64,000 nt of DNA, from contig NZ_CAJYVE010000034.1 of NCBI RefSeq assembly GCF_913777995.1, positions 1 to 64,000 of the forward strand. The letters are read 5' to 3'. Each line of letters opens with the position of its first letter. The stretch's first letter is position 1. This stretch comes from an uncultured Pseudomonas sp. Lineage in GTDB: Bacteria; Pseudomonadota; Gammaproteobacteria; Pseudomonadales; Pseudomonadaceae. Below are positions 1 through 64,000 of the stretch, one piece after another. Made by a program: the position numbers and the translations under genes. Under the pieces are notes generated by a model that saw only the letters and a list, made by a program, of their open reading frames with translations, was not told where the DNA came from and made no database searches.

Positions 1-11
1 CTTGATTCAGT

Positions 12-22
12 TGTTAAAGAGC
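12..22 (-). promoter_or_regulatory. boxA antitermination element of an rRNA leader
   Basis: On the minus strand the sequence reads GCTCTTTAACA, which matches the boxA core used by the NusB/NusE antitermination complex on rRNA transcripts. It lies downstream of three rRNA-type promoters on the same strand, so the 16S gene should begin shortly beyond the left edge of the window. No mature rRNA sequence is inside the window. Confidence 0.85.
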
Positions 23-57
23 GGTTGGTTGAGCCTTTCGCTTCAACCGAGGCGCGC

Positions 58-85
58 ATTCTACGCTAACCTCTTAATCTGTCAA
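58..85 (-). promoter_or_regulatory. rRNA operon promoter, proximal copy
   Basis: Minus strand: -35 TTGACA (80-85), 16-bp spacer, -10 TAGAAT (58-63), then a G/C-rich discriminator (GCGCGCC). An A/T-rich stretch just upstream (about 86-105) looks like an UP element. The short spacer and G/C-rich discriminator are typical of stringently controlled rRNA promoters, which are targets of ppGpp and DksA. Confidence 0.9.
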
Positions 86-176
86 GCGTTTATTTTCAGA
101 AGTTTCAATCTCGATTCAAACTTCGAAGCGCTTGCGTGCCGAGCGATCATTCGATCATCTCGTCAGCGGGAGGCGA

Positions 177-204
177 ATCTTACAGCATCCTAAGTTGCTG
201 TCAA
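177..204 (-). promoter_or_regulatory. rRNA operon promoter, middle copy
   Basis: Minus strand: -35 TTGACA (199-204), 16-bp spacer, -10 TAAGAT (177-182), followed by a C-rich discriminator (TCGCCTC). It has the same design as the promoters at 58-85 and 315-342 and points the same way. Confidence 0.8.
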
Positions 205-314
205 CTGCCTTTTTCACCGCCGGAATCCGAAGATTCGCACCACTTCTTTCGCTTCACCTTAACTCGTTGATTATCAAGGAGTTTTCGGTGCATTCCGCGT
301 TGGAAGTGGTGCGC

Positions 315-342
315 ATTATAAGGACATCTGAAAGGCCGTCAA
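315..342 (-). promoter_or_regulatory. rRNA operon promoter, distal copy
   Basis: Minus strand: -35 TTGACG (337-342), 16-bp spacer, -10 TATAAT (315-320), discriminator GCGCACC. The 24 bp upstream (343-366) are strongly A/T-rich and fit an UP element. This region abuts the end of msrQ. No protein gene is supported anywhere in 1-366. Confidence 0.85.
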
Positions 343-366
343 CTGTTAATTTCAACTTTTTTGAAT

Positions 367-969
367 TTACCGCTTCGCTGAACCAATACGAGGGATGCGG
401 CGCGCCACGGCCGGGATACGCAGCGCCAGAAGAAATACACCGATCGCACTATAGATAGCCCACTCTTCAAGATCGGCGCGAACGATCCAGAGCATGTGCA
501 ACAGGCCCAGAATCAGAATCCCGTAAACCAGCTGGTGCAGGCGCTTCCAGCGCCGACCCAGCCTACGCTGACTGTATCGATTGGAGGTCAGCGCCAGCGC
601 CAGCAGTCCGACCCAGGCCACGGCACCAACGATGATGTAGGGCCGCTTCACCAGCTCCACACCCAACTGCCTCCAATCCAGCCCCAGAATGAACAAGGCA
701 TAGAAACTCAGGTGCAGCACGGCATACGCGAAGCTCCACAAGCCCAGTTGCCGACGCACTGCCATCCAGCCAGACCAGCCGGTCAGCTTCGCCATAGGCG
801 TGATACTCAGGGTAATCAATAGAATGATCAGCGTACCCAGCCCGAGACGATCCACCAGCACCTTCCCCGGATCCGGCCCCAGGGCAAAAATCCACGCTTG
901 GTACACCCACCACACCGGAAAGGCCAGCGCCGCGAGAAACACTCCTACCCGCCAATAAGCATGTCGCAT
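367..969 (-). CDS. msrQ: Heme-binding membrane subunit MsrQ of the MsrPQ methionine sulfoxide reductase
   Basis: This 200-residue inner-membrane b-type cytochrome of the ferric-reductase-like family passes electrons from the quinone pool to periplasmic MsrP. About six hydrophobic helices are visible, and conserved histidines at about residues 86, 145 and 158 lie in helices where heme ligands are expected. The ATG start overlaps the msrP stop codon (TGATG), so the two genes are translationally coupled. Length is normal for the family. The gene is the last in its operon and runs toward the rRNA promoters. Confidence 0.93.
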
Positions 970-1982
970 CAATAGTCCTTGCGCAGATCCATACCGCTAT
1001 AGAGAGAGGCCACTTCCTCTGCATAGCCATTGAACATCTCGGTCTGCCGCAGATTGGGGCTGAACAGCCCACTGGGCAAGCGCCGCTCCCGGGCCTGGCT
1101 CCAGCGTGGGTGATCCACCGTCGGATTGACGTTGGCGTAGAAACCGTACTCGTCCGACGCGATACTCTGCCAGGTAGTCTTCGGCTGCTCGCTGACCAGG
1201 CTGATACGCACGATGGACTTCACGCCCTTGAAGCCGTACTTCCAAGGGACGACCAGCCGCAGCGGAGCACCGTTCTGGTTGGGCAGCTCGCGGCCATACA
1301 TACCGACTGCCAGAATGGTCAGCGGGTGCATGGCTTCATCCAGGCGCAGCCCTTCTACATAAGGCCAGTCGATCAAGGCGAAACCGGAGCGCTGGCCCGG
1401 CATCGACTCCGGATCCTTGAGGGTTTCGAAGCGTATATAGCGCGCCTTCGAGGTGGGCTCGACCTGCTTGAGCAAGGCGGCCAGCGGAAAGCCGATCCAC
1501 GGAATGACCATGGACCAGGCCTCCACGCAGCGCAGCCGGTAGATACGTTCTTCGAGCTGATAAGGCTTGATGAAGTCTTCGAGCGCGTAGCGCCCGGGCT
1601 TGCCAACCTCACCATCGATCACCACGCTCCATGGCTCAGTCTTCAAGGAGCCGGCGTTTTGCGCTGGATCCCCTTTGCCGGTACCGAACTCATAGAAGTT
1701 GTTGTAATGGGTCGCGTCCTTGAAAGGCGTTATGGCCTCGCTGCCGGCCGTGACGGCCTGCCAGCGGGTGGCGCCAAGTTTGTCGGTGAACCATGCAGGC
1801 GGCTTGCCGGGCTCGACATCCGCGTAGCGGGACTGCTCGGTTGCATGAGCCCAGGACGGCATGGCGCTCACGGCCAGTCCGGCCAGCGAGCCACCCAGCA
1901 ATGTACGACGGGAAAGGTAAATGGATTCAGGCGTGACTTCCGACTCACGCGAGTCGGAAGCCGAGGGGCGCTTGATGAGCAT
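969..1982 (-). CDS. msrP: Molybdopterin-dependent methionine sulfoxide reductase MsrP
   Basis: Periplasmic catalytic subunit that repairs oxidised methionines in envelope proteins, 337 residues. A twin-arginine signal (SRRTLL, residues 24-29) precedes a hydrophobic stretch and an AHA cleavage region, so the folded enzyme is exported by Tat. The sulfite-oxidase-fold domain contains the molybdenum-ligand cysteine in YRLRCVEAW (about C152). It is followed with a one-base overlap by msrQ, the standard two-gene operon. The ATG start gives a full-length Tat signal. Confidence 0.95.
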
Positions 1983-2044
1983 GACAACTCCACAGGCTTG
2001 AGTGCTGACGCACCGTTAGACTGTGGAGTATGCCCAAAATCAAC

Positions 2045-2884
2045 TCAGTTGCGACGCTGCGAACGTAACAGATGCTGAACGGGACCTGACAAGGCGTAAG
2101 CCAGGAAAATCAGCAGCAGAATGCGTGGCGGGTCGCTGAAGACCACGGCGAAGATCAGCACCACGACAAGAATGGCAACAAAGGGCACACGACCTTTCAA
2201 GTCCAGGTCCTTGAAGCTGTTGTACTTGATATTGCTGACCATCAGCATGCCGGCGGCCGCCACCAGAAGCGCCACCAGGAACGACAGCTTCGAGCCTTGG
2301 ATACCGTAGTCGCTGAACGCCCAGACGGTACCGGCCACTACGCCGGCGGCCGCCGGGCTGGCCAGGCCGATGAAATAACGCTTGTCGGCCTTGCCCACCT
2401 GGGTATTGAAGCGCGCCAGGCGCAGCGCAGCGCCCGCAACATAGATGAAGGCGACCATCCAGCCGACTTTGCCCATGTCGCCCAGCGCCCAACCGAAGGC
2501 CAGCAAGGCAGGCGCGACACCGAAGGCGACCATATCGGACAGCGAGTCGTACTCTGCGCCGAAGGCGCTCTGGGTATTGGTCATGCGCGCCACGCGGCCA
2601 TCCAGGCCGTCGAGCACCATGGCAACGAAAATCGCGATGGCCGAGAAGGCGAAGTACTTGCTGGCGCTGGCGGCATCGCCGGCGCTCATGGCACTCATCG
2701 AACTGATGATGGAATAGAAGCCGGCGAACAGGTTCGCGGTGGTGAACAGGTTGGGCAGCAGGTAGATGCCGCGATGCCGGACCTTGCGCCCTTCGGCGTC
2801 ATGTCCTTCTTCAACGTGTTCATCGATCGGTAGCAGGCTTTCGGCGTCGGAACCCTGGCGGGGTTCTTCAGGACGTTCGCTCAT
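2045..2884 (-). CDS. pssA: CDP-diacylglycerol-serine O-phosphatidyltransferase
   Basis: Makes phosphatidylserine from CDP-diacylglycerol and L-serine, the first committed step to phosphatidylethanolamine, in the inner membrane. The 279-residue protein has the CDP-alcohol phosphotransferase signature DGxxARx8Gx3Dx3D at residues 95-117, with several membrane helices after it. The open frame extends further upstream, but the start at 2884 (MSERPEE) gives the usual hydrophilic N-terminus of this membrane-embedded form. It lies downstream of ilvC on the same strand, separated by a terminator. Confidence 0.92.
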   Translation of the reverse strand: MSERPEEPRQGSDAESLLPIDEHVEEGHDAEGRKVRHRGIYLLPNLFTTANLFAGFYSIISSMSAMSAGDAASASKYFAFSAIAIFVAMVLDGLDGRVARMTNTQSAFGAEYDSLSDMVAFGVAPALLAFGWALGDMGKVGWMVAFIYVAGAALRLARFNTQVGKADKRYFIGLASPAAAGVVAGTVWAFSDYGIQGSKLSFLVALLVAAAGMLMVSNIKYNSFKDLDLKGRVPFVAILVVVLIFAVVFSDPPRILLLIFLAYALSGPVQHLLRSQRRN

Positions 2885-3039
2885 GAAGATTACCTTGCAG
2901 CGGTTTGAAATGTTGACAGGCTGTCTGCCGGGCACGTTGCCGGCAAACGATGCAGCTTTATACCAGAACTCGCCGCGCTTGACGTTCCGGCACTTGTCGC
3001 AAAGCTGAACAGCGGAAAATATCCATACCCCTGAAACGA

Positions 3040-3066
3040 AAGAACGCGGCACCTGGCCGCGTTCTT
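3040..3066 (-). terminator. Intrinsic terminator after ilvC
   Basis: A perfect 10-bp stem (AAGAACGCGG paired with CCGCGTTCTT, 7-nt loop) followed on the minus strand by TCGTTT. It sits 17 bp after the ilvC stop and separates ilvIHC transcription from pssA. The U-tract is short, so efficiency is uncertain. Confidence 0.75.
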
Positions 3067-3082
3067 CGCAATCACCGCGAAC

Positions 3083-4638
<1,556 letters not shown>

Positions 4639-4640
4639 GA

Positions 4641-6365
4641 TTATGTCCGCTCCGTCTTGCTCAACCACATATCGCGCATCGAGCCGTCCTTGATCTGCAT
4701 CGGGTAGACGTGCTCGCTCACATCGACCTGGATGTCGACGAAGACCAGGCGATCCTTCATGGCGAAGACTTCTTCCAGCTTCGGCTTCAGGTCCTTGAGG
4801 TCGGTGATGCGCACACCAACGTGACCATAGGCTTCGACCAGCTTGACGAAGTCAGGCAGCGACTCCACGTAGGAGTGCGAGTGACGGCCGCCGTAGCTCA
4901 TGTCCTGCCACTGACGGACCATGCCGAGCACGCCGTTGTTGAGCAGGATGATCTTCACCGGCAGGTCGTACTGCAGGCAGGTGGACAGCTCCTGGATGTT
5001 CATCTGGATACTGCCTTCACCGGTCACGCACGCCACATCGGCATCTGGGAAGTTCAGCTTGATGCCCATGGCTGCCGGGAAACCGAAGCCCATGGTGCCC
5101 AGGCCACCGGAGTTGATCCAGCGGTTCGGCTTGTCAAAGCGGTAGTACTGCGCGGCGAACATCTGGTGCTGGCCGACGTCCGAGGTGATGTAGGCATCGC
5201 CCTTGGTCACTTCGTGCAGGGTCTCGATGACCTTCTGCGGCTTGATCACGCTGCCATCGCCACGGTCGTACGGGAACAGGTCGCCACTGGCGCGCCATTC
5301 GTCGATCTGCTTCCACCAGGCGGCGACCGCTTCCTTGTCGGGAGCCTGGCCGATTTCCTTGAAGGTCGCGACCATGTCGGTCAGCACGCTCTCCACCGGT
5401 CCCACGATCGGCACGTCGGCCTTGATGGTCTTGGAGATCGACGCCGGGTCGATGTCGATGTGGATGATCTTGGCGTTCGGGCAGAACTTGGCAGCGCCGT
5501 TGATGACCCGGTCATCGAAGCGCGCGCCCACCGCGAGGATCACGTCGGTGTGGTGCATGGCGACGTTGGCGGTGTAGCTGCCGTGCATGCCCAGCATGCC
5601 GATGAACTGGCGATCGGTACCCGGGTAGCCACCCAGGCCCATCAACGTGTTGGTCACCGGTGCGTTGAGCAGGCGAGCCAGCTCGGTCAGCGCAGCGGCA
5701 CCATTGCCCATGACCACGCCACCACCGGAGTAGATGACCGGACGCTTGGCAGCCAGCAGCATCTCCACGGCCTTGCGGATCTGGCCGGAGTGGCCGCGGA
5801 CCGCCGGGCTGTAGGAGCGCAGCTTGATCTTTTTCGGGTAGACGTATTCGAACTTCTCGGCCGGGTTGGTCATGTCCTTGGGCAGGTCGACCACCACCGG
5901 GCCGGGACGGCCGGATTGTGCGAGATAGAAGGCTTTCTTCAGGACTTCTGGAATCTCCGTCGGGTGCTTGATCATGAAGCTGTGCTTCACGATCGGACGG
6001 GAGATACCGATCATGTCGGTTTCCTGGAAGGCATCGGTACCGACCAGGGTGCTGGGCACCTGGCCAGAGATGACCACCATGGGGATCGAGTCCATGTAGG
6101 CAGTGGCGATACCGGTGATGGCGTTGGTTGCACCTGGGCCGGAAGTCACCAGCACCACGCCGGCCTTGCCGGTCGCACGGGCATAGCCATCGGCCATGTG
6201 GGTAGCGGCCTGCTCGTGGCGGACCAGGATATGACTGACCTCGGGTTCCTTGAACAGCGCATCGTATACGTGCAGGAGCGCGCCGCCCGGGTAGCCATAG
6301 ATGTGCTTAACGCCTTCGTCACGCAGGAAGCGGACGACCATTTCAGCGCCAGATAAAAGCTCCAC
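4641..6365 (-). CDS. ilvI: Acetolactate synthase large (catalytic) subunit
   Basis: Thiamine-diphosphate-, FAD- and Mg-dependent enzyme condensing pyruvate with pyruvate or 2-ketobutyrate, the first common step of valine, leucine and isoleucine synthesis. The 574 residues include the N-terminal TPP half (YGYPGG, GPGATN), a central FAD domain, and the C-terminal TPP/Mg motif [12 protein letters not shown] ending in LLNN. Two in-frame GTG codons are possible. The one at 6365 is preferred because AGAGG lies 8 nt upstream and it gives the family N-terminus [11 protein letters not shown]. Confidence 0.95.
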
Positions 6366-6763
6366 GTTGTTCACCTCTAAAACGCCAGAATACCGTCCAT
6401 GGGCGGACGGGTCTTAATAGGTTTACTGCCTAGCAGAGCATGAGCGACGGTGGTCGCCGACTACGTCAGCACTGACTGAGCAAGTATTGGGATGTCCCTG
6501 AGTGTTGCGGAACGGTCCCACCCAGCGCGAGGTAACGCGTTGCGGGTGTTACAGGTCGACGCGGATGTGCGCCTCATGATCTACCGAGACGGTCTGCTTC
6601 TGGCAGTCCCCCTACAGCGAACTTTGAATTGTTGTGATTCGCCCCCTGCAAGTCAAGTCATCCGTAAGCTTTCTTCCATGATTCCCATGAAAACCGCCAG
6701 TCACGGACGTCATGCGGCCGATGTGATAGCGTGCGCCACTGACGAGCACTTCAAGGAAGCACG
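6366..6763. other. Divergent intergenic region between ilvI and the DUF4124 gene
   Basis: About 400 bp with no supported gene. On the ilvI side there is a small stem (CCGTCC/GGACGG, about 6395-6411) close to the start codon. A weak -35-like TTGACT with a poor -10 lies near 6620-6655 on the minus strand. I looked for a branched-chain-amino-acid leader peptide and found none: the only short frame lacks clustered Ile/Leu/Val codons. Confidence 0.4.
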
Positions 6764-7201
6764 ATGCGCGCAATGATCGTTTCAGCGGTGTTGTTATGGC
6801 TGGCCACGGGCGCCAGCGTACAGGCGGCGCAGATCTACAAATGGGTCGACGCCCAGGGCGTGACCCACTACGACGCGACACCACCGGCCGGCGCCCCCGC
6901 CGAGCAGGTCGACCTGCAGGCATCACCGCCACCCAGCAGCGGCAGCAGCGCGCCGCGCAATACGGAGCCCGACCCGGCAGCGCAGCAGCGCGCCATCGAC
7001 GCCAAGGTCAAGAAGCAGGCCGCCGTAGAAGAAAAGAAGCGCCAAGCCAACTGCGAAATCATCCGCACCAACCTGGCCAAGCTGAAGACCTACTCGCGCA
7101 TTCGCGAGCCGGTGGAAGACGGATACAAACGCCTGACCCAGGAAGAGCGTCAGGCGCGCATCGATGAAACCGAAAAGATGATTGCCGAGTACTGCAACTG
7201 A
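6764..7201 (+). CDS. DUF4124 domain protein, exported
   Basis: A 145-residue protein with a signal peptide (about residues 1-21, ending VQA) followed by the DUF4124 motif IYKWVDAQGVTHYDATPP. A proline/serine-rich linker and a charged Lys/Glu-rich C-terminal half with helical potential follow. Proteins of this type are predicted periplasmic or envelope-associated, and their function is unknown. AAGGA lies just upstream of the ATG. Its stop codon lies in a hairpin shared with the convergent yqcC-like gene. Confidence 0.8.
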   Translation: MRAMIVSAVLLWLATGASVQAAQIYKWVDAQGVTHYDATPPAGAPAEQVDLQASPPPSSGSSAPRNTEPDPAAQQRAIDAKVKKQAAVEEKKRQANCEIIRTNLAKLKTYSRIREPVEDGYKRLTQEERQARIDETEKMIAEYCN

Positions 7202-7222
7202 GGGAAACCGCGTTTCCCTCAG
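7198..7222. terminator. Bidirectional hairpin spanning both convergent stop codons
   Basis: A perfect 11-bp stem (CTGAGGGAAAC paired with GTTTCCCTCAG) with a 3-nt loop. One arm contains the TGA stop of the upstream plus-strand gene and the other contains the stop of the downstream minus-strand gene. There is no U-tract on either side, so it may block convergent transcripts or stabilise 3' ends rather than act as a classic terminator. Confidence 0.6.
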
Positions 7223-7548
7223 CCGGCCTTACCGATCAACTGGTCGAAACGGCTGAGCGACGCCAGCAGGTTGCGCACCTGCTCGGGACGCTCGACGTAG
7301 ACCATCTCTGCCATCTCGCGAATGCCGGACACACTGGGCAACGGCAGCGACTGCTCGACGATGGCCTTCATGCGCGGCAGGAAAATCCACTGCAGCCACT
7401 GCTCGAACGACAGGGTGTCGACGCAGAACGGCTGCTGGCTGGCCAGCGCCTGCGGTGCCGGTGCACTGCTTTCCCACCAGCCCAGCTCACGCAGGGCCTG
7501 TTCGATCGACAGCAACTGGTCAGCCAGTGCAGGAACTCGCTTGTCCAT
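7219..7548 (-). CDS. YqcC family protein
   Basis: A small soluble protein of 109 residues with the YqcC-family layout: an N-terminal helix (LADQLLSIEQALRELGWW) followed by the FCVDTLSFEQWLQWIFLPRM core. Members often sit beside truC-type genes in enterobacteria, and their biochemical role is unknown. The ATG overlaps the stop codon of the upstream lipoprotein gene by one base (TGATG), which implies coupling. A GTG one codon earlier is possible but less likely. Confidence 0.8.
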   Translation of the reverse strand: MDKRVPALADQLLSIEQALRELGWWESSAPAPQALASQQPFCVDTLSFEQWLQWIFLPRMKAIVEQSLPLPSVSGIREMAEMVYVERPEQVRNLLASLSRFDQLIGKAG

Positions 7549-8303
7549 CACAGGTTGACCTTGGCTTTCTGGCGCGCCAGCGCTGCACCCGCAGCATCAC
7601 CCTGTTTCTCACGTGACTGGGCGATCAGCTCCCACAGACTGGCCTGCAGGCTCGGGCGACCGTTGGCATAGGTCAGGGCGCGCCGCGACAACTGCTCGGC
7701 CTGGGCCGCATCACCCTGGGCCAGGCGCACCTGAGCCAGGCGGTACAGCACCTGAGGCTCGCGTGGGGCGACGCGCTGGGCGCGCTCCAGGCTCGAAGAG
7801 GCGCCATTGAGGTCGCCACCGCTTTGCTGTTGCTGAGCGGTGGTCAGCAGCGCCAGCACCGGGCCATCGAGCTGTTCGTCGGCGGACAAGCCACCGCTAT
7901 TGCTGCTGGACGGAATACCCGTCGGTGCGGAGGCAGGGTTATAGCCCCCTGCGGCAGGCGCGGAGGCCGGTGGCATCTGATAACTGCCCGAGGTGTCGAT
8001 GGGTGGCGAATCAACACTGATCGGCGCCTGGCCTGTCGGGGCCGAATAGGTCTGGATCGCGCCGCCACTGCCACCGGCCGGCACCATGACGGTCACGCCC
8101 GAGTCTTCGGGAATCGACTGCGCCTGCGGTTGCTGGGGCTGCGCGGCGCCTGGACGGTAGCCGGTGTTGCGCGAAGCATTGACCCGCTCGCTGTTGGACA
8201 CCTTGGAGCCCGAATCCACCACCGGGATCGAGCCTTGCGGAACACTGGCGCAACCACTGAGCACGGTCAGCGCTGTTACAGCCGGAATCCACCATTTATT
8301 CAC
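7548..8303 (-). CDS. Tetratricopeptide-repeat lipoprotein
   Basis: A 251-residue outer- or inner-membrane lipoprotein. The signal peptide ends in the lipobox LSGC with acylated Cys18. A long Pro/Gln/Ser/Gly-rich linker (about 30-130) leads to a helical TPR-like C-terminal domain (for example LYRLAQVRLAQGDAAQAEQLSRRALTYANGRPSLQASLWELIAQ). The gene begins 16 bp after mrcB and is transcribed with it. By position it may be a partner of PBP1b, like other TPR lipoproteins that aid cell-wall synthases, but that role is inferred. Confidence 0.8.
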   Translation of the reverse strand: MNKWWIPAVTALTVLSGCASVPQGSIPVVDSGSKVSNSERVNASRNTGYRPGAAQPQQPQAQSIPEDSGVTVMVPAGGSGGAIQTYSAPTGQAPISVDSPPIDTSGSYQMPPASAPAAGGYNPASAPTGIPSSSNSGGLSADEQLDGPVLALLTTAQQQQSGGDLNGASSSLERAQRVAPREPQVLYRLAQVRLAQGDAAQAEQLSRRALTYANGRPSLQASLWELIAQSREKQGDAAGAALARQKAKVNL

Positions 8304-8319
8304 GTCAAACCCTCTTCGC

Positions 8320-10644
8320 TTAATTCAACCATCCCTTGACCCAGTCCATCACGGACTCGGCCGGGGCGGGGCCGCTGCCGCAGCTGGGGCCTGGCACCGG
8401 TTCGCTGCCGCGAATATACGGCATCTGCACGGCATTCGGGCAACTCGCATCGGAGCCCTGCCCGGTGGCGGCATCCACCCAGGCCTGCACCACGTTGTCG
8501 GGCATGGCCATGTCCAGCGGCAAAGGATCGGCCTTGCGCATGAAGCTGGTCCAGACCTGCAGCGCGCCGGTGGCACCGGTGAACGGTGTCTTGCCGTTGT
8601 CGTCACGGCCCATCCACACCACCGCCAGAGTGTCCTGGCTGAAGCCGGCGAACCAGCTGTCACGCGAGTCGTTACTGGTACCGGTCTTGCCCGCCAGGTT
8701 CAGCGAGCTGGGCAGTACGTTGTAGACCGATTTGCCGGTGCCTTCGCGCATCACCCGCTGCATGGCGTTCTGCACCAGATAGATGGCGCCCGGATCGAAG
8801 CGCTGCTGAATCTGGAACGGATAGCGCTTGAGCGGCTCGCCCTCGGCGGTCAGCACGCTGCGGATACCGCGCATCGGCGTATTGAAGCCGCCGCTGGCGA
8901 TGGTCTGGTACATGGTGGCCACTTCCATCGGGCTGAGGCCACCGGCGCCCAGCAACATCGAAGGATAGACCGGCCACTCGCGGTTCACGCCCAACTTGTT
9001 GAGTGTCTTGAATACGGCCGGCACGCCGACTTCCAGGCCCAGCTTGGCCGTGGACAGGTTGTAGGAATGCGCCAGCCCCTGGTACAGGAAAATATTGCCA
9101 TGGGCCTTGCGATCGTAGTTCTGCGGTTTCCAGACCTGCCCATCGGCCCCTTTGACCTGGAACGGCTCGTCGGCCACCCAACTGGTGAGGGTGTACTTGT
9201 TGGGCTGCTCCAGAGCGGTCAGGTAGATCGCCGGCTTGACCAGCGAGCCGATCGGCCGTACTGCATCGATGGCGCGGTTGAACCCGGCGAAACCGGCCTG
9301 ACGGCTGCCCAGCAGGGCCTGCACCTCGCCGGTCTCGGGGTTGGTGACCACCATGGCCGCCTCGACCTCATCGGCCCCCTTGCGTCCGGTGAACTTCTTG
9401 AAGGTCTCGTCCATCGCCGCCTGGGACTTCATTTGCAGGATCGGATCGAAACTGGTGAAGATCCGCAGCCCCTCCTCGGTCAAGTCCTCGTCGCGGTAAT
9501 CCTCACGCAACTGGCGCTTGACCAGATCGAGGAACGCCGGGAACGAGCTGTCTGCCAGGCTGCCGGTGCGGGTCACGCCCAGCGGCATCTGCTTGGCAGC
9601 GGCCACCGCCTCGGCAGAAGCCACACCTTGCTGTTCCAGCAGGTCGAGCACCAGGTTGCGGCGCTCCAGCGCACGCTCCGGGTTACGTCGCGGGTTGTAA
9701 TAGGAAGGCCCCTTGACCATGCCGATCAGCAAGGCCACCTGATGCAGCTTCAACTCCGACAGCGGCTGACTGAAGAAATACTGGCTGGCCAGGCCGAAGC
9801 CGTGCACTGCACGCTGGCCATCCTGACCGACGAACACTTCGTTCAGGTAGGCCTCGAGGATTTCCTGCTTGCTGTAATGCAGCTCCAGCAGCACCGACAT
9901 CATCGCCTCGGTGAGCTTGCGCGACAGGCTGCGCTCGTTGGTCAGGTAGAAGTTCTTGACCAACTGCTGGGTCAGCGTACTGCCGCCCTGGCGCATATGC
10001 CCGGCCGTGGCGTTCACCCAGATGGCGCGGGCGATGGACTTGGGCGAAACACCGAAGTGGCTGTAGAAGTCGCGGTCCTCGACAGCCACCAGACCGTCGA
10101 GCAGGTAGGGCGGCGCCTGATCGAGCTTGATCAGGATGCGGTCTTCGAGATTCTTGGGGTACAGGCCGCCGATCAACAGCGGCTCCATGCGTGCCACGGC
10201 AAGCTTGTCACCCTTGGCCGAGGTCAGGTCGGCCACCGAATCTCCGGCAAAGCGCACCCGGATCTGCTGCGCCGGGTCGGTGCCTTCATAGAACTGGAAC
10301 CCACGAGTGTTGAGGTCCACGGTATTGCCGTTCACCGCAGCAGCCCCCGGTCCGTTGGCCACGCTTTCACGGCGATAGCCCAGGGCGTCGAGTTCGAGCA
10401 GGAAGTCATCACGGCTCAGTTTCTGGCCGACGAACAGTTCCAGCGGACGGGCATAGACCTTGGCAGGAATCGTCCAGCGCTTGCCGGAGAATTTCTCCTG
10501 CACCACGGCGTCGAGGTAGACCGCGAAGCCGGCGAGGATCACCAGGCCGACGATACCGAGTTTCAGCCCCCACCCCAGTATGGTCCGCAGACGGCTGGAA
10601 GGTGGGCGTTTCTTGGGAGTACGGGAAGAGCGGGATCGAGTCAT
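8320..10644 (-). CDS. mrcB: Penicillin-binding protein 1B (bifunctional transglycosylase/transpeptidase)
   Basis: Class A PBP that polymerises lipid II and cross-links peptidoglycan, 774 residues. Short basic cytoplasmic tail, one membrane helix at about 24-44, a UB2H-like segment, then the GT51 glycosyltransferase with catalytic EDRDFYSHFG near residue 188. The transpeptidase domain has SLVK (about 466), the SYN motif and KTGTS (about 652). All catalytic motifs are intact. A TPR lipoprotein and a YqcC protein follow. The ATG start gives the usual Lys/Arg-rich N-terminus. Confidence 0.95.
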   Translation of the reverse strand: MTRSRSSRTPKKRPPSSRLRTILGWGLKLGIVGLVILAGFAVYLDAVVQEKFSGKRWTIPAKVYARPLELFVGQKLSRDDFLLELDALGYRRESVANGPGAAAVNGNTVDLNTRGFQFYEGTDPAQQIRVRFAGDSVADLTSAKGDKLAVARMEPLLIGGLYPKNLEDRILIKLDQAPPYLLDGLVAVEDRDFYSHFGVSPKSIARAIWVNATAGHMRQGGSTLTQQLVKNFYLTNERSLSRKLTEAMMSVLLELHYSKQEILEAYLNEVFVGQDGQRAVHGFGLASQYFFSQPLSELKLHQVALLIGMVKGPSYYNPRRNPERALERRNLVLDLLEQQGVASAEAVAAAKQMPLGVTRTGSLADSSFPAFLDLVKRQLREDYRDEDLTEEGLRIFTSFDPILQMKSQAAMDETFKKFTGRKGADEVEAAMVVTNPETGEVQALLGSRQAGFAGFNRAIDAVRPIGSLVKPAIYLTALEQPNKYTLTSWVADEPFQVKGADGQVWKPQNYDRKAHGNIFLYQGLAHSYNLSTAKLGLEVGVPAVFKTLNKLGVNREWPVYPSMLLGAGGLSPMEVATMYQTIASGGFNTPMRGIRSVLTAEGEPLKRYPFQIQQRFDPGAIYLVQNAMQRVMREGTGKSVYNVLPSSLNLAGKTGTSNDSRDSWFAGFSQDTLAVVWMGRDDNGKTPFTGATGALQVWTSFMRKADPLPLDMAMPDNVVQAWVDAATGQGSDASCPNAVQMPYIRGSEPVPGPSCGSGPAPAESVMDWVKGWLN

Positions 10645-10774
10645 GGGCGCGGATTATACGCACTTTGAAAAGGATCGACAGACGCCCCGGACAGCGGTTT
10701 GCAGCACGGTTCGGAGTCGCCATAATGGCCGGCTTGAGGCATATATTTTCCACATCATCATTGAAGGACCGCCC

Positions 10775-12310
10775 GTGAGCCAGTCACTGATCGCAGCCTT
10801 GCAGAACCCTGCTCTGTTCCCCCATCCGGTGGAGGGGTTCCAGGTCATCGAAACGCATATTTCCTGGGTGCTGCTCACTGGGCCCTACGTTTACAAGATC
10901 AAGAAGCCGATGAACTTCGGCTTCCTGGATTTCACCACCCTGGCGGCCCGCGAACATTTCTGCCATGAAGAACTGCGCCTGAACCAGCGACTGACCCAAG
11001 ACCTGTACCTGGAAGTCATCCCCCTGACCGGCAGCGCCGAAGCGCCCCAGCTCGGTGGCGTTGGCGAACCCATCGAATTCGCCCTGAAAATGCGCCAGTT
11101 CCCGCAAAGCGGCCTGCTCAGCACCGTGCAGGCCAATGGCGATCTGCACAGCGCGCAGATCGACGAGCTGGCCGAGCAGATCGCCCAGTTCCACCTCAGC
11201 GCGCCCAAGGTCGGCACGGAAACCGAGCTGGGTTCGCCAGAGTCCGTCATGGCCCCGGTCGCGCAGAACTTCGAGCAGATTCGCCCCTTCATCAGTGAAA
11301 AAACCGACCTGCAGCAGCTCGATGCTCTGGAGGCCTGGGCACAGTCGAGCTTTGAGCGGCTGCGCCCGCTGTTGGTTCAACGCAAGGCCGAAGGTTTCAT
11401 CCGTGAATGCCATGGCGACATCCACCTGGGCAACGCCGCGCTCATCGACGGCAAAGTGGTGCTGTTCGACTGCATCGAATTCAACGAGCCATTCCGCAAG
11501 ACCGACGTCTATGCCGACATCGGCTTCCTGGCCATGGACCTCGAAGACCGCGGCCTCAAGGCGCTGTCGAACCGCCTGATCAGCCGCTACCTGGAGCTGA
11601 CCGGCGACTACCAGGGCCTGGAGCTGCTGAATTTCTACAAGGCCTACCGCGCCATGGTGCGCGCCAAGGTCGCACTGTTCGGCCTGGGTGCAGATGCCGA
11701 TGCCGAGCGCCGCGCCAGCGTACTGGCCCAGTACCGCAACTACGCCAACCTGGCCGAAAGCTACAGCGCCGTACCATCACGCTTTCTGGCAATCACCCAT
11801 GGTGTCTCGGCCAGCGGCAAGAGCCACGTGGCCCAACGCCTGGTCGAGGACCTGGGCGCCATCCGCATTCGCTCCGACGTCGAGCGCCAGCGCCTGTATG
11901 CCGATGACGCCAGTCGCTATGCCAGCCAGGCCAGCGAGGCGACCTACCAGCGCCTCAACGATCTGGCCGGCCACGTGCTGCATGCCGGTTTCTCCGTAGT
12001 GTTGGATGCCACATACCTCAAGCAGGCGCAGCGTCAGGCCGCTGCTCAGGTCGCCGAAAACAGCGGCGTACCTTTCCTGATTCTGGACTGCGAGGCGCCC
12101 CAGGAAATCATCGAGCAGTGGTTGCAACAGCGCCAGGCCGAAGGCGGCGATCCTTCGCAGGCCACTCTGGAGGTCGTCAAGGCCCAACAGGCGAACCGCG
12201 AGCCACTGAGCGCCGAGGAAGTGCTGTCGAGCAAGCGGGTGCAAACCCACGTCGCCAACGAACTCGACAGCCTGGCCGACGACCTCCGTCGACGCCTCCC
12301 GGGGCTCTGA
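10775..12310 (+). CDS. Fused aminoglycoside-phosphotransferase-like / P-loop kinase protein
   Basis: A 511-residue two-domain protein. The N-terminal half is an APH/choline-kinase-like fold with the catalytic loop ECHGDIHLGNAAL and the metal-binding DCIEF. The C-terminal half is an AAA/gluconate-kinase-like P-loop domain with Walker A GVSASGKSHVAQRL. The substrate is unknown and no resistance role should be assumed. The GTG start at 10775 is chosen because GAAGGA lies upstream, although the frame is open further back. It is divergent from mrcB across about 130 bp. Confidence 0.8.
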   Translation: MSQSLIAALQNPALFPHPVEGFQVIETHISWVLLTGPYVYKIKKPMNFGFLDFTTLAAREHFCHEELRLNQRLTQDLYLEVIPLTGSAEAPQLGGVGEPIEFALKMRQFPQSGLLSTVQANGDLHSAQIDELAEQIAQFHLSAPKVGTETELGSPESVMAPVAQNFEQIRPFISEKTDLQQLDALEAWAQSSFERLRPLLVQRKAEGFIRECHGDIHLGNAALIDGKVVLFDCIEFNEPFRKTDVYADIGFLAMDLEDRGLKALSNRLISRYLELTGDYQGLELLNFYKAYRAMVRAKVALFGLGADADAERRASVLAQYRNYANLAESYSAVPSRFLAITHGVSASGKSHVAQRLVEDLGAIRIRSDVERQRLYADDASRYASQASEATYQRLNDLAGHVLHAGFSVVLDATYLKQAQRQAAAQVAENSGVPFLILDCEAPQEIIEQWLQQRQAEGGDPSQATLEVVKAQQANREPLSAEEVLSSKRVQTHVANELDSLADDLRRRLPGL

Positions 12311-12315
12311 TAAAA

Positions 12316-12352
12316 GGCGCGCCGTTGAGCGGTTGCCGCTTCACGGCGCGCC
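12316..12352 (+). terminator. G/C-rich hairpin after the APH/kinase gene
   Basis: A 10-bp perfect stem (GGCGCGCCGT with ACGGCGCGCC) begins 6 bp past the stop codon. It has no U-tract, so it may be a weak or Rho-assisted terminator. A TATAAT hexamer at 12364-12369 just after it is a plausible -10 for the next gene. Confidence 0.5.
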
Positions 12353-12402
12353 ATTAGTGGCGATATAATGGCGCCATAATTCCAACGAAATCGAGAACCG
12401 CT

Positions 12403-12747
12403 ATGAGCCAGCCTAAACAGATCGACTCGCCGCTGTATCTGTTACTGCGTAAGGATGACGTTGCAGGCTTCAATCAGGAAAAGCCAAAGAGTGGCGTGAT
12501 CGACATGCGTGGCGGCGATTTCCGTGGTCTTGACCTGCGCAATCTGGACATTACCGGCATCGACTTCACCGATGCCTACTTCCGCTCCGCCGACCTGCGC
12601 GGGCTCGACCTGCGCAACACGCCGATGGAAGGTGCCAGCATCGCCCACGCGCAGATCTCCGGAGCCTACTTCCCGCGGGAACTCACCGCAGACGAGATCC
12701 TGATGTCGGTCAATTTCGGCACCCGCCTGCGCTACAACACCCGCTGA
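12403..12747 (+). CDS. Pentapeptide repeat protein
   Basis: A 114-residue protein whose middle (about residues 36-90) is a run of A(D/N)LXX-type pentapeptides (for example GGDFRGLDLRNLDITGIDFTDAYF). These should fold into a short right-handed quadrilateral beta-helix. The N-terminal 30 residues and the C-terminal tail (ELTADEILMSVNFGTRLRYNTR) are not repeats. There is no signal peptide, so it is cytoplasmic. Function is unknown. It is too short to be a typical Qnr-like gyrase protector. Confidence 0.85.
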   Translation: MSQPKQIDSPLYLLLRKDDVAGFNQEKPKSGVIDMRGGDFRGLDLRNLDITGIDFTDAYFRSADLRGLDLRNTPMEGASIAHAQISGAYFPRELTADEILMSVNFGTRLRYNTR

Positions 12748-12756
12748 GACTCCCAC

Positions 12757-12795
12757 AGCCACCTGCACACACCTGCCGCGGGTGGCTTTTCTTTT
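12757..12795 (+). terminator. Terminator of the pentapeptide repeat gene
   Basis: Stem AGCCACC (12757-12763) pairs with GGTGGCT (12781-12787), followed by TTTCTTTT. It lies ten bases after the stop codon. Confidence 0.75.
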
Positions 12796-12869
12796 AATCC
12801 GTTTTCGCCTCCACGACGCACGAGCGCCCGGCTCTTGCGCGGGCGCAGAAAAACTTCGATGAGCAGGTG

Positions 12870-12897
12870 TTGACATAGAAATGAGAATCGTTATGAT
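12870..12897 (+). promoter_or_regulatory. Promoter of the PrrF-type sRNA
   Basis: -35 TTGACA (12870-12875), 16-bp spacer, -10 TATGAT (12892-12897). It overlaps a Fur operator, so Fur-Fe(II) binding would occlude RNA polymerase. The start site should be near 12904. Confidence 0.85.
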
Positions 12898-12901
12898 TAT
12901 C
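12883..12901 (+). promoter_or_regulatory. Fur box
   Basis: GAGAATCGTTATGATTATC matches 14 of 19 positions of the canonical Fur box and covers the -10 element of the promoter. This predicts iron-repressed expression of the sRNA that follows. Confidence 0.88.
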
Positions 12902-12903
12902 GC

Positions 12904-13017
12904 ATCCGGTCGCGAGACTGGTCGGTAACCTGAAAGACCTTGGTTCGGACTCTCAGATTATCTCCTCATCAGGCTAATCACGGTTTTTGACCCGGCATTT
13001 TTGCCGGGTCTTTTTTT
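12904..13017 (+). ncRNA. prrF: PrrF-family iron-responsive small RNA
   Basis: About 114 nt from the predicted start to the end of a strong terminator. The central segment, including ATTATCTCCTCATCAGGCTA, matches the conserved antisense core of Pseudomonas PrrF RNAs, which pair with mRNAs such as sodB under iron starvation. Promoter, Fur box and terminator are all in place. It lies between a pentapeptide gene and deoC and does not code for protein. Only one copy is seen here; Pseudomonas of this group usually carry a second PrrF elsewhere. Confidence 0.87.
12989..13017 (+). terminator. Rho-independent terminator of prrF
   Basis: Stem GACCCGGC (12989-12996) with GCCGGGTC (13003-13010), loop ATTTTT, followed by seven T. 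The convergent deoC stop codon lies 5 bp away. On the opposite strand the A/T content around the stem is too low for a good deoC terminator. Confidence 0.93.
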
Positions 13018-13021
13018 GCCT

Positions 13022-13789
13022 TCAATAAAGCATTCCTGTCTCGATCAGCCCGAGCCGGCCTAGCAGGTCGTCCAGCAAGACCGAGCCCCCCAGACGCAGG
13101 CGCTGCCCCGCCACCCACGAAGGTGCGAAACGCTCTGTGACCAGCCGCAGCACGGGCCGAACATCCTCCAGGCTGCGCAGCCCTCCGGCGGCCTTGAAGC
13201 CCACCTGGCCTCCGGCCTCGGCGATGCATTCGAGCATGATGCGCGCTGCCTGGTCGCTCAACGGCGTGAGCAGCCGGTCCGTGCAGCTCTTGATGAAGTC
13301 CGCCCCCGCCCCGATGGCGATGCGACAGGCACTGCGAATCAACTGCGGGTCACGCAACTCACCGGTTTCCAGCGTCACCACAAGCCGGCCTTGCAGTCGG
13401 CACTCGGCCTTGCAGGCGGCCACCAGGTCGTGGCCGACGTCGGCGTTGCCCGACAACAGTGCGCGAAACGGAAATACCACATCGACCTCGTCGGCTCCGA
13501 CCAGCAGCGCGCCGCGCACCTCCCCGGCAATCGCCTCGATGGCCGTGCCCCCGGCCGGAAACCTGATCTGTGCCACCACCGCCGCCTGCTGCGCGCCCAG
13601 CTGATCCAGCGTCGTTCGCGCCAGGCCCGCGAACGCCGCCGGCACCCCCACGGCCGCCACCGGTCCCAGCGAGGTCACGCCCCGTCGGCACAGGCTGACG
13701 ATACGTTGCTCGCTGCTGTCGTGAGCCCTCGCCAGCAACTCCACCAGGCCCAACGCCTGAAACGCCAGCGGCTCGGTGTCTGCTGCCAT
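13022..13789 (-). CDS. deoC: Deoxyribose-phosphate aldolase
   Basis: Cleaves 2-deoxyribose-5-phosphate to glyceraldehyde-3-phosphate and acetaldehyde in deoxynucleoside catabolism. About 255 residues with a TIM-barrel DeoC pattern. The Schiff-base lysine is in ADFIKSCTDRLL, where the usual FIKTSTG has diverged to FIKSCTD. The second conserved lysine is in VGFKAAGGLRS. The start is uncertain: MAADTEP (13789) is used, with other codons available up to 13837. No other deo gene is adjacent. Confidence 0.85.
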   Translation of the reverse strand: MAADTEPLAFQALGLVELLARAHDSSEQRIVSLCRRGVTSLGPVAAVGVPAAFAGLARTTLDQLGAQQAAVVAQIRFPAGGTAIEAIAGEVRGALLVGADEVDVVFPFRALLSGNADVGHDLVAACKAECRLQGRLVVTLETGELRDPQLIRSACRIAIGAGADFIKSCTDRLLTPLSDQAARIMLECIAEAGGQVGFKAAGGLRSLEDVRPVLRLVTERFAPSWVAGQRLRLGGSVLLDDLLGRLGLIETGMLY

Positions 13790-13914
13790 GTCCTGCCCAT
13801 CCACTTCGCAAATGAAGCAGGACAATAAACCAGCCACACTCGTCTGAATGGGTTACCCAGGAATCAGAGAAAAGGACTACGCGTAAATCAAACTTTTCGT
13901 GCCGATTACCGGGC

Positions 13915-14625
13915 TCAGGTATCGACGACCTCAAGGCGTCTGACCAGGCGTACCTCTTCTGCGCTGATGTCCACGCCGTAGGCCAGCACCTGAACACCGG
14001 CGACGATCGCCTCATGCAGGGCCGCCGTATAGGCCGGATCGATTTCCCGCGCCGGACGCACCGCGACGATGCCGGAAAGGTTCACGCAATACAGCAGCGC
14101 CGCCCGAACCCCTTGCCGGGCCAGCGCTGCCAACTCGCGCAGGTGCCGCGCACCACGCTGGGTGACCGCATCCGGAAACGCCGCCACCGGCGAATCGTCG
14201 TATCCCAGGGTCACGCTCTTGACCTCCAGGTACAGGTCGCCTTCGGGATACTGCAGGCGGAAATCCACCCGGCTGTTTTCCACGCCATAGGGCACTTCGC
14301 GCTTGAGCGCGGTGAACCCGGCCAGCTCTTCGATGACCCCGGCGCGCAGCGCTTCCTCGACCAGGGTATTGGCCCGCCCGGTATTGATGCAGGCCAGCCG
14401 CCCCTGCGGTGTTTCGCTGATTTCCCAGGTGCCGGGCAGCTTGCGCTTCGGGTCGTTGGAACGGCTGAACCACACCCGCCCGCCGGGCCGCATGCAATTG
14501 AGCATCGAGCCGGTGTTGGGGCAGTGGATGGTCAGACGCTCGCCGCTGTCGGTCTCGATATCGGCCAGAAAGCGCTTGTAACGCAGCAACAGGCGACCGG
14601 TTTCCAGTGCAGGAGAAAAACGCAT
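13915..14625 (-). CDS. sfsA: SfsA family nuclease / sugar fermentation stimulation protein
   Basis: A 236-residue SfsA homologue with an N-terminal OB-like part ([24 protein letters not shown]) and a C-terminal PD-(D/E)XK-like core ([21 protein letters not shown]). E. coli SfsA was first linked to maltose metabolism and later to nucleic-acid binding or cleavage, so its precise role is unsettled. The ATG overlaps the stop of the upstream aminotransferase gene by one base, a coupled pair. Confidence 0.9.
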
Positions 14626-15797
14626 CAGCCTTGCCAGCTCTGCAGGCCACGGGCAATGCGCTCGACCGCCTGCTCCAGGCGCTCCAGGCTTTGGGTGTAG
14701 GCGAACCGCACGTGGTGCCCGGCCTTGTGGCGACCAAAGTCCAGCCCCGGAGTGAACGCCACGTGCTGGGTTTCCAGAAAGTGCTGGCAGAAGGCGAAGG
14801 CGTCACCGCCAAACGCACTGATATCGGCATACAGGTAGAACGCCCCTTCCGGCTCCACGGCGATACCGAAGCCCAGCTCACGCAGGGCTGGCAACAGGTA
14901 GTCACGGCGCCGGGCGAACTCGCTGCGGCGCTGCTCGAGGATCTCCAGGGTCGGCTCTTCGAAACACGCCAGTGCAGCATACTGGGCCACGCTCGGCGCA
15001 CTGATGTAGAGGTTCTGCGCGAGCTTTTCCAGCTCGCCCACCGCCGCCGTGGGCGCTACCAGCCAGCCCAGCCGCCAGCCGGTCATACCGAAGTACTTGG
15101 AGAAGCTGTTGAGCACGAAGGCGTCATTGTCCACTTCCAGCACACTGGCAGCGTCGGTGCCATAGGTAAGGCCGTGATAGATCTCGTCGACCACCAGATG
15201 CCCCCGCCGGGCCTTGAGCGCATCGGACAGCCCGAGCAGTTCGTCGCGGTGCAGCAAGGTGCCGGTCGGGTTGGCGGGCGAGGCCACCAGCGCTCCGACG
15301 CTGTCCTGGTTCCAGAAGCGCTCCACCAAGTCGGGCGTCAGCTGGTAACGCTCCTCGGGACCAACCGGCACCAGCTGCGCGCCGCCTTCGACCAGACGCA
15401 GGAAGTGGCGGTTGCAGGGGTAGCCAGGGTCGGCCAGCAGCCAGTGCTTGCCAGGATCGACCAGCAGACTGCTGGCCAGCAACAGCGCCCCCGAGCCGCC
15501 CGGCGTGACCAGGATGCGTTGCGGATCGACGTCCAGGCCATAGCGCCGCGCATAGAAGCCGGCAATCGCCGCACGCAGCTCGGGCAGCCCGCGCGCGGCG
15601 GTGTAGCGGGTCTTGCCCTGTGCCAGGGCGGCCTGGCCGGCTTCGACGATGGGCTGAGCGGTGGTGAAGTCGGGCTCGCCGATTTCCAGGTGGATGACAT
15701 CGTGGCCGGCCGCCTGCAGTTCATTGGCTCGTGATAACAGCGCCATGACATGGAAGGGTTCGATGGCGCGACTGCGCGCACTGTAGTGCTGGACCAT
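14625..15797 (-). CDS. PLP-dependent aminotransferase, class I/II
   Basis: A 390-residue fold-type I aminotransferase. The PLP lysine lies in [15 protein letters not shown] and the substrate-carboxylate arginine in [10 protein letters not shown]. The N-terminal LEIGEPDF is typical of aspartate/aromatic-type or related subfamilies. Similar genes beside dksA are sometimes called aspC, but substrate specificity cannot be read from the sequence. It forms an operon with sfsA. Confidence 0.88.
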
Positions 15798-16151
15798 GGG
15801 GCATTCCTATAGGCTTCGGAAAGTATCGGCTTGTCCAGCGGCCATGCCGGCAAGACAGTCCGGCACGATTCTACCCAACACCGACTCGAACAGGGTCGAT
15901 TGACGCGGGGTAAAAAATCGGTCGGCAAGAAAATAAAAAAAGAAACTCCGCCGCGCTTTAATGTCTAGAGTTGAAGGCCGGCCAGCCGACTTTCGAAAAC
16001 CCGTTCACACCCCGCCACCATGCTCGACAACCGGGAGTAGCGGACGACGAATCGATCTGGTAAGTTCGCCGGCTTGCACCTGCAGGGCCGACGGGTGTCG
16101 GTGATGGAACATCCTGCGCAATAGATTAGAAGAGTGAGAGGCGGTCCATAC
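15798..16151. other. Intergenic region between the aminotransferase and dksA
   Basis: About 350 bp carrying the divergent promoters of the aminotransferase-sfsA pair and dksA. An A-rich stretch (about 15911-15945) and a purine-rich ribosome-binding region before dksA are visible. I could not find a convincing -35/-10 pair or a coding frame. Confidence 0.4.
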
Positions 16152-16589
16152 ATGCCCACGCAAGAAAAGCAACAGCATCTAATCAGCGGCTTCGAGCCTT
16201 ATGTGGAAACACCGGGCGAAGAGTATATGGGCGAGCGGATGCGCGCGCATTTCACCAAGATCCTCAACAAGTGGAAGCACGACTTGATGCAGGAGGTCGA
16301 CCGTACGGTTGACCACATGAAGGATGAAGCAGCCAACTTTCCGGACCCGGCAGACCGTGCCACCCAGGAAGAAGAGTTCAGCCTCGAACTTCGCGCCCGT
16401 GACCGTGAACGCAAGTTGATCAAGAAGATCGACAAGACGCTGCAACTCATTCTCGATGAAGAATATGGCTGGTGCGAATCCTGCGGCGTCGAGATCGGTA
16501 TCCGCCGCCTCGAAGCCCGTCCGACCGCCGACCTGTGCATCGACTGCAAGACCCTGGCAGAAATCAAGGAAAAGCAAGTCGGCAAGTAA
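16152..16589 (+). CDS. dksA: RNA polymerase-binding transcription factor DksA
   Basis: Binds the RNA polymerase secondary channel and acts with ppGpp to repress rRNA promoters and activate amino-acid genes. The 145-residue protein has the N-terminal globular part, the coiled coil (about residues 35-105, with the acidic tip region around NFPDPADRATQEEE) and a C4 zinc finger (WCESCG...LCIDCK). All four cysteines are present, so this is the zinc-dependent form rather than the zinc-free DksA2. The start MPTQEKQQ is chosen over an in-frame ATG six codons earlier. A strong terminator follows. Confidence 0.96.
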   Translation: MPTQEKQQHLISGFEPYVETPGEEYMGERMRAHFTKILNKWKHDLMQEVDRTVDHMKDEAANFPDPADRATQEEEFSLELRARDRERKLIKKIDKTLQLILDEEYGWCESCGVEIGIRRLEARPTADLCIDCKTLAEIKEKQVGK

Positions 16590-16606
16590 CAGCGACGACT
16601 CGACTG

Positions 16607-16628
16607 AAAAGACGCTTCGGCGTCTTTT
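16607..16628 (+). terminator. Intrinsic terminator of dksA
   Basis: Stem AAAAGACGC with GCGTCTTTT around a TTCG tetraloop, ending in a T run. It lies between dksA and gluQ, so gluQ either has its own promoter or relies on read-through. Confidence 0.9.
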
Positions 16629-16651
16629 TTGTTGGCGGGACACTTCAGTTG

Positions 16652-17539
16652 ATGAACAGCTCTTCTTATGTCGGGCGCTTCGCGCCCACCCCCAGCGGTT
16701 ACCTGCATTTCGGTTCGCTGGTCGCCGCCCTGGCCTCTTACCTTGACGCCCGGGCCGCTGGCGGCCAGTGGCTGATGCGCATGGAAGACCTGGACCCGCC
16801 CCGAGAAGTGCCGGGCGCCCAGGCCGCGATCCTGCATACCCTGGAAACCTACGGCTTCGAATGGGACGGACCCTGCGTACGCCAGAGCGAGCGCCATGAA
16901 GCCTACGCCCAGGTTCTGCAGCGCTGGTTCAGCCAGGGTCTGGCCTACGCCTGCACCTGTTCACGCAAGCAGCTGGAGCCCTTCGGCGGCATCTACCCCG
17001 GCACCTGCCGCAACCTGGGCCATGCTCCTGAAGGCGCGGCGATTCGCGTGCGCGTACCGGAAGTCGAGTACCGTTTCACTGACCGCGTGCAGGGCGAGTA
17101 CCGCCAGCATCTGGGGCGGGAGTCCGGTGACTTCGTGATTCGCCGCCGTGACGGCCTTTATGCTTACCAATTGGCGGTGGTGATCGATGACGCCTGGCAG
17201 GGTATCAACCACATCGTGCGCGGTGCCGACCTGCTGGACTCCACGCCTCGCCAACTGTACCTGCAGGAGCTGCTCGGCATCGCCCAGCCGCGCTACCTGC
17301 ACGTGCCCCTGATCACCCAGCCCGACGGCCACAAGCTGGGCAAGTCCTATCGCTCACCGCCGCTCCCGGCCGACCAGGCCACGCCACTGCTGCTGCGCGC
17401 GCTGCGGGCCTTGGGCCAGAACCCGGACCCACAGCTGCGCTACGCCACGCCCGAGGAACTGCTCAAGTGGGGCGTGCAGCACTGGAACGCCGAGGCCATT
17501 GCCCGGGTACCCAGCCTGCCGGAAGCTGGAATAGACTGA
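16652..17539 (+). CDS. gluQ: Glutamyl-queuosine tRNA(Asp) synthetase
   Basis: A truncated GluRS paralogue (295 residues) that attaches glutamate to queuosine at position 34 of tRNA(Asp) and lacks an anticodon-binding domain. The HIGH-type signature is FAPTPSGYLHFGS, the KMSKS-type loop is HKLGKS, and the zinc ligands are in CTCSRKQ...YPGTC. The ATG at 16652 begins MNSSSYVGRF. The gene conventionally follows dksA in gammaproteobacteria. Confidence 0.94.
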   Translation: MNSSSYVGRFAPTPSGYLHFGSLVAALASYLDARAAGGQWLMRMEDLDPPREVPGAQAAILHTLETYGFEWDGPCVRQSERHEAYAQVLQRWFSQGLAYACTCSRKQLEPFGGIYPGTCRNLGHAPEGAAIRVRVPEVEYRFTDRVQGEYRQHLGRESGDFVIRRRDGLYAYQLAVVIDDAWQGINHIVRGADLLDSTPRQLYLQELLGIAQPRYLHVPLITQPDGHKLGKSYRSPPLPADQATPLLLRALRALGQNPDPQLRYATPEELLKWGVQHWNAEAIARVPSLPEAGID

Positions 17540-17711
17540 TCCAGAGCGGCTGGCGAAATTGCCCACAATCGCTGCTTGCAGGTTATGCGGCATTGGTTAA
17601 CATGCCGCTCCTTACCTGCCCCATCACAGGGCAGGCAACCCGCAGGGATCAGCGCTTGCACGTCGGCCAACGCCGTACGCCGCGACCGCTCGCAGAGTTC
17701 CGGGAGGCACC

Positions 17712-17888
17712 ATGTACATCTATCGGTTGGTCCTGCTCCTGGTGGTAGGCATCTACCTGTTTTCCCCGGCCATCATGGATTGGTGGATCGACGCCACGGG
17801 GGCCTGGTACCGGCCCTACATGCTGTGGCTGATTCTCATCGTGGTGACTTTCATCCTGCAGAGCCAGCGAGACGCCGATGAGCTTTAG
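17712..17888 (+). CDS. cbrX: Small membrane protein CbrX, coupled to cbrA
   Basis: A 58-residue protein (MYIYRLVLLLVVGIYLFSPA...) with two hydrophobic helices, at about 4-21 and 36-50, separated by a short Trp-rich loop. A good ribosome-binding site (GGGAGG) precedes the ATG. Its last codons overlap the first 11 bases of cbrA in another frame, so cbrA translation is probably coupled to it. A small frame called cbrX has been described at this place in P. putida. Whether the peptide itself acts on CbrA is open. Confidence 0.85.
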   Translation: MYIYRLVLLLVVGIYLFSPAIMDWWIDATGAWYRPYMLWLILIVVTFILQSQRDADEL

Positions 17889-20826
17889 CCTCACCCAGAT
17901 GCTGCTGGTCAGCGCCGCCTACCTGCTGGTGCTGTTCGCGGTGGCCTGGATCAGCGAGCGCGGCCTGATCCCGCGCCGGTTCATTCGCCACCCGCTGACC
18001 TACACCCTGTCGCTGGGCGTCTATGCCAGCTCGTGGGCCTTCTACGGCACGGTCGGCCTGGCCTACCAGTACGGCTACGGTTTCCTGTCCAGCTACCTTG
18101 GGGTGTCCGGGGCGTTCCTGCTGGCGCCGGTGCTGCTTTACCCGATCCTGCGCATCACCCGCACCTATCAGCTGTCGTCACTGGCCGACCTGTTCGCCTT
18201 CCGCTTCCGCAGCACCTGGGCCGGCGCCCTGACCACCATTTTCATGCTCATCGGCGTTCTGCCGCTGCTGGCCCTGCAGATCCAGGCGGTGGCCGATTCC
18301 ATCGGCATCCTCACCGGCGAGCCGGTGCGCAATCGTGTGGCCGTGGCGTTCTGCGCGCTGATCAGCCTGTTCACCATCTTCTTCGGCTCACGCCACATCG
18401 CCACGCGGGAAAAGCACCAGGGCCTGGTGTTCGCCATCGCCTTCGAGTCCATCATCAAGCTGGTCGCCCTCGGCGGCCTGGGCATTTATGCGCTGTATGG
18501 CGTGTTCGGCGGCCCACAGCAGCTGGAGATGTGGCTGCTGCAGAACCAGACCGCGCTGGCCTCGCTGCACACGCCGCTGCAGGAAGGCCCGTGGCGGACC
18601 CTGCTGCTGGTGTTCTTCGCCTCGGCCATCGTGATGCCGCACATGTATCACATGACCTTCACCGAAAACCTCAGCCCGCGCTCGCTGGTCAGCGCCAGCT
18701 GGGGTCTGCCTTTCTATCTGCTGCTGATCAGCCTGGCAGTGCCGCTGATCCTCTGGTCGGGTCTCAAGCTCGGCGCACCGACCAGCCCGGAATACTTCAC
18801 CCTGGGCATCGGCATGGCCGCGCACAGTCCCTCCCTGGCCCTGCTGGCCTACGTGGGCGGGCTGTCGGCCGCCAGCGGCCTGATCATCGTCACCACCCTG
18901 GCATTGTCGGGCATGGCACTGAACCACCTGGTGCTGCCGCTCTACCAGCCCCCGGCCGAAGGCAACATCTACCGCTGGCTGAAATGGACCCGCCGCGCGC
19001 TGATCATCGCCATCATCGCTGCCGGCTACTGCTTCTACCTGATGCTCGGCGCTCAGCAGGACCTGGCCAACATGGGCATCGTCGCCTTTGTCGCCACCCT
19101 GCAGTTCCTGCCCGGCGTGCTCTCGGTGCTGTACTGGCCGACCGCCAACCGTCGCGGCTTCATCGCCGGCATCCTGGCCGGCATCACCGTCTGGCTGTTC
19201 AGCATGCTGTTACCGCTGCTCGGCAACATGGAAGGCATCTACATTCCGATGCTGAACATGATCTATGTGCTGGACGACACCAGCTGGCACATGGCGGCGA
19301 TCGCCTCGCTGGCCGCCAACGTCCTGGTGTTCACCCTGGTGTCGTTGTTCACCAATGCCAGCGCCGAAGAAGCCAGCGCCGCCGAGGCCTGTGCAGTGGA
19401 CAACGTACGCCGCCCGCAGCGCCGTGAACTGTTCGTCGCCTCGCCCCAGGAGTTCGCCACCCAGCTGGCCAAGCCATTAGGCCCCAAGGCCGCGCAGAAG
19501 GAAGTCGAACAGGCCCTGCATGACCTGTACCTGCCCTTCGACGAACGGCGACCCTATGCCCTGCGGCGCCTGCGCGACCGCATCGAAGCCAACCTGTCGG
19601 GCCTGATGGGCCCCAGCGTGGCCCAGGACATGGTCGAGACCTTCCTGCCCTACAAGTCGGGCAGCGAAAAGTACGTCACCGAAGACATCCACTTCATCGA
19701 GAGCCGTCTGGAGGACTACCACTCGCGCCTCACCGGCCTGGCCGCAGAACTCGACGCCTTGCGCCGCTACCACCGGCAGACCCTGCAGGAACTGCCGATG
19801 GGCGTCTGCTCGCTGGCCAAGGACCAGGAAATCCTCATGTGGAACAAAGCCATGGAAGAACTCACCGGGGTGCCCGCGCAACGCGTGGTCGGCTCGCGGC
19901 TGGGCACCATCGCCGAACCCTGGAAGGGCCTGCTGACCAGTTTCATCAGCGTGCCCGACGAGCACCTGCACAAGCAGCGCCTGTCACTGGACGGGCAGAT
20001 CCGCTGGCTGAACCTGCACAAGGCTGCCATCGACGAACCCCTGGCACCGGGCAACAGCGGCCTGGTGCTGCTGGTCGAGGACCTTACCGATACCCAGATG
20101 CTCGAAGACAAGCTGGTGCATTCCGAACGCCTGGCCAGCATCGGCCGCCTGGCCGCCGGTGTGGCCCACGAAATCGGCAACCCCATCACCGGCATCGCCT
20201 GCCTGGCGCAGAACCTGCGCGAAGAACGCGAAGACGAGCCGGAGCTGGCGGAAATCAGCAGCCAGATCATCGAACAGACCAAGCGCGTGTCGCGCATCGT
20301 GCAGTCGCTGATGAGCTTCGCCCATGCCGGCGCGCACCAGAACAGTGACGAGCCGGTATGCCTGGCCGAAGTCGCCCAGGACGCCATCGGTCTGCTGGCG
20401 CTCAACCGGCGCAATTTCGAGATTCAGTTCTACAACCTCTGCAACCCGGACCACTGGGCCGACGGCGACCCGCAGCGCCTGGCCCAGGTACTGATCAACC
20501 TGCTGTCCAATGCGCGCGACGCCTCGCCGCCGGGCAGCGCGGTACGGGTCATGAGCGAAGCGTCTGAACACACCGTGGATCTGATCGTCGAAGACGAAGG
20601 AAGCGGTATTCCAAAAGCAATCATGGACCGATTGTTCGAGCCATTCTTCACGACCAAGGACCCCGGCGAGGGGACAGGACTGGGCCTGGCTCTGGTCTAT
20701 TCAATCGTTGAAGAGCATTATGGACAGATCACCATCGACAGCCCGGCCGATATCGAACGGCAGCGTGGTACCCGCATCCGGGTGACACTGCCGCGCCATG
20801 TCGACGCGACGTCCGCCGTGAACTGA
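17878..20826 (+). CDS. cbrA: CbrA sensor histidine kinase with SLC5 transporter domain
   Basis: Sensor of the CbrAB system governing carbon/nitrogen balance. 982 residues: an N-terminal sodium/solute-symporter (SLC5) domain with about 13 helices (residues 1-500), a linker of STAC type, a PAS-like region (about 630-740), then a HisKA/HATPase_c kinase. The phospho-accepting His is near residue 764 in [12 protein letters not shown], and the ATP-binding N and G boxes are intact ([24 protein letters not shown]). It has no attached receiver. The start overlaps cbrX. cbrB follows after 22 bp. Confidence 0.97.
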
Positions 20827-20848
20827 GACCGTCGAGAGAACCGAATCA

Positions 20849-22294
20849 ATGCCGCATATTCTGATCGTCGAAGACGAAACCATCATCCGCTCAGCCCTGC
20901 GCCGCTTGCTCGAGCGCAACCAGTACCAGGTCAGCGAAGCCGGATCGGTGCAAGAGGCTCAGGAGCGCTTCAGCATTCCATCGTTCGACCTCATCGTCAG
21001 TGACCTGCGGCTGCCCGGCGCGCCCGGCACCGAGCTGATCCGCCTCGGCGAAGGCAAACCGGTGCTGATCATGACCAGCTACGCCAGCCTGCGCTCGGCG
21101 GTGGACTCGATGAAAATGGGTGCGGTGGACTACATCGCCAAGCCCTTCGACCACGACGAGATGCTCCAGGCCGTGGCGCGCATCCTGCGCGACCGCCAGA
21201 GCACCCCGGCACAGGCGGCGCCTGCCGCGGCCGAGCGTGGCGCCGCTGCCAAGGGCGGCACGGCAGACAAGCCTGCGCCCGGCCACGCCAATGGCGAGAT
21301 CGGCATCATCGGCTCCTGCCCGCCCATGCAAGACCTTTACGGCAAGATCCGCAAGGTCGCACCCACCGACTCCAACGTGCTGGTGCAGGGCGAGTCCGGC
21401 ACCGGCAAGGAACTGGTGGCCCGGGCGCTGCACAATCTGTCGCGGCGCGCCAAGGCACCGATGATCTCGGTGAACTGCGCAGCGATTCCGGAAAGCCTGA
21501 TCGAGTCCGAGCTGTTCGGCCACGAGAAAGGCGCCTTCACCGGCGCCAGCGCCGGGCGTGCGGGGCTGGTCGAAGCGGCCGATGGTGGCACGCTGTTTCT
21601 CGACGAGATCGGTGAACTGCCTCTGGAGGCCCAGGCACGTCTGCTGCGCGTACTGCAGGAAGGCGAGATCCGCCGGGTCGGTTCGGTGCAGTCGCAGAAG
21701 GTCGATGTGCGCCTGATCGCCGCCACCCACCGCGACCTCAAGACCCTGGCCAAGAACGGTGAATTCCGCGAAGACCTCTACTACCGCCTGCACGTCATCG
21801 CGCTGAAGCTGCCCGCACTGCGCGAGCGCGGTAACGACGTGCTGGAAATCGCCCGCGCATTCCTGGCACGGCAAAGTGCCAAGGCCGGGCGCCCTGACCT
21901 GCGCTTCGGCCAGGATGCCGAACAGGCCATTCGTCATTACAGTTGGCCGGGTAACGTTCGTGAGCTGGAGAACGCCGTGGAGCGTTCGGTCATCCTCAGC
22001 GAGTCGGCCGAGATTTCTGCCGACCTGCTTGGCATCGACATCGAGCTGGGCGACCTCGAAGACGAAGAGTTCGTCGGTCTGGCGCCCTTGCCCAATGGGG
22101 CCAACGGTGCCAATCACGAGCCCACCGAGGACCTCTCACTGGAGGACTACTTCCAGCACTTCGTCCTCGAACACCAGGACCACATGACCGAGACCGAGCT
22201 GGCGCGCAAGCTCGGGGTCAGCCGCAAGTGCCTGTGGGAACGCCGCCAGCGCCTGGGCATCCCACGGCGCAAGGGCGTAGCCAACGAAACGTGA
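20849..22294 (+). CDS. cbrB: CbrB sigma-54-dependent response regulator
   Basis: NtrC-family activator of 481 residues. N-terminal receiver with the phospho-Asp in [11 protein letters not shown] (about D52), an AAA+ domain with Walker A GESGTGKE and the sigma-54-contacting loop GAFTGA, and a C-terminal Fis-type helix-turn-helix ([25 protein letters not shown]). It activates the sRNA gene crcZ immediately downstream. Between receiver and AAA+ there is an Ala/Pro-rich linker. Confidence 0.97.
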
Positions 22295-22306
22295 CCCTGG
22301 CCCTCG

Positions 22307-22362
22307 GTAACAGTTCCTCTTCTCAGGCTGAAACTGTTACCGAAGCCTTTGCAGACGTAACA
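22307..22362 (+). promoter_or_regulatory. Probable CbrB upstream activating sites
   Basis: Three alternating hexamers: GTAACA (22307-22312), TGTTAC (22335-22340) and GTAACA (22357-22362). The first two form a perfect inverted repeat extended to CGGTAACAGTT/AACTGTTACCG, and the last two form a TGTTAC-N16-GTAACA pair. GTAACA/TGTTAC palindromes are the reported CbrB recognition pattern upstream of crcZ. They lie about 100-150 bp before the sigma-54 promoter, a normal enhancer distance. Confidence 0.75.
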
Positions 22363-22400
22363 AAAACCGGGAGGTACGGTAACGGAATCCCGGTTTTTTT
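22363..22400 (+). terminator. Intrinsic terminator of cbrB
   Basis: A 10-bp stem AAAACCGGGA with TCCCGGTTTT, 15-nt loop, ending in a T run. The loop contains GGTAACG, close to a CbrB half-site, so terminator and enhancer region are interleaved. Confidence 0.88.
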
Positions 22401-22458
22401 CGCTCCACGAAAATAGCCAGCCATCTCAAGCCATTGATTTTCAAGGGTTTTCAAAAGT

Positions 22459-22474
22459 TGGCACAGCACCTGCT
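22459..22474 (+). promoter_or_regulatory. Sigma-54 promoter of crcZ
   Basis: TGGCAC (-24) and TGCT (-12) with the exact GG-N10-GC spacing. It fits the requirement of CbrB, an AAA+ activator, for RpoN holoenzyme. The start site should be about 12 nt after the GC, near 22485. Confidence 0.9.
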
Positions 22475-22484
22475 ATATGTTCGG

Positions 22485-22845
22485 TACAAGAAAAACAAAA
22501 AACACGTGTCACCCCCACAACAAGAACAAGATGAAACGACTCACGCATAACAAGAACAACACGGCGGAGGCGCAGCTAACTGATTCTTTTGGAGAGGTGT
22601 TGTATTTGGGGCTTGCCCCGCGACCAGGCCGAGAACAACAAAAAACTACCCCAAGGTAGCGCCTGAACTGGTTGGATCACCGATCATCGCAATACAGCGT
22701 CCAAAGCAATCCGTTTGCTCTTCACTCTCGATTTGAGAGGTTTCGCAGGCAAAGACCGGCGAACGGGCACTCAACAAAAACAAGAAGCCCGAAACGACAA
22801 TAAAAATAAAGAGCACACACTTTGGGGGAGCTTCGGCTCCCCTAG
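22485..22845 (+). ncRNA. crcZ: CrcZ small RNA, Hfq/Crc sequester
   Basis: About 360 nt, the usual size of CrcZ in this group. It holds six A-rich CA motifs, at about 22488-22502, 22517-22530, 22549-22560, 22634-22645, 22772-22787 and 22798-22811. These bind Hfq/Crc and so relieve catabolite repression. Position after cbrB, the sigma-54 promoter and the upstream GTAACA repeats all agree. A hairpin GGGGAGC-TTCG-GCTCCCC (22825-22842) marks the probable 3' end, although no U-tract follows it. The exact ends are estimated. Confidence 0.9.
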
Positions 22846-23056
22846 TAGCTTCTGCCACCCGGCAACCCCCGCCCGCCAGGCTTCTGCAAGCCCGCCGTTC
22901 TGGGCACAGAGCCCCCGCACAGCCCCATCTCCAGACCTGCCCAGCATCGCCGATCGACGGCTTCCTACACCATTGCCCGATCAAATGCTAGAATCCCCGC
23001 CCATCGTGCGGCCATTCTCCATTTTTGGTCGAATATTCCTTCAAACAGTGCATCCC

Positions 23057-24460
23057 ATGCTGAAGAAGCTGTTCCAGTCATTTCGCTCTCCGCTGCGCAC
23101 CCCACGGCAACACACGCGCTCTACGCCCGTCGTGCTCAATAGCAACCAGCATTCGCTACAGCGCTCGCAATTCAGCCGCCATGCGGTGAGCATCGTCGAG
23201 CGATTGCAGAACGCCGGTTACCAGGCCTACCTGGTGGGCGGCTGTGTCCGCGACCTGATGCTGCAGCTCGATCCCAAGGACTTCGACGTCGCCACCAGCG
23301 CCACACCCGAGCAGATCCGCGCCGAGTTCCGCAACGCCCGAATCATCGGCCGACGGTTCAAGCTGGTGCATATCCATTTCGGACGGGAAATCATCGAAGT
23401 GGCGACCTTCCGCGCCAATCACCCGGAAGAAGAGGACGACGAAGACACCAACCAGTCTTCGCGCAACTCCAGTGGTCGCATCCTGCGCGACAACGTCTAC
23501 GGCACGCTGGAAGACGACGCCCAGCGCCGCGACTTCACCATCAACGCGCTGTATTACGACCCGGTCACCGAACGCATCCTCGACTACGCCAACGGCGTAC
23601 ACGACATCCGCAATCGCCTGATCCGCCTGATCGGCGACCCGGAGCAGCGCTACAAGGAAGACCCGGTGCGCATGCTGCGTGCGGTGCGCTTCGCCGCCAA
23701 GCTGAACTTTGGCATCGAGAAGCACAGCATGCTGCCGATCCGTCCGCTGGCGCCGATGCTGCGCGACATTCCGGCGGCACGGCTGTTCGAAGAGTCGCTG
23801 AAGCTGTTCCTGTCCGGGCACGGCGAGATCACCTTCGAAATGCTCGTCGACCTGGAGCTGTTCGATCCGTTGTTCCCGGCTACCGCCAAGGCCCTGGAAC
23901 ACAACCCGACCTACACCCACACGCTGGTCAGCCAGGCGTTGGCCAATACCGACCTGCGCGTGCGCCAGGACAAGCCGGTCACCCCGGCCTTCATGTTCGC
24001 CGCGCTGCTCTGGCCAGCCCTGCCGCACCGCGTGCTGCGCCTGCAGGAGCGTGGCGTTCCGCCGATCACCGCCATGCAGGACGCCGCCCATGACCTGATC
24101 ATGGAACAGTGCCGCAGCATCGCGATTCCCAAACGCTTCACCCTGCCGATCCGGGAAATCTGGGACATGCAGGAGCGCCTGCCGCGCCGCTCGGGCAAAC
24201 GCGCCGACCAGTTGCTCGATCACCCGCGCTTCCGCGCCGCCTATGACTTCCTGCTGTTGCGCGAGAGCGCCGGCGAGCAGACCGACGGTCTGGGCCAATG
24301 GTGGACCGACTATCAGGACGCCAACGAAAGCGAACGCCGCGACATGATCCGCGAGCTGGGCAGCAAGGCCGACGACACTGGCAGCGGCCCGCGCAAGCGC
24401 CGGCGCAGCGGAGGCAAGCGCAAGCGCGCCGGAGCCGAAAGCGGCGGCTACGATGACTGA
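23057..24460 (+). CDS. pcnB: Poly(A) polymerase I
   Basis: Adds 3' poly(A) tails that promote RNA decay. 467 residues from MLKKLFQSF. The nucleotidyltransferase core is LVGGCVRDLMLQLDPKDFDVATSA with the catalytic DxD, followed by RRDFTINALYYDP and the RNA-binding domain. The C-terminus is very basic (KRRRSGGKRKRAG). The frame is open well upstream, but 23057 gives the conserved N-terminus. It overlaps folK by 8 bases. Confidence 0.95.
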   Translation: MLKKLFQSFRSPLRTPRQHTRSTPVVLNSNQHSLQRSQFSRHAVSIVERLQNAGYQAYLVGGCVRDLMLQLDPKDFDVATSATPEQIRAEFRNARIIGRRFKLVHIHFGREIIEVATFRANHPEEEDDEDTNQSSRNSSGRILRDNVYGTLEDDAQRRDFTINALYYDPVTERILDYANGVHDIRNRLIRLIGDPEQRYKEDPVRMLRAVRFAAKLNFGIEKHSMLPIRPLAPMLRDIPAARLFEESLKLFLSGHGEITFEMLVDLELFDPLFPATAKALEHNPTYTHTLVSQALANTDLRVRQDKPVTPAFMFAALLWPALPHRVLRLQERGVPPITAMQDAAHDLIMEQCRSIAIPKRFTLPIREIWDMQERLPRRSGKRADQLLDHPRFRAAYDFLLLRESAGEQTDGLGQWWTDYQDANESERRDMIRELGSKADDTGSGPRKRRRSGGKRKRAGAESGGYDD

Positions 24461-24941
24461 ACGGGCCTACATCGGCCTGGGCAGTAACCTGGCAGACCCT
24501 GCCGCCCAACTGCATGCGGCCCTGGAAGCCATGGCCGCACTGCCCCGCAGCCAGCTGGCCGGCGTCTCGCCGTTCTATGTGAGCGATTCGCTGCTACCCG
24601 GCCAGCCCCGCTACACCAACGCCGTGGCGGCGCTGGACACCGATCTCGCCCCGCTGGCGCTGCTCGACGCCCTGCAGGCCATCGAGCTGGACCAGGGCCG
24701 TGAACGCCTGGAGCGCTGGGGCCCACGGACCCTGGACCTGGACATTCTGCTGTTCGGCAGCCAGGCCATCGACGTGCCACGCCTGCAAGTGCCGCACTAC
24801 CACATGCACGCCAGGGCCTTCGTGCTCTACCCGCTGGCCGACCTCGCGCCCGGCCTGCAACTGCCGGACGGACGCCTGCTCAGCCAGATGCTGGCCGATT
24901 GCCCATTCGTCGGCCTGGAACGTCTGCCCGCTACCGAGTGA
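24453..24941 (+). CDS. folK: 2-amino-4-hydroxy-6-hydroxymethyldihydropteridine pyrophosphokinase
   Basis: HPPK of folate synthesis: transfers pyrophosphate from ATP to the pterin. 162 residues with the signatures YIGLGSNL, FVxxTAxL-like YTNAVAALD and the HPPK motif RWGPRTLDLDILLFG, whose aspartates bind Mg. Its ATG lies within the last codons of pcnB. panB and panC follow after about 210 bp, a common folate/pantothenate neighbourhood. Confidence 0.95.
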   Translation: MTERAYIGLGSNLADPAAQLHAALEAMAALPRSQLAGVSPFYVSDSLLPGQPRYTNAVAALDTDLAPLALLDALQAIELDQGRERLERWGPRTLDLDILLFGSQAIDVPRLQVPHYHMHARAFVLYPLADLAPGLQLPDGRLLSQMLADCPFVGLERLPATE

Positions 24942-25151
24942 GCCACCCCGCCCCCCGTTACCGGTCGTCCGTGACCGGTAACACCTGCATTTGACTTCAA
25001 GTCCGCGCCTCACGAAGATAGGCCTCCCGCCGCCAACCCCTTGGTGAATGGGCGCAAGACAGGCCTTTGCAAAACACCGCGGTACGACGGTGTGCCTGCT
25101 TTCCAGGATGAATCTGTAGTATTCACAGCGCCTGGTGATGGAGGAAATTAC

Positions 25152-25952
25152 ATGCCGGTTACAACCGTTACGTCGCTGCAGGCTCTCAAGCAGAAGGGCG
25201 AAAAAATCACCATGCTGACCTGCTACGACGCGACGTTCGCCCACACTGCCAGTGGCGCAGGCGTCGAAGTGCTGCTGGTCGGCGACTCGCTGGGCATGGT
25301 CCTGCAGGGCCATGACAGCACCCTGCCAGTCACTGTCGAGGACATGGCCTACCACGTCGCCTGCGTGCGCCGCGGCAACCAGGGCTCGCTGATCCTCGCC
25401 GACCTGCCGTTCATGGCCAATGCCAGCCTCGAACAGACCCTGCTCAACAGCGCCGCACTGATGCGTGCCGGTGCGCACATGGTCAAGGTCGAAGGCGCGG
25501 CCTGGCTGGCAGATTCCATTCGTCAGCTGACCGACCGCGGCATTCCGGTGTGCGCGCACCTGGGCCTGACCCCGCAGACCGTCAACGTGATGGGCGGCTA
25601 CAAGGTCCAGGGTCGCCTGGAAGCCCAGGCCCGCCAGCTGCGCGCCGATGCCATTGCGCTGGAGCAGGCCGGTGCGGCGATGATCCTGCTCGAATGCGTG
25701 CCCACCGACCTGGCCGAGGAAATCACCCATGCGGTGAAAATCCCGGTGATCGGGATCGGCGCCGGCAGCGCCACCGATGGCCAGGTGCTGGTCCTGCACG
25801 ACATGCTCGGGCTGTCGATCACCGGTCGGGTGGCGCGTTTCGTGAAGAATTTCATGATCGGTCAGCCCGACATCCCGTCGGCCATCCAGGCCTACGTCGC
25901 GGCCGTCAAAGACGTCAGTTTCCCAGCCCCAGAACACGGATTCCAGGCATGA
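25152..25952 (+). CDS. panB: 3-methyl-2-oxobutanoate hydroxymethyltransferase
   Basis: First step of pantothenate synthesis, adding a hydroxymethyl group from methylenetetrahydrofolate to ketoisovalerate, which is supplied by the ilv pathway. 266 residues in a complete TIM barrel with metal-binding aspartates in VGDSLGMV and the motifs MVKVEGA and HLGLTPQ. GGAGG precedes the ATG. The stop overlaps panC by four bases (ATGA). Confidence 0.96.
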
Positions 25953-26797
25953 ACACCGTCAACAGCGTCCAGGCCCTGCGTGCGGCCGTCGCCGAGGCGC
26001 GCCGCGCCGGCAAGCGTATCGGCCTGGTGCCGACCATGGGCAACCTGCACAGCGGCCACATTCAACTGGTGACCCGCGCCGCCGAGCACGCCGACTTCAT
26101 CGTCGCGACCATCTTCGTCAACCCGCTGCAGTTCGGCGCCAACGAAGACCTGGCCAGCTACCCGCGCACCCTCACCGCCGACCAGGAAAAGCTCCAGCAG
26201 GCCGGCTGCCATCTGCTGTTCACCCCCACCGTCGAAGAGATGTACCCCAACGGCATGGGCGAGCAGACCCGGGTCAGCGTGCCGGGCGTTTCAGAAGGTC
26301 TGTGCGGCTCCAGCCGCCCCGGGCATTTCGAAGGCGTGGCCACGGTGGTCAGCAAGCTGTTCAACATGGCCCAGCCAGACGTCGCGGTGTTCGGCGAGAA
26401 GGACTTCCAGCAGCTGGCGGTGATCCGCGCCATGGTCCGCGACCTGAACATGCCTATCCAGATCATCGGCGAGCCCACGGTGCGCGCCGCCGACGGCCTG
26501 GCGCTGTCGTCGCGCAACGGCTACCTGAGCGACGAGCAGCGTGCCGTCGCTCCGGCCCTGTACCGCGAGCTGCAGCGTGTCGCCGCAGCCCTGCAGGGCG
26601 GTGACAACGCCTTCGAGCCGTTGCTGAACGAAAGCGCTCGCCAGCTTGAAAGCGCCGGCTTGCGGGTGGATTATCTGGAGGTTCGCGAAGCGACCAGTCT
26701 GCGTCCGGCCACGGCCGACGACCGTGACCTGGTGGTGATCGCTGCGGCATTCCTGGGCAAGACCCGATTGATCGACAACCTGCACCTCAAGCGCTGA
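25949..26797 (+). CDS. panC: Pantothenate synthetase
   Basis: ATP-dependent condensation of pantoate and beta-alanine. 282 residues with the HIGH-like motif GNLHSGH, the PTMGNLH N-terminus and [10 protein letters not shown]. Coupled to panB by an ATGA overlap. In P. aeruginosa panD comes next, but here the 230 bp before pgi hold no panD, so aspartate decarboxylase must be encoded elsewhere. Confidence 0.96.
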
Positions 26798-27028
26798 CGG
26801 CGGCCAGGCCGCTTGGCAATGAACTAAGCTGGTGCGACAGTGCCCTATTCCTACAGATCCAACGTGGTCTGCATGACACCCTGGAGTGAATGCCCGGACA
26901 TCGATGCGCACGACCCTGACGAGCCTGGGCCCCGAAGGCGCCTGGCAGTTCACCGCAGCACAACCTGCCGCCGAACAGGCGGCGTCGAAATGTCCACAGG
27001 CAGTTAAAGTTAAAGGAAACCCCAAGCG

Positions 27029-28693
27029 ATGGCGTACTACCGCAATCCTTCCGATGTGACCGCTCTGCCCGCCTGGCAGGCATTGAGCGAACACCGCCAG
27101 GCCATGCAGGACTTCAGCATGCGCGAGGCGTTCGCTGCCGACCCGCAGCGTTTCAACCAGTTCACCCTCAGCAGCTGCGGCCTGTTCCTCGACTATTCCA
27201 AGAACCTGATCACCACCGAAACCCGCGACCTGCTGGTACGCCTGGCCAAGGACGTCGGCCTCAAGGAAGCGATCAAGGCCCAGTACGATGGCGAGACCAT
27301 CAACGCGTCGGAAGGCCGCCCGGCACTGCACACCGCCCTGCGTCGCCCGGTAGGCGACAAGCTGCTGGTCAACGGCACCAACATCATGCCGGAAGTGCAC
27401 CGGGTGCTGAGCCAGATGACCGAGCTGGTCGGGCGCATCCACGACGGCCTGTGGCGTGGCTATACCGAAAAGCCCATCACCGACGTGGTCAACATCGGCA
27501 TCGGCGGCTCCTACCTGGGCCCCGAACTGGTCTCCGAAGCCCTGCTGGCCTACACCCACAAGGGCGTACGCTGCCATTACCTGGCCAATATCGACGGCAG
27601 CGAGTTCCACGAGCTGTCGATGAACATCCGCGCCGAGACCACACTGTTCATCGTCTCGTCGAAGTCCTTCAGCACCCTGGAAACCCTGAAAAACGCCCAG
27701 GCCGCACGTGCCTGGTACCTGGCTCAGGGTGGGTCGGAAGCCGAGCTGCATCGTCACTTCATCGCCGTGTCGAGCAACAATGCCGCTGCCGTGGCCTTCG
27801 GTATCCGTGAAGAAAACATTTTCCCGATGTGGGACTGGGTCGGCGGCCGTTATTCGCTGTGGTCGGCCATCGGCCTGCCGATCGCCCTGGCCATCGGCAT
27901 GTCCAACTTCAAGGAACTGCTGTCCGGCGCCTACACCATGGACCAGCATTTCCAGAGCGCGCCGTTCGAACAGAACATGCCGGTGCTGCTGGGCCTGCTG
28001 GGCGTGTGGTACGGCAACTTCTGGGGCGCGCAGAGCCACGCGATCCTGCCGTACGACCACTACCTGCGTAACATCACCAAGCACCTGCAACAGCTGGACA
28101 TGGAGTCCAACGGCAAGAGCGTGCGCCAGGACGGCACGCCGGTGTCCACCGACACTGGCCCGGTCATCTGGGGTGGCGTGGGCTGTAACGGCCAGCACGC
28201 GTATCACCAGTTGCTGCACCAGGGCTCGCAGCTGATCCCGGCCGACTTCATCGTGCCGATCGTCAGCTTCAACCCGGTAGCCGACCATCACCAGTGGCTG
28301 TACGCCAACTGCCTGTCGCAGAGCCAGGCACTGATGCTCGGCAAGACCCGCGCCGAGGCCGAGGCCGAACTGCGCGACAAGGGTCTGCCGGAAGACCAGG
28401 TGCAGCGCCTGGCGCCGCACAAGGTGATCCCGGGCAACCGGCCGAGCAACACCTTGGTGGTCGAGCGCATCAGCCCACGCCGCCTGGGCGCGCTGGTGGC
28501 GATGTACGAGCACAAGGTGTTCGTGCAGAGCGTGATCTGGGGCATCAATGCCTTCGACCAATGGGGCGTGGAACTGGGCAAGGAGCTGGGCAAGGGTGTC
28601 TACCAGCGCCTGACCGGCGGCAACGAAGAGCCGGCCGAAGACGCCTCGACCCAAGGCCTGATCAACTACTTCCGCGGTCGTCACCGCGGCTGA
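27029..28693 (+). CDS. pgi: Glucose-6-phosphate isomerase
   Basis: Interconverts glucose-6-phosphate and fructose-6-phosphate. In Pseudomonas it serves mainly gluconeogenesis and recycling to the Entner-Doudoroff route. 554 residues, typical of the bacterial long form. Conserved stretches include [11 protein letters not shown], the catalytic glutamate region and [14 protein letters not shown] near the C-terminus. AAAGGA precedes the ATG. A bidirectional terminator follows. Confidence 0.97.
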
Positions 28694-28747
28694 TCGGTAC
28701 GGGCCTCACGCCCACCGGGCGCGGCCTTTCCCCTCGGGCCAAACAAG

Positions 28748-28776
28748 AAGGCCGGGTATCACACCCGGCCTTTTTT
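28748..28776. terminator. Bidirectional terminator between pgi and rhlE
   Basis: Stem AAGGCCGGGT with ACCCGGCCTT, 5-nt loop, followed by T residues on the plus strand and preceded by A-rich sequence that gives U residues on the minus strand. It serves the convergent pgi and helicase genes. Confidence 0.88.
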
Positions 28777-30107
28777 CATGGCTTGCGTTTACGCGGTCCG
28801 GTATTGAAAGCCGGGACCTTGCGCACGGGCTTGACGCTCGGTGCTGGCGCATCGAAGTCACCGCTGTCGATCCACTTGCCCAGGTTGCCCTTGGCGCCGG
28901 TGGTCTTGGGTTTCTTCGGCTTCTTGGGTTTCTTCAGGATCTGCCCGCTGGCATCGGTGGCCGGCACCCGGTGGTCGGGCTCGAAGTCCGGCTCTTCCTT
29001 GCGCTGCAGCACCTGGCGGATCAGCACCTCGATGGCCGCCAGCTGTTCCACTTCATCGGCACACACCAGCGAAATCGCCTCGCCAGTCTGCCCGGCGCGT
29101 CCGGTGCGGCCGATGCGATGCACGTAGTCCTCGGCAACGATCGGCAGGTCGAGGTTGACGACGGTTGGCAGGTCGTCGATATCCAGGCCACGCGCTGCCA
29201 CATCAGTGGCCACCAGCACCTGGATGTCTCCGGTCTTGAAACTGTCCAGCGCGCGCTGGCGGGTGGCCTGCGGGCGATCGCCATGGATGCCGTCGGCCTT
29301 GATGCCCAGGCCCTGCAGACGCTCGGCCAACTGGTCGACGCCGACCTTGGTCTTGGCGAACACCAGCACCTGGCCCCAGCGCAGCTTTTTCAGCAGGTGG
29401 ATGAACAGCTCGGTCTTGCGCTTCTTGTCCACCGGCACCACCCATTGCTTGACCGTGGTGGCCGCGGCGTTACGCGGGCTGACCTCGATGCTCAGCGGGT
29501 TGTCGAGCATCTGCCCGGCCAGCAGGCGGATGGGGTCGGAGAAGGTCGCCGAGAACAGCAGGGTCTGGCGGCGTTTCGGCAGGGCCGCATAGAGCCCCCG
29601 CAACTCTTCGGCAAAGCCCAGGTCGAGCATGCGATCGGCTTCGTCGAGCACCAGGATCTGTACCTGGTTGAATTTCACTGCGTTCTGGCGATGCAGGTCG
29701 AGCAGGCGGCCCGGGGTGGCGACCAGCACGTCGACGCCACGGCGCAGGCGCATCATCTGCGGGTTGATGCTCACCCCGCCATACACCGCGTAGGTGCTCA
29801 GTGGCAGGTGCTCGGCGTACTGGAGAAAGCTCTCATGGACCTGCTCGGCCAGTTCGCGGGTTGGCGCCAGCACCAGGGCGCGCACCGAGTTGGCGGCCAC
29901 CTTGGGGCCCTCCATGGTCAGGCGCTGCAGCAGCGGCAAGGCGAAACCGGCGGTCTTGCCGGTGCCGGTCTGCGCCGCGGCCATCAGGTCGCGGCCGTCC
30001 AGCACGGCGGGGATCGCCTTGGCCTGCACCGGCGTCGGCGTCTGGTAGTCCAGCGCTTCGAGGGCGCGCAGCAGGGGTTCGATCAGGCCGAGGGAAGCGA
30101 AAGTCAT
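28776..30107 (-). CDS. rhlE: DEAD-box RNA helicase, RhlE type
   Basis: ATP-dependent RNA helicase of 443 residues. Q motif (YQTPTPVQ), Walker A AQTGTGKT (residues 45-52), [17 protein letters not shown], and [10 protein letters not shown] are intact. The C-terminal tail is short and basic ([10 protein letters not shown], then GPRKRKP), suited to RNA contact. The start MTFASLG is chosen over an upstream in-frame codon because it fits the family N-terminus. It could be one of several RhlE paralogues, so the symbol is by family. Confidence 0.9.
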
Positions 30108-30172
30108 GGGGGGTACCGTTGGTAATGATTCAGCGCAAGGCGCGCAGTTTACCCTGTCCCCCCGCCCTTGGG

Positions 30173-31075
30173 TTAGGCCGCCGACTCCCTGACCACCGGG
30201 CGCCGCCACTGGGGCAGGCCAATGAGGATCACCGCGCTGATGATCACCAGCATCGCCAGGGTCTCTTCCGCACCGATACGCTCACCGGCGAAGAGCATGC
30301 CGAGCACCACTGCCACCACCGGGTTGACGTAGGCGTAGCTGGTGGCCGCTGCCGGGCGCACATGCTTGAGCAGGTACAGGTAGGCACTGAATGCGACGAT
30401 CGAGCCGAACACCACCAGGTACGCCAACGCCGCCCAACCCGCGGCGCTGGGCATCTGCTCCAGGCGCTCGCCACTGATCTGGCTGCCCAGCAGCAACATG
30501 GCGCCGGCGACGAGCATCTGCGCGGCACTGGCCATCGGGCCGTCCGGCAGTGACAGGCGTCGGCTCCATACCGACCCGAAGGCCCAGGACGCCGCCGCGA
30601 AGATCAGCAACGCCGCACCCAATGGGCTGGCCTGCAGGTTGGAACCCAGATTGAGCAGGCCGATACCGGTCATGCCCAGGGCGATGCCGGCCCATTCCAG
30701 ACGCGTGGTGCGGTTGCCCAGCAGCAGGCTGAACAACAGCGTGAACAGCGGCACGGTGGCCACCGCCAGGGCAGCGACGCCCGACGAGACATCGGCGTGC
30801 TCGGCCAGGGTCACCCCGCCATTGCCGCAGGCCAGCAGCAAAAAGCCGATCAGCGCACTGGCCTTCCATTGCTCGCGGGTCGGCGTGGGCACCCCGCGCC
30901 AGCGCAGAAAGCCGTACATCAGCAGCCCGGCAATCAGGAAGCGCACCCCGGCCATCATCATCGGCGGCCAGGAAGCCACGCCAATGCGGATCATCAGGTA
31001 GGTGGAGCCCCAGATCAGGTAGAGGGCCAGGAAGGCGCCGATCAGCACCAGGGGAACGCGACGTGAATCAGACAT
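30173..31075 (-). CDS. EamA/DMT-family transporter
   Basis: A 300-residue inner-membrane protein with ten hydrophobic helices in two EamA repeats (for example [12 protein letters not shown] in the first and [14 protein letters not shown] in the second), a layout seen in metabolite exporters such as RhaT/YdcZ relatives. The substrate is unknown. It is divergent from an Lrp-type regulator 167 bp away, which often signals that the regulator controls the exporter in response to an amino acid. Confidence 0.85.
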
Positions 31076-31242
31076 GGCAGGCACGCATCCTTTCATAAGG
31101 TTCAGCCATTCTAAGAAGGCATGCGCCGAACAATAAGCCAGAAAAGCTGTTTAAATACGCCACCGACCTATGATTCAACGGTAATCGTCAGGTCTTGCCT
31201 TGCATTCGAAAAGCAACTCTTTAGCCTTGCGGGAGCACCGTC

Positions 31243-31737
31243 TTGGAACTGGACAAATACGATCGCATGCTGCTCGGCGCGCTGCTGGAAAATGGCCGCG
31301 CCTCCTTCGCGCAATTGGCCCGCCAGGTCAACCTGTCAGCCCCCGCAGTGGCCGAGCGGGTGGCCAAGCTGGAAGCCAGCGGGGTTATCACCGGTTATGA
31401 AGCCAAGGTCAACCTGGCCAAGGTCGGGCTGCCCATCCAGTGCATAATCGAGCTGCGCCTGGGCAGCCACGGCAACCAGAACGCCCAGCAGGAGCTGTAC
31501 AAGCTGCCTGAGTTGATCCAGTGCTACCGGGTGACCGGCGACCCCTGCGTGATCATGCGCGCGGCGGTGGACTCCATGGAGCATCTGGAAGACCTGCTCG
31601 ACCGCATCACCCGCTACGGCTTCAGCAAGACCTCGATGGTGCTCTCCACCCCGGTGGACCGTCGCCTGCCTGCCGGGCACCTGGGCATCGGCGTGCGCCT
31701 GGACAAGGCGCCGGTCAAAGGCCGCGCTGACGCTTGA
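31243..31737 (+). CDS. Lrp/AsnC-family transcriptional regulator
   Basis: A 164-residue feast/famine regulator with an N-terminal winged HTH (LDKYDRMLLGALLENGRASFAQLARQVNLSAPAVAERVAKLEASGVI) and a C-terminal RAM ligand-binding domain. Translation appears to start at TTG, with GGGAG 7 nt upstream. It is divergent from the EamA exporter, the likely target. Its 3' end overlaps the convergent exonuclease gene by 23 bp. Confidence 0.9.
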   Translation: MELDKYDRMLLGALLENGRASFAQLARQVNLSAPAVAERVAKLEASGVITGYEAKVNLAKVGLPIQCIIELRLGSHGNQNAQQELYKLPELIQCYRVTGDPCVIMRAAVDSMEHLEDLLDRITRYGFSKTSMVLSTPVDRRLPAGHLGIGVRLDKAPVKGRADA

Positions 31738-32326
31738 GGGTTTCCAGAATGCGCGCGGCCGGGACCTTCTGCAGGCGACACAGCCACTGGTGGGAAACCT
31801 GCGCAATGCCATGCGTATCGCGCAACTGCGCGGTCATGTAGCCCAGCAGGTTGGCGGCCATCTCCGCGTCGGCCATGGCCCGGTGAGCCTGGCCGGTGTC
31901 GGGCAGCCGGGCGTAGCGAGTCAGGGTGCCAAGCTTGTGGTTGGGCGCCTGGGGCAGCAGGCGCCGGGCCAGCAGCAAGGAGCAGGCAAAGGATTGCTCG
32001 CGGGTGCGCTGCAGGCGTGCCAGCTCGAAGTCCCAGAACTTCTGGTCGAACGCCGCGTTGTGCGCCACCAGTGGCGTACGCCCGACGAAATCCGCTACCT
32101 CGCCCATCACTTCATCGGCGCTGGGCGCGCTGCGAATCATCGCGTTGCTAATGCCGGTCAATGCCTCGATGAACGGCGGGATGCGCACCCCGGCGTTCAT
32201 CAGGCTCTGGTAGCGGTCGACGATGCGTCCGTCCTCGAGGATCACCACTGCCACTTCCGTGGCCCGGCAACCGGGACCGGGGGCGATGCCGGTGGTTTCG
32301 AAGTCGATGACGGCAACAGGTTCCAA
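31715..32326 (-). CDS. DnaQ-like 3'-5' exonuclease
   Basis: A 203-residue DEDDh exonuclease. ExoI is VIDFETTG (D8, E10), ExoII is AHNAAFDQKFW and ExoIII is HRAMADAE. It resembles the PolC/DnaQ-type stand-alone exonucleases rather than the replicative epsilon subunit, as it has no polymerase-binding tail. The physiological substrate is not evident. The NYN-domain gene lies 15 bp upstream, so the two nucleases are probably co-transcribed. Confidence 0.88.
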   Translation of the reverse strand: MEPVAVIDFETTGIAPGPGCRATEVAVVILEDGRIVDRYQSLMNAGVRIPPFIEALTGISNAMIRSAPSADEVMGEVADFVGRTPLVAHNAAFDQKFWDFELARLQRTREQSFACSLLLARRLLPQAPNHKLGTLTRYARLPDTGQAHRAMADAEMAANLLGYMTAQLRDTHGIAQVSHQWLCRLQKVPAARILETLKRQRGL

Positions 32327-32341
32327 AGGTCGTTCCTCGTA

Positions 32342-32821
32342 TCAGTTCTTGAGCAGCAGCGCGCCTTCGATGGGCACGTAGCGGCTGGCGGCGCGAATCA
32401 GCGAGTTCGCGGTCAGGCCTGGCACGCCATAGGCCACGGCCTCCACGCCATAGCGTTGGATGATGCGCTCGAGCAGCAGATCGAAGTCGCCGTCGCCGGA
32501 AGCCAGCACCACCTCGTCGACCTGCGGCGCGAATTCCATCACATCCAGGGTGATGCCCACGTCCCAGTCACCTTTGGCCGAGCCGTCGCTGCGCTGGATG
32601 TAGGGCTTGAGGCGCACGGTGAAGCCCAGGTTGCGCAGGATCTGCTGAAACTGCTGCTGGCGGGCGTCACCGCGGTCGATGGCGTAGGCGAAGGCCTGCA
32701 CGATGGTGCCGCGCTGGCTGACCTCGGCCCACAAGGCACCGTAGTTGAAATGACAACCGTGCGCTTGGCGCACGGTGTAGTAAAGGTTCTGCACATCGGC
32801 GAACACTGCGATCTTTCTCAC
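32342..32821 (-). CDS. NYN-domain (LabA/PIN-like) protein
   Basis: A 159-residue protein of the NYN family, PIN-fold predicted ribonucleases. Acidic active-site candidates are in FADVQNLYY (D9), DWDVGITLD and LASGDGDFDLLL. It stands alone, without the C-terminal OST-HTH module of some relatives. It sits directly upstream of the exonuclease gene. The target RNA is unknown. Confidence 0.85.
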   Translation of the reverse strand: MRKIAVFADVQNLYYTVRQAHGCHFNYGALWAEVSQRGTIVQAFAYAIDRGDARQQQFQQILRNLGFTVRLKPYIQRSDGSAKGDWDVGITLDVMEFAPQVDEVVLASGDGDFDLLLERIIQRYGVEAVAYGVPGLTANSLIRAASRYVPIEGALLLKN

Positions 32822-32898
32822 CGCGCCTCCCCTGCGCTGCTGGCAGCGCGCAGTATGCCACTTCCATGCGGCCGCCGCGCAGCGCAGAGGCGCGGGCG

Positions 32899-33597
32899 TT
32901 AGACGAAACTGTCGTCGTCGTCGAAAAAGCCGCCATCGCCGGCGCTGTAATCCTGGTCACGGGCCGACCAGTCATCGGCCTGCAGGCCCTGGTCACGCCC
33001 GCCCCAGTCATCCGACTGCAGGCCCTGGGTCGGCGAATCGTGAATGACTTCGACGATTTCCTGCGGCGCACTGTGATGGCCAAACAGGCTGCTGATGCCT
33101 TGCGCCAGCATCACCCCGCCCGCCACACCGGCAGCGGTCTGCAAGGCCCCACCCAGAAAGCCGCTGCCCTTGGGCGCGGCGGCTGGAGCCGGCGCCGGCT
33201 GCGCGGCAGGCGCAGCGTAGCCGGGGTCGCGCCAGCCACCGCCAGAAGAAGCCGGTGCGGGTGCCGGTGCAGGCGCTGGTCGCGAAGCGCCACCACCGAA
33301 CAGCCCGGACAAAAAGCCGCCGCCCGACGAAGGCGCACTGCCACTGCGGGCCTGTTGCAGTTCGGCCTGCAGTTGGCGAATCTGCTCGTCACGTTCACGC
33401 AGTTGCTGGTTGAGCTGATTGACCGCCGCCTCCTGCACCACGATCGCCTGCGCCATGTAGTAAGGCGCGGCCGGCTGACGGCGCAGATGGTCGTTGATGT
33501 ACGCCTCGACCGCAGCATCCCGCACGCCGGATTGCCCCTCGGCGGTCTTCAGCTTGCCGAACAGTTCATCGATCAGGGTTTGCTCTTGGGTGTTCAT
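32899..33597 (-). CDS. DUF2076 family protein
   Basis: A 232-residue protein. The N-terminal 85 residues are helical (LIDELFGKLKTAEGQSG...YYMAQAIVVQEAAV) with a coiled coil (NQLNQQLRERDEQIRQLQAELQQ). A Gly/Ala/Pro-rich low-complexity middle follows, then a glycine-rich hydrophobic segment (GFLGGALQTAAGVAGGVMLAQGISSLFG) and an acidic C-terminus ending DDDDSFV. The domain is known but its function is not. The start MNTQEQT is supported by the conserved N-terminus. Confidence 0.8.
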   Translation of the reverse strand: MNTQEQTLIDELFGKLKTAEGQSGVRDAAVEAYINDHLRRQPAAPYYMAQAIVVQEAAVNQLNQQLRERDEQIRQLQAELQQARSGSAPSSGGGFLSGLFGGGASRPAPAPAPAPASSGGGWRDPGYAAPAAQPAPAPAAAPKGSGFLGGALQTAAGVAGGVMLAQGISSLFGHHSAPQEIVEVIHDSPTQGLQSDDWGGRDQGLQADDWSARDQDYSAGDGGFFDDDDSFV

Positions 33598-33776
33598 GGT
33601 GACCTCGCACGGATCGTCAGAAGGCCGAACAATGGCCCTGCGAAACAGAATGGGGCTGCTGTGCGGCAGTTCAAGCACATGACGAAAAAGTTAAGAAAGC
33701 CCCGTCGAACCCGTGCGCTTGGTTCGTCGCAGGCCATCGGCTACAGTGTCCGCCGACTTTACCCGTGACGACCCTC

Positions 33777-34439
33777 ATGAACCCGCTGAACATCATCCAG
33801 GACTCGCTGTACTTCTTCCGCCACAACCTGCTCGCCATCCTGCTGTTGTGCCTGCCGCCGGTCATCCTCGAAGGCGTCGTCAAGCAGGCCGTGCAGGCCA
33901 GCGCCCAGGCCCAGGCATCCACCGCCTACGAGCTGATCGTCGGCCTGCTGTTCTACCCGCTGTACAGTGGCGCGCTGATCCTGTTCATGGACGCCCGCAC
34001 CCGTGGCGAAAACCCGCCCATCACCGAGCTGTGGGGCCAGACCCTGCGCCTGTGGCCGTCCTTCGCCCTGCTGTCGGCGATCAGCACGCTGCTGATCATG
34101 TTCGGCCTGTCACTGTTCGTGCTGCCCGGCCTGTGGGTGATGATCAAACTGGCGTTCAGCGAGTACCTGCTGGTACTGCGCCAGCGCACGCCGTTCATGG
34201 CCATGCGTGAAAGCATGCTGATGACCACCGGGCACTTCACGCGCATCCTGGTGTGCCTGCTGATCATCTACATTCCCATTTCGCTGTTCGAAGCGGCCGG
34301 CATGTACCTGCTGCCGGCCCCACAAAGCCCGAGCGTGGAGGTGCTGCTCAACAGCCTGACCAGCTTTCTGCAGCTGTTCATGGGCGTGACCCTGTTCCGC
34401 CTGTTCATGCTGATCGAGCAGGAGCGCCCTGCCGGCTGA
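33777..34439 (+). CDS. YciC-like integral membrane protein
   Basis: A 220-residue protein with about six hydrophobic helices and a short periplasmic or cytoplasmic loop (MDARTRGENPPITELWGQTLRLW), as in the YciC/UPF0259 family. No enzymatic motif is visible. Either ATG at 33777 or GTG at 33765 could be the start; neither has a clear ribosome-binding site. It is followed after 45 bp by an EEP-family gene on the same strand. Confidence 0.75.
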   Translation: MNPLNIIQDSLYFFRHNLLAILLLCLPPVILEGVVKQAVQASAQAQASTAYELIVGLLFYPLYSGALILFMDARTRGENPPITELWGQTLRLWPSFALLSAISTLLIMFGLSLFVLPGLWVMIKLAFSEYLLVLRQRTPFMAMRESMLMTTGHFTRILVCLLIIYIPISLFEAAGMYLLPAPQSPSVEVLLNSLTSFLQLFMGVTLFRLFMLIEQERPAG

Positions 34440-34484
34440 TTGGGCTATGCTGCGGGCATCCCGTTCAGGAATCCTGACCGTCCG

Positions 34485-35576
34485 ATGAACCGCCTGCTGC
34501 CACGCCTGATCCTGTTCATCCTGCTGCTGGCCGCCGCCCTCTGGGGGGCACTGTATCAATCGACCTGGCGGCCCGCCGACCGTGAAGCGGTCGAGCCCCT
34601 GTGCAGCACCACCGACCGCCCCGCCCTGCTGAAGCCCGGCCAGGCCGTGAAGGTGATGACCTGGAATGTCCAGTACCTGGCCGGCAAGCGCTACGTGTTC
34701 TGGTACGAGCGCCCCGATGGCAGCGGCCCGGACGAACGCCCGAGCGCCGAGGACCTGGCCTTCAACCTTGATGAAGTGGTGCGGGTGATCCGCGACGAAC
34801 AGCCCGATCTGGTACTGCTCCAGGAACTCGGCGACGGCGCCCGCGACACCGGTTACCAGAACCAGCTGGCCCTGCTTCAGGAACGCCTGGCCGACCTCTA
34901 CCCGTGCAGCACCCAGGCGTTCAACTGGAAGGCCGAATTCGTGCCCCACCCGCGTATCTGGGGCAGCGTCGGCCTCAAGCTGGCGACCCTGAGCCGTTAC
35001 CGCATCGACAGTGCCGAGCGCCTGCAACTTCCCCTGCACCCAAGCACCCCCCTGGTGCGCCTGTTCCAGCCCAGACCGGCGCTGCTGGTCAGCTACCTGC
35101 CACTGCAAGGCGGCGGACGTCTGGCATTGATCAATACCCAGCAATACACCCCGGAGCCAGACCCCGAGACGCTGCGCCAGCAGACCGCAGCCACCGCCGC
35201 CCTGCTCGACCGCCTGGAGCGCAGTGGCACGCCCTGGCTGATCGGCGGCGACTTCAGCCTGTTGCCGCTGGGCCAGTACCCGCGCCTGGACGAGCAACAG
35301 CGCGTCGGCTATCTGCCCGACAGCCCGCTGCACCTGCTCTGGGACAAATACCCGATGATCCCCTCCAATGCCGAAGCCGGTGGTATCGAACGCAGCCTGT
35401 GGCTGACCTACTGGCCCAACGACCCGCAGATCAGCGGGCCCGACCGCACCCTCGACTACCTGATCCACAGCCCGTCCCTGCGCCGCCTGGAGGCCGGGGT
35501 GCGCCAGGGCGATACCTTGCAGATTTCCGACCATCTGCCGCTGCTGGCACGCCTGCAACTGCCTGCACATCCTTGA
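34485..35576 (+). CDS. Endonuclease/exonuclease/phosphatase (EEP) family protein, membrane-anchored
   Basis: A 363-residue protein with an N-terminal hydrophobic signal or anchor (about 6-26) and an EEP fold: MTWNVQYL near the start of the domain, LLQELGD (metal-binding Glu), GGDFSLLP and the C-terminal SDHLPLLARL with the catalytic His. The envelope location suggests a phosphodiesterase or phosphatase rather than a DNA-repair enzyme. The substrate is unknown. Confidence 0.8.
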   Translation: MNRLLPRLILFILLLAAALWGALYQSTWRPADREAVEPLCSTTDRPALLKPGQAVKVMTWNVQYLAGKRYVFWYERPDGSGPDERPSAEDLAFNLDEVVRVIRDEQPDLVLLQELGDGARDTGYQNQLALLQERLADLYPCSTQAFNWKAEFVPHPRIWGSVGLKLATLSRYRIDSAERLQLPLHPSTPLVRLFQPRPALLVSYLPLQGGGRLALINTQQYTPEPDPETLRQQTAATAALLDRLERSGTPWLIGGDFSLLPLGQYPRLDEQQRVGYLPDSPLHLLWDKYPMIPSNAEAGGIERSLWLTYWPNDPQISGPDRTLDYLIHSPSLRRLEAGVRQGDTLQISDHLPLLARLQLPAHP

Positions 35577-35649
35577 TACCCCGCCGGCACGCGCCCCTCC
35601 CGCCTGGAGCGCGGGCGAGCGCGTGGGAAATTTATCCTGGCGACGACAT

Positions 35650-35664
35650 TGTTATGTTGTAACA
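35650..35664 (+). promoter_or_regulatory. Zur-like operator upstream of the TonB receptor
   Basis: TGTTATGTTGTAACA matches 12 of 15 core positions of the enterobacterial Zur box (TGTTATAATATAACA) and is a near-palindrome. It lies 30 bp before the start codon of a ZnuD-like receptor, which implies zinc repression. Confidence 0.7.
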
Positions 35665-35694
35665 TTGCATTTCCAATTGTAAGGAAAGCTTTCA

Positions 35695-37731
35695 ATGTTC
35701 ACGCGCGTCTTCCCTGCCCTCTCGTCCCTGACGGTCGCCCTGCTGGCCGCCCAGCCGGCGCTCGCCGATCAGACGATGACCCTCGAGCCACAGATCATTA
35801 CCGCCAACCCGCTCGGTGCCGACGCGCTGGCCTCCCCCACCAGCGTGGTGGAGGGCGATGACCTGACCCTGCGCCAGGCGGCGCAGCTGGGCGAAACCCT
35901 GAACGGCCTGCCCGGTGTGTCGTCCACCTACTTCGGCCCGGTGGCCAGTCGCCCGGTGATCCGCGGCTTCGACGGTGACCGCATTCGCGTGCTGCGCAAC
36001 GGCGTCGGCGCGCTGGACGCCTCGTCGCTGTCCTACGATCACGCCGTACCCTTCGATGCGGCCAACGCCGAGCGCGTCGAAGTGGTGCGTGGCCCCGCCG
36101 CGCTGCTGTATGGCGGCAGCGCGGTGGGCGGCGTGGTGAACACCATCGACAACCGCATTCCTACCGAGCCGGTTGACGGCGTGCACGGCGGCGGTGAGCT
36201 GCGTTACGGCGGCGCCGACACCACGCGCAGCAGCGCCGGCAAACTGGAAGCCGGCGACGGCACCTTCGCCCTGCATCTGGACGCCAGTTCCCGCGAGTTC
36301 AACGACCTGCGCATCCCCGGCTATGCCCACTCCCGCGACCAGCGCGCCCTCGATGGCGACGACAGCAAACACCGGGTGGCCAACAGCGACGGCCGCCAGG
36401 ACGGTGGTGCCATCGGCGGTGCCTACCATTGGGATCACGGTTATGTCGGTCTGTCCTACGACGAGTACGACAGCAACTACGGCTCCCCCGCCGAGAAAGA
36501 CGTGCGCATCGACATGGAGCAGCGTCACGCCGCCATGGCCGCCGAAGTCCGCGACCTGGAAGGGCCGTTCAGCTCGGTGAAACTGAACGTCGGCCACACC
36601 CAGTACGAACATCGCGAGATCGAAGACGGTGCCACCGGTACGGTGTTCAAGAACGACGGCTACGAGGCCCGCATCGAAGCCCGCCACCAGCCCATCGGCC
36701 CGCTGCAAGGGGTGATCGGTGCCCAGGTGTCCAGCAGCCAGTTCCAGGCCCTGGGCGAAGAAGCCTTCGTGCCCAAGACCGACACCGACAGCGCCGCGCT
36801 GTTCGTCCTGGAAGACTGGAAAGCCACCGAGCGCCTCGACCTGTCGCTGGGCGGTCGCCTGGAACATACACGCCTGAGCCCGGACGCCGGCGGCAACGAG
36901 CGCTTCGAGGGCGCCGCGGCCAATCACAGCTTCACCGCCGGCAGCCTGTCGTTCGGTGCCATCTACAGCCTGGACAAGGTCTGGTCGCTGGCCAGCACCC
37001 TCAGCTACACCGAGCGGGCACCGACCTTCTATGAGCTGTACGCCAATGGCCCGCACGAAGCCACCGGCACCTATGAAGTGGGCGACGCCAACGCCGAGAA
37101 GGAAAAGTCCTGGTCCAGCGACCTGGCCCTGCGCTTCGACAATGGCACCCACAAGGGCAGCGTTGGGGTGTTCTACAGCCGTTTCTCCAACTACATCGGT
37201 CTGCTGGGCAGCGGGCGCTACCTGAACGATGACGGCGAACAGGTGGCCGCCAGCGACGACGGCGCACTGCCGGAATACCTGTACAGCGGGGTGAAAGCCG
37301 ATTTCTGGGGTATCGAAGCCCAGGACCACTGGCGTCTGGCGCAAACCCCGTACGGTGAGTTCGCCCTGCAAAGCTCGGCAGACTACACCCGCGCCAGGAA
37401 CCGCGAAACCGGCGAGCCGCTGCCGCGCATCGCGCCGCTGCGCCTGAACACCGCGCTGTTGTGGACCTACCAGAAATGGCAGGCCAGCCTCGGCGCGGAA
37501 CACGCCAGTGCCCAGCACCGGGTGCCGGAAGCCGAGACCAGCACCGATGGCTACACCACCCTCAATGCCAGCCTCGGTTACCACTTCGATATCGGGCAGA
37601 GCCAGTGGCTGGCCTTCCTTAAGGGCGACAACCTGAACAACCAGACCATCCGCTACGCCAGTTCGATCCTGCGTGACGAAGTACCGGCCGCCGGACGCAG
37701 CGTACAGGCGGGGGTCAAGATGACGTTCTGA
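35695..37731 (+). CDS. znuD: TonB-dependent outer-membrane receptor, ZnuD-like
   Basis: A 678-residue TonB-dependent transporter. Signal peptide about 1-24 (ALA), plug domain (LGETLNGLPGVSSTYFGPVASRPVIRG; RVEVVRGPAALLYGGSAVGGVVN), then the beta-barrel ending in aromatic-poor KMTF. A long loop rich in His and Asp (about residues 215-240) resembles the zinc-binding loops of ZnuD. Together with the Zur-like box this supports zinc uptake, but heme or another ligand cannot be ruled out. Confidence 0.82.
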   Translation: MFTRVFPALSSLTVALLAAQPALADQTMTLEPQIITANPLGADALASPTSVVEGDDLTLRQAAQLGETLNGLPGVSSTYFGPVASRPVIRGFDGDRIRVLRNGVGALDASSLSYDHAVPFDAANAERVEVVRGPAALLYGGSAVGGVVNTIDNRIPTEPVDGVHGGGELRYGGADTTRSSAGKLEAGDGTFALHLDASSREFNDLRIPGYAHSRDQRALDGDDSKHRVANSDGRQDGGAIGGAYHWDHGYVGLSYDEYDSNYGSPAEKDVRIDMEQRHAAMAAEVRDLEGPFSSVKLNVGHTQYEHREIEDGATGTVFKNDGYEARIEARHQPIGPLQGVIGAQVSSSQFQALGEEAFVPKTDTDSAALFVLEDWKATERLDLSLGGRLEHTRLSPDAGGNERFEGAAANHSFTAGSLSFGAIYSLDKVWSLASTLSYTERAPTFYELYANGPHEATGTYEVGDANAEKEKSWSSDLALRFDNGTHKGSVGVFYSRFSNYIGLLGSGRYLNDDGEQVAASDDGALPEYLYSGVKADFWGIEAQDHWRLAQTPYGEFALQSSADYTRARNRETGEPLPRIAPLRLNTALLWTYQKWQASLGAEHASAQHRVPEAETSTDGYTTLNASLGYHFDIGQSQWLAFLKGDNLNNQTIRYASSILRDEVPAAGRSVQAGVKMTF

Positions 37732-37838
37732 TCGCTTGCCGCGTGGCCGATGTATGGCGGGTTTCGCAAGGATCTGTATCTACCGGCAGCCTGTCGCCAC
37801 AGGTAGGTTGCCGGCTGGATCATCCGAACGAGCGCGCC

Positions 37839-38168
37839 ATGCACATCCACGACATTCCCTTCGGCATCACCGACTGGTCGGCCATCGAGGCCACAACCCA
37901 TCCCGGAGAGACCGGCATCGCCTACTGGCGCACCTGCCAGTTCGGCGCCATCCGCGTGCGCATGGTGGAATACACGCCGGGCTACCTGGCCGACCACTGG
38001 TGCAGCAAAGGCCACGTGCTGCTGTGCCTGAAGGGCCAACTGGACACCGAGCTGGAAGACGGCCGTCGCTTCACCCTGCTGCCCGGCATGAGCTACCAGG
38101 TGGCCGACAACGCCGAGGCGCATCGTTCCTCCACGGCAAGTGGCGCGACGCTGTTCATCGTCGATTGA
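37839..38168 (+). CDS. DHCW-motif cupin-fold protein
   Basis: A small protein of 109 residues, MHIHDIPFGITDWS, with the family motif DHWCSKGH and a beta-rich cupin pattern (GHVLLCLKGQLDTELEDGRRFTLLPGMSYQVAD). Histidines and a cysteine could bind a metal. The function is unknown. An upstream in-frame start exists, but 37839 matches the family. The stop codon directly abuts that of the convergent kinase gene. Confidence 0.82.
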   Translation: MHIHDIPFGITDWSAIEATTHPGETGIAYWRTCQFGAIRVRMVEYTPGYLADHWCSKGHVLLCLKGQLDTELEDGRRFTLLPGMSYQVADNAEAHRSSTASGATLFIVD

Positions 38169-39785
38169 CTACGTGGCCTCTTTGAAAAAATCCTTGGTCA
38201 ATTCGAGCAGGGTCGCTCGCAATTCGGGCGGACGCACAGGCTTGGACAGAATGGAAATGTTCATATGCATCAGGCCACTGCGGATGCGCTCGATGTCATG
38301 TCCGGTCATGATCATCGCCGGAACCTCCCAGCCGCGCCGCTCGCGTATCGCGGCGATGCACTCGGCGCCCGAGATCTTCGGCCCCAGATCGAAATCGGCA
38401 ATGATGATGTCGCAGTCGGTCACCACGTCCAGTCCATCGCTGTGGGTTTCCACCTCGCACCCCCACTTTTCGAGCAGGGCCGAGGTTGCCATCAGCACAT
38501 TGGCATCGTCTTCCACCAGGCATACGCGCAGGCCCTGCAAGCGCCGCTGCATGATCACCGGCCGTTGGGCCTCGATGCCAGGCACCATGCGCTCCAGGCC
38601 CTGGATGGTCGCGCAAGTACCCCGACCGGGTCGCGAGTCCAGGCGGATATCCAGGCCAATCAACTGGCTGATTCGCTTGACGATGGACAACCCCAGCCCC
38701 AGGCCTTCGACATCCTTGTCACGGACGTGGCGTACCCGGTAGAACTCCTTGAACACCTCCGGCAGATGCTCGGCGGCAATGCCGCGCCCCTTGTCGTAGA
38801 TAACAATGGCCAGCCCTTTGCCCCGGGGTCGAACACCTATCAGCACCGGTTGTCCGGCGGCGTACTTGAGCGTATTGGAGACCAGGTTCTGCACCATGGT
38901 GGTCAACAAGCCGGCATTGACGTTGACCCACTGTCGACACGGACGCAGGCGTAACTCGACCCCCGCCCAGCGTGCCGCCTCGGTGTTCTGCTTGACCACA
39001 TCACGCAGAAGCGCATCGAGGTTGACGGGCTCCGCCTGTGGCTCCAGCTTGCCGTTGTCGAGGGTGTAGATGTCGAGGATCGAACGGAACAGCTGCGAGA
39101 CGGTGTGCAGCGAGCGGTCAATGTTGTCCACCAGGCGAAGCTCTTCGCTGCCCAGCCTGGCGTCGCGCAGGCAGGCCGTAAACAGGCCAATGGAATGGAT
39201 CGGCTGGCGCAGGTCGTGGCTGGCCTGGGCAAGAAAGCGGGACTTCTCCTGATTCGCGGCCATTGCCTCTTCCGACGCGACACGGGTTCGTTCGAGCAGA
39301 ATGTGCGCATAGGCCGGTACCACGATGGTGGTCACGATCAGCATCAGGAACATGAAAGGCTGGCCACGCCAGAACGGGGTCAGGATAAAGATCATCACCA
39401 GCATGCCCAGCGCGATGAGTGTCGCGGCGGCCAGGTAGCGAGAACCAAAGCGCATGCCATTGCCCAGGGTGACCCACAGCAAGGCGGCATACACGGGCAA
39501 GGCGCCCTCCCCACCCACGACCATGGCAAACGAGATACCGCTGTAGTCGTGGGCCATGGCGAACAGGCGGCGCCAGAAGAAATGCCCAGGCCAACGCTTG
39601 ATCGCCATGCGCAGGGGCACCGCCACGCTGACGAAAAACGCCATGTACCACAGGATGGGCGCATAAGTGGCGAAGTCACTGGAAGGCAGGCAAGCCACCA
39701 CGAAGATGTACAGCGAAGCACAGGTGCTGACCGTCAGCCTTAAGGTGGCTTGGTCAAGCTCGCTGTTCTTTTCCATCAGGGGCAT
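38169..39785 (-). CDS. Hybrid histidine kinase with RpfC-like five-helix sensor (copy 1)
   Basis: 538 residues. Five membrane helices (about residues 15-165) include the WVTLGNGMRFG segment typical of RpfC-type sensors of diffusible fatty-acid signals. Then come HisKA with the phospho-His near residue 190 (QASHDLRQP), HATPase_c (NLVSNTLKYA, GLGLGLSIV) and a C-terminal receiver (phospho-Asp in IIADFDLG, Lys in SKPVRP). There is no Hpt domain. GGAG precedes ATG 39785. It is divergent from its likely partner regulator at 39880. P. aeruginosa PA1396/PA1397 is a similar described pair. The ligand here is inferred only. Confidence 0.87.
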   Translation of the reverse strand: MPLMEKNSELDQATLRLTVSTCASLYIFVVACLPSSDFATYAPILWYMAFFVSVAVPLRMAIKRWPGHFFWRRLFAMAHDYSGISFAMVVGGEGALPVYAALLWVTLGNGMRFGSRYLAAATLIALGMLVMIFILTPFWRGQPFMFLMLIVTTIVVPAYAHILLERTRVASEEAMAANQEKSRFLAQASHDLRQPIHSIGLFTACLRDARLGSEELRLVDNIDRSLHTVSQLFRSILDIYTLDNGKLEPQAEPVNLDALLRDVVKQNTEAARWAGVELRLRPCRQWVNVNAGLLTTMVQNLVSNTLKYAAGQPVLIGVRPRGKGLAIVIYDKGRGIAAEHLPEVFKEFYRVRHVRDKDVEGLGLGLSIVKRISQLIGLDIRLDSRPGRGTCATIQGLERMVPGIEAQRPVIMQRRLQGLRVCLVEDDANVLMATSALLEKWGCEVETHSDGLDVVTDCDIIIADFDLGPKISGAECIAAIRERRGWEVPAMIMTGHDIERIRSGLMHMNISILSKPVRPPELRATLLELTKDFFKEAT

Positions 39786-39879
39786 GGCAAGTCTCCGAGG
39801 CACAAGCCGCTTCAAATCTGAAACCGGATGTTACAGTTGCGGTACGATACGCCCACCCTGCGGTGAATTGGCCTTGAGC

Positions 39880-40518
39880 ATGACGCACAGAATCATAGTG
39901 GCAGATGACCACCCTCTGTTTCGCGAAGGGATGCTCAAGACCCTGGAGCGGCTCATACCCAACGCGCTGATCGAGCAGGCGGGCAACCTGGATGAAGTCC
40001 TGGCACTCGCGCGTTCGGGCCCGGAAGTCGATTCGCTGATTCTGGATCTGCGCTTTCCCGGGCTCACCTCCATGCAGGTCATTGGTCAGTTGCGCAGCGA
40101 GTTCAAACGCACATCGATCATCGTCGTCTCGATGGTCGACGACCCGGAGATCATCTCGCAGGTCATCGACCAGGGAGCTGACGGCTTCATCGGCAAGAAT
40201 GTCGACCCGACGGGTATTGCCGACGCCATTCAGGCCATCCGGGAAGGCGAGGTGGTGGTCAAGTACAACCCTGAAAATCCGCTGTTGGACCCTAGCCTCT
40301 CATCACTGACTGCGCGTCAGAAGCAAGTGCTGAGCCTGGTTGCCGCTGGCAAGACCAACAAGGAAATCGCCAAGCTGCTGGGTATTTCGCCCTTTACCGT
40401 ACGCATCCATGTTTCCACGCTGCTCAAGTCCCTGGGGGTCCCCACGCGTGCGGCCGCGGCGGCGCAGTTCGGGATTTTTCCCAGCGGCAATGGCTGGCCG
40501 GAAAAAACCGATACCTGA
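39880..40518 (+). CDS. NarL/LuxR-type response regulator (partner 1)
   Basis: 212 residues: receiver (acidic pair D9/D10, phospho-Asp D56 in LILDLRFPG, S84, K106) and a LuxR-type HTH (LTARQKQVLSLVAAGKTNKEIAKLLGISPFTVRIHVSTLL). All phosphorylation residues are present. It lies head-to-head with kinase copy 1 across about 95 bp. Its recognition helix is almost identical to that of the second regulator at 43549-44169, so both may bind the same sites. Confidence 0.9.
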   Translation: MTHRIIVADDHPLFREGMLKTLERLIPNALIEQAGNLDEVLALARSGPEVDSLILDLRFPGLTSMQVIGQLRSEFKRTSIIVVSMVDDPEIISQVIDQGADGFIGKNVDPTGIADAIQAIREGEVVVKYNPENPLLDPSLSSLTARQKQVLSLVAAGKTNKEIAKLLGISPFTVRIHVSTLLKSLGVPTRAAAAAQFGIFPSGNGWPEKTDT

Positions 40519-40569
40519 AACTTACCTGCGCTGACAGTCGATGACGCCGCAAAGACCTGGCAGCGAGGG

Positions 40570-40977
40570 TTACAGCGTGGGCTTGGGCACCGGCGTGCTC
40601 GCGGGAATCAACTTGGCTCCCGAGGGTCGTTTCGGGCAGTCGCCGGACGAATACCAACGGGTAACCATCCCCCGCTCGATCATGAAGCGCTGTTCACAAC
40701 GGGCGTAGTCAGGCACATAACCCCACTCTGCCGAACGACTGGCGTTGGTCAGCCAGACATAGTCGTAGCCGATGATCTTCGAATACCCATCGCTCAAGGC
40801 ATAGCTGTTCTTTGGCGCGCCCCATGAAGTCACCAGGTCATCCTCTGAGGCGCCTACCCATGAGGCGGTGATGTCCGATGTGGTCTGGTAACGCTGGTTC
40901 GTGAGCAGATTACCCAAGGGCGAACCGGCGCACCCAGACAACAACAGGACGGGGAAAAGGACGACCCAGGGCTTCAT
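40570..40977 (-). CDS. Small lipoprotein, unknown function (left accessory gene)
   Basis: 135 residues. Signal peptide MKPWVVLFPVLLLSGC with lipobox LSGC (Cys16), Ala at +2, so probable outer-membrane sorting. The mature part has SWVGASEDDLVTSWGAPKNSYALSDG, a pattern like the BamE/SmpA-type DDLVxxxGxP helix-turn, and ends with three prolines. It is convergent with regulator 1 and divergent from the lipoprotein at 41328 across a region carrying one copy of the 18-bp dyad. Confidence 0.75.
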   Translation of the reverse strand: MKPWVVLFPVLLLSGCAGSPLGNLLTNQRYQTTSDITASWVGASEDDLVTSWGAPKNSYALSDGYSKIIGYDYVWLTNASRSAEWGYVPDYARCEQRFMIERGMVTRWYSSGDCPKRPSGAKLIPASTPVPKPTL

Positions 40978-41327
40978 GCTACAACTCCAATCATTATTAA
41001 ATATTAAAATGCCACCACCACAACTCGACAACTTATCGAACCCGGGAGGCAATGCTTAGTTATCACGCCATGCTAGAAAGCCCTTAAATGACCGTCCATA
41101 GCACACCTGTACTATGGCGCCCCTCCCTGTACCGCTCATAAACTCACAACGGTCCGAACACGCTGTTTTATCCAGCTCGCGCAGTAACCCGGCGCCTGTT
41201 CATTACTTCAGTGAACAGGCACACGCGTGGCTGTTGCCGGCGATAAACATACAGCGCTCATCTCGAAGGCCTGCTGCCTGAATGCGGGCCAATAACAACG
41301 CCCCTGAATACACATCAAGGTAAGTCT
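40978..41327. other. Divergent regulatory region between the two lipoprotein genes
   Basis: 350 bp without a gene. It contains one copy of the cassette dyad (41098-41115) and a -10-like CATAAA at 41137-41142. The dyad is centred near -42 relative to the start site that hexamer implies. There is also a 9-bp inverted repeat GCCTGTTCA/TGAACAGGC (41194-41220) that would fold in the leader of the rightward transcript. GTAAG lies just before the 41328 start. Confidence 0.55.
41098..41115 (+). promoter_or_regulatory. 18-bp dyad, cassette operator copy A
   Basis: ATAGCACACCTGTACTAT, extended to CCATAG...CTATGG (41096-41117). It is almost perfectly palindromic and shares its core with the three copies at 44241-44354. 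It lies 121 bp before the leftward lipoprotein start and about 210 bp before the rightward one. Confidence 0.65.
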
Positions 41328-41816
41328 ATGCACGTCAATCATGGAAAAATACTCGGCATCGGATTCATGCTGTGCTGGCTGGCCGTCGGTTTGTCGGGCT
41401 GCGCCAATACGGACGGCTTGATGAATTCATTGAATCCAGGTGCACAAAAGTACGAGATCACTTATTTGAAGAAAACCCTGATTCCGGGAAAAACCACCAA
41501 GAATCAGGTGATGCAACTGTTCGGCGCGCCCTCCCAAGAAGAACTTAACTCGACCAGTCGCAGTAACGGTTCCAATTGGACTTATGAGAAAAAAGAAGAA
41601 GGGCTGGAGAAATACATGACTCTGGCGCACAAGTATGTGTCGACCGAGACGAGCCTGAAGATGTACGACGCCTCCGCGCAGGTGTCCAAGGCACAGGGTG
41701 TCGCCGAGGACGTCAGCAGCGTGACGGGAACGAAAAAAGCACCGAACCAGGCCACCGGGTCGACGCTGATCATTTACTTCATCGACGATGTGGTGGACTA
41801 CTACCGGCTGTATTGA
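41328..41816 (+). CDS. BamE/SmpA-like small lipoprotein (right accessory gene)
   Basis: 162 residues. Signal peptide with lipobox LSGC (Cys25), Ala at +2. The mature region has the BamE/OmlA-like pattern LIPGKTTKNQVMQLFGAPS near its start and ends in TLIIYFIDDVVDYYRLY. A Ser/Asn-rich middle with a charged helix separates them. It is too long and divergent to be BamE itself. It is preceded by the dyad-containing region and followed by kinase copy 2 on the same strand. Confidence 0.78.
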   Translation: MHVNHGKILGIGFMLCWLAVGLSGCANTDGLMNSLNPGAQKYEITYLKKTLIPGKTTKNQVMQLFGAPSQEELNSTSRSNGSNWTYEKKEEGLEKYMTLAHKYVSTETSLKMYDASAQVSKAQGVAEDVSSVTGTKKAPNQATGSTLIIYFIDDVVDYYRLY

Positions 41817-41902
41817 TGCGCTCCCTCCCACCCGGCCGCCAGGGTCCCTAGAGCCCGGCGGCCAAAGTTCACTTGCCGCGCTCAAGGGAGCAACATCCGG
41901 CG

Positions 41903-43552
41903 ATGCCTCCCCATGACCCTGAGGTCGTAAGCGTGGAACAGAACAGCGAACTCAATCAGGCCAGCCTGCGACTGACCGTCAGTGCCAGCGCCTTGCTATA
42001 CATGGTGGTGCTGAGCGGTCTGCGCCCTGCTGATGCGGCGACGTACCTTCCCATCATTCTGTATATTTCGACCTTCATCATTGCCTCGATATTCCTGCGC
42101 ATGGCGATCAAGCGCTGGCCCGGGCATTTTTTCTGGCGCCGCCTGTTCTCCATGCTGCATGACTACACCGGCATCGCCTTCGCCATGGTGCTGGGCGGCG
42201 AAGGCGCGTTGCCCATCTACGCCGCCCTGCTGTGGGTGACGCTGGGCAATGGCATGCGTTTCGGCTCGCATTATCTGGCCCTGGCCACGGCGATCGCACT
42301 TGCCACCCTGGTGGTGATTTTCCTCTTCAACCCCTTCTGGCGCTCTCAGCCCTACCTGTTCCTGATGCTGATCGTGACCACCGTCGTGGTGCCGGCCTAC
42401 GCGCATATCCTGCTCAAACGCACACGTCTCGCCTCGGAAGAAGCCATCGCTGCCAACCAGGAGAAATCCCGTTTTCTCGCCCAGGCCAGCCACGACCTGC
42501 GCCAGCCGATCCATTCCATCGGCCTGTTCACGGCCTGCCTGCGCGACGCCAGGCTCGGCAGCGAGGAACTGCGTCTGGTGGATAACATCGACCGTTCGCT
42601 GCACACCGTCTCGCAGCTGTTCCGCTCGATCCTGGACATCTACACCCTCGACAACGGCAAGCTGGAACCACAGTCTGAACCGCTGAGTCTGGATGAGCTG
42701 TTGCGCGATGTGGTCAAGCAGAACACCGAAGCCGCACGCTGGGCAGGTGTCGAGATGCGCCTGCGTCCTTGCCAACACTGGGTCGATGCCAATGCCGGTC
42801 TATTGACCACCATGGTGCAGAACCTGGTGTCCAACGCGATCAAGTACGCCCCCGGCAAACCGGTATTGATCGGCGCCCGGCGCCAGGCCAACGGCCTGGC
42901 CGTGGTGGTTTATGACAAAGGCTGCGGCATCGCCGCCGAGCACCTGCCCGAGGTCTTCAAGGAGTTCTATCGAGTGCGCCGCACGCGCGACAAGGATGTC
43001 GAAGGGTTGGGTTTGGGGCTGTCCATCGTCAAGCGGATCAGCCAGTTGCTCGATGTGAACGTGCATATCCGCTCCACGCCCGAGCGGGGTACCCGGGTGG
43101 CCATCACGGGATTGAAGCAGGTCGCTGCCCAGCCGCTGGCCCCGCGCGTCAAGAGCCCGCAAGAACGCCTCCATGGTCTACGCATATGCCTGATCGAAGA
43201 CGATGCCAACGTTTCCATGGCGACCAAGGCCCTGCTGGAGAAATGGGGTTGCGTGGTCGAAGTCCACACGGATGCGGATATCCTGGACGCCGACTGCGAC
43301 ATCATCATTGCCGACTTCGACCTGGGCACCAAAGCCTCGGGGGCCGAATGCATCGCGACGATCCGTGAGCGACGCGGCCGGGAAGTACCTGCCCTGGTGA
43401 TTACCGGACACGAGATCGAACGTATTCGCCAATCGCTGCACAGCCTGAACATTTCGGTGCTGGCCAAGCCCGTGCGTCCACCTGAATTGCGCAGTGTGTT
43501 GCTCGAGCAGGCCAAATCCATCGAACGCAGCCGGTTTTCGTACGAGGTCTAA
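41903..43552 (+). CDS. Hybrid histidine kinase with RpfC-like five-helix sensor (copy 2)
   Basis: 549 residues, with the same plan as the kinase at 38169-39785: five helices with WVTLGNGMRFG, HisKA (phospho-His near residue 197), HATPase_c, then a receiver (IIADFDLG, AKPVRP). A 71-residue stretch around the phospho-His (42461-42673) is identical to copy 1 in protein sequence. Sensor, linker and receiver differ more. GGGAG lies upstream of ATG 41903. A GTG a few codons later is possible. The stop overlaps that of the convergent regulator 2 by four bases. Confidence 0.87.
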   Translation: MPPHDPEVVSVEQNSELNQASLRLTVSASALLYMVVLSGLRPADAATYLPIILYISTFIIASIFLRMAIKRWPGHFFWRRLFSMLHDYTGIAFAMVLGGEGALPIYAALLWVTLGNGMRFGSHYLALATAIALATLVVIFLFNPFWRSQPYLFLMLIVTTVVVPAYAHILLKRTRLASEEAIAANQEKSRFLAQASHDLRQPIHSIGLFTACLRDARLGSEELRLVDNIDRSLHTVSQLFRSILDIYTLDNGKLEPQSEPLSLDELLRDVVKQNTEAARWAGVEMRLRPCQHWVDANAGLLTTMVQNLVSNAIKYAPGKPVLIGARRQANGLAVVVYDKGCGIAAEHLPEVFKEFYRVRRTRDKDVEGLGLGLSIVKRISQLLDVNVHIRSTPERGTRVAITGLKQVAAQPLAPRVKSPQERLHGLRICLIEDDANVSMATKALLEKWGCVVEVHTDADILDADCDIIIADFDLGTKASGAECIATIRERRGREVPALVITGHEIERIRQSLHSLNISVLAKPVRPPELRSVLLEQAKSIERSRFSYEV

Positions 43553-44169
43553 CAGGCGTCGCGGTCCGCAAAACGCACTGCGGCGACTGCGCGGTTGGGC
43601 ACATTCAAGGCGCGAATCAACGAGGAGACATGAATACGCACGGTGTAGGGAGAAATGGCCAGTTCGGCGGCAATTTCCTTGTTGGTCTTTCCTTGTGCGA
43701 TCAGTTGCCAGACTTCTCGCTGCCTTGACGTCAGCTTGCGAGGAACTTCATCGCTTTCGAGCAGCGGTGTATCACTCGGCTCATAGCACGCCACTACTTG
43801 GCCACTATTTATATCCCTGATCGCTTTACGCACGTCTTTAGGCGCCATGTTCTTGCCAATGAATCCATTGACGCCCGTTTCCATCACTCGTGCGACCACC
43901 AGGCTATCATCAACGGCAGAAACAACAATAATTCGGGTAGCGCCTTTTTCCTGACACAGTTTTTCCAGCCCTTTAAGAGAGCATAGCCCTGGCAGACGCA
44001 CTTCGATAAACAACAGAGCGACTGGCTTCCAGCCGGCCATAAGTGTGTAGACATCCTCCAGTGTTCCCGCCTGCCTTATTTCTGCGCCCGGCAACAGGCA
44101 TTCCAATAGCCCTATCATTCCTTCCCGATAGAGCGGGTGCTCATCCGCCACCACAATTCGACAACTCAT
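43549..44169 (-). CDS. NarL/LuxR-type response regulator with Glu in place of the phospho-Asp (partner 2)
   Basis: 206 residues, aligning without gaps to regulator 1 through the receiver. Position 56 is Glu (LLFIEVRLPG, codon GAA) instead of Asp, and the acidic pair is D9/E10. S84 and K106 are kept. The LuxR HTH (LTSRQREVWQLIAQGKTNKEIAAELAISPYTVRIHVSSLI) looks functional. Asp-to-Glu changes can mimic phosphorylation, so this protein may be active without its kinase. The start MSCRIVV is chosen by homology. Two dyads lie 72-103 bp upstream. Confidence 0.86.
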   Translation of the reverse strand: MSCRIVVADEHPLYREGMIGLLECLLPGAEIRQAGTLEDVYTLMAGWKPVALLFIEVRLPGLCSLKGLEKLCQEKGATRIIVVSAVDDSLVVARVMETGVNGFIGKNMAPKDVRKAIRDINSGQVVACYEPSDTPLLESDEVPRKLTSRQREVWQLIAQGKTNKEIAAELAISPYTVRIHVSSLIRALNVPNRAVAAVRFADRDAC

Positions 44170-44240
44170 ATCAGCAAGTACAGCCTGTTCAGATCGATGA
44201 GAACACGGCTCGATCATCTCTGACCCAGGCGACTTAAGAT

Positions 44241-44272
44241 ATAGAACACATGAACTAGTACACCTGCACTAT
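44241..44272 (+). promoter_or_regulatory. Two overlapping 18-bp dyads, cassette operator copies B and C
   Basis: Copy B ATAGAACACATGAACTAG (44241-44258) and copy C CTAGTACACCTGCACTAT (44255-44272) share four bases, with centres 14 bp apart. They lie upstream of regulator 2 (start 44169, leftward) and about 180-210 bp before the OmpA-type gene. Confidence 0.6.
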
Positions 44273-44336
44273 ACCTTTCGATATCAGCCATGCAGGGTGA
44301 ATAGGCTGACCCTGTTGCAACATCACGAACCCTGCA

Positions 44337-44354
44337 ATAGGGCAGTTGTACTAT
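44337..44354 (+). promoter_or_regulatory. 18-bp dyad, cassette operator copy D
   Basis: ATAGGGCAGTTGTACTAT, with arms extended to GCAATAG/CTATTGC (44334-44357). A -10-like TATAAC at 44380-44385 places its centre about 46 bp upstream of a likely start for the OmpA-type gene, where no good -35 is seen. That is the usual site for a class II activator. Confidence 0.62.
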
Positions 44355-44450
44355 TGCGGGGTTTCATTCTCGCCGGTTTTATAACCGCCACCGCCGACCT
44401 GTTATTCAGCGGGTCATGCATGACGTCTTGCAGCCGAGAGTTTCGGAACG

Positions 44451-45416
44451 ATGAACTTTAAAAAAACCACTGTAGTGATACCCATACTTTCCATTGTGCT
44501 GGGCTTGGCGGTGCTGTCCTCGCCTGGCGCGCAGGCAACCAACAATCGAGCATTCGAGGCCGCCAGCCTGCCGGTATCGACCACCCCCTTGGGGGCATTT
44601 CCCTACCTTGCGCTTCCCAAGGGCTATGTCGTGGCGACCACGCCTGATACCTCGGACTTCGATCAGATTCCCTTCTGGACAGGCGACCGCCTGGAGGCTG
44701 TCGAAGGCAAAGTCTGGTCGGCGCATATCGACGCCGCACAGGGCAAGGCATTCTCTGACCTCGAACTGCAGCGCAACCTCGAATCCGTGGTGTTCTCGCT
44801 GGGCGGTAAGAAGATCTTCGACGGCAAAATCCCGGAAGAGGCCAGCCAACGCATCAAGGAATGGCCACGCGACTTCGCGATGAAATACAACAGCGGCCTG
44901 GGCGATATCTGGAACAACGCGACGCAGGTGTTCGTCATCCACCGTACCGACCGCGACATCTGGATACACCTGTGCAGCTACGCCTTTGGCGCCGGGATGC
45001 TGATCGCCGAAAGCAAACCATTGCAAATCACCGCCAGCCTGTTATCGGCACAGGAACTCGGCACGCAGCTGGAGCAATCGGGCAAGGCGGTATTGCACGT
45101 CAATTTCGCCAGTGACCAGAGCCGCATCCTGCCTGATTCGCAAGCACAACTGCAGCAAGTCGTGCAGTTACTCAGGCAAGACTCAGTGTTGAAACTGGCA
45201 GTGAACGGCTATACCGACGACACCGGCGACGCTGCGCATAACAAGACGCTTTCAGCCCAACGCGCAGAGGCCGTGGTAGCTGCCATCGTCGCCCAGGGGA
45301 TCGACGCGACCCGCTTATCGGCCACCGGCTTTGGCGAAAGCGCTCCAGTGGCCGATAACGCCAGCGAAGCGGGTAAAGCGCAAAACCGTCGGGTCGAGCT
45401 GGTCAGGCAAGACTAA
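44451..45416 (+). CDS. OmpA-domain envelope protein with novel N-terminal region
   Basis: 321 residues. Signal peptide about 1-29 (AQA), an N-terminal region of about 190 residues that I cannot assign to a family (it includes KGYVVATTPDTSDFDQIPFWTGDRLEAVEGKVWS), and a C-terminal OmpA/MotB peptidoglycan-binding domain (LHVNFASDQSRILPDS; NGYTDDTGD; LSAQRAEAVVAAI; NRRVEL). It is probably periplasmic and tied to the cell wall. It lies beyond the dyad-bearing region and probably belongs to the two-kinase cassette. Confidence 0.8.
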   Translation: MNFKKTTVVIPILSIVLGLAVLSSPGAQATNNRAFEAASLPVSTTPLGAFPYLALPKGYVVATTPDTSDFDQIPFWTGDRLEAVEGKVWSAHIDAAQGKAFSDLELQRNLESVVFSLGGKKIFDGKIPEEASQRIKEWPRDFAMKYNSGLGDIWNNATQVFVIHRTDRDIWIHLCSYAFGAGMLIAESKPLQITASLLSAQELGTQLEQSGKAVLHVNFASDQSRILPDSQAQLQQVVQLLRQDSVLKLAVNGYTDDTGDAAHNKTLSAQRAEAVVAAIVAQGIDATRLSATGFGESAPVADNASEAGKAQNRRVELVRQD

Positions 45417-45433
45417 CGTGGTGAATCACCAGG

Positions 45434-46618
45434 CTAGCATCGCCCGGCCCTGAGAAAATCCGCCCATTTGCGGACCAGGTAGTTATGCTCGTCCATCACC
45501 GAGTTCCAGACGCTGATTCGGCTCACTCGCTCGGCATACGAGCCGCCCTCTCGGGTCTGCCCTGGCTCGATGAGCGGCTCGCCATCACTGCCGAGCAGTT
45601 GCTCCCTGGCAGGCTTGCCCTCGTACCAGTAATCCCATTCCGCGGCCGACAAATGATCGCGAGCACGCAATGGATTGGAAATGTAGAACCCCTGCCGCGC
45701 CATCATGGCCCCCGGCCAACCGGCCAGCCACCAGTTGAGGTAGGCATAGGCCGCATCCTTCACGGGCCCTTCGACAGCTCGAGACAGCGACAGGCCGCCG
45801 AACCAGCCCCGGTAGCCTTCCTTGGGCACCGCCTGGCGATATTGAATACCCTCGCGATGCAGTTGCATCAGCGCTGGCGACCATACGCTTTCGATGTGCA
45901 CCTTGGGGCCGAGCATGAGCTTGCCCGCGTCACGGTCATCCGACCAGAAGGCCGCGAAATGGCCCTGGCGCTGCAACTTGATGAGCACCTCGGCAAGCTC
46001 GTCGATCTCATCCAGACGCAGGTTGGCCAAGACGTCGAACCTCGCCAGGCCTTTCGCCTGCACGGCCAGCGCCGCGTCGAGCGCACCGATTGCCGCATCG
46101 CTCTGCAAGGCCACATGGCCACACCAGGCAGGATCGACCAGCCACGACCAGCTTTCGTTTTCGATGGAAAACCCTGGGGGTAGCAGGTCGGGTCGGTAGG
46201 CGAAACTGTCCGCATTGTGGGTCAGCGGCAGCATGCTGATGAAGTCGGTGGGTCGGTTGCCCAGGCTGCGATCGTGCTGAACGAACAGTCGATCGCAGGG
46301 CAGGCTGCCACCGCCCAGAGTGTCGTGGGCATGCAGCCTGCCACGTTTGGCCAGGTCATTGATCTCATCCCATAGGGCGACGCGCCGGATATCGATGGGC
46401 TGTATGGCACCGGCAGGCCAGACGAAGTCCATGCTGTGGAACCATTGATCGTAGAGGTCGTAGCTTTCAGGGTGCATCAAGGCAATGCGCTGCACCGTCT
46501 GTACGTCATGCACCTGATAGTCGATACGAATGCCCAGCTCTCGCTCGGCGCGCAGGCGAATCGACTCGAGCAGGGTCACGGAGGTGCCCAGTACCCTCAA
46601 GGTCACGGGACCGCTCAT
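45434..46618 (-). CDS. PotD-like solute-binding protein without a signal peptide
   Basis: 394 residues resembling extracellular solute-binding proteins of the spermidine/putrescine class (TLRVLGTSVTLLESIRLRAERELGIRIDYQVHD; FAYRPDLLPPGFSIENESWSWL). It begins MSGPVTLRV, with no signal peptide and no upstream start that would add one. The ATG overlaps the cobW-like stop by four bases. No ABC permease or ATPase is nearby. As it stands it should be cytosolic, so an uptake role is doubtful. It may be a ligand-binding sensor or accessory protein. Confidence 0.75.
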   Translation of the reverse strand: MSGPVTLRVLGTSVTLLESIRLRAERELGIRIDYQVHDVQTVQRIALMHPESYDLYDQWFHSMDFVWPAGAIQPIDIRRVALWDEINDLAKRGRLHAHDTLGGGSLPCDRLFVQHDRSLGNRPTDFISMLPLTHNADSFAYRPDLLPPGFSIENESWSWLVDPAWCGHVALQSDAAIGALDAALAVQAKGLARFDVLANLRLDEIDELAEVLIKLQRQGHFAAFWSDDRDAGKLMLGPKVHIESVWSPALMQLHREGIQYRQAVPKEGYRGWFGGLSLSRAVEGPVKDAAYAYLNWWLAGWPGAMMARQGFYISNPLRARDHLSAAEWDYWYEGKPAREQLLGSDGEPLIEPGQTREGGSYAERVSRISVWNSVMDEHNYLVRKWADFLRAGRC

Positions 46619-47604
46619 GCCGCTCGCCCCAGACGCTGCACAAAGGCTTCGAATGATCGACGCAGCAGCCGGGTGTCCAGATCGCGCACGATGATGACCA
46701 GGCGCGAGCGCCGCTCACCGCCGGGCCACGCCTTCAGATGTACAGGCGCATGCAGGCAGTGCTGGACACCGTGAATGACGATAGGTTGTTCGCAGTCCAT
46801 TACATCCAAAATCCCTTTGACCCGGAGAATGCGTTCGCCGTGGCATCTTAACAGCATCGACAGCCAAACCCCGAAGGCCAGCCAGTCCAGTGCCTGGTCG
46901 TACTCCAGGGCACAGACTTGGGCCCCGCCATGCTGCGGCTGTCGGGTGGGTGCGAACAGCTGCCACCTGGCGACCTCGTCATCAGGCGCAGGGCTCCTGA
47001 GTCCTTCACCCAGAAGCTGCTCGTCACCCTCACCGACGCCACTGGCCAGTGCCACCGAGGCGGATGGGTTGAGCGATTGAAGATGGGCAGTGACCTGCTC
47101 GAGCACCTCAACCGATACCCGATCGGCCTTGCTCACCAGCAGTCGATCGGCCGCCGTCACCTGGCCCAGCCATTCGGGGTGGATGCGCTCCTGGAGCGCA
47201 GCATGCTGAGCATCCACGACGGTGACGATCAGTCCCAAGTGATAGCGGCCACGCAGTTGCGGGTCACGCTGCAAGGTAGAAAGAATCGGCGCCGGGTCGG
47301 CAAGGCCAGTGGTCTCAAGCAGCACTCGGCGAAACGGCGGTATCAGGCCACGGCTGCGCTTGTCGTGCAGGTCGATGAGCGCCTGCTTCAGATCGCCCCT
47401 GATCGAGCAGCAGACACAGCCACTCGGCAGCAGCACCGTATTGGGCGCGATTTCCTGCACCAGCAGATCATCGATCCCGACCTCGCCGAACTCATTGATC
47501 AGCAGGGCCGTCTCGCCCATCTCTTCATGGGCCAGGACCCGCTGCAGCAAGGTGGTCTTGCCGCTGCCTAGAAAGCCGGTCAGTACGTTGATCTGCAGAC
47601 TCAT
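46615..47604 (-). CDS. CobW/COG0523-family GTPase (metallochaperone type)
   Basis: 329 residues. P-loop GFLGSGKTTLLQ, the metal-binding CVCC within SGCVCCSIRGDL, ETTGLADP, and the NKxD-like SKAD; CobW C-terminal domain after about residue 225. COG0523 proteins deliver zinc or other metals to partner enzymes. Here the polysaccharide-deacetylase-fold hydrolase of the same operon is a likely metalloenzyme client. It is coupled at both ends by 4-bp ATGA overlaps. Confidence 0.88.
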   Translation of the reverse strand: MSLQINVLTGFLGSGKTTLLQRVLAHEEMGETALLINEFGEVGIDDLLVQEIAPNTVLLPSGCVCCSIRGDLKQALIDLHDKRSRGLIPPFRRVLLETTGLADPAPILSTLQRDPQLRGRYHLGLIVTVVDAQHAALQERIHPEWLGQVTAADRLLVSKADRVSVEVLEQVTAHLQSLNPSASVALASGVGEGDEQLLGEGLRSPAPDDEVARWQLFAPTRQPQHGGAQVCALEYDQALDWLAFGVWLSMLLRCHGERILRVKGILDVMDCEQPIVIHGVQHCLHAPVHLKAWPGGERRSRLVIIVRDLDTRLLRRSFEAFVQRLGRAA

Positions 47605-47900
47605 GCGGGCATTTCCAGATGTTCGAGAATTCGCGGGTCAAGGGGGTCGAGGCGACGCCCGAGAATTTCTTCGGTTGTCTGCCAGAGCTGTTCCAGGCCC
47701 GAGGCGACACCTTGTTTGCCGGTCGCCCCCTGTACCAGGTAAGACGCGCCCTGAACATCGCTGACCTTGAGCCGGAAAGGGGCGACCACCTGGTTGATCG
47801 CCGCGATACGACGCAACCGCTCGCGTCGGCCGGGCAGGCTGGTGTCGATAGGGTCGCTCCAGTGCGTGTCTTCGCCGATCAGGCCACACAATCCACACAT
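47601..47900 (-). CDS. Small CGLCG-motif protein, unknown
   Basis: 99 residues beginning MCGLCGLIGEDTHWSD. The two N-terminal cysteines could bind metal. The rest is mixed, with a probable amphipathic helix (RRERLRRIAAINQVVAPFRL) and QGATGKQGVASGLEQLWQTTEEILG. I do not recognise a characterised family. It overlaps the CobW GTPase gene by four bases, so a role in metal handling with it is plausible. Confidence 0.7.
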   Translation of the reverse strand: MCGLCGLIGEDTHWSDPIDTSLPGRRERLRRIAAINQVVAPFRLKVSDVQGASYLVQGATGKQGVASGLEQLWQTTEEILGRRLDPLDPRILEHLEMPA

Positions 47901-47908
47901 CGCTCACC

Positions 47909-48658
47909 TCACGGCATGACATCGCCCGAATTCGGGTTGAGGGTCTGGCCGACGAACAGGTTGCCGCCAGGCTCGGAGGCGAGCAGCACCACGATCGGCG
48001 CCACCTCTTCGGCCCTGCCGAATCGGCCCAGCGGCAGTTCCCTGGACTTGGCCGCCTTCCACTCCTGGCTGAGGCCATCGACCAGCGGCGTCTCGATAGG
48101 CCCCGGCGCGACGGCGTTGACCAGCACATTGTCCTTGCTCACCTCCAGCGCCAGGGATTTGGTGAAACCGATCACCCCCGCTTTGGCTGCGGCGTAGTGA
48201 GTCAGTTGCGCGCCGCCCTTGATACCCAGCTGGGAAGCGATGTTGATGATGCGGCCCCATTTCTGCTCCAGCATGTGCGGCAGTGCCCGCTGACTGGCGA
48301 CGAAGACGCTGGTCAGGTCGACACGCAGCATCTCGTCCCACATCGCCTGGGTGAGATCCACGCAAGGCGCCTGGGTCAACATGCCGGCGTTGTTCACCAG
48401 AATATCGATGCCACCGTAGGCCTCGATGCAGGCATCCACTCCTGCCTGAGCCCCTTCCCTGCTGCCCACGTCCGCCACGCATGGCGTCACTGGGGCGCCA
48501 CGGGCACGGCAGTGCCCGGCAATCACCGCCAGACGCTCCGCGTCGCGGTCACATAACACCAGCCTGGCACCGGCATCGGCATAGGCAACAGCAATCGCCG
48601 CACCGATACCGCTGCCAGCACCGGTGATGACCGCACGTCGATCTTGCAATGGCTTCAT
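47909..48658 (-). CDS. Short-chain dehydrogenase/reductase (first)
   Basis: 249 residues, classical SDR: TGAGSGIG cofactor motif, NNAG, catalytic Ser in NIASQLG and YAAAK (Tyr-x3-Lys). The acidic residue after beta-2 (LCDRDAERL) suggests NAD(H). The C-terminus GQTLNPNSGDVMP differs slightly from the usual DGG ending. It lies 8 bp before the CGLCG gene in the operon. The substrate is unknown. Confidence 0.88.
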   Translation of the reverse strand: MKPLQDRRAVITGAGSGIGAAIAVAYADAGARLVLCDRDAERLAVIAGHCRARGAPVTPCVADVGSREGAQAGVDACIEAYGGIDILVNNAGMLTQAPCVDLTQAMWDEMLRVDLTSVFVASQRALPHMLEQKWGRIINIASQLGIKGGAQLTHYAAAKAGVIGFTKSLALEVSKDNVLVNAVAPGPIETPLVDGLSQEWKAAKSRELPLGRFGRAEEVAPIVVLLASEPGGNLFVGQTLNPNSGDVMP

Positions 48659-48706
48659 TTTTCAATGCCCTCCAAGCCGCATGGCGTCATGCGGCGTAGT
48701 GTCGTT

Positions 48707-49468
48707 TCACTCAGGCCAACGCACCGTCAGGCCGCCATCGATGATGATGCTCTGCCCGGTGATGTAGCTCGACTCAGGCCCGGTCAGGTAGCAGACCAGA
48801 TCGGCCACTTCGCTGGCCCGCCCAACGCGCCCCAGGGGAATGCCCTTGGCGGCCTTGGCCAAGCCGTCGGCCCCCAGCGAGTTCTTGCCATCCAGCGACT
48901 GCGGGGTTTCGATCAGCCCCGGGATGATGGTGTTGCAGCGAATGCCCCTGGGCGCAAGCTCTACGGCCAAGGAGCGGCACAGGCCTGGAACACCCGCCTT
49001 GGCGGCGGCGTAATGCGCGTGCTCCTGCCAGCCATACACGCCGCCGGCGATCGACGAGATCGCAACCAGGGCGCCGCCTTCGCCGATATGGCGGCTGGCG
49101 CTGCGGAACGTACGCATGACGCCCGTCAGGTCGACGTTGAGCATGGCGTCCCATTGTTCGTCCGACATGTCCAGCAGGGGCGCCTTGCGCAACAGCCCGG
49201 CGTTGGCGACGGCATAGTCGAGCCGCCCGAAACGCTCGACGGCTGCTGCGGCAATGGCCTCCAGCGACGCGCTGTCGGTAACGTCCATGGGCATCATCAA
49301 GCACTCGCCGCCAGCGTCTTCGACGAGCTGCTGTGTCTGCGCAGGGTCATGTGGGTCACCTGCCAGGTAGCCGCCGACGACACGCACACCTTTCTTGGCA
49401 TAGGCGACTGCCACCGCCTGGCCAATACCGCTGGCCGCTCCGGTGATCAAGGCCACGGGTTGAGACAT
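48707..49468 (-). CDS. Short-chain dehydrogenase/reductase (second)
   Basis: 253 residues, classical [21 protein letters not shown] and YAAAK, ending [11 protein letters not shown]. The segment after beta-2 ([10 protein letters not shown]) lacks an obvious acidic NAD-selecting residue, so cofactor preference may differ from the first SDR. The two SDRs are only moderately alike and probably act on successive or alternative intermediates. Confidence 0.88.
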
Positions 49469-49495
49469 GATTACGCTCCCGGTTATTTGAATGAA

Positions 49496-50857
49496 TCATT
49501 TGACTGAGCGGGGTTCGACGTGACGGGCCGCCAACATCACCAGGCCCGACAGGAAGCAAGGCAGCGCGCCGAACCAGAGCGCAGCGCCGTGCCACTGGCC
49601 ACCGGCCGTCAACACGCTGGTGATGCCCAGGCCGGCGACGATGGCGCCGATAGGACCCATGGCATGCACGATGGCCCCGCCCGTTGCACGGATACTGGTG
49701 GGGAAGCTTTCGCCCATGAAGAACAACAGGGCGGAGTACGGGCCGGTCAGGAAGAACAGACCCAGGCTGTACAGCGCCACCACGGTCACCAGGTCACTGG
49801 GGCCCTGGATCATGGCGAAGAACGCCAGCCCGCCCGACATCCAGCCCAGCGCGACGGTGTTGCGGCGACCGATACGATCCCCCAGCCAACCGTGGACCAG
49901 GTAGCCGATGAAGCCCACCAGGTTGGACAACACGAGGATCCACAGTGAATTCTCGAACGACAGCTTATGCACACTGACGATTACTGAGGTTCCCAGCACG
50001 CTGAACACCTGAATGGCCGACCAGTTGAGGAGAATCGCCAGGCTCAGCACCAGGGTCGGGCGCAGCGCAGCGCCTCGGAATGCGGCGGCCACACCGGCCT
50101 TGGCATGCTCGTCGTAATCGACCTGATACTCATGCGCCAGGCTGCGGGCGGCAGGTTCGTCACCGGCCTTGCGCAGTTGGTTGATGCGCTGCAGCACCTG
50201 GAACTGCGGGCTTTCCTTGAGCTTGCGCGCCAGGATCGCGACGACCAGGGCAGGCACCGCGGCGAACACGAAGCACCCCTGCCAGCCAATGTGCGGCAGC
50301 AACAGCGCCGTCAGCCCAGCCGCAATCAGAGCCCCTACCGGCCAACCACTTTGCACCAGGCTGTAGACGAAACCGCGGCGCTTGATCAGCTTCGGGTCGG
50401 TCGAGGCTGCATAGACCTCGGTCAGGTAGGTCGCGTTGACCGCTTCCTCGGCATACCCCAGGCCTGCGACCGAACGAACCGCAATCAGCGGCCCCTTGCC
50501 CATCCCGGCGCATATGGCCGTGAGCGCAGAACAGAGGGCAGTGCCGCCGATGGTGAACATGATCCCGCCACGTCGGCCGATCTTGTCCACCAGTGGACCG
50601 ACGACGAAGGCGATGACCGCGCCGCCCACCGCCACCCAAGTGGCGATTTCGGCCTGTTCCGCTTCGCTCCAAGTGAAATGCCCACCCATGACCGGCAGCA
50701 GTGTGCCAAACAGGATGAAGTCGTATACCGCGAAAACCCACGCGAAGAAGGCAATCCAGGTTGCGTATTTGACGTCTCCTGATTGCAGTTGTACCGGCTT
50801 CCATGCCCCAGCGGACTCAGTGACTGACGTCGCCGTGGTGGCTTGTGTAGTGGTCAT
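49496..50857 (-). CDS. MFS transporter, sugar/aromatic-acid type
   Basis: 453 residues, twelve predicted helices, with the MFS signature DKIGRRGG between helices 2 and 3 and GDRIGRRN in the second half. The long central cytoplasmic loop resembles metabolite:H+ symporters. It is the likely uptake system for the substrate of this operon. The start is preceded by an A-rich stretch (50864-50880, mRNA AACAGAAACAAGAGAAA) that resembles a Crc/Hfq target and covers the ribosome-binding site. Confidence 0.87.
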   Translation of the reverse strand: MTTTQATTATSVTESAGAWKPVQLQSGDVKYATWIAFFAWVFAVYDFILFGTLLPVMGGHFTWSEAEQAEIATWVAVGGAVIAFVVGPLVDKIGRRGGIMFTIGGTALCSALTAICAGMGKGPLIAVRSVAGLGYAEEAVNATYLTEVYAASTDPKLIKRRGFVYSLVQSGWPVGALIAAGLTALLLPHIGWQGCFVFAAVPALVVAILARKLKESPQFQVLQRINQLRKAGDEPAARSLAHEYQVDYDEHAKAGVAAAFRGAALRPTLVLSLAILLNWSAIQVFSVLGTSVIVSVHKLSFENSLWILVLSNLVGFIGYLVHGWLGDRIGRRNTVALGWMSGGLAFFAMIQGPSDLVTVVALYSLGLFFLTGPYSALLFFMGESFPTSIRATGGAIVHAMGPIGAIVAGLGITSVLTAGGQWHGAALWFGALPCFLSGLVMLAARHVEPRSVK

Positions 50858-50912
50858 ATCGGCATTTCTCTTGTTTCTGTTGCGCCTATGAATGGGTCAA
50901 CCCAAACGTCTC

Positions 50913-51794
50913 TCAACGCTTGCGGGGTTGCCGCCGAATAAAGTCGTCAGCGATCTCGTCCATGGTTACGAACTGCACGCCTTCATGGCTTTTCATGTGC
51001 TCGATGAAGCGCTCAAGCATGAGCAGCACTTGAGGTCGACCCGAAACGTCCGGGTGAATGGTGATGGGGAATACGGCGTAGTCGTGTTCGCGGTAAACCC
51101 AGTCGAACTGATCACGCCACATCTCCTCCACGTGGCGAGGATTGACGAAACCGTGGCTGTTCGGAGACTTCTTGATGAACATCATGGGTGGCAGGTCGTC
51201 GAGGTACCAGTTCGCCGGAATCTCGACCAGATCGGTTTCTTCACCGCGCACCAGGGGCTTCATCCAGGTATCGGGGTGCTGGCTGTAGTCGATCTTGCTC
51301 CAGCTGTCCTTGACCCTTACGTAGTAGGGATGGAAGTCGTTGTGCATCAGGCTGTGGTCGTACTTGATGCCCTTCTTCAGCAACAGCTCGTTGGTGACGT
51401 TGCTGAATTCCCACCACGGCGCCACATAACCGGTGGGCCGCTTGCCCGAAAGCTGGGTGATGATCTCGATCGACTTGTCCAGCACGATCTCTTCCTGCTC
51501 GGGGGTCATCGCAATCGGGTTTTCATGGCTGTAACCATGAATCCCCACTTCATGACCGGCCTGCACCACCGCCTTCATTTGCTCAGGAAAGGTTTCCACC
51601 GAATGGCCGGGGATGAACCAGGTGGTGCGCAGCTCGTACTTGGCAAACAGCTTGAGCAGGCGCAAAGAGCCGACCTCACCCGCAAAAAGCCCGCGAGAGA
51701 TGTCGTCCGGCGAGTCCTCGCCACCGTAAGAGCCGAGCCAACCCGCTACCGCATCGACATCCACACCAATCGATACAAAGATTTCTTTTGCCAT
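50913..51794 (-). CDS. Polysaccharide-deacetylase-fold amide hydrolase, cyclic-imidase-like
   Basis: 293 residues, NodB-homology fold. The metal-site aspartates are in [18 protein letters not shown], the HxxxH-type motif in [13 protein letters not shown], and PWWEF and HPDVSGRP further on. The length and the N-terminal [26 protein letters not shown]-type segment fit zinc-dependent cyclic imidases and PuuE-type allantoinases more than true chitin or peptidoglycan deacetylases. There is no signal peptide, so it acts in the cytoplasm. The assignment as an imidase is from memory of the family. Confidence 0.75.
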
Positions 51795-51857
51795 GACGCA
51801 TACCTCGTTTTCATTCAAATAAACGCGCACCGCAATGGCCTGCCCGCCGGGCGGCCT

Positions 51858-53216
51858 TCAGCTCCAACCTCGCACCAAAGGCTCGATCGCCAGGGCGGCA
51901 CGCAGCAGTTGCGGGTCATTTCCGCTGAAACTTGAAAGAAGGAAACTGGTGGGAAGCCCTGCCTCTCCGATACCGCAGGGGATCGCCACGCCGGGCATGT
52001 CCAGCATGCTGCCGGGCATGGTCAGCCTGAGCGTCGCCAGGTTGGTGCGCACAAAAAGCTCGGTGTCCTCTTCGAGAGGCGCCAGAAGCGGCGCAACATG
52101 ACCGACCGTAGGGGTCACCAGGAACGCCCCATCCAGCTCTCGGGCCATCTGTGCCTTGAGGGCCTGGGCAGCCTGGTACAAGCGCACCTGTTTACTGGCC
52201 GGGTAGGCTCGCGCAGCCTCAAGCCGTTGGCGCACGCGGGGGTCGAGCTGCTCGGCATCCGGGCTGTCGAGCAGCGCCTGGTGCAGAGCAAAGGCTTCGG
52301 CACTGCCAAGCCAGCCAACCTGCTCGATGACCTCCAGTGCCTGTTGAAAAGCCTGCACCTTCCGGCGCTCGATCACGGCGCCTGCCGAGGCCAGTCGCTC
52401 CAGCGCAGCAAGAAGATTGGCACTGACTTCAGCCTGGATGCGCGCATCACGCAGCAGCTCGACATCCACACACAGCCGCAGCCCGGTGATGGGCAGGCCC
52501 GGCACCTCCAGCGGCATGCCAGTGCGGTTGCCCAGCAAAAGGTTATCCACCACGATGGCGTCGCGAACGCTGTGGGTAATCGGCCCCAGCGAGTCGAGCG
52601 AGCTGGCCAGCGGTGCCACGCCGTCGAACGAATAACGCTTCGCGCTGCTTCGATAGCCCACCAGGCCGTTGAACGCGGCAGGCACTCGGATCGAACCTGC
52701 AGTATCCGTAGACATGCCAACAGGCGCGATGCCATGGGCAACGGCGATGGCCGAACCCGAAGACGACCCACCCGGGGCACGCAGCTCACCGTTGAAGCGC
52801 AGATTGGCCGGGGTTCCGAAATGCGGATTCAAGCCCAGCCCCGAGTACGCCAGCTCACTGAGGTTGGTCTTGCCGACGCACACCATGCCGGCACGGCTGA
52901 GCGCCACGGCCAGTGAGCAATCGCGTGATGCAGGGGGGGTGCCCATGCGCACTTTGGCCCCGGCCGTGGTGACGCAGCCGGCCAGGTCGTAAAGGTCTTT
53001 CCACACCACAGGTACGCCATCGAAGGGCGACAACGGTTGACCGGCCTGCCAGCGCGCCTGGGCGGCAAGCGCCTCGCGCCGGGCGCGCTGTTCGGTGAGG
53101 CTAATGAACGCTGCGGGACTTTGCGCCGCGCCCAGCAGCGCGTGGTCGAGCACCTCGACAGGGTCGGTCGTGCCATCGGCGAATCGTTGGGCCAGGGAAT
53201 GAGCATCGACACGCAT
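51858..53216 (-). CDS. Amidase-signature-family amidase
   Basis: 452 residues with the Ser-cisSer-Lys triad: Lys in PVVWKDLYD (about 74), cis-Ser in APGGSSSGSAIAV and nucleophile Ser in DTAGSIRVPAAF. It has no transmembrane region and no GatB partner nearby, so it is a metabolic amidase. If the neighbouring hydrolase opens a cyclic imide, this enzyme could remove ammonia from the resulting half-amide. It is the first gene of the operon, facing the GntR regulator. Confidence 0.87.
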   Translation of the reverse strand: MRVDAHSLAQRFADGTTDPVEVLDHALLGAAQSPAAFISLTEQRARREALAAQARWQAGQPLSPFDGVPVVWKDLYDLAGCVTTAGAKVRMGTPPASRDCSLAVALSRAGMVCVGKTNLSELAYSGLGLNPHFGTPANLRFNGELRAPGGSSSGSAIAVAHGIAPVGMSTDTAGSIRVPAAFNGLVGYRSSAKRYSFDGVAPLASSLDSLGPITHSVRDAIVVDNLLLGNRTGMPLEVPGLPITGLRLCVDVELLRDARIQAEVSANLLAALERLASAGAVIERRKVQAFQQALEVIEQVGWLGSAEAFALHQALLDSPDAEQLDPRVRQRLEAARAYPASKQVRLYQAAQALKAQMARELDGAFLVTPTVGHVAPLLAPLEEDTELFVRTNLATLRLTMPGSMLDMPGVAIPCGIGEAGLPTSFLLSSFSGNDPQLLRAALAIEPLVRGWS

Positions 53217-53229
53217 GGCACACCCTACA

Positions 53230-53258
53230 AAATGTACATTTTAAAAATAAGTACATTT
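53230..53258 (+). promoter_or_regulatory. 29-bp inverted repeat, proximal operator of the amidase operon
   Basis: AAATGTAC (53230-53237) and GTACATTT (53251-53258) form a perfect 8-bp inverted repeat with a 13-bp A/T-only spacer, 14 bp before the amidase start. A site so close to the start codon would block transcription or translation initiation when bound. It is very A/T-rich compared with the surroundings. Confidence 0.68.
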
Positions 53259-53371
53259 ACAGAAGCATCGAGCGTGCCAAGTTTTGAACCTTAGCTCCCA
53301 TACTGGATTGGGAGGCTCTATGACAGGCAGATGAATGTGGTAAAGGGTTTGCGCAACGCGCCTGGCTCGAA

Positions 53372-53400
53372 AAATGTATTTTTAAATAAATGATCCATTT
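53372..53400 (+). promoter_or_regulatory. 29-bp inverted repeat, distal operator
   Basis: AAATG (53372-53376) and CATTT (53396-53400) flank an A/T-rich core, giving the same 29-bp span as the site at 53230-53258 with shorter arms. It lies about 118 bp before the regulator start, so it could serve autoregulation. The rest of 53217-53517 shows no gene. Confidence 0.55.
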
Positions 53401-53517
53401 TGGGCTTTTCAGTAACAGCTCGCCCCAAGATCGCTCATGGAAGTGTTACCGGCGTTCGCTCACATCTCCCCCTGCTTGTGAGAAACTTCCCCGCCACGCT
53501 TGATGAGAGCCGTCCTG

Positions 53518-54522
53518 ATGTCTGCCACACCCTCCCTGGAAGAGCGTCCGTCTTCTCGCTACGAGACCATTCGCAACACGTTGCGCGATGCGATTCTCGG
53601 CGGTCAGACGGTTCCTGGCCTGGTGCTGGTCGAGGGCCCGCTGGCCGAGCTTTTCGGTACCAGCCGCGTACCGGTTCGCCAGGCCCTGAATCTGCTGCAT
53701 GAAGAAGGGCTCATTCGCCGTTTCGATGGCCGGGGCTTCATGATCGACCCCGAGGGCACCACGCAAACCCCGCTCCGCGTACCCCTGACCCGCAAGCTGC
53801 TGGGCCTGGAGCCACAGGACGACCTCATCGATTACCGCCCCCTGGGCGAGCGGATCTATGACCACCTCGCGCAGACGGTCATCCGTTTCATGGTCTTCGG
53901 TCACTATCGCATCGACGAACAGAGCGCCGCCGAAGAGCTGAACGTCAGCCGAGCGGTCATCAGAGAAGCCTTGATGCGCCTGCGCGACAAGGGCCTGGTG
54001 GAAAAAGAGCCCTACTCGCAATGGCTGGCCGGCCCACTGACGGCCCAGGCCGTCAAGCAAGACTACGAACTGCGAATGCTGCTGGAACCCGATGCTCTTC
54101 GCCAAGGTGTCGAACAGGTGTCTCGCAGCGACCTGGAAGCGATGTTGCAGCGCGTGATCGAAGCCCAGGCCGCGGGCCGCGACGTGCACCGGGCAGCCAT
54201 CGAACAGCTGGAGCAAGACCTGCACGTCACCTGCATCGCCGGGGTGAGCAACACCCGCATGGCAGCGGTCATTCGCCAGTGTCAGATCCCCATGAACGTC
54301 GGCCGCGTACTGCATGAAGCCCTGCATTCCAGCAACGACGAAGCGATGCTGGTCGAGCATCGCCTGATTTTCGAGGCCTTGTTGTACGGAACGGTCGAGT
54401 CGGCCTGCTCGTGCCTGCGCGACCACATCGCCAAAGCCCGCGAGCGCACCCTGCAACGGCTCAAGGTGCTGTCCGTACTGCCAGAGCCCAATGCGCCCCG
54501 TTACCTCGAAAGGCTCGCTTGA
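53518..54522 (+). CDS. GntR/FCD-family regulator with two winged-helix domains
   Basis: About 334 residues. A first GntR-type winged helix (YETIRNTLRDAILGGQ...LAELFGTSRVPVRQALNLLHEEGLI) is followed by a second (LGERIYDHLAQTVIRFM...AAEELNVSRAVIREALMRLRDKGLV), then one C-terminal FCD ligand domain with metal-binding histidines (EQDLHVTCI, VEHRLIFEAL, LRDHIAKA). Most GntR/FadR proteins have a single HTH. It is divergent from the amidase operon and is its probable regulator. ATG at 53503 and TTG at 53500 are alternative starts. Confidence 0.85.
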   Translation: MSATPSLEERPSSRYETIRNTLRDAILGGQTVPGLVLVEGPLAELFGTSRVPVRQALNLLHEEGLIRRFDGRGFMIDPEGTTQTPLRVPLTRKLLGLEPQDDLIDYRPLGERIYDHLAQTVIRFMVFGHYRIDEQSAAEELNVSRAVIREALMRLRDKGLVEKEPYSQWLAGPLTAQAVKQDYELRMLLEPDALRQGVEQVSRSDLEAMLQRVIEAQAAGRDVHRAAIEQLEQDLHVTCIAGVSNTRMAAVIRQCQIPMNVGRVLHEALHSSNDEAMLVEHRLIFEALLYGTVESACSCLRDHIAKARERTLQRLKVLSVLPEPNAPRYLERLA

Positions 54523-54594
54523 AGTAAAGACATACGGCGCAGCTGACGGATCCCGGCATCGCCGGAGCTGGGCAGCTTTCCTTTACCAGGCGCT

Positions 54595-57117
54595 TTACGT
54601 TCCCCTTGGCTTGGCCCGGGCCGTCGCCTGCGCCACCAGCGGATCGTCTGGCCAGAAATGCTTGGGATAGCGGCCTTTGAGGTCCTTCTTCACTTCGCCG
54701 TAAGTCGACTTCCAGAAATTCGCCAGGTCCTGGGTCACCTGCACCGGGCGCCGTGCCGGCGACAACAGGTGCAGCTTCAGCACCTGCCGCCCATTGGCGA
54801 TGCGCGGCGTATCAGCCTGACCGAACAACTCCTGAAGACGAACGGCAAGCACCGGAGGCCGCTCGCTGTAGTCGACGCGAATGTTCGAGCCGGACGGTAC
54901 CGCAATCGTCTGCGGCGCCAGGGCATCGAGGTGCTGGGGCAATGGCCAGGGCAACAGGTTGCGCAGGATGGAAGACAGGTCGAGCTGGGCGAAATGGCTG
55001 AGCCGCGAAACCTTGCCGAGATAAGGCGCCAGCCACTGCTCCAGGGTCGCCAGCAGAGCCTCGTCGCGCAAGTCAGGCCACTGGCTTTCAACCCCCGCTT
55101 CAACGTCGAGCGTGCGCAGCAGTTCTACCCTTGCCTGCCACTGACGCAGCTCTGGCGTCCACAGCAGCAGCTCCAGCCCTTTGCGGCGCACATGGTTGAT
55201 CAGCGCCCGCGTACGCGCCTCGTCATCCAGATTCGCCAACGGTGCACGGGACAGCACCAGCTCGCCCACCTTGATCTGCCGCTCGGCACGCAGAACGCCT
55301 TCGCGTTCATCCCAGTCCAGTTCATCCACCTGACGGACCTGCTCGCTCAGCACAGTGTCGAACAACGACTCATCGAGGTCGGCGGCCAGGTAGATCCGCT
55401 CCTCGCGCTGGCCTTGCCGGCTGCCCAGGTCGGCGACCACCAGCCATTCGTGTTTCATCAACGCGTCGGCTTCGCCGAACAGCGCTGCCCGGCCATTGGC
55501 CAGGCGATATTCCGCGCCGCCAGCGCGGCGCTGGCGTGCCACGCGGTCCGGATAGGCCAGGGCCAGCAGGGCGCCCAGCCAGCGGCTATCCTGCGGGTCG
55601 CTGACCGGCTGGCCTGGCGTACCGCGCAGGTAGCTGCGGTATTGCCGGGCCAGTTGCCGCGCACGCTGCACCCCGCCCTGCCCGCCACGCTGCGCCTTGT
55701 GCTCGCCGCTCAGCAGGGCCAGGCGGCTGTGCAGGTCGGCACCGGCGCCGCGCAGAATGTCACGTTCGCCCAACAGGGCCGCCACATTGCAGGCCATGTC
55801 TGCCAGGCCGAGGTCGTGCCCGCGCAACAGCAGGTGAGCGATGCGCGGATGCGCCGGCAGCTCGGCCATGGCCTGGCCATGGCGGCTCAGGCGCCCGTCA
55901 TCCTGCAGGGCACCAAGGCGCTGCAACAGGTCGCGGGCCTGGGCAAAAGCGGCGGCGGGCGGCTGGTCCAGCCACTGCAACTGAGCAGGCTCCACGCCCC
56001 AGCGCGCCAGCTGCAGGGCCAGGCCGGCCAGGTCGGCCTGGAGAATCTCGGCGCTGCCATAGGCCGCCAACTGGTCATGCTGGGCTTCGGACCACAGGCG
56101 GTAGCACACCCCTGGCTCCAGGCGTCCGGCACGGCCGGCGCGCTGGGTGGCACTGGCGCGGGAAATACGCTGGGTGTCCAGGCGGGTCATGCCACTGCCG
56201 GGATCGAAACGCGGCACTCGCGCCAGGCCAGCGTCCACCACCACCCGCACACCGTCGATGGTCAGGCTGGTCTCGGCGATGTTGGTGGCCAACACCACCT
56301 TGCGCTTGCCCGCCGGCGCCGGGTCGATGGCCGCGCGCTGGGCATCGAGGTCCAGCTCGCCATGCAACGGGCACAGCAACACGTCACGGCGCTCACCCAA
56401 GGCTTCAGCGAGTTGCTGATGCACCCGGCGAATCTCCGCCTGGCCAGGCAGGAACACCAAAAGGCTGCCGCTTTCGCTGCCCAGTGCGTCGATGACCGTC
56501 TGCACCACCCGGGGCTCGACGAATTCACCAGGCTGGAACGGCCGCCCCCATTGCGTGCTGACCGGAAACATCCGCCCCTCGCTGCGCACCACCGGCGCGT
56601 CATCGAGCAGCGTCGACAGACGCTCGCCTTCCAGGGTCGCGGACATCAGCAGGATTTTCAGCGGCAGGTCATCGCGCAGCAGCTCACGGCCATTGAGGCT
56701 CAGCGCCAGGGCCAGGTCGGCATCCAGGCTGCGCTCGTGGAATTCATCGAAAATCAACAGCCCCACGCCTTCCAAGGCCGGGTCGTCCTGCAAGCGCCGC
56801 GTGAGAATCCCCTCGGTCACCACCTCGATACGCGTCTTCGGCCCCACCTTGCTATCCAGGCGGATGCGGTAGCCGACCGTTTCGCCGACCTTCTCACCCA
56901 GCTCGCTGGCCAGCCGCTCGGCGGCGGCGCGCGCGGCCAGGCGCCGGGGTTCGAGCATCAGAATGCTCTGCCCGGCCAGCCAGGGCTCATCCAGCAGCGC
57001 CAGTGGCACGCGGGTGGTCTTGCCGGCGCCGGGCGGTGCTTCCAGGACAGCCTCGTCGCGCTTGGCCAGCGCTTCGCGAAGAGATGGCAGTACGAGGTCA
57101 ATTGGTAGAGAAATCAT
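54595..57117 (-). CDS. hrpB: ATP-dependent helicase HrpB
   Basis: 840-residue DExH-box RNA helicase. Walker A EAPPGAGKTTRVPLAL, DEFHERS as motif II, SAT motif, helicase C with QRAGRAGR, then the HrpB-specific C-terminal domain. The family is widespread, and its targets are poorly known. Length and domain order are standard. It is convergent with the GntR regulator gene. Confidence 0.93.
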   Translation of the reverse strand: MISLPIDLVLPSLREALAKRDEAVLEAPPGAGKTTRVPLALLDEPWLAGQSILMLEPRRLAARAAAERLASELGEKVGETVGYRIRLDSKVGPKTRIEVVTEGILTRRLQDDPALEGVGLLIFDEFHERSLDADLALALSLNGRELLRDDLPLKILLMSATLEGERLSTLLDDAPVVRSEGRMFPVSTQWGRPFQPGEFVEPRVVQTVIDALGSESGSLLVFLPGQAEIRRVHQQLAEALGERRDVLLCPLHGELDLDAQRAAIDPAPAGKRKVVLATNIAETSLTIDGVRVVVDAGLARVPRFDPGSGMTRLDTQRISRASATQRAGRAGRLEPGVCYRLWSEAQHDQLAAYGSAEILQADLAGLALQLARWGVEPAQLQWLDQPPAAAFAQARDLLQRLGALQDDGRLSRHGQAMAELPAHPRIAHLLLRGHDLGLADMACNVAALLGERDILRGAGADLHSRLALLSGEHKAQRGGQGGVQRARQLARQYRSYLRGTPGQPVSDPQDSRWLGALLALAYPDRVARQRRAGGAEYRLANGRAALFGEADALMKHEWLVVADLGSRQGQREERIYLAADLDESLFDTVLSEQVRQVDELDWDEREGVLRAERQIKVGELVLSRAPLANLDDEARTRALINHVRRKGLELLLWTPELRQWQARVELLRTLDVEAGVESQWPDLRDEALLATLEQWLAPYLGKVSRLSHFAQLDLSSILRNLLPWPLPQHLDALAPQTIAVPSGSNIRVDYSERPPVLAVRLQELFGQADTPRIANGRQVLKLHLLSPARRPVQVTQDLANFWKSTYGEVKKDLKGRYPKHFWPDDPLVAQATARAKPRGT

Positions 57118-57374
57118 CTAGGCCCCCAAATCAGAGCGGCAGTATACGCCTGGAGAGCCGCTGACCCGTTCCGGCCTGAGCACAACAGGCGGTGCGGCAG
57201 TTCAAGCCAAGGGGCTTGCGGCCAAAGCCCCGCCAGGGCTGACGGCCCACGCCGCTGGCACAGGCTCAAAAGCGGCTACGCTGCCTGTGTCCGACAATCC
57301 CGGGCTGGCGACCGGGGTAAAGGCTCGCGTAAAGTTGCACCATAAAGATGCAAACCGTTACCCACAGGATCCAC

Positions 57375-58004
57375 ATGGAAGGCACCCCACCAGCGTCAGC
57401 ACCCCGCACCCGCCGCGCGCCAAAAGGCCAGAAACGCCGCGAAGAATTACTGGATGCGGCGCTTGGGCTGTATTCACTCGAGGGTTATGCCGGCGCGTCA
57501 ATCGCCCGTATCGCCGAGCACGTCGGCATCTCCGTGGCCGGCGTACTGCACCACTTTCCCAACAAGGCCGCCCTGCTCATGGGCGTGCTGGCCCGGCGCG
57601 ATGAGGTCAACCGCAAGGTCCTTGACAAGGTCCAGAGCGAAGCGACCCTGGACGGCTTCATCGAAGGGCTGCTGGCGATCAACCGGGCGAATGCAACGGC
57701 GCCTGGTGTCATTCGTGCGTTCAGCATTCTCAATGCCGAAAGCCTGGTAGACAGCCACCCGGCCTGGGAGTGGTTCCAGACCCGCTACCAGACCATCTAC
57801 GGGCGCATGCGCGCGCGCCTCGACCATCTGGTGACCACCGGAGAAGTACGTGCAGACGTAGACCTGGACAGCCTCATCCGGCAGATCCTGGCGATGATGG
57901 ACGGCTTGCAGCTGCAATGGCTGCGCTTTCCGGAGCAGATCGACCTGGTCAAGACCTTCGAAAGCTATATGGCGCAGGTCAGGCGGGATATTCAGGCCAA
58001 ATGA
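57375..58004 (+). CDS. TetR/AcrR-family regulator
   Basis: 209 residues. N-terminal HTH (RREELLDAALGLYSLEGYAGASIARIAEHVGISVAGVLHHFPNKAALL) and a C-terminal ligand/dimer domain of the TetR_C type. AGGA lies 5 nt before the chosen ATG; another in-frame start is nine codons earlier. It is convergent with the GH3 gene, which it may control through the palindrome at 61159-61180. That link is inferred. Confidence 0.87.
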   Translation: MEGTPPASAPRTRRAPKGQKRREELLDAALGLYSLEGYAGASIARIAEHVGISVAGVLHHFPNKAALLMGVLARRDEVNRKVLDKVQSEATLDGFIEGLLAINRANATAPGVIRAFSILNAESLVDSHPAWEWFQTRYQTIYGRMRARLDHLVTTGEVRADVDLDSLIRQILAMMDGLQLQWLRFPEQIDLVKTFESYMAQVRRDIQAK

Positions 58005-58007
58005 AAA

Positions 58008-58035
58008 CGGGGTGATCCATGGCTGGATCACCCCG
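58008..58035. terminator. Hairpin between the TetR and GH3 genes
   Basis: A perfect 12-bp stem (CGGGGTGATCCA with TGGATCACCCCG) just after the tetR-type stop. On the minus strand it is followed by TTTTC, so it serves mainly the GH3 gene. On the plus strand only TTCCGTTT follows. Confidence 0.75.
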
Positions 58036-58060
58036 TTCCGTTTCACCGTCAGCGAAGTCG

Positions 58061-58084
58061 GCGCCGGGCACTCAAGCCCGGCGC
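58061..58084. terminator. Second hairpin before the GH3 stop codon
   Basis: GCGCCGGGC and GCCCGGCGC form a perfect 9-bp stem around ACTCAA. It has no U-tract and lies 21 bp after the GH3 stop on the minus strand. It probably stabilises the 3' end or assists the hairpin at 58008-58035. Confidence 0.5.
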
Positions 58085-58104
58085 CCTCCGCGCCCGAGGG
58101 TCAA

Positions 58105-60846
58105 TCAGTAGTCGGTGCTGCCGTCATAGTCGGCGTTGCCGTTACCGTCGTTGATGTTTTCGTCCTGGTCGAAAACCCCACCGGTCTTGACCGCAGGCAG
58201 TAGCGCCTTGGTCGAGTTCAGTGCCGAACGTGGCAGCGGGTTGCTGGTCGTGGTCGACAGTTCCTGACGGAACTGGTTGACCAGGCTGCCGTTCAGGCGA
58301 ATGTCATCCGAGGCCGAACCCACGCTGATGTCGAAGGTGTCGGCATCGACGACCCACTGCTTGCTCGCCTCATCGAAATACGCCAGCGAACGGTCATTGA
58401 GTTCGATGGTGACCCGACGGGTTTCACCCGGCTGCAGGAAGACCTTCTTGTAGCCCTTGAGCTCCTTGACGGCGCGCTCGACCTTCGGATTCTTCTGGCC
58501 GACATACAGCTCGGCGACTTCGGAACCGGCGCGCTTGCCGCTGTTGGTCAGGTCGAAGGAAACCTTGATCGGCGTGTTGCCCACCGCAACGCCCGGAGTC
58601 ACCGAGATGTTGTTGTAGGTGAACTGGGTGTACGACAGGCCATGGCCGAAGGCGAACAGCGGCTTGGTGCCGGTCTTGTCGTAACCGCGGTAGCCGAGCA
58701 TGGTCAGGTCGTTCTTGTAGCTGAGTTCCTTGACCTGCTTGCGAGTGCTGTCGTACTTCGGGAAGTCCTTGTACAGCGGGTTGTCTTCGACGTTACGTTC
58801 GATACTGATCGGCAGCTTGCCGGATGGGTTGACCTTGCCGAAGAGGATCTCGGCCAGTGCCTGACCACCGTTCTGGCCCGGATAGAACGCATGCAGCGCC
58901 GCCGGCACCTGGTCGATCCAGTCGCTCATCTTCAGCCCGGTACCACCGTGCATGGTGACGATGGTGTTCGGGTTGACCTTGGCGATGCTCTGGATCAGCT
59001 CGTTCTGGTACTCGGGCAGGTCGAAGCTGTGGTCAAAGCCTTCACCTTCGTATTCATTGCTGTTACCCACAGCGACCACCACGGCATCGTACTGCGACAG
59101 ATCCTGCGGGGCGGCCAGCGACGCCCAGGCCATCTGCACACCGACCAGGCCGCCCAGCGTGGAGAGGTAACCGTCGCGACGCGAGTATTCCAGCTTCACG
59201 TCATAGGTCTTGCCGGCTTCGAGCTTGATCTTGCCCGACTCCGGGATGGTCGGCGGAATGCTGCCGAACGTGATGTTCTCACCGTCGCCGTTGTCGATGA
59301 TCTTCTTGCCGTTGACCCACAGGCGCACGGCGCCGTCGGCGCGGACCTTGAACACCTGGTCGCCGCTGATGGTCGGCTTGATCTGGCCGCTCCAGCGAAT
59401 CGAGGTGTTGTTGACATCGCCATTGCTCGGCAGATCGTCGGTGGACCAGTCCATATCGACATGGTTGTCGATGCGCACGCTCGACGGATCGCCGGACCAG
59501 TTGGCGTTGTTGAAGAACTCGGCCTTCATGCCGTCGACCGTGTTGCCTTTGCTGTCGGTGGTGGTCCACTTCGAAGCCGCCGGGTCCAGCGACAGGCTGT
59601 CGAGGAACTCGACCTTGGCGCCCGGCGCCATTTGTTGCAGACCGCTCAGCTCGCTGATGTAGTGGCTGGCATCGACATAGGCGCTGCCAAAACCGGTCGG
59701 TGGAGCGTACTTGGCCAGGTCGCCGACCACGGCGATGCGCTTGACCTTGGACTTGTCCAGCGGCAGCACGTCGTTCTGGTTTTTCAGCAGCACGATGCCT
59801 TCACGGGCAATGTTCAGCGCAACCTTGTTGCTGGTGGCGCTGGCCATGTTGTGGGTGGTCAGCGGTGCGATTTTGTCGAACTGGTACAGGTAGATGTTCT
59901 TGAGGATGCGACGAACCTTGTCATCGATGGTCGCCATGTCCAGCTCACCGCTGTCCAGGTAAGGCTTGAGCACCTTGCTGTTCATCTGCCCGCCCATCAT
60001 GTCCAGGTCGCTGCCGGCCTGTGCGGCGGGCAAGCCATGGACGATGGCGTTGTAGTCACTCTGCACCAGGCCTTTGAAGCCCCATTCCTTTTTCAGAATG
60101 TCAGTGAGCAGGTGCTTGTTTTCACACGCATACTCGCCGTTCACCTTCTGGAACGCACACATCATCATCGCCACGGTGCTGTTCTTGGTCGCCGACTCGA
60201 ACGCAGGCAGACTCATCTCGCGCAGCACCCGCTCCGGCATCACCTGGTTGAGGATGAAGCGGTTGGTTTCCTGGTCGTTAGCGGCGTAGTGCTTGGCTTC
60301 AGCCCAGACCCGACGCTGCTGGATGCCGTTGATCACCGCAGGAGCGAGGCTGGCGCCCAGGAACGGATCTTCACCCGAGAGGTATTCGAACGCCCGACCG
60401 CTCCATGGCATGCGGTACAGGTTCATGCCCGGCCCCGTCACGAACTGGTAGCCACCGGTGGCCGTGTCGTAGCCCAGGGCACGACCGAAGTCGATGGCGC
60501 GACGGGGGTTGAAGGTTGCCGCCAGGTTCGGACCGGCAGGGTAGACCACACCTTGATCGTTGCCTTCACTGACGTAACGAACGCCGGCGCCGCCGTCGGT
60601 ACCGTGGATCTGCGGAACGCCGTACTGCGACAAAGGCTTCACGTCCCAACCGCCAATACCGCCGATGTAGGCCAGCTTCTCTTCCTGGGTCATTTTCGCC
60701 AGGGTCTTCTCGGCCTCTTTTTCAGCGCGTGCCTCATGGGCCGCCAACTGCTCCTGGGTGGTGGTTGTCGCTGCGTTGGCATGACTGACGGCCAGGCTCA
60801 AAAGCGCCAATGCCGAATGAGCAGCAAGAGTTCTACGGGTTCGCAT
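58105..60846 (-). CDS. Secreted GH3 beta-glucosidase with PA14 insert
   Basis: 913 residues. Signal peptide about 1-27 (ANA), GH3 N-terminal barrel with the nucleophile Asp264 in GLVQSDYNAI, GH3 C-terminal domain interrupted by a PA14 carbohydrate-binding insert (about residues 435-560), then a fibronectin-III-like domain. The tail after residue 880 is acidic (DENINDGNGNADYDGSTDY). It probably hydrolyses beta-linked glucosides in the periplasm or outside. GGAGA precedes the ATG. A type II secretion operon begins 770 bp away. Confidence 0.9.
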   Translation of the reverse strand: MRTRRTLAAHSALALLSLAVSHANAATTTTQEQLAAHEARAEKEAEKTLAKMTQEEKLAYIGGIGGWDVKPLSQYGVPQIHGTDGGAGVRYVSEGNDQGVVYPAGPNLAATFNPRRAIDFGRALGYDTATGGYQFVTGPGMNLYRMPWSGRAFEYLSGEDPFLGASLAPAVINGIQQRRVWAEAKHYAANDQETNRFILNQVMPERVLREMSLPAFESATKNSTVAMMMCAFQKVNGEYACENKHLLTDILKKEWGFKGLVQSDYNAIVHGLPAAQAGSDLDMMGGQMNSKVLKPYLDSGELDMATIDDKVRRILKNIYLYQFDKIAPLTTHNMASATSNKVALNIAREGIVLLKNQNDVLPLDKSKVKRIAVVGDLAKYAPPTGFGSAYVDASHYISELSGLQQMAPGAKVEFLDSLSLDPAASKWTTTDSKGNTVDGMKAEFFNNANWSGDPSSVRIDNHVDMDWSTDDLPSNGDVNNTSIRWSGQIKPTISGDQVFKVRADGAVRLWVNGKKIIDNGDGENITFGSIPPTIPESGKIKLEAGKTYDVKLEYSRRDGYLSTLGGLVGVQMAWASLAAPQDLSQYDAVVVAVGNSNEYEGEGFDHSFDLPEYQNELIQSIAKVNPNTIVTMHGGTGLKMSDWIDQVPAALHAFYPGQNGGQALAEILFGKVNPSGKLPISIERNVEDNPLYKDFPKYDSTRKQVKELSYKNDLTMLGYRGYDKTGTKPLFAFGHGLSYTQFTYNNISVTPGVAVGNTPIKVSFDLTNSGKRAGSEVAELYVGQKNPKVERAVKELKGYKKVFLQPGETRRVTIELNDRSLAYFDEASKQWVVDADTFDISVGSASDDIRLNGSLVNQFRQELSTTTSNPLPRSALNSTKALLPAVKTGGVFDQDENINDGNGNADYDGSTDY

Positions 60847-61311
60847 TAAAAGTCTCCAGATATCCCCTGTGCGCAAATGTCGCAGCGAGCCGACGGAACC
60901 CCTTTATTAACGGCACTACAACACCGCAGCCGCAGCTTCTTCAAGAAACGGCAGACAAATAGAGGGACAGGCGCCGACAAGCCGCGAGCTTGGGCAACAA
61001 ACTAGGCAAAACTAAAGTTAATGGCACTGCGCCAGTAAACTGCGCGGTAAAACCACGCGTCTTTTAAATTAAGACGTGCATTTTTAGTTGAAGTCAAACA
61101 AAAAATTCAGCCCCGATACAGGCTCGAAATTTTTTGACACATTCGCTGAACTCTCACAAAACCTACTGGTCTGTAGGTTTAGCAAAACGACGGACAACCG
61201 CCTGAACCCCAATGAATAAGGGGCCAAAACCGCCTGACCCATGCAGCAACGCTGCTGATCACCCAGGCACCAAGCGTTTCAACACTGTTAAAAACACTGG
61301 AGAACCACGAT
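60847..61311. other. Divergent region between the GH3 gene and the small secreted protein gene
   Basis: 465 bp, noticeably A/T-rich in the middle, with no supported gene. It holds a dyad CGTCTT-TTAAATT-AAGACG (about 61058-61076), a -35-like TTGACA (61134-61139) without a clear -10, and the 22-bp palindrome at 61159-61180. Confidence 0.5.
61159..61180 (+). promoter_or_regulatory. 22-bp palindrome, TetR-type operator candidate
   Basis: AAACCTAC-TGGTCT-GTAGGTTT has perfect 8-bp arms. Size and composition fit TetR-family operators. It lies 132 bp before the small secreted protein gene and about 310 bp before the GH3 gene. The TetR-type protein at 57375-58004 is the nearest candidate ligand. As RNA it would also form a stable hairpin. 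Confidence 0.5.
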
Positions 61312-61539
61312 ATGAAAATGCCACTTCTTAGTGCTGTAGCCGTCATGGCGCTCGCTGTTTCCGCGACCACTTTTGCGGCCGATTCGAGCACTCAGGATTC
61401 GGCATCCGGTGCGCCGGACAGCACGGTGATGACACAAACTAAAAACGTGAAAGCCGAAAAGAAAAAACAGAAACAAGTGCAGGCAGATGAAAATAAGCGG
61501 GGTCGCCCAGTGCAGCAATCTTCGGGCACTTCCAACTAA
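61312..61539 (+). CDS. Small secreted protein, unknown function
   Basis: 75 residues. Signal peptide MKMPLLSAVAVMALAVSATTFA, then about 53 residues rich in Ser, Thr, Gln and Lys (KNVKAEKKKQKQVQADENKRGR), with no Cys and no hydrophobic core, so probably disordered after export. GGAG lies 8 nt before the ATG. No known family is recognised. It lies 76 bp upstream of gspE. Confidence 0.65.
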   Translation: MKMPLLSAVAVMALAVSATTFAADSSTQDSASGAPDSTVMTQTKNVKAEKKKQKQVQADENKRGRPVQQSSGTSN

Positions 61540-61615
61540 AGCTTTCGCGCCTTACTTATTAACCTCAAACACGGGACGCACAATACCTGCTGTTTGTCGC
61601 ACTTGAAGTTACGTC

Positions 61616-63340
61616 GTGTCCGATACCTTGAATCCTGTCCAACTTGAGCAACTGAACGGGCACTCGTCCGAGGCTTTGTGTGCCTGGCTGGTCGAGCACG
61701 CCGGGCTCAAGTCGGTGGATCTGGATCGGGCACAGCGACTCGCGCAGGAATCACCCGGCAGTTCACTGAGCGAACTGCTGACACGCCTCGGCCTGGTCTC
61801 GGAAATGGACCTGGCCCGGGCCTGGGCCTCGACGCTTGAGGCACCTTTACTGGTTGCCGATGCCGTCCCGCCGCCCACCGACACGCTGCCCGTATTGAGT
61901 GAGCGCTTCATGCGTCACAACCGGCTGTTGCCTATCGGCAGCCACGCCGATGGCGTGCATGTGCTGGCCGCCAATCCCGCCAATGCCTATGGGCTGGAGG
62001 CGGTGCGCTATGCCTGCCAGACCCCGGTGTATGTGTCGGTGGGCCTGGCCAGCGAAGTCGATGGCCTGATCGAGCGTTTCTACGGCCAGGGCCGCTCGGC
62101 CATGGGCTCGCTGATCGAAACCATGGATGAACATGGCGGTGCCGAAGAAGACATCGAGCATCTCAAGGACCTGGCTTCCGAAGCCCCGGTCATCCGCCTG
62201 GTCAACCTGATCCTGCAGCGCGCCGTCGAACAACGCGCTTCGGACATCCACATCGAACCCTTCGAAAGCCAGCTGAAAGTGCGCTACCGCATCGACGGGG
62301 TGCTGCACGAGGCCGAGGCACCACCCTCGAGTTCATCGGCAGCGATCATTTCGCGCCTGAAGATCATGGCCAGGCTGGACATCGCCGAGCGGCGCCTGCC
62401 GCAGGACGGCCGGATCATGCTGCGCATACAAGGCAAGGAGTTGGACCTGCGGGTCAGCACCGTACCGACCAGCTTCGGCGAGTCGGTGGTCATGCGCCTG
62501 CTCGATCGCGAAACGGTGAATTTCGATTTTCCCAGCCTGGGCATGGACGGCGAACGCCTGGCCAACTTCCTCGACGTACTGGAAAACCCCAACGGCATCC
62601 TGCTGGTCACCGGCCCTACCGGCTCAGGCAAGACCACCACCCTATATACGGCGCTGTCACGCCTGAACACCGCCGAACGCAAGATCATCACCGTCGAAGA
62701 CCCGGTGGAATACCAGCTCGAAGGCATCAACCAGATTCAGGTCAAGCCCTCCATCGGCCTGGACTTCGCCGGCGCGCTGCGCTCCATCGTGCGGCAGGAC
62801 CCCGACGTGATCATGATCGGTGAGATGCGCGACCTGGAAACCTGCCGCATCGCGATTCAATCCGCCCTCACCGGCCACCTGGTGTTGTCCACCCTGCACA
62901 CCAACAGCGCGGCGGCGAGTATCACGCGCTTGCTGGACATGGGCGTGGAGAGCTACCTGATCGCCTCCACCGTCAAGGGCATCCTGGCCCAGCGTCTGGT
63001 GCGTCGCCTTGACCCGGTCACACGCATCGCCTTCGAAGCGCCGCCTGAACTGGTCGCCGAGCACGGTCTTGAACGCTTTACCGAGCAACGCCCGATCATG
63101 CTCTACCGCCCGGCCAGCGAGTTGCCGGGCGGTGGCTTCCATGGTCGTAGCGCAATCACCGAACTGCTGGTGATGAACGAAGAACTGCGCAGCCTGCTGA
63201 TGCGTCAGGCCGATGCCGCGACACTCGAACAGGCTGCCCGACGGGATGGGTTGCGCACCTTGTATGAAGACGGCCTGCGCCAGGCCGTTGCCGGCGTGAC
63301 CTCCCTCGACGAGGTGCTGCGCGTGACGCGCGGAGACTGA
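61616..63340 (+). CDS. gspE: Type II secretion ATPase GspE
   Basis: 574 residues. An N-terminal N1E-like domain (about 1-150), then the secretion ATPase: Walker A GPTGSGKTTTLY, Asp box, Walker B VIMIGEMRD and His box HLVLSTLHTN. The GTG start is preceded by GAAG. The tetracysteine zinc domain of typical GspE is absent: the region reads RRLDPVTRIAFE...LYRPASELPGGGFHGRSAI with no cysteine. It is followed two bases later by gspF. It powers export of folded periplasmic proteins. Confidence 0.9.
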   Translation: MSDTLNPVQLEQLNGHSSEALCAWLVEHAGLKSVDLDRAQRLAQESPGSSLSELLTRLGLVSEMDLARAWASTLEAPLLVADAVPPPTDTLPVLSERFMRHNRLLPIGSHADGVHVLAANPANAYGLEAVRYACQTPVYVSVGLASEVDGLIERFYGQGRSAMGSLIETMDEHGGAEEDIEHLKDLASEAPVIRLVNLILQRAVEQRASDIHIEPFESQLKVRYRIDGVLHEAEAPPSSSSAAIISRLKIMARLDIAERRLPQDGRIMLRIQGKELDLRVSTVPTSFGESVVMRLLDRETVNFDFPSLGMDGERLANFLDVLENPNGILLVTGPTGSGKTTTLYTALSRLNTAERKIITVEDPVEYQLEGINQIQVKPSIGLDFAGALRSIVRQDPDVIMIGEMRDLETCRIAIQSALTGHLVLSTLHTNSAAASITRLLDMGVESYLIASTVKGILAQRLVRRLDPVTRIAFEAPPELVAEHGLERFTEQRPIMLYRPASELPGGGFHGRSAITELLVMNEELRSLLMRQADAATLEQAARRDGLRTLYEDGLRQAVAGVTSLDEVLRVTRGD

Positions 63341-63341
63341 C

Positions 63342-64000
63342 ATGGCGCATTTCAAGTATCGGGCGCTGGACGCCGAGGGGGCCACACACCATGGCACGCT
63401 GGAAGCGAGCGACGAGAACGCCGCAGCGGCCATCCTGCAAAAGCGCAACCTGTTACTGCTCAGCCTGGAAGTCGGCACCCATCAAGGGCTGACGGCCATG
63501 CGGCGTCGCGTGCTCAACGGCGCGGCGCTGGTCAGTTTCACCCAGCAGTTGGCAACCCTGATCGGCGCTGGCCAACCATTGGAACGGGCCTTGGGCACGC
63601 TCGGCAAACAGAACCAGGAGCCTCGCCGCCAGGCCGTCTTCGAGCGAGTGCGCGAACAGGTCAAGGCCGGCAAGCCACTGAGCCATGCGCTGGAAGAAGA
63701 GCACGGCGAGTTTTCCAGCCTGTACATCAGCATGGTGCGCGCCGGTGAGGCCGGCGGCTCGCTGGAAAACACCCTGCGCCAGCTGGGCGAATACCTGGAG
63801 CGCAGTCAGAAGCTGCGCGGCGAAGTGGTCAACGCGCTGATCTATCCGATTTTCCTGGTGGTCGGCGTACTCGGCTCGCTGGCCTTGCTGCTGGCTTACG
63901 TGGTGCCGCAGTTCGTGCCGATCTTCCGCGACCTGGGCGTTCCGGTGCCGTTGATCACCCAGGCCATTCTCGGCATGGGCGAGTTCCTGAGCGCCTACGG
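63342..64000 (+). CDS. gspF: Type II secretion inner-membrane protein GspF (partial, cut by window edge)
   Basis: The first 219 residues are present. MAHFKYRALDAEGATHHGTLEASDENAAA is the typical GspF/PilC N-terminus, followed by the first T2SSF domain (FTQQLATLIGAGQPLERALGTL; MVRAGEAGGSLENTL) and the first membrane helix (YPIFLVVGVLGSLALLLAYVVPQFVPIF). The frame stays open to the end of the window, so the C-terminal half lies outside. It forms an operon with gspE. Confidence 0.93.
   Translation, partial: MAHFKYRALDAEGATHHGTLEASDENAAAAILQKRNLLLLSLEVGTHQGLTAMRRRVLNGAALVSFTQQLATLIGAGQPLERALGTLGKQNQEPRRQAVFERVREQVKAGKPLSHALEEEHGEFSSLYISMVRAGEAGGSLENTLRQLGEYLERSQKLRGEVVNALIYPIFLVVGVLGSLALLLAYVVPQFVPIFRDLGVPVPLITQAILGMGEFLSAY

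Follow-up and report, generated by a model that had tools for sequence, protein, structure and literature searches.

Introduction

Among the closest described relatives of the locus analysed here is the DSF-sensing PA1396/PA1397 system of Pseudomonas aeruginosa, in which a hybrid histidine kinase is encoded divergently from a NarL/LuxR-type regulator that carries the phospho-acceptor aspartate. PMC6536496 leaves the mode of action of this pair open; mutation of eight PA1396 residues in helices IV and V lowers DSF sensitivity, and the paper states that a simple scheme of direct pmr activation by PA1397 does not fit. The Xanthomonas-type DSF system, RpfC/RpfG/RpfF, has an input domain homologous to that of the kinases described below, though the latter lack an HPt and have a DNA-binding partner in place of HD-GYP. 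Two further systems share single traits with the locus. CmrRST of Clostridioides difficile (PMC12548384 and PMC12632262) combines a normal regulator with a co-regulated one that has Glu at the phosphorylation site, a likeness of description, but its regulators are OmpR-type instead of NarL-type, and the atypical gene of the present locus has its own double operator. CrbR/ErdR (PMC5715377) is a LuxR-type regulator whose inverted repeat, the ACTU motif, occupies positions -52 to -36 in an activated promoter, but its palindrome is different, its kinase has an SLC5-transporter sensor and its targets are acetate genes.

Within the portions of papers covered, the literature on PA1395-PA1398, DSF and lipoproteins described neither the operator proposed below nor the lipoprotein as a target, and the main text of PMC13086498, as far as it was available, makes no mention of PA1395-PA1397. 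DAP-seq has been applied to 55 Pseudomonas regulators (Trouillon 2021, as cited in PMC12051241), and the results may include PA1397 binding sites, so that novelty of the proposed operator motif in P. aeruginosa is not established. Using a 64-kb stretch of Pseudomonas DNA (the window) and related loci across the genus, we propose a palindrome, TAGCACA-N2-TGTGCTA, as the candidate operator through which the PA1397-type regulator acts, with local envelope lipoproteins as the predicted direct output.

Results

All seven genes named in a preliminary description of this DNA were found. K1 (38169-39785, minus strand), a PA1396-type hybrid histidine kinase with an RpfC-related membrane sensor, is divergent from R1 (39880-40518, plus strand), a NarL/LuxR-type response regulator with REC and LuxR-type HTH domains and an intact phospho-acceptor Asp, with 94 bp between the start codons. 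Lp1 (40570-40977, minus strand) and Lp2 (41328-41816, plus strand) encode small lipoproteins, each with the lipobox LSGC as read from the sequence. The earliest possible start of the second PA1396-type hybrid kinase, K2 (41873-43552, plus strand), lies 56 nt past the Lp2 stop, with the real start perhaps slightly downstream, and the two genes are probably co-transcribed. K2 has a membrane sensor and the same Pfam domain order as K1 (HisKA-HATPase-REC, HPt absent), and it converges with a 4-bp overlap on R2 (43549-44169, minus strand; open frame to 44217), a NarL/LuxR-type regulator with REC and LuxR-type HTH domains, beyond which lies the gene for an exported protein with a C-terminal OmpA domain (44451-45416, plus strand). 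The orientation of both kinase-regulator pairs is as originally reported. The cassette resembles PA1396/PA1397 of strain PA7 in kinase architecture and sensor register, in the divergent NarL-type regulator with an identical recognition-helix motif and in the adjoining lipoprotein gene, and goes beyond it with a second kinase, a second and atypical regulator, a second lipoprotein and the OmpA protein. No signal synthase was seen beside the cassette, where the flanking cupin and SBP-like genes were scanned for domains and the others read as ORFs. The arrangement had been put forward as new, but homologues of K1 and K2 also occur together in further genomes of the sample, so it is not unique to the source genome.

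K1 and K2 are 74% identical over 530 aa, and the PA7 orthologue of PA1396 is 63% and 61% identical to them, respectively (58% and 55% in the sensor region). Without gaps, K1 matches 20/29 and K2 18/29 of the PA1396 positions printed in PMC6536496, from which a five-helix sensor may be inferred for both kinases; the five-helix claim of the preliminary description stands on this match, while a hydropathy scan is merely consistent with five helices. The assignment to RpfC/PA1396-type sensors holds on the same match and on a single sensor profile that finds both PA1396-type sensors and a kinase with an Hpt beside HD-GYP and enoyl-CoA-hydratase-like genes, i.e., an rpfG/RpfC/rpfF locus. The N-terminal Glu (E19 in RpfC, E8 in PA1396) is kept, with E8 invariant in the sensor alignments, and of the eight helix IV/V residues implicated in DSF sensitivity, both kinases have five identical and three conservatively changed. 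By family membership, K1 and K2 may be fatty-acid sensors. In the kinase tree, the clade holding the window kinases (29 rows, support 100/100) is sister to a clade of 23 that contains the PA7 kinase; the window kinases are thus a sister paralogue clade and not 1:1 orthologues of PA1396.

R1 is 60% identical to the regulator adjoining the PA7 kinase and 49% identical to R2, which forms a separate, long-branched clade in the regulator tree (the long branches were flagged by the program). In R2 the phospho-acceptor Asp is replaced by Glu, and DD by DE; DE is present in all seven members of the R2 set and Glu in five (the window R2 and four of six homologues), with Asp in L060 and L061, whereas the acceptor Asp is present in 119/119 R1-type rows. 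R2 nonetheless shares its recognition-helix motif with the R1-type regulators, TVRIHVS occurring in this region in 123/126 regulator rows; the remaining three are incomplete as extracted, two with TVRIHVS and one with TVRVHVS.

The preliminary description saw two kinase-regulator pairs arising by duplication, and the presence of two kinases and two regulators within 7 kb, along with the sister grouping of K1 and K2 (the K1 group being weakly supported), would suit a two-input system of independent pairs generated by duplication and inversion of one pair. On the sequence comparisons, K1 and K2 are the products of a single old kinase duplication, but the low identity and separate clades of R1 and R2, the missing phospho-Asp of R2 and the distribution of the genes all count against two pairs: K2 lies in an Lp2-K2 unit beside R1 at eight related loci with no R2 in the fetched stretch, and R2 occurs without K2 in the fetched stretches of two loci. 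This reading has very little probability, and a simple inverted duplication of the pair is rejected on the identity levels, the trees and the K2/R2 distribution. The divergent, phospho-Asp-bearing partner typical of PA1396/PA1397 is present for K1 as R1 and absent for K2, whose neighbour R2 is convergent and has Glu at the acceptor position. Because Glu replaces the phospho-Asp, R2 is judged from its sequence not to be a normal partner of K2, and it is probably a regulator independent of phosphorylation. A better reading of the cassette is a single two-component system to which a second sensor and R2 have been added.

The consensus palindrome was first spotted by eye in the window, so the only independent tests are those at other loci, themselves related by descent. 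Its 10-base core has four copies in the window, all in the two intergenic regions of the cassette, and the same four sites are recovered when the consensus is allowed up to three mismatches. One candidate operator, TAGCACACCTGTACTA (41099-41114), lies between Lp1 and Lp2. Upstream of R2, two more, TAGAACACATGAACTA (44242-44257) and TAGTACACCTGCACTA (44256-44271), form the proximal and distal halves of a pair phased by 14 bp, and this double operator is kept in 7/7 R2 loci fetched. The fourth, TAGGGCAGTTGTACTA (44338-44353), is upstream of the OmpA-domain gene.

A damping role is conceivable for R2, which has its own double operator and the common recognition-helix motif but has lost the phospho-Asp, such that it could occupy the shared operator as a phospho-blind competitor of R1. 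Against this, many regulators are known in which Glu at the acceptor site can imitate activation (PMC12632262 and PMC12548384), though the same review also records cases in which such mimicry was disproved. Competition with R1 is somewhat doubtful, and a role for R2 in sustaining or modulating the response is taken as the most likely.

At one mismatch or fewer, the palindrome is present at 60/80 named PA1396-orthologue loci, while 60 scrambled palindromes matched a mean of 0.05 loci and a maximum of one; in 14 of the 20 loci without a site, a lipobox ORF is nonetheless present at the equivalent position. Among Pseudomonas genomes, 58/80 having the sensor carry the palindrome versus 3/80 that are sensor-less (Fisher 4.5e-21, relatedness ignored). 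At the PA7 locus there is a weak copy with two mismatches, in a search where, at up to three mismatches, 38/200 shuffles also match. A lipobox ORF lies within 300 nt of 83/94 sites (76/87 once duplicate contexts are removed) versus 406/3000 random positions, and six of the 11 sites without one by this rule precede Lp2 genes missed by the pattern. The operator core is upstream of 26/27 Lp2, 5/5 Lp1 and 7/7 R2 genes and of 0/115 R1-type genes. The accessory genes had been described as targets of the system, and by their upstream operators the lipoproteins and the window OmpA gene do look like targets; of OmpA homologues overall, only 3/6 have the operator.

The palindrome could instead belong to another regulator that travels with these loci, the kinases controlling something else. 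The lack of an upstream site at all 115 R1-type genes would fit such an owner, as would the 30 of 75 listed sites that are more than 5 kb from any sensor gene found (the other 45 have one within 5 kb). The near absence of sites from sensor-less genomes and the near-constant recognition helix of the regulator family oppose it, and we consider it improbable that the palindrome has an owner other than the PA1397-type regulator.

Promoter-like elements are found at a regular distance from the palindrome. In 59/74 sequence segments, the hexamer most like a -10 box begins exactly 24 nt past the operator, and in the cassette such hexamers occur 23 nt past it towards Lp1 (TAGCAT, 41070-41075, minus strand), 24 nt towards Lp2 (TAAACT, 41139-41144, plus strand) and 26 nt towards the OmpA-domain gene (TATAAC, 44380-44385, plus strand); the -10 box on the R2 side is weak. 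Relative to the predicted promoters, the palindrome spans about -52 to -37, in agreement with the CrbR motif at -52 to -36 (PMC5715377), and this spacing is, by its geometry, that of a NarL-type activator.

The accessory genes had been claimed to accompany the kinases, and Lp2 at 60% identity or more is indeed present in 17/20 genomes whose best sensor match is at least 68% and in 1/378 other genomes, with weaker relatives in 17 further genomes. BLAST gives no significant match between Lp1 and Lp2, Lp1 has no Pfam family and its BLAST match to the PA7 lipoprotein is short (E 4e-4 for a single comparison). The Pfam match of Lp2 to BamE (E=0.079) is weak and falls below the cut-off, and no shared fold or family emerged for the lipoproteins: four lipoprotein sets, compared as profiles, reached a probability of 22% at most, between Lp1 and the PA7 lipoprotein. 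The structure model of Lp2 is of low confidence (pLDDT 38), and for the common lipoprotein of 97-111 aa the model (pLDDT 63) matched no solved structure at E<=0.001. The OmpA-domain protein (Pfam OmpA, 1.4e-20) has a signal-peptide-like start with no lipobox, as read from the sequence, and its N-terminal half has matches in 6/398 genomes, one merely partial. A second clade has operator variants within a peptidase-ABC-exporter locus with microcin-like peptides. A pattern search found no convincing microcin-like peptides near the window cassette, and the sole window match, at 6773, is far from it and seems to be a frame open by chance.

In another reading, the sensors would detect envelope damage or membrane-active peptides instead of cis-2 fatty acids, and the lipoproteins and the OmpA protein would be protective. 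The recognisable outputs are mostly exported, and this, the exporter locus of the second clade and the reported effect of PA1396 on polymyxin tolerance (PMC6536496) favour it. Against it, the sensor is homologous to those of RpfC and PA1396, for which binding of DSF or a response to it has been reported, and several key residues are retained; sensing of damage or peptides is considered unlikely.

Discussion

The cassette as a whole is best explained, with reasonable though not high confidence, as an expanded PA1396/PA1397-type two-component module in which R1 acts through the palindrome on envelope outputs. K1 would sense a membrane-partitioning ligand, by family probably a fatty-acid-like signal, and, as for PA1396, would control R1 phosphorylation by way of its receiver and of an HPt protein from another locus. 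Association, conservation and position suggest that R1 binds TAGCACA-N2-TGTGCTA, from where, given the promoter geometry, it may contact RNA polymerase and activate transcription of the envelope proteins Lp1, Lp2 and the OmpA-domain protein. Because K2 is directly behind Lp2, the output unit would also yield a second sensor, presumably feeding R1, and R2, behind the double operator, would be made when R1 fires.

A broader reading, tentative and short of an even chance, is that RpfC/PA1396-type systems of Pseudomonas use one dedicated operator to couple a lipid-like neighbour signal to adjacent exported proteins. These would be small lipoproteins, the OmpA-domain protein, a FadL-type porin and an autotransporter-like protein, joined in one clade by microcin-like peptides and the exporter for them. 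The window version would be a self-amplifying circuit, its output operon supplying both another sensor and a relative of the regulator that works independently of phosphorylation.

A conserved palindrome at an activator position before neighbouring lipoprotein genes offers a candidate direct target for the PA1396/PA1397 family. It also supplies a promoter that could serve directly as a reporter, and it points to the envelope. With its Glu in place of Asp and a shared operator, R2 provides a clean case in which to ask whether a two-component system amplifies itself through a phospho-independent regulator. If confirmed, the microcin-like loci would link this sensor family to bacterial competition.

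Gene content and setting of the cassette

All seven genes that the preliminary description had assigned to the cassette are present and placed as claimed. They comprise two hybrid kinases, K1 (38169-39785, minus strand; 538 residues) and K2 (41873-43552, plus strand; up to 559 residues), which are 74% identical, two NarL/LuxR-type regulators, R1 (39880-40518, plus) and R2 (43549-44169, minus), which are 49% identical, two small lipoproteins, Lp1 (40570-40977, minus) and Lp2 (41328-41816, plus), each with a lipobox but without a significant BLAST match to one another, and a gene (44451-45416, plus) whose product has a C-terminal OmpA domain. In relatives, an extra exported-looking protein, absent from the window, occurs near the OmpA-domain gene (L046, between about 4885 and 6006, between that gene and R2; L066, 5572-6282, 236 residues). 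K1 is adjoined by a DHCW-motif cupin (37743-38168; NCBIfam NF038084), and a similar cupin gene is found near the kinase at loci L075 and L076. Elsewhere in the window, Rfam identifies the small RNAs PrrF (12870-13018) and CrcZ (22486-22876). The source genome is 4.76 Mb in 54 contigs.

Kinase family and sensor

The sensors of K1 and K2 had been called RpfC-like, and they are RpfC-related, based on matches to PA1396 and its PA7 orthologue and on the reach of a sensor profile. Using the PA1396 residue numbers printed in the available text of PMC6536496, K1 matches 20 and K2 18 of 29 positions in ungapped register, while the best rows of other species match 27; of the eight positions where mutation lowers DSF sensitivity, both kinases keep the PA1396 residue at five and have conservative changes at the other three. 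Identity to the PA1396 orthologue of P. aeruginosa PA7 is 63% for K1 and 61% for K2, and R1 shares 60% identity with the regulator adjoining that kinase. Searched against 185 gammaproteobacterial genomes, a profile of PA1396-type sensors found matches in 46, and six of the matched neighbourhoods were fetched (one, L198, checked with Pfam; the other five read from sequence patterns only). L198 encodes, in order, an HD-GYP regulator, a sensor-GGDEF protein, a sensor kinase with Hpt, and a convergent enoyl-CoA-hydratase-like gene, the same layout as that described for rpfG-rpfC/rpfF in the available text of PMC4504480, except for the GGDEF domain on the middle protein.

A palindrome associated with the sensor

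A palindrome, here termed the operator as a putative regulator site, was first noticed by eye in the intergenic DNA, and the tests that count are those at other loci. In the window, TAGNNCANNTGNNCTA has four matches (41099, 44242, 44256, and 44338) and none elsewhere in the 64 kb, and the same four are recovered when up to three mismatches to the consensus TAGCACANNTGTGCTA are allowed. In the whole genome, a looser pattern allowing one mismatch at most finds four further single sites outside the cassette. All palindrome counts are inflated by shared descent, including its occurrence at up to one mismatch in 60 (38 of them exact) of 80 named PA1396-type loci, the top-ranked of 370, where 60 scrambled palindromes of equal make-up matched a mean of 0.05 loci and a maximum of one. 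A site is present in 58 of 80 sensor-bearing genomes versus 3 of 80 sensor-less genomes (Fisher p 4.5e-21), compared with 15 and 8 for a reversed-pattern control, and 45 of the 75 listed sites have a sensor gene no more than 5 kb away. Despite shared descent, the sites precede different genes and their two central bases are variable.

The fetched loci hold 94 sites, and a lipobox ORF starts within 300 nt of 83 of them (76 of 87 without duplicate contexts) versus 406 of 3000 random positions; a few of the ORFs counted are chance frames, and the one at L051 6281 is the kinase itself. Four or more lipoprotein families are near sites: Lp1, Lp2, a common family of 97-111 residues, and a YecR-like one. 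The operator core occurs within 400 nt upstream of 26 of 27 Lp2 homologues, which reach down to 29% identity and include some in stretches without a detected kinase (L066, L170, L173). It is also upstream of Lp1 homologues (5/5), R2 genes (7/7), and OmpA-protein homologues (3/6), and of none of 115 R1-type genes. Upstream of R2, all seven loci have two operators at a spacing of exactly 14 bp. The best -10-like hexamer begins exactly 24 nt past the operator in 59 of 74 windows around sites, which would place the operator at about -52 to -37, the promoter place reported for the CrbR motif in the available text of PMC5715377. Spacings in our cassette are 24 (Lp2), 23 (Lp1), 26 (OmpA), and 23 nt (R2, with a poor box).

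The PA7 locus consists of a divergent regulator and kinase, then a convergent lipoprotein gene. TAGCACATAGGTACTA, which differs from the consensus at two positions, stands 95 nt before the lipoprotein start, with TATAGT 23 nt beyond. Taken by itself this one weak site lacks significance, since one or more matches at up to three mismatches turn up in 38 of 200 shuffles; its credibility comes from its place. Twenty named loci have no site when one mismatch is allowed; in 14 of them, PA7 included, a lipobox ORF still occupies the corresponding place, and several of these 14 are from P. putida-like species. At L147, L149, L154-L160, L162, L163, L165, and L167, the small lipoprotein gene beside the kinase is kept, with a palindrome that is no longer recognizable or has changed to variants such as TAGGGC and TAGGAC.

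Sites are also found in other settings. Genome G024 has nine, in two clusters (L168-L170; 2.26-2.29 and 2.90-2.92 Mb) away from the kinase locus found by the sensor search, and several precede lipoproteins or exported proteins, in what looks like an expanded regulon. Near the kinase locus, an operator precedes a 1049-1070 residue autotransporter-like frame in L062 (10176), L063 (2003), and L064 (2501). In a second clade (L178 of G198, L180 of G319, and partly L176, L179, and L181), each locus has one to three small double-glycine-leader peptides, and operator variants precede peptides, an HlyD-type adaptor, a FadL-type porin, lipoproteins, and a protein that reads as autotransporter-like and has no such Pfam match. 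One peptide has weak Pfam matches to Microcin V (E 0.0088) and class II bacteriocin (E 0.011), and in L178 a C39-peptidase ABC exporter and an outer-membrane efflux protein adjoin the PA1396-type kinase and regulator. Second-clade sites mostly have two mismatches to the consensus; those preceding a 71-residue peptide (L176, L179) and its 69-residue relative (L180) have a single mismatch.

A probable single kinase duplication and an atypical regulator

In a 59-row kinase tree, a single clade of 29 (support 100/100) unites the K1 and K2 homologues; within it are a K2 group of 11 (95/78) and a weakly supported K1 group of 18 (85/53), and the PA7 kinase lies in a sister clade of 23. From this split, K1 and K2 probably derive from a single old kinase duplication. 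Among the regulators, the seven R2 homologues are grouped apart (100/100), with long branches for which the tree program warns of long-branch joins. Eight loci (L048, L051-L057) have R1, Lp2, and K2 without R2 within the fetched stretch, and two (L060, L061) have R2 without K2. The proposal of two kinase/regulator pairs made by a rearranged duplication is thus not supported, given the low R1/R2 identity, the separate R2 clade, and these ten loci. At L058 (G285; 6351-7429) and L065 (G296; 8547-9136), K2 persists only as broken fragments, with Lp2 and the operator retained.

The phospho-acceptor position of R2 is Glu in the window, L046, L047, L058, and L064 and Asp in L060 and L061, with DE replacing DD in all seven homologues; Asp is kept in all 119 R1-type rows (109 distinct sequences). 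The available text of PMC12548384 and PMC12632262 describes Glu-for-Asp with DE-for-DD as common among aspartate-less receivers and gives CmrT of C. difficile as an earlier case of a partner that is co-regulated and apparently constitutive.

Proposed circuit

What the sequences show is the order of the genes, their domains, the Glu in R2, where the operators lie, and how they associate with the sensor. In the circuit proposed here, K1, with a cis-2 fatty acid as its possible ligand, would drive R1, through an HPt step assumed by analogy with PA1396 (available text of PMC4504480), and R1 would activate via the putative operator. Lp2 and K2, separated by 56 nt or a little more, probably share a single transcript, and the output would therefore add a second sensor. 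R2 would itself be an output product, acting without phosphorylation. The searched literature on PA1396/PA1397-type systems, a set that excludes a 2021 DAP-seq study, yielded no description of the operator or of its candidate lipoprotein targets. The cassette finding is real and is more than was first described: in place of the two-pair account, it is better described as a single two-component system joined by a second sensor, a regulator that is probably phospho-blind, and a putative operator common to the cassette.
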